Positions 1 through 26,868 of a stretch of 26,868 bases of DNA are shown here, one piece after another (the stretch's first letter is position 1; each line of letters begins with the position of its first letter). Below the pieces are notes generated by a model. It was given only the letters and a program-made list of their open reading frames with translations. It searched no databases and was not told where the DNA came from. Position numbers and translations under genes: made by a program. The DNA is from a virus. Where the stretch lies: IMG/VR virus record IMGVR_UViG_3300030380_004403, positions 1 through 26,868 of that record, one strand, 5' to 3'.

Positions 1-2
1 GG

Positions 3-2633
3 CAGCCCCCTACTCTGCCATCAGTTCTGGTGCCGGATCCCCCAAAGGATCCAATACCGCCATTTACACCAACTAGCAATCCTCCTCCACCTTCCTCCAT
101 AATTCCGCCAGATACACCTTTTGTGCAATTCCCAACCTCTCGTACAACTTTTCAATGCACTGAGGTAAGGTTTGTTTGTCCTGAAGATTTAGAGGCAGCT
201 TCTCAGGGAAATCCTGTTAGGACAATAGAAGTATTTAGAAGTTGTGGTGAGTGTACACCGGAGACAGTCCCAGGAATTGTGCCTGGGGCAAGTGCGTTGG
301 ACTCTGCATCAAACGGGCAATTGGCGGGGTATATTGTCGTTGTGGGTCAATGTGTGTATACAACTTTAGAAGAATGCGAAAATAATTGTAATCCGTATAC
401 CTATGTAGGAGATGACTGCTCGATTGTGACACCGGGGGGTACTGGTGGCACTGGTGGTCCTGGTGGTACTGGTGGCCCTACTACTGGAGGATCTCCCGGC
501 CCTACCACTGGAGGATCTCCCGGCCCTACCGCTGGAGTTCCTACCGGTCCCACTACTGGTGGTCCTGCTACTGGAGGTCCTGGCGGTCCCACTACTGGAG
601 GTCCTGCCGGTCCCACTACTGGAGGTCCTGCCGGTCCTACGGGTGAGCCCCCGGCAGACCCAGCAGGCTTTGGACGCTCAGTATTTACTATAGATCCAAC
701 AAACAGCATTGCAAACTCTGTAGAGTCTTCTGTTCAAATGGCTAATAGAAATTTAACATCTACAAATGGATCTACCATATCAGTCAATAATAGTGTTGTT
801 CCCAACGAACCAATTCAATCTGTTCCTGGAAGATTCTCGCCTAGCTTATACGATCCCAAATTAAACTTTTTTAATATTGAACAACCTGCGACCTCTCAAA
901 TAGTATCAAATAATTTAAATACTAACATATTTAAAAATCAATGCAATGCAGGAGTTGCGGAGTTGTTGAGATTTAAAAACGAGAACAATAAAATATGGGA
1001 TGAGACATTACTAACTAACCTAACTGATCAGGGTATTTTAATTAGTTTAAATACAAAATTAGCAGAGGCTCTTGGAAATATCAGATCAGTCACGGGCAAG
1101 GTTATTGGATTAGATGTCTTTACAAGAGTAATAAGAAAACATCTTTTGGAGGGCACTATCGATGAGTTTAACCCAAGCTATTATATAAGTGTTTACGAGT
1201 CTCAAAAAACTAAAAAGTTCTTTGATATCGAACCCTCAGACAGCAAAGAATTCAATGAAAAATTCACTTTAAACTTTGCAAAAAATCAAGAGTTTAGATT
1301 AGGGCAGAGAAACAAGAATGAATTCAGAGACACTCAACTTAATAGATTTAGATTTTTAAATGAAGACCTCAATATCAAGGTTAGTGTTAAAGGGGTGGAT
1401 GGGTTCGAGAAATTATTAGAAGTTCCTAATGAAGGAATACCGCTAACACCGTGTAGCACAATTAGTGCTTCTACACCTCCCAGCATAGGTCTTACGAATA
1501 GGCTTAATTTAGGTGATGGAGGTGGCTACTATATTGACACTGTTAACTTAGCTGATGAGCATGTCCCTTTAAATACGTTGAACGATGTAGACAACTCATA
1601 CTACTCACCAGCACTAATAAAGAATAACAGTTTAAATCTATTGGGGTTATCCGAGAGCATAGTCATAACTGCATCATCAACATCGAATGCTAATGAGTTT
1701 GTTAAAAACGATTCAGGGCCGAACAGCTTAACCCCTCTTTATTTTGGACTTAACTTAGATTCAGTTAGCGCAGAATTGTCTTCAGAAGATCTTGTTCAAA
1801 ATTACACTGCTAAATACTCTAGAATATCTGATGACTCTATGATTCAAAAGCATTTAAATAATAATGCTCTTAGTGTCCCTGAGTTAAGGATTGATTATAG
1901 AGATCCTTTGTATAGGTATATTTTAGATACATCTTCGTTCGACACCAAGATGCTTGATGTAAGTCTAAAAAACTTTCAAGACACTCCTGACCGTTTAGCC
2001 AACTTAAATCTACCTAAAAATATACCTTTTGGTTTTGTGGTGGTGCCATGCGCGGGCTCCAACTTTAACCCATTTAATGGTTTTTCTAAAGTGGTTAGTT
2101 TTGAAGATATTGTAGTTAGGGAGTTATCATTTGGTGCGGCACCATCCCCTGGATTGCAGACCGACAATCCTATTCCTTATGAGACATACAATATTTTTAA
2201 TGATGATGGCACCGAACGTATAGGTCATGCTGAACGAGGGAGCATTCAAAATTTTGGATATCGTTTTGATCCTCAGAATTTCTCATCTAGGTTTTTCAAA
2301 AACGGTGAGATATCCAGCAACCAAACCACTGTAAGTTCTCACGGCCTCTCGTATTTAACTAAAGATATTTTAGATTTCATAGCTGACGAATATCAGCCTT
2401 CTGAGATCCTGTGGTTTGACGTTTACAGTAGAATGCCATTTTCTAGAATTGGAGAGCTAATGTATGATAGTTATGATACTTACATTAAAGCTCTGGTAAA
2501 CGGGGACAGAAGCAATATCAAGATAAAAAATGCTCAAAAAAGTATTTCAAATAAGCCTGTCGCTCTTCAAGAAGATGATAAAACTATTGTAAAAGAGAGC
2601 GATAGAAAAGAATTTAGGCCCATACTAAGATAA
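3..2633 (+). CDS. Large virion structural protein with Cys-rich head and collagen-like linker (5' partial)
   Basis: The reading frame is open to the window edge and already Pro-rich before the GTG at 30, so the true start is probably upstream and this is a 5'-truncated gene. The visible part has a Pro-rich segment, a Cys-rich stretch (bases about 160-425, some nine cysteines including CGEC and CENNC), a Gly/Pro/Thr collagen-like linker (434-646), then about 660 residues without a recognised domain. The C-terminal part is Asn/Ser-rich and contains LLEG, which resembles a T4 prohead-protease cleavage motif. I do not recognise the family. Position just before the prohead block, size and the collagen-like linker suggest a virion protein such as a fibre, whisker or head decoration; this is inference. 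Codon use is AT-rich like the neighbouring late genes. The gap after it holds a late-type promoter for the next gene. Confidence 0.75.
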   Translation, partial: QPPTLPSVLVPDPPKDPIPPFTPTSNPPPPSSIIPPDTPFVQFPTSRTTFQCTEVRFVCPEDLEAASQGNPVRTIEVFRSCGECTPETVPGIVPGASALDSASNGQLAGYIVVVGQCVYTTLEECENNCNPYTYVGDDCSIVTPGGTGGTGGPGGTGGPTTGGSPGPTTGGSPGPTAGVPTGPTTGGPATGGPGGPTTGGPAGPTTGGPAGPTGEPPADPAGFGRSVFTIDPTNSIANSVESSVQMANRNLTSTNGSTISVNNSVVPNEPIQSVPGRFSPSLYDPKLNFFNIEQPATSQIVSNNLNTNIFKNQCNAGVAELLRFKNENNKIWDETLLTNLTDQGILISLNTKLAEALGNIRSVTGKVIGLDVFTRVIRKHLLEGTIDEFNPSYYISVYESQKTKKFFDIEPSDSKEFNEKFTLNFAKNQEFRLGQRNKNEFRDTQLNRFRFLNEDLNIKVSVKGVDGFEKLLEVPNEGIPLTPCSTISASTPPSIGLTNRLNLGDGGGYYIDTVNLADEHVPLNTLNDVDNSYYSPALIKNNSLNLLGLSESIVITASSTSNANEFVKNDSGPNSLTPLYFGLNLDSVSAELSSEDLVQNYTAKYSRISDDSMIQKHLNNNALSVPELRIDYRDPLYRYILDTSSFDTKMLDVSLKNFQDTPDRLANLNLPKNIPFGFVVVPCAGSNFNPFNGFSKVVSFEDIVVRELSFGAAPSPGLQTDNPIPYETYNIFNDDGTERIGHAERGSIQNFGYRFDPQNFSSRFFKNGEISSNQTTVSSHGLSYLTKDILDFIADEYQPSEILWFDVYSRMPFSRIGELMYDSYDTYIKALVNGDRSNIKIKNAQKSISNKPVALQEDDKTIVKESDRKEFRPILR
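434..646 (+). repeat. Collagen-like coding repeat
   Basis: In-frame tandem repeat encoding Gly-Pro-Thr-Thr-Gly-Gly type units. Two perfect 24-base copies lie at 585-608 and 609-632, with degenerate copies upstream, including two copies built around ggatctcccggccctac. Repeats like this encode flexible or triple-helical linkers in phage fibres and can change length by recombination. Confidence 0.85.
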
Positions 2634-2657
2634 TTTTATTACTTTTAAATATCTAAA

Positions 2658-2664
2658 GTAAATA
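2658..2664 (+). promoter_or_regulatory. Late-type promoter box GTAAATA
   Basis: GTAAATA lies in the gap before the prohead block, 25 bases before the ATG at 2690. It resembles the T4 late promoter core TATAAATA. A start about six bases downstream would leave a leader containing the ribosome site caggag (2675-2680). The same box recurs in five other late-gene gaps of this window. Confidence 0.5.
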
Positions 2665-2689
2665 CATATAGATACAGGAGTATACTACT

Positions 2690-3073
2690 ATGCGTTACAT
2701 TGATGTAAATGAAGATTTCGTCGGCAAAATCCTTGCCGCTAACCAACTGGCTACCGCTGATGGCTTAAACGAGTCTCAAGAGGTGGAGGTTGTTGAAGAA
2801 GCGTGCGGTGAAGAGCATGTCTGTCCTCTCTGCGAGTCAGAGTTAGACGCCCCGATCTCGGAAGAGGCAATGCAAGAGTGCGTTGACTTCATTCTCGGCA
2901 CCATCAACGAGGCCCTTGAAATGGACGGTGAGTTCCTTGAGGAAGCTGAAGAGGAAGATGATGACGAAGAGGAAGATGAAGATGAGAAGGAAGAAAAGGA
3001 TGACGACGATGACAAAGCCAAAAAAGGCAAAGTCCCGCCGCAACTTAAAAAGCACATGAAAGACAAGAAGTGA
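2690..3073 (+). CDS. Acidic prohead core-like protein (possible gp67 analogue)
   Basis: A 127-residue protein. The N-terminal half contains a Cys-rich CPLCESELD segment (a third Cys lies seven residues before it and a fourth 16 residues after it). The C-terminal third is an almost pure Glu/Asp run followed by a short Lys-rich end. T4 gp67, a small prohead core protein encoded just before the protease gp21, has the same kind of acidic tail, and this gene sits in the equivalent place two genes before gp21. I infer a core or scaffold role from charge pattern and position, not from clear sequence similarity. The start is supported by caggag nine bases upstream and a late-type box in the gap. The next gene starts nine bases after the stop, so they are probably co-transcribed. 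Confidence 0.6.
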   Translation: MRYIDVNEDFVGKILAANQLATADGLNESQEVEVVEEACGEEHVCPLCESELDAPISEEAMQECVDFILGTINEALEMDGEFLEEAEEEDDDEEEDEDEKEEKDDDDDKAKKGKVPPQLKKHMKDKK

Positions 3074-3082
3074 GGCTAAAAG

Positions 3083-3478
3083 ATGAGTGCTAGCACTAAA
3101 AATCTTTTAGCTCTTACGGAAGGTATTTTAGCTCAGACGGCTCCCGTGAAGGAGATCGTCACTAATTCTGATCCGATCATTGACGACGGCTTAAAAGCCG
3201 TTGTTGTGCCTGATTCGTATGTCAATAAAGTTTTAGGTTTCTCAGAGGCTCTAAATGAAGCCTCTGACCCTGCTCGTAAACAGCAGTTAATTGAAGAAGC
3301 TAACTCTATTGATGAAGCTCAACTTCTAAAAGAGAAAGTCGAAAGTCTTGTTGAAAGACTTAAAAGTCTAATCATAGAAGCTAAAGAGGTGGTTAATGAG
3401 ATGGTTACGACTGGCATGATTGGTGCTGGTCCAATGAAGAAGAAGAAAAAGAAGCATGGACTTATTAGGCGTAATTAG
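3083..3478 (+). CDS. Small prohead core-like protein, helical, Lys-rich tail
   Basis: A 131-residue, mostly helical protein with heptad-like residues around 75-110, a Gly/Met-rich stretch, and a Lys-rich tail. An LTE-G site near residue 12 fits the T4 prohead-protease consensus (Leu/Ile-x-Glu followed by Ala/Gly). Position between the acidic protein and gp21 matches T4 gene 68, another core protein, but sequence identity cannot be claimed. A tgagg ribosome site lies about eight bases before the ATG. Its 3' end overlaps the next gene by 23 bases. Function is inferred from context only. Confidence 0.6.
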   Translation: MSASTKNLLALTEGILAQTAPVKEIVTNSDPIIDDGLKAVVVPDSYVNKVLGFSEALNEASDPARKQQLIEEANSIDEAQLLKEKVESLVERLKSLIIEAKEVVNEMVTTGMIGAGPMKKKKKKHGLIRRN

Positions 3479-3854
3479 GGAAACAAGAGCCACTAAAGCT
3501 CAAGGTTCCGCTGAGGGTAGATCCAAAATGCGAAAGGGGGGAGCTAAAACCAAAGCCTCCAAGTCTCGCGTTAAGGTATATGACTCTATTACAAACGCAC
3601 TAAGAAAAGGATATGTTGGTCAGATATTTTCCACCAAAAATTCAAATCGTCTGTATGTCATAACAAAGCGTAAGTGGGGCACAGATAATGAGCAAGCGGT
3701 CGGTGGACGAGTTGCTAAAGGTTTTTCTCCTGGATCTATCCCTTCCAAATTTGCAGATGTTAAAAAGTATGCCGTTAGAACATTAGTGCGGCATGGTAAG
3801 CAAAGGTCAGATAAATTTAGAGGCAAGAAATACTGGTCTCGTAAACAAAAATAG
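3456..3854 (+). CDS. Small basic protein of the prohead block, unknown
   Basis: A 132-residue strongly basic protein, with a Lys/Arg-rich N-terminal 40 residues and a Lys/Arg-rich C-terminus. The centre looks folded (KVYDSITNALRKGYVG, then a run of beta-like residues). I do not recognise a family. The ATG at 3456 overlaps the previous gene by 23 bases. An internal ATG at 3528 with gaggg upstream is an alternative start and would remove 24 residues. High charge and position between core genes and gp21 suggest a DNA-contacting internal head protein, which is inference. Confidence 0.55.
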   Translation: MDLLGVIRETRATKAQGSAEGRSKMRKGGAKTKASKSRVKVYDSITNALRKGYVGQIFSTKNSNRLYVITKRKWGTDNEQAVGGRVAKGFSPGSIPSKFADVKKYAVRTLVRHGKQRSDKFRGKKYWSRKQK

Positions 3855-3862
3855 GATTTATT

Positions 3863-5347
3863 ATGTTACTCGTAGAGTGCAATGTTTTAGAGAAAGTAGA
3901 AGTCATTAATGAAGGCACGGAGGGTAATACCCGACTTCGCCTTCGTGGTAAATTCCAGCAGTGCGATGAGCAGAACAACAATGGCAGAATCTACCCGCGA
4001 GCTATCCTTGAGTCGCAGGTAAAAGCGATTCAAGAGAAGATCGGTGACCGCTCTCTGGTCGGTGCTCTTGATCACCCCTCTAACGATGCTATCCATCTTT
4101 CGCAAGCCTCTCACCTTATCACTGGTTTGAGCATTGCTAAAGATGGATCGGTAATGGGTGAATGCGAGATTCTTTCAACTCCTAACGGAAAGATTGTTGA
4201 GGCTCTCATCAATGACGGTGTGAAGATCGGCATCTCTAGCCGTGGTGTAGGTAGCGTTACGGAGGGTATTAAAGGTAAGATTGTCAACGAGGACTTTAAG
4301 CTAATCACATTTGACCTTGTATCGGATCCCTCCACCAGAGGTGCGTTCCCTGAGCTTACAGAATCCATTCGTGAGAATAGTCAGCGTGCTCAAAAGATTG
4401 TTACTAAGCATAAGCAAGATCGTGTCTTGCTTACCATGCTTGAAAACAAGATTAGCGAAGCTCTTAAGGGTAAACAAAAGAAGCTCGATAAGAATAAGAA
4501 TAACAAGATTGATGCTGAAGACTTTAAAATGCTTAGAGGTGAGGACGACAGCATGGACGAGAAATCTTTCCCTGATTTAAGTGGTGATGGTAAGGTCACC
4601 ATGAAAGATGTTCTCATGGGTCGTGGAGTTATTAAGAAAGGTAAGAAGAAAAAATCTATGGGTGAGAACGAAGAAGACATGACACCCGATCAGAAAAAGA
4701 CATACAAGAGAGGTAAGAATCCTACGGAAGATCCGAAGGACTACTTAAAAGCCAGGGCCGAATACGAAAAGAAAAATCCTGGTAAGTCAGCACGTATGCC
4801 GCGTGAAGATAGCTCAATAGACATTAGAGCCATTGTTTTAGAGGCTTTCAAAGATGTTTGTTGGGGTGACCGTTACGATGAAATGGGAGAGGTGAAAAGA
4901 AGAAACAGGCAAGCGCAGAGAGATCGACACAGAAGAATGTTTGGATCAGTAGCACAGGGTAGACGAGCCGCACAAAGAGCACAAGGAGAACCTCAATCAA
5001 ATGTTCCACCAACTCAAGCTCAACTCAAGCGTAAGCTTAAAGCGAAGCATGGCTCTAATAAAACCTCATTTGCAAAGAATATTACAGCAAAGCAAGCTGG
5101 CGAGCGTCGTGAAGATAGTTCAATTGACATCAGAGCGACTGTCATAGAGGGATTCAAAAAGGCTTGCTGGGGTGACAAATATCACGAAGCGTATCGCCCT
5201 GGTGAGGGAGAGCGAGTTCGCAAGGAAGTTGAAGATCAAGGTAAAGTTGAGCGCCCTGAAGCAAGAAAAGCCAGATTGGCCCGTGAAGAAAAGGCGGCGC
5301 AAGAAAAATACCGGCAGGAGCACGCTGCCCAATTTAAAAAGAACTAA
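3863..5347 (+). CDS. 21: Prohead core protein protease (gp21-like) with EF-hand pair and duplicated C-terminal motif
   Basis: T4 gp21-type serine protease that matures the prohead by cutting scaffold and capsid proteins. Residues 1-170 carry the family signature: NGRIYPRAIL, the catalytic-type His in ALDHPSN (His71), and the catalytic-type Ser in IGISSRGVG (Ser125/126). T4 gp21 is about 212 residues, while this one is 494. The extension holds two 12-residue calcium-loop-like sequences (residues 209-220 and 238-249), then two copies of a 27-residue motif (314-340 and 416-442) in a basic, low-complexity background. Each copy contains VLEA or VIEG, close to the protease's own expected cleavage consensus. 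The extension may be a fused scaffold or delivery segment that is removed during maturation; this is inference. The protease call is firm. It lies nine bases after the previous gene and is followed by three genes not found between 21 and 22 in T4. Confidence 0.9.
   Translation: MLLVECNVLEKVEVINEGTEGNTRLRLRGKFQQCDEQNNNGRIYPRAILESQVKAIQEKIGDRSLVGALDHPSNDAIHLSQASHLITGLSIAKDGSVMGECEILSTPNGKIVEALINDGVKIGISSRGVGSVTEGIKGKIVNEDFKLITFDLVSDPSTRGAFPELTESIRENSQRAQKIVTKHKQDRVLLTMLENKISEALKGKQKKLDKNKNNKIDAEDFKMLRGEDDSMDEKSFPDLSGDGKVTMKDVLMGRGVIKKGKKKKSMGENEEDMTPDQKKTYKRGKNPTEDPKDYLKARAEYEKKNPGKSARMPREDSSIDIRAIVLEAFKDVCWGDRYDEMGEVKRRNRQAQRDRHRRMFGSVAQGRRAAQRAQGEPQSNVPPTQAQLKRKLKAKHGSNKTSFAKNITAKQAGERREDSSIDIRATVIEGFKKACWGDKYHEAYRPGEGERVRKEVEDQGKVERPEARKARLAREEKAAQEKYRQEHAAQFKKN
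4487..4609 (+). other. Pair of EF-hand/dockerin-like calcium loops in gp21 extension
   Basis: The first loop (4487-4522) reads DKNKNNKIDAED, with Asp/Asn at positions 1, 3 and 5, Ile at 8 and an acidic residue at 12. The second (4574-4609) reads DLSGDGKVTMKD, with D-x-S-x-D-G, Val at 8 and Asp at 12. Both fit the 12-residue EF-hand pattern, and the pairing resembles dockerin or EF-hand tandem loops. Actual calcium binding is not shown. Confidence 0.65.
4802..4882 (+). repeat. Copy 1 of duplicated 27-residue motif in gp21 extension
   Basis: Residues 314-340 of the protease: REDSSIDIRA, then IVLEAFK and CWGDRYDE. The second copy lies at 5108-5188. The copies share about two thirds of residues, and DNA identity is partial, so the duplication is not recent. 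Confidence 0.8.
5108..5188 (+). repeat. Copy 2 of duplicated 27-residue motif in gp21 extension
   Basis: Residues 416-442: REDSSIDIRA, then TVIEGFK and CWGDKYHE, matching copy 1 at 4802-4882. The Glu followed by Ala or Gly in each copy is close to the T4 prohead-protease cut site consensus. Confidence 0.8.
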
Positions 5348-5367
5348 CTAAACCCAAGGAATGAACC

Positions 5368-5853
5368 ATGCCCAAACATGAAGACTATGAAGATTACAAC
5401 AACGCAAAGCAGACATTTATTGTGAAAGACGAAAAAGCAGCATTGAAAATGAAACGCGAGGAGGCTAGAGCCGCCCGTGAAAAATACAAAGCTGTCGTCG
5501 CTCGCGAGAGAGAGGAGAAGGCTGCTGAACGTGCAATTAAAAGAGATCAGATTCAGCTTGAATTAACTAAGTTGAAACTGTCTCAGAGTGCTAGTGAGAA
5601 AGCTCGTACTAACATTGCACTCACAACGCCTGCTCTTCTTGTTTTATTAATTGGTGGCTTTATTGCAATGCTTGGATTTGGTGCATTACCAAGTGATCAA
5701 GTATCAGTTGCGTCAGCGTTGTTAACTCTGGTTGCAACAGCCCTAATGCAAAATTTACGTTCTATCGTGTCCGAAGGTGCTGCTGATGCATCTGATGCCA
5801 ATGGTAATGGTAATGGTCCTGATGATAAGAAACCTAAGGAACCTAAGAAATGA
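5368..5853 (+). CDS. Coiled-coil protein with two membrane segments, in the prohead block
   Basis: A 161-residue protein. Residues about 20-75 form a highly charged Ala/Glu/Lys/Arg coiled coil. Two hydrophobic segments follow (about 84-106, with LLVLLIGGFIAMLGFG, and about 112-130), then a soluble Asn/Gly/Asp/Lys tail. The two-helix hairpin with charged ends resembles some holins, but the long coiled coil and its place between gp21 and gp22 suggest another idea: a membrane anchor for prohead assembly, which in T4 begins on the inner membrane. Neither is proven. An aagga ribosome site lies close upstream of the ATG, and the stop overlaps the next start (ATGA). Confidence 0.7.
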   Translation: MPKHEDYEDYNNAKQTFIVKDEKAALKMKREEARAAREKYKAVVAREREEKAAERAIKRDQIQLELTKLKLSQSASEKARTNIALTTPALLVLLIGGFIAMLGFGALPSDQVSVASALLTLVATALMQNLRSIVSEGAADASDANGNGNGPDDKKPKEPKK

Positions 5854-6410
5854 CCGACAAGTCTAAAGTTTTAGATAAAATTGCAAAGGAGTTGGACAAG
5901 GCTGTCGAACTCCATGCCAGTCAAGCTAAAAGGCTTAGAGCATTATTGAATAAAAAAAGCGAGGCCAATGAGTCTCTTATCTACGAAGACTTACGCAAGT
6001 GGGTTGCTCAAAGATGGGTTGACATCGGCGCTCCTAAGAAGGGTGGAGGCTTCAAACCTTGCGGTCGTCAAAAGGGCGAGAAGCGTAAAGGCTATCCAAA
6101 GTGCGTACCTGCTTCAAAAGCGGCTAGCATGAGTAAGGGTCAAAGAAGATCTGCTGTTAAGCGTAAAAGAGCAGCAGGTAATCCAGGAGGCAAACCAACC
6201 ATGGTTTCTACATTTAAGAATAAGAGTTCTAAAAAAGAGTCGGTTCAACGCTTTGGTGCGATTATTGAAAAGACTCTTTGCGCTAGAGGTAAAGCGGCTG
6301 CGAAGAGCAAGTTCGCTGTTTACCCATCAGCATATGCTAACATGTATGCATCTGCTGTTTGCAGTGGTAAGGTGACACCCGGTGGTAAAAAGAAAGGTAA
6401 GAAGAAATGA
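5850..6410 (+). CDS. Basic Cys-containing capsid-block protein (DUF5872-like)
   Basis: A 186-residue basic protein. After a helical N-terminus it has a W-rich segment (LRKWVAQRWVDIG), then KPCGRQKGEKRKGYPKCVP, followed by a Lys/Arg/Ser-rich stretch with NPGGKPT. The C-terminal part contains KFAVYPSAYANMYASAVCSGK. I know these motif combinations from small proteins of large marine phages and giant viruses, in a group that I believe corresponds to DUF5872; no function is established. Paired cysteines could bind metal. The start overlaps the upstream stop by four bases (ATGA) and the stop overlaps the next start in the same way, so the three inserted genes are translationally linked. Confidence 0.75.
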   Translation: MTDKSKVLDKIAKELDKAVELHASQAKRLRALLNKKSEANESLIYEDLRKWVAQRWVDIGAPKKGGGFKPCGRQKGEKRKGYPKCVPASKAASMSKGQRRSAVKRKRAAGNPGGKPTMVSTFKNKSSKKESVQRFGAIIEKTLCARGKAAAKSKFAVYPSAYANMYASAVCSGKVTPGGKKKGKKK

Positions 6411-6991
6411 GTGAAAGTTCAGCACGAGGTGGAGATTATTCCGCACAGTTTGGGGGCGCGGGGCGCGACACTCGGGGAGGTCGAGGTACAAAGCCACGTA
6501 CAACTGTATCTAATGACGACAGGGCGAGAATGGCTGGGGCCATGATTAGGGATACCGCTAGAGCTACAGGTAAAAAAGGGTTTGCAAAGTTTCTAACAGG
6601 TATGCTTCGCGGTAAACTTCCCAAGCCTGAGAAGCCAGCCGCGCCTAAGAGGCCAGCCGCGCCTAAGAAGTCAGCCACGCCTGCGAGGTCAGACGATTCC
6701 AATCAAATTCTCGGTGTCGCCATTCTTGAAGCTTACAAAAACTTTATCAGAAGAGATGAGGCCATGAAGGCCAAGATAGTTAATCCCGGAACTAAAACGG
6801 GGGCAGGTGAACGTAGGGAACCTGTGAAAGTCGGCGTAGACAAAGTCTTCAGGCGACCGACAAAAGCAGCTAAAAAACTCGACGCTAGGCTCGCCAAGCA
6901 TTTCCCCGAAGACAGCCGTGAGATGAAACAAGCAAGGATAAATCTTGGCCTTGTTAAGGGTAGGAGCCCAAAAGGCGGAATGCAAGGATAA
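6407..6991 (+). CDS. Basic Ala/Pro/Lys-rich protein, probable internal head protein
   Basis: A 194-residue protein with a Gly/Arg-rich N-terminus (residues 8-30), a Pro-Ala-Ala-Pro-Lys repeat around 73-93 and a basic C-terminus. Residues 96-115 (SDDSNQILGVAILEAYKNF) resemble the duplicated motif of the gp21 extension, and ILE108-A109 fits the T4 prohead-protease consensus. That makes a processed internal or core protein plausible. No known family is recognised. The start overlaps the upstream stop (ATGA). It is followed by an AT-rich gap of 59 bases with a late-type promoter box for gp22. Confidence 0.65.
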   Translation: MSESSARGGDYSAQFGGAGRDTRGGRGTKPRTTVSNDDRARMAGAMIRDTARATGKKGFAKFLTGMLRGKLPKPEKPAAPKRPAAPKKSATPARSDDSNQILGVAILEAYKNFIRRDEAMKAKIVNPGTKTGAGERREPVKVGVDKVFRRPTKAAKKLDARLAKHFPEDSREMKQARINLGLVKGRSPKGGMQG

Positions 6992-7025
6992 ATAAAATAA
7001 TTATTATTAAAATAATTCAAATACC

Positions 7026-7032
7026 CTAAATA
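7026..7032 (+). promoter_or_regulatory. Late-type promoter box CTAAATA before gp22
   Basis: CTAAATA lies 18 bases before the ATG at 7051. A transcript starting about six bases downstream would include gagg (7041-7044) as ribosome site. This is the strongest fit in the window to the box described for T4-like cyanophages (CTAAATA), as I recall it. Confidence 0.55.
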
Positions 7033-7050
7033 CCTACATAGAGGTTTAAT

Positions 7051-7704
7051 ATGTCGCAACAAAGTAAAATCCTAGATTCGATGGCTGAACATCTTCCTGA
7101 GGGCCTTGATGAAAATGTCCTGGGCAAGATGTCTGAGCTTTGCGCTGACTTTGTCGAGCAGCGCGTCGAAGAAGAAGTTAGTAACCTATCTACGAAGGTT
7201 CAATCTTTTATTCGTGGAAACATTGAAAAATTAAAAGAGCAAGCCCTCAAGGAGCTTGAGCTTGAGAACGAGACTTTCCGTAACGCTCAAATGTTCGAAA
7301 CCGTCCGTTCAATGTTTGCTTTAGAGACTACAAATCAAGATGAGATGAACGGTATGACCGCTCTCGCAACCCTTGGTGAGCAGCAAGAAGAAAAGAATGA
7401 AGCTCTGTTGCGTCAGGTTGATAAGCTTCTCAAGGATAACGTTAACCTTAAACGTCAAGCTAAGGTTGCAAACGATAAGAATCAAAAGTTAGAAGAGGCA
7501 TTGCAAACTGTTCATAATGAAATGGAAAGCTTGCAAGAATCGGCTAACGCTGAGAGGAAACTCTCGGAAACGGCACTCGTCATCAGTGAAGAGAACTTCG
7601 AAGTGAAGGAATCTGATGAAAAGTTGAATGAAAACCACGCTAACCACAGTAATGAGTGGATCAACCAAAGCGTGTTAGAAAAACTCAATAGTTACAGAGG
7701 TTAA
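7051..7704 (+). CDS. 22: Prohead core scaffold protein (gp22-like)
   Basis: A 217-residue, highly charged, almost entirely helical protein, in the size range of T4 gp22 and directly upstream of the major capsid gene as in T4. Long coiled-coil segments cover about residues 35-85 and 110-180. The N-terminus contains LPEG (residues 16-19), which fits the gp21 cleavage consensus. Scaffold proteins of this family fill the prohead and are degraded by gp21 before DNA packaging. The start is supported by gagg seven bases upstream and a late-type box in the gap. The capsid gene follows after two bases of spacing beyond the stop. Confidence 0.85.
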   Translation: MSQQSKILDSMAEHLPEGLDENVLGKMSELCADFVEQRVEEEVSNLSTKVQSFIRGNIEKLKEQALKELELENETFRNAQMFETVRSMFALETTNQDEMNGMTALATLGEQQEEKNEALLRQVDKLLKDNVNLKRQAKVANDKNQKLEEALQTVHNEMESLQESANAERKLSETALVISEENFEVKESDEKLNENHANHSNEWINQSVLEKLNSYRG

Positions 7705-7706
7705 TT

Positions 7707-9383
7707 ATGACCGCATTAGATAGAGATTCGTTATTGAAGCGTTGGGATCCACTCCTTGAAGGTATCTCGGATGATCACGTCGCGTACCAGACGGCTCGCC
7801 TTTTTGAAAACCAAGCTAAGGAATTCCAAAAGCAGCGTATGGACGAAGAACTCAGTGACACGGCTACCACTACTGGTAAGATCGGCACATTCCAGAAGTT
7901 CGCTTTCCCGATGATCCGCCGTATGTACCCGGAACTGATCTTCAACAAGATCGGCGCCACGCAAACGATGGACGGCCCGGTTTCGCAAATCTTCTACATG
8001 GGCAACTCGCGTGCAGTAAGTGGCACGGAGAACATCGTGTACTCGAAGTTCAACATTACCCCGCTGGGTCTGGTTGCCGAGCCGATCGGCTCTGTGTCGT
8101 CGAACGAACTTGCTGGCGCTGCGGCCAAGCTTGATTGGAACTCGGATGAGGTTCGTCAGGCCTCGGCTCTGAATGCTGGCACTCTTGGCGTTTCCGGTTT
8201 CGACCTCTCGAACGTCATTGCGGCTCAGAACGGTTCGCCCTCGACCACGATGGGTGGTCAGATCGCTGGATTCCCTGAGGCTTCGTCGATCCTGGGTTAC
8301 TCGGTTTCGTCGGCTGAAAGACTGAAGAACACCGAGATTCCTGAGGTTAACCTTCACATCGAAAAGCAAACCGTGCAAGCGCGTGAGCGTAAGATGAGAG
8401 CCCTTTGGACGCTGGAAGCCGCTCAAGACCTGAAGGCTTACCACAACCTGGACATGGAAGCCGAGCTTACGGATCTTCTGTCGAAGGAAATGAACCTCGA
8501 AATCGATCGTGAACTCATCGAAGACATTCGTATGATCGCTTACGGCCCCGGCACTCTCAGCGATATGGGTGGTTTCTACCTTGAGTCGCTTTACCAGGGT
8601 GGTGCGGATAACTTCCCCGGCATCGGCGGCGATGCTCGCATGGGTTCGAGAGCGGGTGGCACGTTCACCGCTGGTGCTTACGAGTACGACTTCGACACGA
8701 CTCTGGCGAACGATCAGAAGAATGTTGGTGCTCAGACTGCTGGCACGGGTATCCTGAAGCGTCACTCGAACATCTACGTCATGGACGTTAAGAACTTCAT
8801 CACGGCTGCGCCGGGTGCGACTACTACAAGTCTCGCTCCGCGTCACCTGGGCGAAGCGTTCTCGAACGTTCTGGCTCTGATCAACTTTGCGAGCACGGAC
8901 ATCTACCGTACGACCCTGCGTGGTCCTGGTAACGTTCTGATCACCTCCCCGATCATCGCTTCGATGCTTGAGTCGGCTGCGAAACTTGAGGGTGGCCTCG
9001 CCCGCGAGGATGGCCCGACCAACATGGGCGGCGATCAAATCCAATACGTTGGTAAGTTCGCTGGTAAGTACGACCTTATCGTTGATCCGATGTTCCCAGA
9101 AGACGAGATCATCGTTGGTTACAAGGGTAACAGCCCGATGGACGCTGGCTTCTTCTACTGCCCGTACATCCCGCTCCAGCCTCTGGACACGGTTGTGGAT
9201 CCTGAGACCTTCCAGCCGAGAAAGGGTATCCTGACTCGTTACGGCAAGGTCGCTGTGCAACCTGCTTCGCGCTTCTACCGCGTGATCAGAATTGTGGGTC
9301 TTGGCAACGACTTCCTGACACCGCAAATCTTCCGTCAGGCTGCTTACGATGGTAAGAGCTTTGGTAGTGCCTACACCGTCTAA
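7707..9383 (+). CDS. 23: Major capsid protein (gp23-like)
   Basis: A 558-residue T4-type major head protein. The N-terminal arm (LLKRWDPLLEGI, then LFENQAKEF) closely follows T4 gp23 (LLNKWKPLLEG, then IFENQEKDF). The core contains RALWTLEAAQDLKAYHNLDM and KEMNLEIDRELIEDI, and the C-terminal part contains VGYKGNSPMDAGFFYCPY and TRYG, all matching gp23 blocks. The cut site that T4 gp23 has at Glu65-Ala66 (LTE-A) is not obvious: the aligned region reads LSD-T at residues 49-52 and the linker is shorter. Codon use differs sharply from neighbours, being rich in tcg, ctg, ccg, atc and aac, as expected for the most highly expressed virion gene. agagg upstream of the ATG is the ribosome site. A strong terminator follows the stop. 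Confidence 0.97.
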   Translation: MTALDRDSLLKRWDPLLEGISDDHVAYQTARLFENQAKEFQKQRMDEELSDTATTTGKIGTFQKFAFPMIRRMYPELIFNKIGATQTMDGPVSQIFYMGNSRAVSGTENIVYSKFNITPLGLVAEPIGSVSSNELAGAAAKLDWNSDEVRQASALNAGTLGVSGFDLSNVIAAQNGSPSTTMGGQIAGFPEASSILGYSVSSAERLKNTEIPEVNLHIEKQTVQARERKMRALWTLEAAQDLKAYHNLDMEAELTDLLSKEMNLEIDRELIEDIRMIAYGPGTLSDMGGFYLESLYQGGADNFPGIGGDARMGSRAGGTFTAGAYEYDFDTTLANDQKNVGAQTAGTGILKRHSNIYVMDVKNFITAAPGATTTSLAPRHLGEAFSNVLALINFASTDIYRTTLRGPGNVLITSPIIASMLESAAKLEGGLAREDGPTNMGGDQIQYVGKFAGKYDLIVDPMFPEDEIIVGYKGNSPMDAGFFYCPYIPLQPLDTVVDPETFQPRKGILTRYGKVAVQPASRFYRVIRIVGLGNDFLTPQIFRQAAYDGKSFGSAYTV

Positions 9384-9407
9384 TCCTTAACGGTTAGATA
9401 GTGTTTG

Positions 9408-9439
9408 AAAAAGGCTCGGATTTAATCCGAGCCTTTTTT
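9408..9439 (+). terminator. Rho-independent terminator after major capsid gene
   Basis: Perfect nine-base stem ggctcggat (9413-9421) and atccgagcc (9425-9433) with a three-base loop, preceded by five A and followed by six T. The flanking A and T runs extend the pairing, so it could act on both strands, but only plus-strand genes flank it. Confidence 0.93.
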
Positions 9440-9450
9440 GTATCTCTGGG

Positions 9451-9457
9451 GTAAATA
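9451..9457 (+). promoter_or_regulatory. Possible late-type box GTAAATA before gp13
   Basis: GTAAATA lies between the terminator and the gp13 start, where a new promoter is needed. It is only eight bases before the ATG at 9466, which would make the transcript almost leaderless, so this instance is weaker than the others. Confidence 0.35.
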
Positions 9458-9465
9458 ATATTGAT

Positions 9466-10329
9466 ATGCCTAGTAAAATTGGAGTACCAGTTGTTAGATC
9501 TTATGGCTCCTCTTATGGAGTTTATGGGGGCGATCAACTCAAAGACTATAAGAGTCCCAAAGATAAAGACTTAAACAACAAGGACGCAAAAGACGTAAAT
9601 GAGTTTAAGACTTTTAATAGGACAATCAAAGATTATGTCCTTGCTAAGTTAGGGCATCCGATCATTGATGTTGAGCTTGATGACTTTCAGATCCAAATCT
9701 GTATTGATGAGGCGATTTCCAAACTAGAATATCACGCTCCTGATTGGATGACGCAATATGCTGTGTTTAAAACAGAGAGCGGCGTTAATGTCTACGATCT
9801 TCCTCAGGAAATTGCAGATAACCTAAACGATGTTTGGTATCGACGAGACTTCTTCAAGTTTGGTGCAAACCCTGGCTCACTTGAGTTTGATTTTGCTATC
9901 ATGTTTTTTACGAATACTGGCTTATTTAACAATTATAATGTTAGCCAGTATCTTCTTATGCAGCAATACCTAAAACAAGTTAAGAATGTTTTAGGTCAAA
10001 TGTCTACATGGCAACTTATCAATAATAAGTTCCTTCAGTTATTTCCTGTCCCTGAAGAGAATGATGAAGATGTCATCCTAGAATTCAGAGCTTTTGATCC
10101 AAATACTTTACACCACGCTTACAAGAGTTGGTTACAGAGGTATACACTTGCATTAGCTAAGGAAGTTTTAGGGGGTATTAGAAGCAAGTATCAGACTCTC
10201 CCAGGTCCTGGAGGAGGCACCATTCTTAACGGTGATATCCTGTCTCAAGAAGCCTCTAGAGAGAAACAAGCATTAGTTGAAGAGCTTATGTCAGAAATCG
10301 AGGCTCCTCCTTTATTTGACATCTTCTAA
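9466..10329 (+). CDS. 13: Neck protein (gp13-like)
   Basis: A 287-residue protein fitting T4 gp13 (about 309 residues), a neck component that closes the filled head and receives the tail. The family pattern is visible: an N-terminal LAKLGHPIIDVELDDFQIQI segment followed by a helical IDEAISKLEYHAPDW. The C-terminal block reads LALAKEVLGGIRSKY, then LPGPGGGTILNGD and a final Glu-rich helix (EKQALVEELMSEIEAP). The order gp13-gp14-gp15 follows T4, and the stop overlaps the next ATG (TAATG). No clear ribosome site precedes the ATG, in line with a very short leader. Confidence 0.85.
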   Translation: MPSKIGVPVVRSYGSSYGVYGGDQLKDYKSPKDKDLNNKDAKDVNEFKTFNRTIKDYVLAKLGHPIIDVELDDFQIQICIDEAISKLEYHAPDWMTQYAVFKTESGVNVYDLPQEIADNLNDVWYRRDFFKFGANPGSLEFDFAIMFFTNTGLFNNYNVSQYLLMQQYLKQVKNVLGQMSTWQLINNKFLQLFPVPEENDEDVILEFRAFDPNTLHHAYKSWLQRYTLALAKEVLGGIRSKYQTLPGPGGGTILNGDILSQEASREKQALVEELMSEIEAPPLFDIF

Positions 10330-10874
10330 TGAGATATAAAGTAAACACACCACCGACTAACATTCCTGATGAAAGGGATGCTCGTTTATCGTTATTCAAA
10401 AAGAAGAACGATAAGAATCTATTTAACATGATAGATTCTGAGAACATTAAGTTGTCTGGTTCGAAGATCAAGGTTTACAAATATGTTAAGAGCAATGACG
10501 TAGACGATATCTATATGGAGTCTCGTCAAAAAACCATATCTCCTGAACCTATGGTTGTGTGGGGTCACTTTGATCCTCGACCGATTGAAGAAAACCTTTC
10601 TCAGTTCGGTGTTGAGGTTCAATATGATCAAGTGTTTAACTTTAACAAATCATATGTTGAGAATATCTTAGGGTCACCAATAGAAATCGGTGACGTTCTT
10701 GAGCCTGAGTTTCAAGATATTAAGTTTGAAGTATACGAAGTTCAAGAAGATAGCTTTGAAGCTTATGGCGTTTACCACTTATTAGTTCATGCTAAGGTGC
10801 TCCGAGATACTCAAGATATTCACAACGAGGATTACTTTGATAGGTCGGATAATACTGGAGGCAGACCTTACTAA
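10329..10874 (+). CDS. 14: Neck protein (gp14-like)
   Basis: A 181-residue protein with features I associate with the gp14 neck or head-closure family of T4-like phages: VDDIYMESRQKTISPEPMVVWGHFDP, an acidic NLSQFGVEVQ segment, then FNFNKSYVENILG, IGDVLEPEFQDIKFEVYEV and AYGVYHLLVHAKVLRD. It is shorter than T4 gp14 (256 residues). It acts with gp13 at the head-tail junction. The ATG overlaps the gp13 stop and the stop overlaps the next ATG, both as TAATG, indicating coupled translation in one operon. Confidence 0.8.
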   Translation: MRYKVNTPPTNIPDERDARLSLFKKKNDKNLFNMIDSENIKLSGSKIKVYKYVKSNDVDDIYMESRQKTISPEPMVVWGHFDPRPIEENLSQFGVEVQYDQVFNFNKSYVENILGSPIEIGDVLEPEFQDIKFEVYEVQEDSFEAYGVYHLLVHAKVLRDTQDIHNEDYFDRSDNTGGRPY

Positions 10875-11518
10875 TGTCCAAGAGTCTTAAAAAACAAGTA
10901 TTAGAAATGACTAACGATAAGATTCGTCCTGTCATTGATAACGTGTATCGAGAGAGTCTCAGATCCATTCTAGCAGAGTTTGGTAATTTACATTACATCG
11001 ATGGTAATGGTAAAAAAGTTCAAGTAAAGTGTATCTATGGAAACCCAGAAAGAATTGCTGGCAAGCTCAAGGCAGACAATACACTAATACTTCCAATGAC
11101 AACAGTTGTTGAAACTGAAACTCTTAATGATGACAACAGAAGAAGATATAATCCAGTCGTTGTGAGCGACAAGTATTGGGATGAGGAGAAGCTTAGAGCA
11201 AGAAGAATTTTAAGTTTAGCTCCAAGACCCATTAATATATCCTACGAGATAAACCTATGGTGTAAGTACAAAGCCGATTTGGACATGTTGCGATCTACCA
11301 TATTTTCCAAGTTTAACCCAGACGTTCAGCTTACAACTCAATTTTCCAGAATAAGTAAATTATTTCTAGTGAGTGAATCTGATGTGGGTGCAGTAACCGT
11401 TCAGGACACTGAAGATAGAGTATTACAGAAAACAATCACTGTAAGCTTGGAGACCTATATTGAGAATCCTAAATTTGCGATAACGAATACAGGTCAGATT
11501 AAGGAGTTTAACGTATAA
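10874..11518 (+). CDS. 15: Tail sheath terminator/stabiliser (gp15-like)
   Basis: A 214-residue protein placed where gp15 is expected, directly after gp14. The family layout is visible: an N-terminal helix, a beta region with RRRYNPVVVSDKYW, and the core INISYEINLWCKYKADLDML, then IFSKFNPDVQL. T4 gp15 shows the corresponding pattern of a Tyr-Glu-Leu strand followed by a helix and F-x-P-x-F. gp15 caps the sheath and tube and connects the tail to the neck. T4 gp15 is 272 residues, so this is a short version. Both ends are TAATG overlaps. Confidence 0.75.
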   Translation: MSKSLKKQVLEMTNDKIRPVIDNVYRESLRSILAEFGNLHYIDGNGKKVQVKCIYGNPERIAGKLKADNTLILPMTTVVETETLNDDNRRRYNPVVVSDKYWDEEKLRARRILSLAPRPINISYEINLWCKYKADLDMLRSTIFSKFNPDVQLTTQFSRISKLFLVSESDVGAVTVQDTEDRVLQKTITVSLETYIENPKFAITNTGQIKEFNV

Positions 11519-11982
11519 TGCCCATTACGTTTAACGTTACAATAGTGGAGAGGGGAAGACCTAATATCACTAGAAGTATGACTCGCGGTGTAGATGCTGT
11601 AAGCGATGAGGCAAGAAATGCTGCTATTCGTGCTGCTGCTGCTGCTGCTGCTGCTAATCAAGATAAGGATCTAGAAGACGCACCGCCTTCGGTTGCTACT
11701 AATTTGTCTGTTTCACCCATAGTTACCATATTATCTAACCAATACATTGCCACTATTAATCCTGGATTGGACGGTGAAATTCCTGGTAACGATATTGGAT
11801 TAGACTACGGATCGAATGATAGGCAAGTTGATTTAACATTATCTTTGCAACAATTAATTTCTGACAGTAGTACTCAACCCGGTCAAATAGATATAACTCT
11901 TTCAAGAACTGCAACACAAGATGTAGGTATAAATTTAGGCTTGCCGTCTAGTATGTCAACTTCTTCTGACTTTGATGCCTAA
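11518..11982 (+). CDS. Unknown virion-block protein with polyalanine run
   Basis: A 154-residue protein that I do not recognise. The N-terminus starts with a short beta segment (ITFNVTIVERGRPNIT), then comes a helix ending in eight alanines encoded by GCT repeats (11632-11655). The rest is Asp/Ser/Thr-rich and beta-like. It starts at a TAATG overlap with gp15, so it is part of the neck operon. In T4, genes 16 and 17 (terminase) follow 15, but this protein is far too small and lacks an ATPase motif. A structural accessory role is inferred from context. Confidence 0.6.
   Translation: MPITFNVTIVERGRPNITRSMTRGVDAVSDEARNAAIRAAAAAAAANQDKDLEDAPPSVATNLSVSPIVTILSNQYIATINPGLDGEIPGNDIGLDYGSNDRQVDLTLSLQQLISDSSTQPGQIDITLSRTATQDVGINLGLPSSMSTSSDFDA
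11632..11655 (+). repeat. Trinucleotide repeat (GCT)8 coding for polyalanine
   Basis: Eight uninterrupted GCT codons inside the unknown gene after gp15. Perfect runs of this kind can slip during replication and change protein length. Confidence 0.95.
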
Positions 11983-12014
11983 TGTTTTAAGGTTAGTTTT
12001 GAATACAGTTAAAG

Positions 12015-12021
12015 CTAAATA
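12015..12021 (+). promoter_or_regulatory. Late-type promoter box CTAAATA
   Basis: CTAAATA lies 18 bases before the ATG at 12040. The region from here to the start codon (TAAATAT, then TGGAG, TTTATAT and ATG) is nearly repeated before the next gene at 12586-12610. Confidence 0.55.
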
Positions 12022-12039
12022 TTATTGGAGTTTTATATA

Positions 12040-12558
12040 ATGGTTTGGACAAACTTAGGTAAACAAAGAATGTTTGAAGAGTTCTTCTGCTCAGGTGCAG
12101 TGGATGCTACTTTTAGAGTTGTTCTATTGAATAACACTGCGACTTCCGCACTAACTGCTGACACTTCATCGACTTCAGTTTTGGCGCTTAGTGGTGCAGT
12201 CGTATCTTCTCTTCCCTCAACAGCAAGTGGTAGTCCTGGGTTAGGGGGCACCTCAGGTCTGACCATTGTTAGGGACGCGGCTTTCGACGGATCTAACTTT
12301 GAGGTATCAAGCTCATCTCAGCTAGGGGCGAGCGCCGCTAGGGCAGTTTTAGCTACTGGTAATAATGCCTTTCAATTTTCGGGAGCATTCAGTAACGCTA
12401 GGTATGTGGCTTTAGTGCAGGGCGGCGCAAGCCAAGCTACTCCTTTCACATTTGCCAACAACAATGAAATTTACGCTTGGTGGGATATCGGGACTGACAC
12501 TGATATAGCAGCAGGAAATACATTAACTATTACTAATCTATCATTACAAGGACAGTAA
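12040..12558 (+). CDS. Virion structural protein, beta-rich, unknown
   Basis: A 172-residue protein. The ATG at 12040 is chosen because ggag (12027-12030) lies nine bases upstream and the longer TTG-start version would run through this ribosome site. The N-terminus (VWTNLGKQRMFEEFF) resembles a common opening of small virion proteins in many phages (a T-N-x-G-K-x-R motif). The rest is Ser/Ala/Thr/Gly-rich and beta-like, ending in ITNLSLQG. It may be a decoration or minor tail protein; I cannot assign a T4 equivalent. Its own late-type box and leader suggest strong separate expression. Confidence 0.7.
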   Translation: MVWTNLGKQRMFEEFFCSGAVDATFRVVLLNNTATSALTADTSSTSVLALSGAVVSSLPSTASGSPGLGGTSGLTIVRDAAFDGSNFEVSSSSQLGASAARAVLATGNNAFQFSGAFSNARYVALVQGGASQATPFTFANNNEIYAWWDIGTDTDIAAGNTLTITNLSLQGQ

Positions 12559-12585
12559 ATTAACTCTTTTTAAACGACTGCAATA

Positions 12586-12592
12586 GTAAATA
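12586..12592 (+). promoter_or_regulatory. Late-type promoter box GTAAATA
   Basis: GTAAATA lies 15 bases before the ATG at 12608, with ggag (12598-12601) as ribosome site. A start six bases after the box would put the ribosome site at the very 5' end of the transcript. Confidence 0.5.
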
Positions 12593-12607
12593 TATGTGGA
12601 GCTTTAT

Positions 12608-12850
12608 ATGAAAGTAGTTAAGAATACAAGTATGCAGGGCATCTACGTTGTCTTTGAAACCCCTGAAGGGTCACTTCAAAGATTCCTAGGATCTAAGTCT
12701 AGCATAGAAGTTCCTGATTCTTGGGGTGGTAGAGTTCTTGATAATCTTATCGTGAGGAGAATGGTAAAAGTTACCAATGTGCAAGAGCCTCCGGTGCCGA
12801 TTGCTCCCTCTGTTCCAGCACCTAAAAAGAAAACTAAAAAGAGTAATTAA
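12608..12850 (+). CDS. Small unknown protein before tail sheath
   Basis: An 80-residue protein. ATG 12608 is preferred over an in-frame GTG at 12596 because ggag at 12598-12601 is well placed for it. Residues 1-55 look like a small beta-rich fold (GIYVVFETPEGSLQRFLG, then IEVPDSWGGRVLDNLIVRRMVKV). A Pro/Val/Ala linker and a Lys-rich tail follow. I have the impression of similar short proteins beside tail genes in other phages but cannot name the family. It ends two bases before the sheath gene start and is likely co-transcribed with it. Confidence 0.65.
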   Translation: MKVVKNTSMQGIYVVFETPEGSLQRFLGSKSSIEVPDSWGGRVLDNLIVRRMVKVTNVQEPPVPIAPSVPAPKKKTKKSN

Positions 12851-12852
12851 TC

Positions 12853-14916
12853 ATGGCAATACCTACTAGTCCTTCCATTGTAGTTCTTGAGAATGATGTT
12901 TCAATCTACACCCCTAACGTTAATTCCAGCGTAGTGGGTATTGTGGGGTTTGCTGATAGAGGCCCCACTGACAAGCCCACACTAATCACTAGCCAAGCAA
13001 ACCTTCTTAAAAACTTTGGTAAGCCTAACTCCGCTATCCCTGGTCAAGGCTTAGAAGGCGCTTTGGAAATTCTTGAAGCTACGAATCAATTGTACTTTGT
13101 TCGCGCTGCGGGCACTGACAAGTTGGAGGCCAGCGCCAATATTGAATTGGGCGCTGCTCCTGCATTTGCACTTTCGGGTAACTGGAACCCAGTTGCCCCA
13201 TCTTCGATCTACTACAGTGTTAGTGATGGTACGGGAACATTTAAAGCTAGTGGTTTAGTAACTGTTCCGGCTTCCTCGACAACCTTTAAAACAAGAAAGG
13301 ATGTTCTCTTTAACTCTTTTGATCCGACTCTCGTTGATGATCAGCCTGTGTATGCTGCTGTGAGTGGTAGTACTCTGATGCTTGCCTCCAAGTTTGCAGG
13401 GTCAGGCGCTGCTATGCAACTGTCTAGCACAGGGCCATACGGTGGAATTGGTGTCGTTGACTCTGGATTTAGATTCCTTCCGATAAATGCGGATGGGAAT
13501 GCTTCGAGCGTGCCTGCGGGTGACGGTAACCCCAACCTCGCCAGTTCTGTCCAAACAACTGGCTTTACAATTAGCAGTGTCTGTCTTAAAGCTTACAGCT
13601 TATACCCTGGCACTGGTTACAACCTTAGCTCTTTAAGAGACGGTACAACTCAGGGAATTTCGGTTGAAGTTCAAAACAGATCGGTTAAAGATAGAGTGGT
13701 CGTGAACAACGAGGGCTCGCAAGCCGAGTCTTTTGTCGGATCTCTTGTTGCATCGGGTGCCGACTTCTTTGAGGAAGTTCTTCAAAATGATGAACTCAAT
13801 GCTAAGTCAGATTACATTTACGTTAATGCTTTCAAGAAATCGGACGCCAGCGATTACACGGGTTTCCCAGATGTAATCAGTGATAAGCTGGAGACGGCAG
13901 TTGATCTTGCCTCGACTGCTGATGCGGGTCTTCCTTCTAAGAAGCCTAGGTTTGTTAAACTGGTTGAAGGCACCTACAACTTGGGTGGTGGAGATAGTGG
14001 CTATGGTATTACAGGGACCGATCAACCGGATTCGACTTCGGAAACTGCCATCATCGGAAACGCCGCTACCAAGACAGGTATTCACGCTTTAGACGATGAT
14101 TCGCTGAACATCTCAATAGCTTCGGTGCCGGGTATTACAGATGATAATGTTCAGAATGAGCTTATCACGCTTGCTGAGTCGTCCAAAAACTTCTTAGCTC
14201 TGATATCTCCTCCTTATGCTCTGGGCAGTGTTCAAAACGCTGTTGATTGGCTCAACGGTAAGGGTGTTAGAACTGCTGCTGTAAACTCTTCTTACGCTGC
14301 TGCTTACTGGCCTTGGGTTCAAGTCTTTAACTCCTTCGCTGGTGCTGAAGAATGGTATGATCCGGCGATCTTTGCTGCGCGTCAATGCGTCTTTACTGAC
14401 AACGTTTCGGAGCCTTGGTTTGCTCCTGCTGGCCTGAATAGAGGTCGCTTAACCAAGCCCACTGACACTGAGCAAAGTCTCAATCAAGGCGATAGAGATA
14501 CGCTATATGCTAACGCTCTTAACCCGATCAAGAAAGATCCCACAGGTGGTATTGTGATCTTCGGTCAGAAAACCACTCAAAGAACTCCGACCGCGCTCGA
14601 CAGAGTTAACGTTCGTAGACTGATGATCTTCGTTCGAAAGACATTGCTTTCGCTCGGTAAGCCTTTCCAGTTCGAGCCTAACGATCAGTTCACCTGGGAG
14701 TTGGTTGAGAATGCTATTAGTCCTTTCCTCAGCGATCTGATTGGTAGAAGAGCCATTACTGAGGGTGCTGTCAAGTGTGACTCCACCACGAACACTCCTC
14801 TGAGAGTTGATAGAAACGAGCTTTGGTGCTCGGTAAGCATCAAGCCGACTAAGGTTGCTGAGACGGTTGTCTTCGAAGTTAACCTCACAAGCCAATCGGC
14901 AACCATTAACGGGTAA
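12853..14916 (+). CDS. 18: Tail sheath protein (gp18-like)
   Basis: A 687-residue contractile tail sheath subunit, close in size to T4 gp18 (659). The N-terminus shows the sheath start (PSIVVLENDVSIYTPN, then VVGIVGFADRGPTDKPTLIT and NLLKNFG). The conserved C-terminal domain is present: LDRVNVRRLMIFVRKTLLSL, KPFQFEPNDQFTWELVENAI, and a final beta strand KPTKVAETVVFEVNL used for inter-subunit linking. The central region (residues about 100-360) is the variable protruding part. Part of the gene shares the GC-richer codon choice of the capsid gene. The tube gene follows after five bases, as in T4. Confidence 0.96.
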   Translation: MAIPTSPSIVVLENDVSIYTPNVNSSVVGIVGFADRGPTDKPTLITSQANLLKNFGKPNSAIPGQGLEGALEILEATNQLYFVRAAGTDKLEASANIELGAAPAFALSGNWNPVAPSSIYYSVSDGTGTFKASGLVTVPASSTTFKTRKDVLFNSFDPTLVDDQPVYAAVSGSTLMLASKFAGSGAAMQLSSTGPYGGIGVVDSGFRFLPINADGNASSVPAGDGNPNLASSVQTTGFTISSVCLKAYSLYPGTGYNLSSLRDGTTQGISVEVQNRSVKDRVVVNNEGSQAESFVGSLVASGADFFEEVLQNDELNAKSDYIYVNAFKKSDASDYTGFPDVISDKLETAVDLASTADAGLPSKKPRFVKLVEGTYNLGGGDSGYGITGTDQPDSTSETAIIGNAATKTGIHALDDDSLNISIASVPGITDDNVQNELITLAESSKNFLALISPPYALGSVQNAVDWLNGKGVRTAAVNSSYAAAYWPWVQVFNSFAGAEEWYDPAIFAARQCVFTDNVSEPWFAPAGLNRGRLTKPTDTEQSLNQGDRDTLYANALNPIKKDPTGGIVIFGQKTTQRTPTALDRVNVRRLMIFVRKTLLSLGKPFQFEPNDQFTWELVENAISPFLSDLIGRRAITEGAVKCDSTTNTPLRVDRNELWCSVSIKPTKVAETVVFEVNLTSQSATING

Positions 14917-14921
14917 TAATT

Positions 14922-15503
14922 ATGGCAAATTTTTACAAAGAAAACAGAGGCTTTGATGCAGGTAATGCGCTGCCTAGAATCTCTCAAGATATCGATTCAG
15001 TAAGGGCATACCAGTTTGAGGTTCGCTTTGCAGGACTTCCTCCAGGCTTCTCAAACTCTGGTGATAGCTTAACCTTAGCTGCGAAGCAAGTTTCTCCTGT
15101 TGCCGTTTCGGTTGAAGACATCGTGGTTGATCGTGTGAATGACAGGCTGTACTACCCTGGTAAGTTTACTCCTGAAAACATCACAGTTACTTTCGACAAC
15201 CTGTATGTCGCAGACTCGTCCCCTGCTCTGTGGAACTGGTTCAAGAGTATCTATGACCCGATCACAGGTGATATGACTCAGTTTGCTGCTCCTGGTGGCA
15301 CTAGACCGGGTGGCTTTAAGGCTAACAAGATGACGATTGTGGAGCTTGATAACACCATGGAACCTCACGCTGAAATTGAGGTCTACGGAGTCTACCCCAC
15401 AGGTGTCCGATTCTCTGAAAAGAATTACTCGACAAACGAGTTCTCAACGATCGAATGCACATTCCGCTACGACTTCGTTGATTACACTAAGACGGGAGAC
15501 TAG
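14922..15503 (+). CDS. 19: Tail tube protein (gp19-like)
   Basis: A 193-residue subunit of the inner tail tube, similar in size to T4 gp19 (163 residues) and in the usual place behind the sheath. Family features include VRAYQFEVRFAGLP near the N-terminus, NITVTFDNLYVADSSPALWNW, the central FKANKMTIVELD with a following EIEVYGVYPTGVRFSEKNY, and the C-terminal STIECTFRYDFVDY. The protein assembles into hexameric rings through which DNA passes. Transcription probably ends or is attenuated at the hairpin starting 23 bases after the stop. Confidence 0.95.
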   Translation: MANFYKENRGFDAGNALPRISQDIDSVRAYQFEVRFAGLPPGFSNSGDSLTLAAKQVSPVAVSVEDIVVDRVNDRLYYPGKFTPENITVTFDNLYVADSSPALWNWFKSIYDPITGDMTQFAAPGGTRPGGFKANKMTIVELDNTMEPHAEIEVYGVYPTGVRFSEKNYSTNEFSTIECTFRYDFVDYTKTGD

Positions 15504-15526
15504 TAAACCCTCTATTGCAAGTTGAG

Positions 15527-15560
15527 ATAGCCTTCTCTCTAAATAAGAGAGAAGGCTATT
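15527..15560 (+). terminator. Long perfect hairpin after tail tube gene, weak T tract
   Basis: A perfect 14-base stem (15527-15540 and 15546-15559) with loop aaata. The following sequence ttgtct is only weakly T-rich, so termination may be partial. The loop and last stem bases also read CTAAATA (15539-15545), the late-type promoter box. Confidence 0.7.
15539..15545 (+). promoter_or_regulatory. CTAAATA box in hairpin loop
   Basis: The late-type box lies in the loop of the hairpin and 30 bases before the ATG at 15576. A second candidate for the same gene is TATTAT at 15565-15570, five bases before the ATG. No good ribosome site is visible before 15576. Confidence 0.35.
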
Positions 15561-15575
15561 TGTCTATTATAAGTT

Positions 15576-18041
15576 ATGGATTTTGTAACAGAACTTCTGG
15601 AGCGTTTTAGTAAAGTTCACGGTCGTAAGCTTCGACTGTTGGAGCAAGAGGCCGATCCTCGCATTGAAAAAGCTTCTCAGGTGATTGCTGGTAAGGTTGG
15701 GCAAGGCATACCAGCACAAACTATGAAGTTTGAAGTTGAGAATAAAACTCCAAATACTGATAAGCCCACGGTTAAGGTTGAAGCTTATAGCAAGGGAGGC
15801 ATTCGTGTAGGTGGAAGGTTAGCAACTTGGGACGGAAACAGCATAGCCTCAGGTAAAAATCCAAAAGATTTCGCAGCTATACTCACCATGCTTGCAGGAC
15901 CAAGCGACGAGCCTGAAAAAGAAGAAACGGAAGAGGAGAAGGCAAGAAAAATTGCAGGAGAAGGAGCAGTAGCAGGAGAAAGTATAGGTCAGGGTCAATT
16001 TGATACTGAAGAAGCTAGAGAAGCGGCTAGCAATGCTTTCTTCAGGATGTCTGCTTTTATTCAAGGTGCATTTGATCGCATTGGTAAGAGTGCCACCAAG
16101 TATAAATCAGCTTTCTTTGGGCGTCGTGCTGAATCCCTTGAGCGAAGACTTTCTGAAAGTAATAAATATCTTGTTTACAATAGAGAGTTCGATGGGTTTA
16201 CATTTGAAGAAGGCGTATTACCCGACTCTTCAATTGTTGGTATTTCGGAAACCTTAGAAAACATGATGAGATCTCTGGCCACAGAAGAATGTCCAACAGG
16301 TCAACAAGCGTTTACAAAAAACATTAGAAAAACAGGTAGGGGTGAACTGGTATTCTCTCCTTATGCGGATGCTGATTTGTCTGAGGCTCTCGTATTTACC
16401 GATGATAAAGGTTTGTTGAAAGATACGATCGAAGAGGCGTTTAAAGCTTGTGACGAAGACGGTATTCCTGAAATTAGTATATTAAGTGATGATGTAGGGG
16501 GTGGGTCTGATAACAATACTCTAGGAACCGGATTTGAATTATTTCAAAAAGTTGCGATCTTGATGCTCAGAGCTAATCAAATAAAACAATCTGAAGGACA
16601 GATACCCGAAGGGTTGGCACAAGAGATAGCATTAGCTTCTAGACAGCTTAGACAAAAGATGGAGAAGCTAAGTGACGCTGCTAGAACGGCATTCTTAGTT
16701 CAGAAAACTGCTGGCTTATCTCCAGAGGACTCAGAGATTGTAAACAATTTGAAAGAACTATTTACAAGTGATAAGCAGGGTTCTACTTACAAGAGGATGT
16801 TGGAGTTATCTTTAGCAATTGTTAGAGATAGAAACCCAGAGTTTATCACTGAAGCAGGGCAGGAGACAAGGTTTGGCAATAGGCAGGATATTAGAGAATA
16901 CTTCTCAACAGAAGAAAAAGCTAAAAAAGCCTTGGAGAAGTCTGGACTCAATCCTAATAACTATCAGGTAACCACTCTGGATGAAATGGTTGAGAAGGGG
17001 CATATGTCCGAAAGAGAGAAAAATGCCGCTATTGAATCTGGACTAGCTTCTAGTGGTGATGATCAAATTTTTGTATGCAAGACAAGTATGAAAGCATACA
17101 AATCTTTGAAGCATGTAACCTGGGGTAAAGGCAGTGAGAATTCTCAGAAAGAAATGATGCAGGAACCTTTGGACGGCGGTCCTCATGCAGGGTTGATAAA
17201 TACAATGCTTGATGACCTAGGAGTTTCAAAGAGAGGTAGATCAGAGGCTTGGAACGAAATGCAAGAATATAACGATGATATAGATAGCATTTCAAGAGAC
17301 ATATCTAAGGTTCCTTATGAGGCGATAGTTACTACTCGGGGTGGGGAAAAGATCAAAGCAGATGCTGGTAAAACTTTTGTTGATATGCTGGATAAGCAAA
17401 TCACAGATAACTCAACTTATGACCAGCTAACTAAAGGCGAGCGAGCCACAATCAAAAGAAAGTTAGAATATTTGAAAAATACGTATGGCAATTCTTACAC
17501 TGCTGGGGCACTCTACGAAAGACTTCAAAAAGAAGTAGCTACCATGCTTACTTACAAAAAGGTTGAGAATGATTTAAACTCTGGTGATCCTAAAAGAAGT
17601 GAGTCAGCAAAGAGATGGCTAGCATCAAAAATGTATCACGCTGGTGGATCTGACGATCCTAAGCTTAATGAGACTGCAATTAGTTGGAGCACGGGTGAAA
17701 GCCAAGTACTCTCAAGAAATGATGTGCTTCGAGATATAGTTAAGGGTAAAGGTGGTTGGGATATCAATACTAATAAGTCTGATTTCTCAAAGGGTTTAAT
17801 AGTTTATTCCTCTGGTGATGCTAGCGTTGCATTGAACACGAACGCAAAGCCTAGTAGGACCAAAGGTCAGAAAACAATAGTAAATAATGAAACAACATTA
17901 TCTGTAAATAAAGCTACCAATCAAAGATACGACAAGAGAAAGAGTAAAGAAAACTCTTCAACGATAGTTAAGGCTTTGGATGGTCTAAGAGAAGCTCTAG
18001 GCATCATTCAAGAAAAAGTAGCTGTCATCGATATTAATTAG
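15576..18041 (+). CDS. Large unknown protein behind tail tube, possible internal virion protein
   Basis: An 821-residue, mostly helical, charged protein that I do not recognise. It has no signal peptide or membrane segment. Residues about 110-150 are acidic and low in complexity. Three sites fit the T4 prohead-protease consensus of Ile/Leu-x-Glu followed by Ala/Gly: IEE-A at 285-288, IPE-G at 343-346 and ITE-A at 424-427. T4 internal head proteins and gpAlt are cut at such sites (for example after FIAE), so a packaged protein processed by gp21 is possible. In T4 the portal gp20 follows gp19, but this sequence is much longer than gp20 (524 residues) and I do not see portal features. Its last 45 bases overlap the convergent nuclease gene. 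Confidence 0.7.
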   Translation: MDFVTELLERFSKVHGRKLRLLEQEADPRIEKASQVIAGKVGQGIPAQTMKFEVENKTPNTDKPTVKVEAYSKGGIRVGGRLATWDGNSIASGKNPKDFAAILTMLAGPSDEPEKEETEEEKARKIAGEGAVAGESIGQGQFDTEEAREAASNAFFRMSAFIQGAFDRIGKSATKYKSAFFGRRAESLERRLSESNKYLVYNREFDGFTFEEGVLPDSSIVGISETLENMMRSLATEECPTGQQAFTKNIRKTGRGELVFSPYADADLSEALVFTDDKGLLKDTIEEAFKACDEDGIPEISILSDDVGGGSDNNTLGTGFELFQKVAILMLRANQIKQSEGQIPEGLAQEIALASRQLRQKMEKLSDAARTAFLVQKTAGLSPEDSEIVNNLKELFTSDKQGSTYKRMLELSLAIVRDRNPEFITEAGQETRFGNRQDIREYFSTEEKAKKALEKSGLNPNNYQVTTLDEMVEKGHMSEREKNAAIESGLASSGDDQIFVCKTSMKAYKSLKHVTWGKGSENSQKEMMQEPLDGGPHAGLINTMLDDLGVSKRGRSEAWNEMQEYNDDIDSISRDISKVPYEAIVTTRGGEKIKADAGKTFVDMLDKQITDNSTYDQLTKGERATIKRKLEYLKNTYGNSYTAGALYERLQKEVATMLTYKKVENDLNSGDPKRSESAKRWLASKMYHAGGSDDPKLNETAISWSTGESQVLSRNDVLRDIVKGKGGWDINTNKSDFSKGLIVYSSGDASVALNTNAKPSRTKGQKTIVNNETTLSVNKATNQRYDKRKSKENSSTIVKALDGLREALGIIQEKVAVIDIN

Positions 18042-18518
18042 ATCTGCAAGCTTGAACATTGCAACTTGTACATCCCCAGATGATCCTACGAAGCTTGGAC
18101 CTTTGACTGGCAGATTCAACTCGTTAGTTATAGCCACGGGTTCTTTTCGATTCTGACCGATGATCAATAAAAACTTTCTCGATGATTTTTTAGAATCTCG
18201 ATGAGCCTGAGCTATCATTTTTGAAATTGTTGATTTAGGATTTAATAAATCACTTACTTGTTCTTCATTATATCCTTTCTTGCATTCAATGATGTATTTA
18301 AACTTTTGAGGAGTAATTAAATCTCCATATACTTTTAAGTATTCAGGTAATGTATGAGTTGTAGCAAATGCACCTGATCCAGGAGTTCTACAAAACTCTT
18401 TGGTATTGAATCTTTCATTCAAAGTTTTAGCAACCTTGTTCTCAAACCTGTTACCCTTAGCTCTAGAGTTTACTTTTTTCTTCTTCTTCAACGGTGACAC
18501 ATCAAAATCGTCTTTCAT
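17997..18518 (-). CDS. PD-(D/E)XK nuclease, Holliday-junction-resolvase-like
   Basis: A 173-residue protein with a visible PD-(D/E)XK core: Glu26 in KGNRFENKVA, a Gly-Ser-Gly-Ala loop after RTP, Asp66 in YGDL, and Glu78-Cys-Lys80 in IIECKKG, with a strand (FLLIIG) later. This layout resembles archaeal Hjc-type resolvases and related phage nucleases; a role in processing branched replication or recombination DNA is likely, but substrate is inferred. A Lys-rich N-terminus (KKKKK) may bind DNA. The start is supported by aaaggat upstream on the minus strand. Its promoter shares the 28-base gap with the divergent gene at 18547. The 3' end overlaps the 821-residue gene by 45 bases. Confidence 0.8.
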   Translation of the reverse strand: MKDDFDVSPLKKKKKVNSRAKGNRFENKVAKTLNERFNTKEFCRTPGSGAFATTHTLPEYLKVYGDLITPQKFKYIIECKKGYNEEQVSDLLNPKSTISKMIAQAHRDSKKSSRKFLLIIGQNRKEPVAITNELNLPVKGPSFVGSSGDVQVAMFKLADLINIDDSYFFLNDA

Positions 18519-18533
18519 ATCTAATCCTTTAGA

Positions 18534-18542
18534 CTATAATAG
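18534..18542. promoter_or_regulatory. Bidirectional -10 palindrome CTATAATAG
   Basis: The plus strand reads TATAAT (18535-18540) six bases before the ATG at 18547. The minus strand reads TATTAT, with an aaagga ribosome site downstream for the nuclease gene. The motif CTATNATAG is its own reverse complement and recurs at the next divergent gap (19525-19533). No strong -35 box is seen for the plus direction. Confidence 0.5.
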
Positions 18543-18546
18543 ACTC

Positions 18547-18840
18547 ATGGATAAAGTATCATTTTCACTAGACGATGCTAAAATTAAAGTAACCGAAAGG
18601 AGTAGAGGACGTATGAAGATTCAAATTAAGTTTTCAAAAGAAGAAGCAGAGGGGTTCAAGAACTTCTCTAAAATTAAGCCAGAGCAACTCCCTGAGGATG
18701 AGTTCTATAAACAAATCTTTTTTGCTGGCTGCAATGCAATGACAGAGCAGATTCAGCAGATGATTGAAGAACATAAGAAACAGCAGGCGGAAAATCAAGA
18801 AAACCCTGAGTCGGAAAAAAATGAGCAAGAAGAAGAATAA
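18547..18840 (+). CDS. Small conserved-looking phage protein, unknown
   Basis: A 97-residue protein. The ATG at 18547 is chosen because upstream codons in this frame lie inside the antisense nuclease gene and encode an implausible Phe-rich run. The N-terminus (VSFSLDDAKIKVTERSRGRMKIQIKFS) is beta-like, followed by a helix (EDEFYKQIFFAGCNAM) and a Gln/Glu-rich coiled tail. I recall similar short proteins in other large phages without known function. TATAAT ends six bases before the ATG, so the message may be leaderless. Its end overlaps the next gene by 20 bases. Confidence 0.65.
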   Translation: MDKVSFSLDDAKIKVTERSRGRMKIQIKFSKEEAEGFKNFSKIKPEQLPEDEFYKQIFFAGCNAMTEQIQQMIEEHKKQQAENQENPESEKNEQEEE

Positions 18841-19192
18841 TTTTACTAGTGTTCATATAAAGAACACTAAGCACCTAGAGTCAGTGGTGTCCTCCAGCAT
18901 TCAATCTAAAAAGACATCATATTATCTGATTACTAATCAGTGGGATAAACCGTGTAACTTTTTTAATGATCGGTTACCCACTGGTGGTACTACGGATTTG
19001 AACGTGATAGATATATTTAAAGTGCCCAATTGTCTAGACTTGATTAAGTCCTGCATCAAGCATCATAAAGAGACTATCTCGACATCATGCCTCTCAAGGT
19101 ATGACCAACTCCCAATGCTTGTGGTAATTCACAAGTCATTCCCTCGCGTTGTAACTTACAACGGGTCGGTAGGCGCGGAACTTGGAATATAG
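18821..19192 (+). CDS. Unknown small protein convergent with sigma factor gene
   Basis: A 123-residue protein starting at ATG 18821, inside the end of the previous gene (20-base overlap). A GTG- or ATG-type start further upstream (18764) would double-code a longer stretch and is less likely. It begins with a Lys-rich stretch, and the middle contains SYYLITNQWDKPCNFFNDRLPTGG and a following Asp/Val/Ile-rich segment, with five cysteines in total. No family is recognised. The last 37 bases overlap the end of the convergent sigma-like gene. Proximity to the sigma gene might hint at a transcription role, but nothing in the sequence shows it. Confidence 0.55.
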   Translation: MSKKKNNFTSVHIKNTKHLESVVSSSIQSKKTSYYLITNQWDKPCNFFNDRLPTGGTTDLNVIDIFKVPNCLDLIKSCIKHHKETISTSCLSRYDQLPMLVVIHKSFPRVVTYNGSVGAELGI

Positions 19193-19521
19193 TTCCCGTC
19201 TTTAAGGCATTTGTAAGCCTCCAACTTCTCTGAATATCTTTTATTCTTAGAATAAAGAAGTCGAAGATTATTCAAGATGACAGTTGTAAAGTAATTGAAG
19301 GCTTGACCAGAATCCCTATTAAAGTTCTTAAGGACTTTAAGTATTAATAGGAAGCACTCTTGTTTAGATTCTTCAAGATCTACCTTGAACTTGAAGGATA
19401 AAATCAAACGATCAATTAAGAGGTCGAACATGGCGAACAACTCCTCTTCCTTGGTCTTGTCACCAGACTTGAAAAGTTGAATTAACTCCTCAAATTTCTT
19501 GTTGTCAATGTAATTCGCCAT
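19156..19521 (-). CDS. 55: Late-transcription sigma factor (gp55-like)
   Basis: A 121-residue minimal sigma factor. The core matches sigma-70 region 2 as found in gp55-like factors: an acidic-hydrophobic helix with EESKQECFLLILKVLKNF, then FNYFTTVILNNLRLLYSK, where the Phe-x-Tyr-Phe-Thr segment contacts DNA near the -10. T4 gp55 is 185 residues, so this is a short version, and no region 4 is present, as in gp55. gp55 gives RNA polymerase specificity for the late promoter core, with clamp gp45 and co-activator gp33. The (C/G)TAAATA boxes in this window are its natural candidate targets. It is divergent from the polymerase gene with only 16 bases between start codons. Confidence 0.75.
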   Translation of the reverse strand: MANYIDNKKFEELIQLFKSGDKTKEEELFAMFDLLIDRLILSFKFKVDLEESKQECFLLILKVLKNFNRDSGQAFNYFTTVILNNLRLLYSKNKRYSEKLEAYKCLKDGNYIPSSAPTDPL

Positions 19522-19524
19522 CTA

Positions 19525-19533
19525 CTATCATAG
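19525..19533. promoter_or_regulatory. Bidirectional -10 palindrome CTATCATAG
   Basis: The gap between the sigma start (minus) and the polymerase start (plus) is 16 bases and is almost filled by this motif. The plus strand reads TTGTCA (19502-19507), an 18-base spacer, then TATCAT (19526-19531), six bases before the ATG at 19538. The minus strand reads TATGAT, five bases before its ATG. Both messages would be leaderless or nearly so. Confidence 0.55.
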
Positions 19534-19537
19534 TCTT

Positions 19538-20563
19538 ATGCCACAGCTAAGTTTTCAAGGTGATAATCCTAAGTGTGAAGGATGCCCTGCACTGACCATG
19601 CAGATCCCCAGGCACACAATCTTAGACTACGAATACGCAGATGCCCCTGTAGATATTCTATTCATCTCGGACTCAGCTAAGATATTTGAGGGTCAGTATG
19701 AGGCGTTCCGCCCTCAAGAAGAAGATATCATTACGCGAGAGCTTCTGAGGCTTGAGCACGATTTTTCCTTTGCATTTACCACTGCTGTAAAGTGCCCCAC
19801 CATTACCTCAGACAACCTGTCTACTGGTATCAAGAAGACCTGTAAGGTTCACTTGCACGACACTATTGATCACTTTAAACCTAAGATGGTATTTGCTTGC
19901 GGTAAGGTTGCAACCACTGTTCTGTATGGGAAGGCTAAGGATGATAGTAAAGTTAGAGGCAAGTGTGATACCATGGTTACGGAGGCAGACACGGAGTTCA
20001 AGGTAGTGCCAATTATGCACCCTTTTCAGGTCCTAGCAGAACCTAAGAACGCATATCTCTTCAGAACCGACCTAGAGAATGCTGTAAATAATGAGCTTTT
20101 AGGGAAGGCCACAGAGGCTCGCGTTCCATACACTTTGGCCACCACTTCTGAGGATCTCGATCAGAGCTTTGTCGATACTGATTTGGATGTCGCTGTAGAC
20201 ATTGAGACCACAGGTCTTAACTTCCTGCAAGATACGATTCATACCGTTTCTATGACTCTGGTCGATCGCGATACGGGGGAGCTTGGAAAGACTCTGGTCC
20301 TGCCTATTGATCACAAGGATGCAAAACTCAGCTACAGGATTAAGGGCCAGTTCATGACGTTTGTTTGCGATGTGATGCGTAATAGGAAGAACCGAAAGGT
20401 CTTGCAGAATGCAGGCTTCGACCTTAAGTTTTTGAAGCGGTATGGTGTGGATGAGGTGTATAATATCTTCGACACAAAACTTCTACAGCACCTTTATAAA
20501 GAGGATGTGCCTAAGTCTCTGGCTGATCTTGTTTACTACTATTTTCCCGACGAGAAGTTCTAA
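19538..20563 (+). CDS. Family A DNA polymerase part 1: UDG-like domain plus 3'-5' exonuclease N-half
   Basis: A 341-residue protein. Residues 1-185 look like a family 4 uracil-DNA glycosylase: Cys13-x2-Cys16, then Cys86-x15-Cys102, the four-cysteine pattern that holds a 4Fe-4S cluster, with a KPKMVFACGKVA strand and PIMHPFQ resembling the later UDG motif. Residues 210-341 begin a DnaQ-like 3'-5' exonuclease: DIETTGL (Asp221, Glu223) is ExoI and NAGFDLKFL (Asp295) is ExoII. ExoIII lies in the next ORF, so the domain is cut in two. A UDG-like head on a phage PolA is known, for example in SPO1. The stop overlaps the next ATG (TAATG), which would permit coupled translation. Whether the UDG-like domain is active cannot be judged. 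Confidence 0.88.
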   Translation: MPQLSFQGDNPKCEGCPALTMQIPRHTILDYEYADAPVDILFISDSAKIFEGQYEAFRPQEEDIITRELLRLEHDFSFAFTTAVKCPTITSDNLSTGIKKTCKVHLHDTIDHFKPKMVFACGKVATTVLYGKAKDDSKVRGKCDTMVTEADTEFKVVPIMHPFQVLAEPKNAYLFRTDLENAVNNELLGKATEARVPYTLATTSEDLDQSFVDTDLDVAVDIETTGLNFLQDTIHTVSMTLVDRDTGELGKTLVLPIDHKDAKLSYRIKGQFMTFVCDVMRNRKNRKVLQNAGFDLKFLKRYGVDEVYNIFDTKLLQHLYKEDVPKSLADLVYYYFPDEKF

Positions 20564-21087
20564 TGCTTACAGTTGAAGGTAAGAAATTTGATTGGAAGAA
20601 CATTCCACTCATTCAATGTGCTGATGGTAACGCCAAGGATACCTACGCTACTGCCAAGGTCTACGCGAAGCTTCTTGATGAAGTACGTCAGAAGAAACTA
20701 GAGAAGCTGTATGAGAAACTGATTGCACCTCTCACTGTTGCATTCCTCGACATGGAGTATGAAGGTCTGCTGATCGACGAGGATAAGATGAACGAATTGG
20801 ACGCTCAGTTGCAAGAGAAGATCAAGCTTGCAGACGCCGCCCTTCGCGATGCTGCTGGGTTAGAAAAAGGGACTAACCTTAACTCAACCAGCCAGCTTGT
20901 AAAGGTTATCTACTCTTTTGTGAAAGATGAGAAAGGTGAGTGGATTCAGGTTGAAGACTTTGGTCTCGGACTGTATCCTTTCGAGTTCACCAAAAAGGGT
21001 GCTCCGTCTACGAATGAGGAGACCTTGTCCAAGGTGAAGTCTATGGTCGAGGAAGAGTTCGCAGCAAGAGGTCTTAAGAGTGAATAA
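20563..21087 (+). CDS. Family A DNA polymerase part 2: end of exonuclease domain and thumb
   Basis: A 174-residue continuation of the polymerase. It begins with residues that follow the exonuclease N-half without a gap, including the ExoIII-type Asp in NAKDTYATAKVYAKLL. It continues with LYEKLIAPLTVAFLDMEYEGLLIDEDKM, the usual opening of the PolA polymerase region, and NLNSTSQLVKVIY, the NxxSxxQL motif before the palm. It ends at TAA 21085-21087, seven bases into the next ORF. The frame is shifted relative to part 1 and then back again in part 3. Either three coupled genes encode one enzyme or assembly errors have broken one gene; TAATG at the first junction, identical to four junctions in this genome, favours real gene ends there. 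Confidence 0.85.
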   Translation: MLTVEGKKFDWKNIPLIQCADGNAKDTYATAKVYAKLLDEVRQKKLEKLYEKLIAPLTVAFLDMEYEGLLIDEDKMNELDAQLQEKIKLADAALRDAAGLEKGTNLNSTSQLVKVIYSFVKDEKGEWIQVEDFGLGLYPFEFTKKGAPSTNEETLSKVKSMVEEEFAARGLKSE

Positions 21088-22144
21088 TGAAGAAGTAAAC
21101 ATTGCCAAGGCAGTTCTAAACAACATGACGGACGATCAGTTGAAGGCTGCTAAGAGGTTCTTCGATCGATTCTCTGAATACAAGAAGCTGACCAAGTTGC
21201 ACTCTGTATATATTGAAGGTGCTCGCACTGCTCTGAAGAATACTGGTAACAGTCGGATGTATGTTAAGTATAACATTGATGGCACTGTGACCGGACGCAT
21301 TTCCAACTCGGGTGCAAACGTTGGCAGGAAGAAGGATGATAAGATTGGTGTATCATTCCACACGCTGCCGAGAGAGTCTCTTGATGTGAACATTCGTGAT
21401 TACGTGGTGGCACCCAAGGGTCACGATTTCATCACTATCGACATGAAGGCGATGGAACTACGAGTTCTCGCTCACGTCGCCAATGAGCAAAACATGATTC
21501 AGGCTTTTAGGTCTGGCGTAGATCTTCACAGTTATTCTGCGGGTCTAACCTTCAACAAGGATCCTGAGGATGTGAGCAAGCTTGAACGACAGATCGCAAA
21601 GGAAGTTAGCTTCTTGACGGTGTATGGAGGCACTGCCTATACGCTTGCATCAAAGCGTAATATTCCTGAGGAACGAGCGGAGGAGATCATCAGCAGTTGG
21701 ATGCGAGCATTCCCTGGTGTAGGTAAGTATATGCAAACCATTGATGACTACATCAAACAGTTTGGGTACGCCAAGACTATCTTTGGTCGTTACCGTCATT
21801 TGCCTAACATTCGATCACCTTTTAAGGGTGTTCGTCGAGAGGCTTTTCGTCAGGGGCTTAATTTCACAATTCAATCTGCGGCTAGCGACATTCTTCTGTG
21901 TGGTATGCTGGGTGTGATTGAAAAGCTCAGAAACCTAAAGGCTAAGGTTGTAGCCACGGTTCACGACTCCATCGAATTGATTGCACCTAAGAATGAAACT
22001 AGGCGCGTGGTAGAGATAGTTAAGGATGAGCTTGAGAACTACTACTACCTGAGAGAGAACTTCGGTATCAACCTGCAAGTCCCTCTCGGTGTAGACATTG
22101 AGGTTGGCTCAAGCTTTGGCAATGGTGTTGAGTATGAACTCTAA
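21080..22144 (+). CDS. Family A DNA polymerase part 3: catalytic palm and fingers
   Basis: A 354-residue catalytic part of a PolA-type polymerase. TGRISNSGANVG is the template-binding TGR motif. Motif A is ITIDMKAMELRVLAH (Asp121, steric-gate-type Glu126). The O-helix motif B is RQIAKEVSFLTVYGG (Arg170, Lys174, Phe178, Tyr182). Motif C is TVHDSIEL (His295-Asp296), where the second acidic residue of E. coli Pol I is replaced by Ser. All main catalytic residues are kept. The start is GTG 21080, overlapping part 2 by eight bases; a TAATG in the third frame at the junction leads only to a three-codon ORF. The stop overlaps by four bases with the convergent glycoside-hydrolase-like gene. Confidence 0.92.
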   Translation: MNNEEVNIAKAVLNNMTDDQLKAAKRFFDRFSEYKKLTKLHSVYIEGARTALKNTGNSRMYVKYNIDGTVTGRISNSGANVGRKKDDKIGVSFHTLPRESLDVNIRDYVVAPKGHDFITIDMKAMELRVLAHVANEQNMIQAFRSGVDLHSYSAGLTFNKDPEDVSKLERQIAKEVSFLTVYGGTAYTLASKRNIPEERAEEIISSWMRAFPGVGKYMQTIDDYIKQFGYAKTIFGRYRHLPNIRSPFKGVRREAFRQGLNFTIQSAASDILLCGMLGVIEKLRNLKAKVVATVHDSIELIAPKNETRRVVEIVKDELENYYYLRENFGINLQVPLGVDIEVGSSFGNGVEYEL

Positions 22145-23634
22145 CGACCTAGATAATCCATTACACCCATCCATTTAGGTGCTGTATATCTAGGTTGTGT
22201 TTGCCACTCAAGCAAACCAAACGATCCGTATCTACCGTGATCACCTGTGGCTCGGTATAACATGAATAGATCTCCACCTTCCCCAAACCAGCGATTCAAG
22301 TCATTGTAATATAACTGACGCATTCCTGGGTCTCTGTTAGCCTGTACAAATAAGTTTGTAAGAGCTTGATTGTTTTGTGCAGATCCCACTCCTACTAGGT
22401 GCTGACCACCTTCGTAAGCTAATAGCTGTAAGCCTCTCTGTGTGGTATCAATTCTATTCTGCCTAGTATACACATTGTGATTGTCATCAAGGTCTATCTG
22501 ACAGAGAGATAGAATGTGAGAAACAGAGAACGTAGAGGCTTGTGGGTAGTTACTAGGATTTCCTAACGACCCACCAAAGTAAGGAGCAACTGCAAAAGCA
22601 TCTGCATTCTCATAGGCATTTTGCCAATCCATGATTTGTCTGTTGACCCAAGGGTTAACACTTTGGCCTGCCAATACGCGAACGAGTCTTCTTTGATTTA
22701 ATGGGTTGTAAATGTTTGAGAATAGGTTAAAAACTTCAATTGATCGCTGAGAATAATAACGCCAACCCGCATGCCAAGGTTGAGGGTGTAATCCTAACGC
22801 TGTCCCTTCGTTTTGAGCGTATTGACACTGATCAAAGATGCCATTCCAAACTTCGTTACTGTATTCTAAATAAATTGTAAGTGATGGATCTAAAACTATT
22901 CGACATAGCAGTGCAAGATACTGAACATATAAATCGTTTGCCATGTGAGGCACACAGATCCACATGTGCTTTTTTGTTTTGTTGCACAGGTCAATCATGT
23001 AAAGAGGGTGAACTCCCTCCGAAGTAGCCTGAGTATAATTAAAAAAGTTAGTGGCTTCATACCAATGAATCACAGGGTTATCGTTTGTCCGACCCCAGTT
23101 CATAAATCTGATGGTATCGAAAGGCTCTAAGCTCTTCATAAAATCAGGGTGGAATATTCTGTTGGAGTTATCATACCCAGGAAGATATACTCGAATGTTT
23201 TCAATGGGCTGCACGATGTCTGTAATCCTAAGAGTAAAATACCCATCGCTCGGAACCTGTAAATTAATTTTAATGTGACCTGGATTCTGCTCTACAATCG
23301 TAACAGATCCGTTACCACCTGCCAAAGGCTTCAGAGTTCCGATACCATCGTAACGAATGTTATAGATACCATCGGGGTAATTAGGAGACCCGTCAGAAAA
23401 GATGATAGATTCAATCCATTGATTAGGCTCAAGACTTTGAGGCCACCCAAGATCGTCTGTGTTGATTGCAGGCCCACCACCCCATGAAAAAGGGCTAGCT
23501 TGATGGCTCACCCACTCGCGAGAACTTTTAAAGGCGTTCACAAACGGGGTTTGTTGATGCCAGTCAGTGACTGTTTCTAAATTTACACCCACGGGTCCTT
23601 GTGGGGCAAAGGCGAGTAGTGCTGCAAGTAACAT
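22141..23634 (-). CDS. Exported glycoside-hydrolase-like TIM-barrel protein
   Basis: A 497-residue protein with a short hydrophobic N-terminus (LLAALLAFA) that looks like a signal sequence, though it lacks a positive charge at the front. Residues about 15-165 form a beta-rich N-terminal domain (FVNAFKSSREW, YDGIGTL). Residues about 165-497 look like a clan GH-A type barrel, with Asn260-Glu261 in IYLEYSNEVWNG as acid/base-type residues and Glu408 in LLAYEGGQHL as nucleophile-type residue. Similar proteins are encoded by marine bacteria and are often annotated as cellulose-binding. Substrate is unknown, and some relatives may lack activity. It is the last gene of a minus-strand group, 18 bases after the small basic protein gene. 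Probably acquired from a bacterium; a role at the host envelope or exopolysaccharide is inference. TATATA lies just before the ATG and no good ribosome site is seen. Confidence 0.8.
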   Translation of the reverse strand: MLLAALLAFAPQGPVGVNLETVTDWHQQTPFVNAFKSSREWVSHQASPFSWGGGPAINTDDLGWPQSLEPNQWIESIIFSDGSPNYPDGIYNIRYDGIGTLKPLAGGNGSVTIVEQNPGHIKINLQVPSDGYFTLRITDIVQPIENIRVYLPGYDNSNRIFHPDFMKSLEPFDTIRFMNWGRTNDNPVIHWYEATNFFNYTQATSEGVHPLYMIDLCNKTKKHMWICVPHMANDLYVQYLALLCRIVLDPSLTIYLEYSNEVWNGIFDQCQYAQNEGTALGLHPQPWHAGWRYYSQRSIEVFNLFSNIYNPLNQRRLVRVLAGQSVNPWVNRQIMDWQNAYENADAFAVAPYFGGSLGNPSNYPQASTFSVSHILSLCQIDLDDNHNVYTRQNRIDTTQRGLQLLAYEGGQHLVGVGSAQNNQALTNLFVQANRDPGMRQLYYNDLNRWFGEGGDLFMLYRATGDHGRYGSFGLLEWQTQPRYTAPKWMGVMDYLGR

Positions 23635-23652
23635 ACTCTTATATAGTATGCT

Positions 23653-23859
23653 TTACTGTTTGACGCAATTAGGGACCATTCGGTTACCCTTCTTCTTCAA
23701 TCCCTTCTGAACCCAACCTTTCCAACAAGCTTCTGCAATGACTGCGATAGACTCTTTCTTGACGCTCTTAACGCAACGCTCATATTTGTTCATGTCTTTT
23801 CGACCGACAGAAGCAGTGCAGATGGCGTATGGATTCTTCTTTTTAATTGCCACCTGCAT
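23653..23859 (-). CDS. Small basic phage protein, capsid-type, with YxGWxQKG-like motif
   Basis: A 68-residue protein with two motifs that I know from many phage genomes as small modules beside or inside head proteins: NPYAICTASVGRKDMNKYERCVKSVKK near the N-terminus, shown here in part, and CWKGWVQKGLKKKGNRMVPNC at the C-terminus. IAE-A (residues 41-44) fits the gp21 cut-site consensus and resembles the FIAE-A signal of T4 internal proteins. It has four cysteines. No function is known for these modules. It overlaps the upstream gene by 17 bases and is followed by the glycoside-hydrolase-like gene. Confidence 0.75.
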   Translation of the reverse strand: MQVAIKKKNPYAICTASVGRKDMNKYERCVKSVKKESIAVIAEACWKGWVQKGLKKKGNRMVPNCVKQ

Positions 23860-24346
23860 CTCTCTTTTCAGTATCTGTTTTGGTACTAGTAGTCGTTTGT
23901 TTCTTAGGGCGACGGAGGGCCATTCGAACAGGCACCGATGCCTGCATCCCTCTGAATTTTCTAGCTTCTTTTGGTGTAAGTCCTGATACTTTCTTGCCTT
24001 GTTGATCGGTCAAGTTTTCAAGTACCCTCTCAGCAATAGAAGCCTTCATGCCAGGGTTAACATCTGTAGAGCAGTTCCACTTACGGAGAGCCTTGTTGAT
24101 ACGACTGTCAGGATCTCTACGAGTTTTAGCCGATGTCATACGCTTCTTCATACCCCCCATTCTAGCACAGAAAGACTTGCGACGTTTAGCAGATTTGCTA
24201 CCTTTTTTAAGCTTTGAGGGCTTTGTGGTAACAGCAGTCTTTAGCTTAGAACCAGGGTTTGCAGCCCTGTATCTTTTTACTCCTTTAGCAGTAAGTCCAC
24301 CTGCCGCAGACTTGTCACCACTTTTTACGGAGAATTTCTTTGGCAT
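23843..24346 (-). CDS. Basic DUF6321-like phage protein
   Basis: A 167-residue strongly basic protein. The ATG at 24346 is preferred over the longer GTG start at 24394 because aaaagg lies just upstream of it and the family normally starts there (MPKKFSVKSGDKS). The N-terminal 90 residues match a module I know as DUF6321, found in large phages and giant viruses: SGDKSAAGGLTAKGVKRYRA, then NPGSKLKTAVT, KLKKGSKSAKRRKSFCARM and a final RKWNC. Residues 105-140 contain VLE and a GLTPKEARKFRG helix. Its function is unknown; charge suggests nucleic acid contact. It is the first gene of the minus-strand group and is divergent from thyX. Confidence 0.8.
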   Translation of the reverse strand: MPKKFSVKSGDKSAAGGLTAKGVKRYRAANPGSKLKTAVTTKPSKLKKGSKSAKRRKSFCARMGGMKKRMTSAKTRRDPDSRINKALRKWNCSTDVNPGMKASIAERVLENLTDQQGKKVSGLTPKEARKFRGMQASVPVRMALRRPKKQTTTSTKTDTEKRDAGGN

Positions 24347-24396
24347 GGTGCCTTTTCTTTTTTCTAATAAAACGCTAAGGTTACTTCTGCTCACGG

Positions 24397-24405
24397 CTAT
24401 AATAC
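24397..24405. promoter_or_regulatory. Divergent -10-like element between DUF6321-like gene and thyX
   Basis: The plus strand reads TATAAT (24398-24403), 21 bases before the thyX ATG. The minus strand reads TATTAT, ahead of the gene starting at 24346. The nine-base CTATAATAC differs by one base from the palindrome CTATNATAG found in the two other divergent gaps. A perfect CTATGATAG at 24423-24431 overlaps the thyX start codon and is probably chance. Confidence 0.4.
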
Positions 24406-24424
24406 TCCTACACTATGTACCTCT

Positions 24425-25201
24425 ATGATAGACTTTCTTAAAGATAAAAAGAGTTCCGTTTCTTTGGTTGACCGTATGATGGCTGATTCAGCACTTAAGA
24501 CAGTAAATGCTGCAAGATGCTCCTACGATTTTCAGAAGGATGAATTTGATGAGAAAGACCAGAGACTCACTAGGTTTCTGTGGAAGCATGAACACACATC
24601 TCCCTTCCGTCACAGCTACTATACATTTCAAGTAAAGCTGCCTATTTTTGTGGCACGGCAGTTGATGAAATATCAAGTTGGTTCGGGGTTTAGGTCAGTA
24701 GAAGCTGACGGAAGGGAGATATTTATTGAGGAGTTCGACCACTTGTATGATATCGACAAGGGATGCTCCTGGAATGAGGTTAGTGGCAGATATACTAAGA
24801 CTTCAGACGATTACTATATTCCTTCGGAATTAAGGTCTAATCCTCCACACGGTAACAAGCAGTCTTCTGGTAAGTATGAGAATCCGATGGATGAGAATAC
24901 CATGGGGTATATGTATCCTGGTGAGGTCATCGAGTATATGAATCAGTTATGCTCTAACGCTCTTTACATGTATAATCGCATGATTAAGAATGGGGTAGCC
25001 AAGGAGCAAGCAAGAGGCGTTCTCCCTCAGTGTATGTATACCAAAGCATACTGGACCCTTAGCCTGCAAAGCGTTATCTGGTTCTTGCATCAACGGCTAA
25101 AGCCAGATGCTCAGTATGAAATTAGAATGCTCGCTGAAGGAATTTACGAGCTAATGAGAGATGATCTTTGCAAACTAGGCATTACAAAGGAGAGTCTGTG
25201 A
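24425..25201 (+). CDS. thyX: Flavin-dependent thymidylate synthase with interrupted signature motif
   Basis: A 258-residue ThyX, making dTMP from dUMP with flavin and methylene-tetrahydrofolate. Family features: VNAARCSYDF near the N-terminus, HEHTSPFRH, FVARQLMKYQVG and WNEVSGRY. The C-terminal block has EQARGVLPQ and AQYEIRMLA. The classical signature RHRxxSxNExSxRY is altered: RHR is KYQ, close to the KHQVG seen in some phage ThyX as I recall. About 29 residues (87-115) separate KYQVG from WNEVSGRY, where phage relatives have about two. The active-site effect is unknown. The start at 24425 keeps the VSLVDRM segment usual at the N-terminus; no clear ribosome site. The stop overlaps the next GTG (GTGA). 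Confidence 0.88.
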   Translation: MIDFLKDKKSSVSLVDRMMADSALKTVNAARCSYDFQKDEFDEKDQRLTRFLWKHEHTSPFRHSYYTFQVKLPIFVARQLMKYQVGSGFRSVEADGREIFIEEFDHLYDIDKGCSWNEVSGRYTKTSDDYYIPSELRSNPPHGNKQSSGKYENPMDENTMGYMYPGEVIEYMNQLCSNALYMYNRMIKNGVAKEQARGVLPQCMYTKAYWTLSLQSVIWFLHQRLKPDAQYEIRMLAEGIYELMRDDLCKLGITKESL

Positions 25202-26250
25202 AGAAATGCTTGATCATTGGAGATACTCACTATGATACCAAGTGTGAAGGGTATCTCCAGAGCCAAATAGAATCTACGATCCGGCTTGTCAATGAGCACA
25301 AGCCTACTCACGTTGTTTTCTTAGGTGACATCTATCACCACAGAAAACCGTCTCCAGAGGTAATCGTAGCAACTCATAAGATGTTTAAGAAACTGGCACT
25401 CACGCCAGGACTTAAATTCATTTACGTGCTCAGAGGAAACCATGATTCGCAAAATAGAAACGATGACGGGTTGACTGCGCTGGAAACACTTTGCTACCCA
25501 GGGTCGAAAGTGCGGCTTGTCCAGCAGACCTTAACTGATATTGATCTTAAATTCTTGTTGATACCACATTATGAAAACGAAGAGACGATTAAGGAGCACC
25601 TACATAGAGGATCTGATGATAATTATATCGCTTTCGGCCATTTCAGCTATTGCCCTGCTCACCTTGGTATCCGTGGCTTTGATTCTGATCTTAAACTGAA
25701 GGACTTTGGGTGCCGCACTATTTTAGGACACATTCATAAGTATGTTGAGGATGAGCATGTAACTATTTTGGGAACTCCCTGGTCTACTAATTTTGGTGAA
25801 TCCGATAATGAACATTATGTGGGTGTGTTGGAAGAAACTTCTGGCGGCTGGGGTCCACTTAATAAATTTAAAGTAGGATTTGGACCACGATTCTATGAGG
25901 CTCCTTACGATGCTCTTGAGGCAATGAAGGACGAGATATCGGATTCTAATTACTTCACTCTTTTGCGAGTAACCATTGATAAATTTTCAGAAGATCCACC
26001 ATCTCTTCTTCGCGCCGACATCGCTAATAAATTTAAAGTGGCTTACGTGGATTTAAAGTTTCAGCCTGTTTACGACGACACTCTAAATGAAAGATTGTCT
26101 GGCTATGATCCTAATGTGCCTTTAACTGTAATTGATGCAGATATCATTGGGAAGTATATTGAAGAGCAATGTTCAACAATACCGAAGGAGAGACTAGAGG
26201 AGGGGTTAAACCTTATCAAAGATTATGCAGATCAAGAAGATCAAAGCTAA
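25198..26250 (+). CDS. 47: Recombination endonuclease subunit (gp47/SbcD/Mre11-like)
   Basis: A 350-residue calcineurin-like metallophosphoesterase. Start GTG 25198 is chosen because aaaggagag lies just upstream and the family starts directly with the first motif; an upstream TTG would add ten unrelated residues. Metal-binding motifs are in order: GDTHYD (Asp9, His11), FLGDIYHH (Asp44), GNHD (Asn81, His82, Asp83), FGHFS (His148) and GHIHK (His178, His180). T4 gp47 forms a complex with gp46 that resects DNA ends for recombination-dependent replication. The neighbouring gp46-like gene overlaps by 26 bases, confirming the pair. The GTGA overlap with thyX links them in one operon. Confidence 0.92.
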   Translation: MKKCLIIGDTHYDTKCEGYLQSQIESTIRLVNEHKPTHVVFLGDIYHHRKPSPEVIVATHKMFKKLALTPGLKFIYVLRGNHDSQNRNDDGLTALETLCYPGSKVRLVQQTLTDIDLKFLLIPHYENEETIKEHLHRGSDDNYIAFGHFSYCPAHLGIRGFDSDLKLKDFGCRTILGHIHKYVEDEHVTILGTPWSTNFGESDNEHYVGVLEETSGGWGPLNKFKVGFGPRFYEAPYDALEAMKDEISDSNYFTLLRVTIDKFSEDPPSLLRADIANKFKVAYVDLKFQPVYDDTLNERLSGYDPNVPLTVIDADIIGKYIEEQCSTIPKERLEEGLNLIKDYADQEDQS

Positions 26251-26868
26251 AAACTTCTATTCATTTAAGAGTTTAGAATTAGATTTCTCCAATCTTGCCG
26301 GTATCACCAGGATACTTGGTCACAATAAAGATAGTGGAGGATCTAACGGCGCGGGTAAGAGTGCTTTATTTGAGGCTGTCACCTGGGGTATCTATGGCAC
26401 CACGATCCGAAAGTCTACTGAGGCGGCTCTAGTTAACTCTCAGGCTGGCAAGGATTGCTCTGTGTGCGTTGAAATTGACAAGAAGGGTACTGGCACCATT
26501 GTAATTACGAGGTCTAAGAGACCCACTGGATTGGACGTAGAGGTTAACGGCACCCTGGTGAACAAGGCCAATGCGACTCAAACTCAAGAGGCATTAGAGG
26601 AATTGCTTGAAAGTGATTATAAATCTTTCCTGGCATCAGTAGTATTTGGTCAGCACTCTACGTTTACTTTCCTCGACTCGACTCCAGAGGATAAGCGCAA
26701 GATTATCAAGAACTGTTTCAACCTCGATGATATCTTTTCAAAGCGTGCCTCTGTTAAGCAACTGAAGTCTTCTTATCAGGGCGAGTTGAAGGTGATTGGA
26801 ACCCTGCTAGCTAACCTTATCAACGAGAAAGATAAGTTGCAGGCTGAAGTTCCTGATGAGAAGTATAA
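26225..26868 (+). CDS. 46: Recombination endonuclease ATPase (gp46/SbcC/Rad50-like), 3' partial
   Basis: Open from ATG 26225 to the window end: 214 codons plus two bases with no stop. The N-terminus has the Rad50/SbcC opening (MQIKKIKAKNFYSFKSLEL) and a P-loop spanning residues 32-46, with SNGAGKSALFEA. The Q-loop region is SVVFGQHSTFTF, followed by LDSTPEDKRKIIKNCFNLDDIF, the usual family sequence before the coiled coil, which is just beginning at the edge. It pairs with the gp47-like nuclease, whose end it overlaps by 26 bases, to process DNA ends. The missing C-terminal part should hold the rest of the coiled coil and the Walker B domain. Confidence 0.92.
   Translation, partial: MQIKKIKAKNFYSFKSLELDFSNLAGITRILGHNKDSGGSNGAGKSALFEAVTWGIYGTTIRKSTEAALVNSQAGKDCSVCVEIDKKGTGTIVITRSKRPTGLDVEVNGTLVNKANATQTQEALEELLESDYKSFLASVVFGQHSTFTFLDSTPEDKRKIIKNCFNLDDIFSKRASVKQLKSSYQGELKVIGTLLANLINEKDKLQAEVPDEKY

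Follow-up and report, generated by a model that had tools for sequence, protein, structure and literature searches.

Textbooks present Pol I as the model of a polymerase made of one chain. In the viral DNA analysed here (IMG/VR record IMGVR_UViG_3300030380_004403, positions 1 to 26,868; this whole stretch of 26,868 nucleotides is called the window), the parts of one family A polymerase (PolA) with a UDG-like domain are spread over three consecutive open reading frames. The question is whether these are three genuine genes and, if so, whether their products work as one enzyme. As judged from the sequence, it is very likely that the three genes are genuine and co-translated and that their products assemble non-covalently into one UDG-PolA replicase.

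Three reading frames and their domain content

All features of the locus described here lie on the + strand unless indicated otherwise. ORF1 (19538..20563, 341 aa) contains a UDG4-like domain at residues ~13-187 (19574..20092), recognised by its cysteine spacing, by Foldseek and by alignment, and the N-terminal portion of the 3'-5' exonuclease domain of PolA (20186..20563), which runs to the stop codon and ends between exo II and exo III. ORF2 (20563..21087, 174 aa) carries exonuclease motif III followed by the thumb's first half; the second half, the palm and the fingers are in ORF3 (21080..22144, 354 aa), whose motifs A, B and C are intact. The summed length of the three pieces is 869 aa, and a sequence check placed them in frames 2, 1 and 2. 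At junction 1 (20561..20565), the stop codon of ORF1 and the ATG of ORF2 share one base in TAATG. At junction 2 (21080..21087), ORF2 and ORF3 overlap by eight bases, ORF3 starting with GTG; a Shine-Dalgarno-like AGAGG (21067..21071), which is kept in relatives, is located 8 bases upstream of this GTG. The coordinates, lengths, frames and overlaps given in the first-pass annotation were found to be as it described, and its remark that TAATG is reused in the window also held, since the gene pairs at 10329, 10874 and 11518 are joined in the same way.

On the - strand, a gene for a 497-aa protein with no Pfam match (22141-23634) is convergent with ORF3 and overlaps its end by four bases. Upstream of the polymerase genes, a small protein with a very weak match to sigma-70 region 2 is encoded on the - strand (19156-19521), and a similar gene occupies the same place in one relative (L244).

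Domain searches detected UDG (E 1e-5) and the PolA exonuclease (E 5e-12, profile positions 22-128 of 173) in ORF1 and DNA_pol_A (PF00476, E 5e-72) in ORF3. ORF1, ORF2 and ORF3 matched consecutive stretches of one PHROG polymerase family (549-785, 796-918 and 929-1237, respectively). A profile search against solved structures placed them on the Klenow chain at 6-127, 159-294 and 303-587, which we take to be residues 329-450, 482-617 and 626-910 of E. coli Pol I (chain position +323). The Pfam domains, the PHROG stretches and the Klenow alignment thus agree with the earlier proposal of one family A polymerase with a UDG-like domain across three ORFs. The homology of the ORF3-bearing polymerase to PolA is not in doubt.

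The stretch of ORF2 aligned to Klenow 159-294 spans the exo III aspartate and the thumb, in agreement with the claim that the exonuclease domain is interrupted and that ExoIII belongs to ORF2. According to this alignment, break 1 separates exo II from exo III, and break 2 falls inside the thumb near its tip. The second break had been described as lying before the palm; it is indeed upstream of the palm, but its actual position is within the thumb, at Klenow ~617/626. Similarly, the statement that no segment is missing or duplicated was true of the conserved positions, but ~15-27 extra residues are present on each side of the second break.

The AF2 model of ORF1 had a pLDDT of 90.2 and a pTM of 0.80, and Foldseek matched it to UDG4 structures (1ui0 and 4zbx, probability 1.0) and to PolA exonuclease domains. 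For ORF2, the model was of moderate confidence for a single chain (pLDDT 86.7, pTM 0.53), and the Foldseek matches to the Bst, Taq and G20c Pol I were weak (best probability 0.95-1.00, TM ~0.4-0.46, E >0.04). The lower model confidence and the weak match are as might be expected of a bridge piece.

Conservation of the breaks and genes inserted at them

The order of the frames and the tiny overlaps would also be seen if two compensating single-base indels had been introduced into one normal gene by sequencing or assembly, as the first-pass annotation had allowed. In the first viral search, in which the best 80 loci were taken, the pieces were separate in every relative wherever they were visible. 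With the later alignment-based scans, which also took the best 80 loci each, at least 202 distinct relatives were found, of which 145 had three pieces, 33 had two (piece 1 separate, pieces 2 and 3 joined) and 24 had a part off the contig or undetected. All parts were visible in 178 distinct viral sequences; cut 1 was present in all of them and cut 2 in 145. Hence the thumb, palm and fingers of this PolA are not carried by a single polypeptide in 145 of the 178 distinct sequences, the thumb being divided between ORF2 and ORF3. Neither a one-piece member nor one with pieces 1 and 2 joined was detected among the 202 distinct relatives (best 80 loci per scan). The five viral scans that followed the first thus reached a two-piece subclade but no one-piece member; a fully fused member may exist beyond the best 80 loci per scan.

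Relatives with the same breaks came from many samples, at identities down to ~30-50%, and the search for such relatives, which had been proposed as a check, thus recovered both breaks in at least 145 distinct sequences. The one-base overlap at junction 1 was found in 85 of about 120 distinct relatives, and the commonest state of junction 2 was an overlap of eight bases with GTG, TTG or ATG. ORF2 starts with a nearly invariant Met-Leu. Among the Shine-Dalgarno signals at the starts of the pieces, those for ORF3 were strong, an SD-like motif being present at 96 of 127 ORF3 starts versus a background of 11%.

In approximately a quarter of the first ~120 distinct relatives, 173-2403 bases with complete genes inside separate pieces 1 and 2. 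Among them are genes for an HNH endonuclease (HNH_3, in L037) and a 2OG-oxygenase (L057) and an ORF of 91 aa; several others lie on the opposite strand. Where junction 2 contains an insert, the spacing is ~530-580 nt; L057 has a second ORF there, L222 a gene resembling those of nucleotide kinases, and L302, as judged by eye, one similar to that of L222. The ends of the polymerase pieces are the same with or without an inserted gene. Therefore, both sequencing error and frameshifting were excluded as sources of this arrangement, and the comparison with relatives indicates that the three-gene arrangement is real. The suggestion of two compensating errors was refuted by the relatives with the same breaks and by those with whole genes at the junctions, and the probability left to it is practically nil. 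The earlier claim of real gene ends with coupled translation is supported by the at least 145 distinct sequences, the conserved starts, the Shine-Dalgarno sites and the inserted genes.

Pieces 1 and 2 have a glutamine synthetase gene (PF00120, PF03951) between them in members of the two-piece subclade (L330:3390-4370) as well as in L326 (L326:2228-3190); a metabolic gene is unexpected at a locus for phage replication.

Production of a full-length protein by programmed ribosomal frameshifting at both overlaps would in principle be permitted by the overlapping ends in the window and in many relatives. It would be impossible, however, across the 173-2403 nt between pieces 1 and 2, where some inserted genes are on the opposite strand, or across the ~530-580 nt that part piece 2 from piece 3. 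The starts of both ORF2 and ORF3 are conserved and have SD-like sites of their own, and a slippery heptamer was not evident by eye at either junction. This explanation is accordingly considered very improbable. Splicing of the pieces, either as RNA through a split intron or as protein through a split intein, has a similarly slight chance of being correct: group I introns are frequent in the PolA genes of other phages (PMC11878797), but with overlaps of just 1 and 8 bases the window has no space for additional sequence, and no Rfam intron was matched in it or at 12 related loci that contain inserts.

Catalytic residues and the proposed assembly

Polymerase motifs A (D, E), B (R...K...F/Y...YG) and C (HD) are present in ORF3, and the corresponding residues D113, E118, R160, K164, F168, Y172, H287 and D288 were invariant in 14 diverse relatives. 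In ORF1, exonuclease motif I is represented by D221 and E223 and motif II by D295, and the motif III aspartate is D26 of ORF2, equivalent to Klenow D501. These four residues, which correspond to the Klenow ligands D355, E357, D424 and D501, were invariant among 79-80 sequences. The dN/dS values were 0.02-0.18 in all three ORFs where they could be estimated; although these are rough values with dS near saturation, they indicate that all three ORFs are under purifying selection.

ORF2 G22 (20626-20628), adjoining the exonuclease cut, replaces Klenow Y497 and is an invariant glycine throughout the clade, whereas the fused PolA of phage KimJongPhill has a tyrosine four residues before the exo III aspartate. 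The glycine may alter proofreading. In the UDG-like domain, C13, C16, C86 and C102 of ORF1 are invariant with the spacing of the family-4 UDG [4Fe-4S] site, and the HP of UDG motif B is kept as the near-invariant H161-P162. Because catalytic motif A (GEAPG-type) was not recognisable, the aligned stretch reading LFxSDS, glycosylase activity of this domain appears doubtful.

In the proposed assembly, the UDG-like domain would come with piece 1, together with exonuclease motifs I and II, which make up most of that active site. Piece 2 would act as a bridge: its aspartate would be the last one needed for the exonuclease, and it would form one half of the thumb. The remaining half would be provided by piece 3, along with the entire active site of the polymerase. 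Translation would be coupled at TAATG and at the eight-base overlap, and the products would join without a covalent link; both their physical assembly and their activity are inferred.

It might be supposed instead that the pieces are not reassembled at all, ORF3 (perhaps with ORF2) being a stand-alone polymerase without proofreading and ORF1 alone being a UDG-like protein or nuclease. Unrelated genes can part the pieces, one subclade has a fused ORF2-3 but a separate ORF1, and the exonuclease tyrosine has been replaced by glycine, all of which would fit such an arrangement. The exonuclease aspartates, however, are divided between ORF1 and ORF2 and are nevertheless invariant in both, which makes sense only if pieces 1 and 2 meet. 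The division of the thumb between ORF2 and ORF3 also speaks against independent products, as do the order and adjacency of the pieces, which are kept, and the overlaps of their ends, which are kept in most relatives. Independent action of the products is therefore regarded as unlikely. The fused ORF2-3 was counted against the assembly design, and it follows from this fusion that cut 2 is not essential to it.

Phage clade, origin of the breaks and known systems

The window and 11 large relatives of 77-130 kb have the gp23 major capsid protein (PF07068), and the window also encodes a gp21 protease (Peptidase_S77; 3863-5347, + strand); both are marks of T4-like phages, and the group to which the window belongs is uncultivated. 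The middle of this T4 gp21-like prohead protease contains an EF-hand/dockerin-like stretch, the match being weak and below curated cut-offs. Each of the 11 relatives encodes exactly one PolA, and neither PolB (PF00136) nor Pol III alpha was found in them. The 112 kb relative is probably nearly complete because its ends overlap by 147 bases at 99% identity. A 130.6 kb contig of the clade (L239, QCKN01000003.1) is recorded as part of a single-cell genome of Prochlorococcus; this may point to a true host or to a phage particle sorted along with the cell. A psbA search gave no support for Prochlorococcus as the host.

In a tree of polymerase domains, the split phages formed one clade apart from the sampled cultured phages with fused polymerases. 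The two-piece subclade had 100/100 support and contains one three-piece member, L326, and a basal position of this subclade was allowed (p-AU 0.44). The tree thus allows either that the two-piece subclade is basal, with the thumb cut later and twice, or that pieces 2 and 3 were re-fused. We infer that the split arose by gene fission, cut 1 being universal in the clade and cut 2 absent in one subclade. Invasion by a homing-endonuclease gene is a plausible cause of the fission because one relative (L037) keeps an HNH_3 gene at junction 1; the window has no such gene at its breaks, and other relatives have unrelated genes there.

The same domain order is found in the fused UDG-exonuclease-polymerase proteins of the phages LysYB1 (Lysinibacillus), STP12 and Lebethron (Pseudomonas) and Serbin (Serratia), each of which is one polypeptide of 834-891 aa, in contrast to the three of the window, whose total length is similar. 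Among the fused UDG-PolA proteins examined from cultured phages, most have 834-894 aa, and that of RcKickapoo has 1247. In the Vibrio phages D69/D148/D181, of which D69 (L252, 737-4616) was examined, PolA is encoded by several ORFs with a break between exo II and exo III, like junction 1; unlike in the window, a 181-aa gene is present at this break, and the palm/fingers region is interrupted between motifs B and C by an intron-like insertion. The cyanophage S-TIM5 was rejected as a split relative, its polymerase being annotated as one CDS.

Rhodothermus phage RM378, which the first-pass annotation had offered as a parallel, is a distant T4 relative in which the polymerase and exonuclease are indeed encoded by separate genes. 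It is not the same system: its enzyme is of family B, with the exonuclease (PF03104) and the polymerase (PF00136) encoded at distant places of the genome, and is cut between domains, whereas the window has a PolA that is cut inside folds; no similarity of the RM378 polymerase to the window ORFs was detectable.

A split polymerase is also known from the Aeromonas T4-like phages 25 and 44RR, whose PolB is divided into 43A and 43B with a homing endonuclease gene near the break (Petrov 2010, as summarised in PMC2988022). The 43A and 43B proteins of phage 25 co-purify and are polymerase-active, and the split NrdA of Aeh1 is also active (PMC2988022). As in the window, a T4-like replicative polymerase is divided between separate genes, but 43A/43B belong to family B and form two pieces in a few phages, whereas the clade studied here is large and has a family A polymerase in three pieces. 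43A/43B and the split NrdA are experimental precedents for the proposed assembly of the window products. In the marine OM43 phages MEP401 and MEP402, the polymerase is encoded by two genes with a small ORF between them, and most metagenomic genomes related to theirs also have it split; an intron was suspected by the authors (PMC10580990). The separation into genes resembles that in the window, but there are two genes, and these phages are Zobellviridae-related and not T4-like. A three-piece PolA was not found described in the literature searched, in which subscription papers are mostly not covered. Divided phage replication genes are a recognised kind, and the three-way cut of PolA goes beyond the two-piece splits in that literature.

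On balance, we lean slightly towards the broader view that the whole T4-like clade replicates with an obligately three-chain PolA in which the proofreading site and the thumb are each made of two polypeptides. In such an enzyme, proofreading and the function of the thumb could be switched or exchanged through subunit binding, and it would have arisen by stepwise fission, perhaps with re-fusion, at fixed points. If this is true, an exonuclease fold and a thumb would be functional when assembled from separate chains, the break points would be ready-made for split-polymerase work, and the clade would provide a test case for how phage genes become and stay divided.
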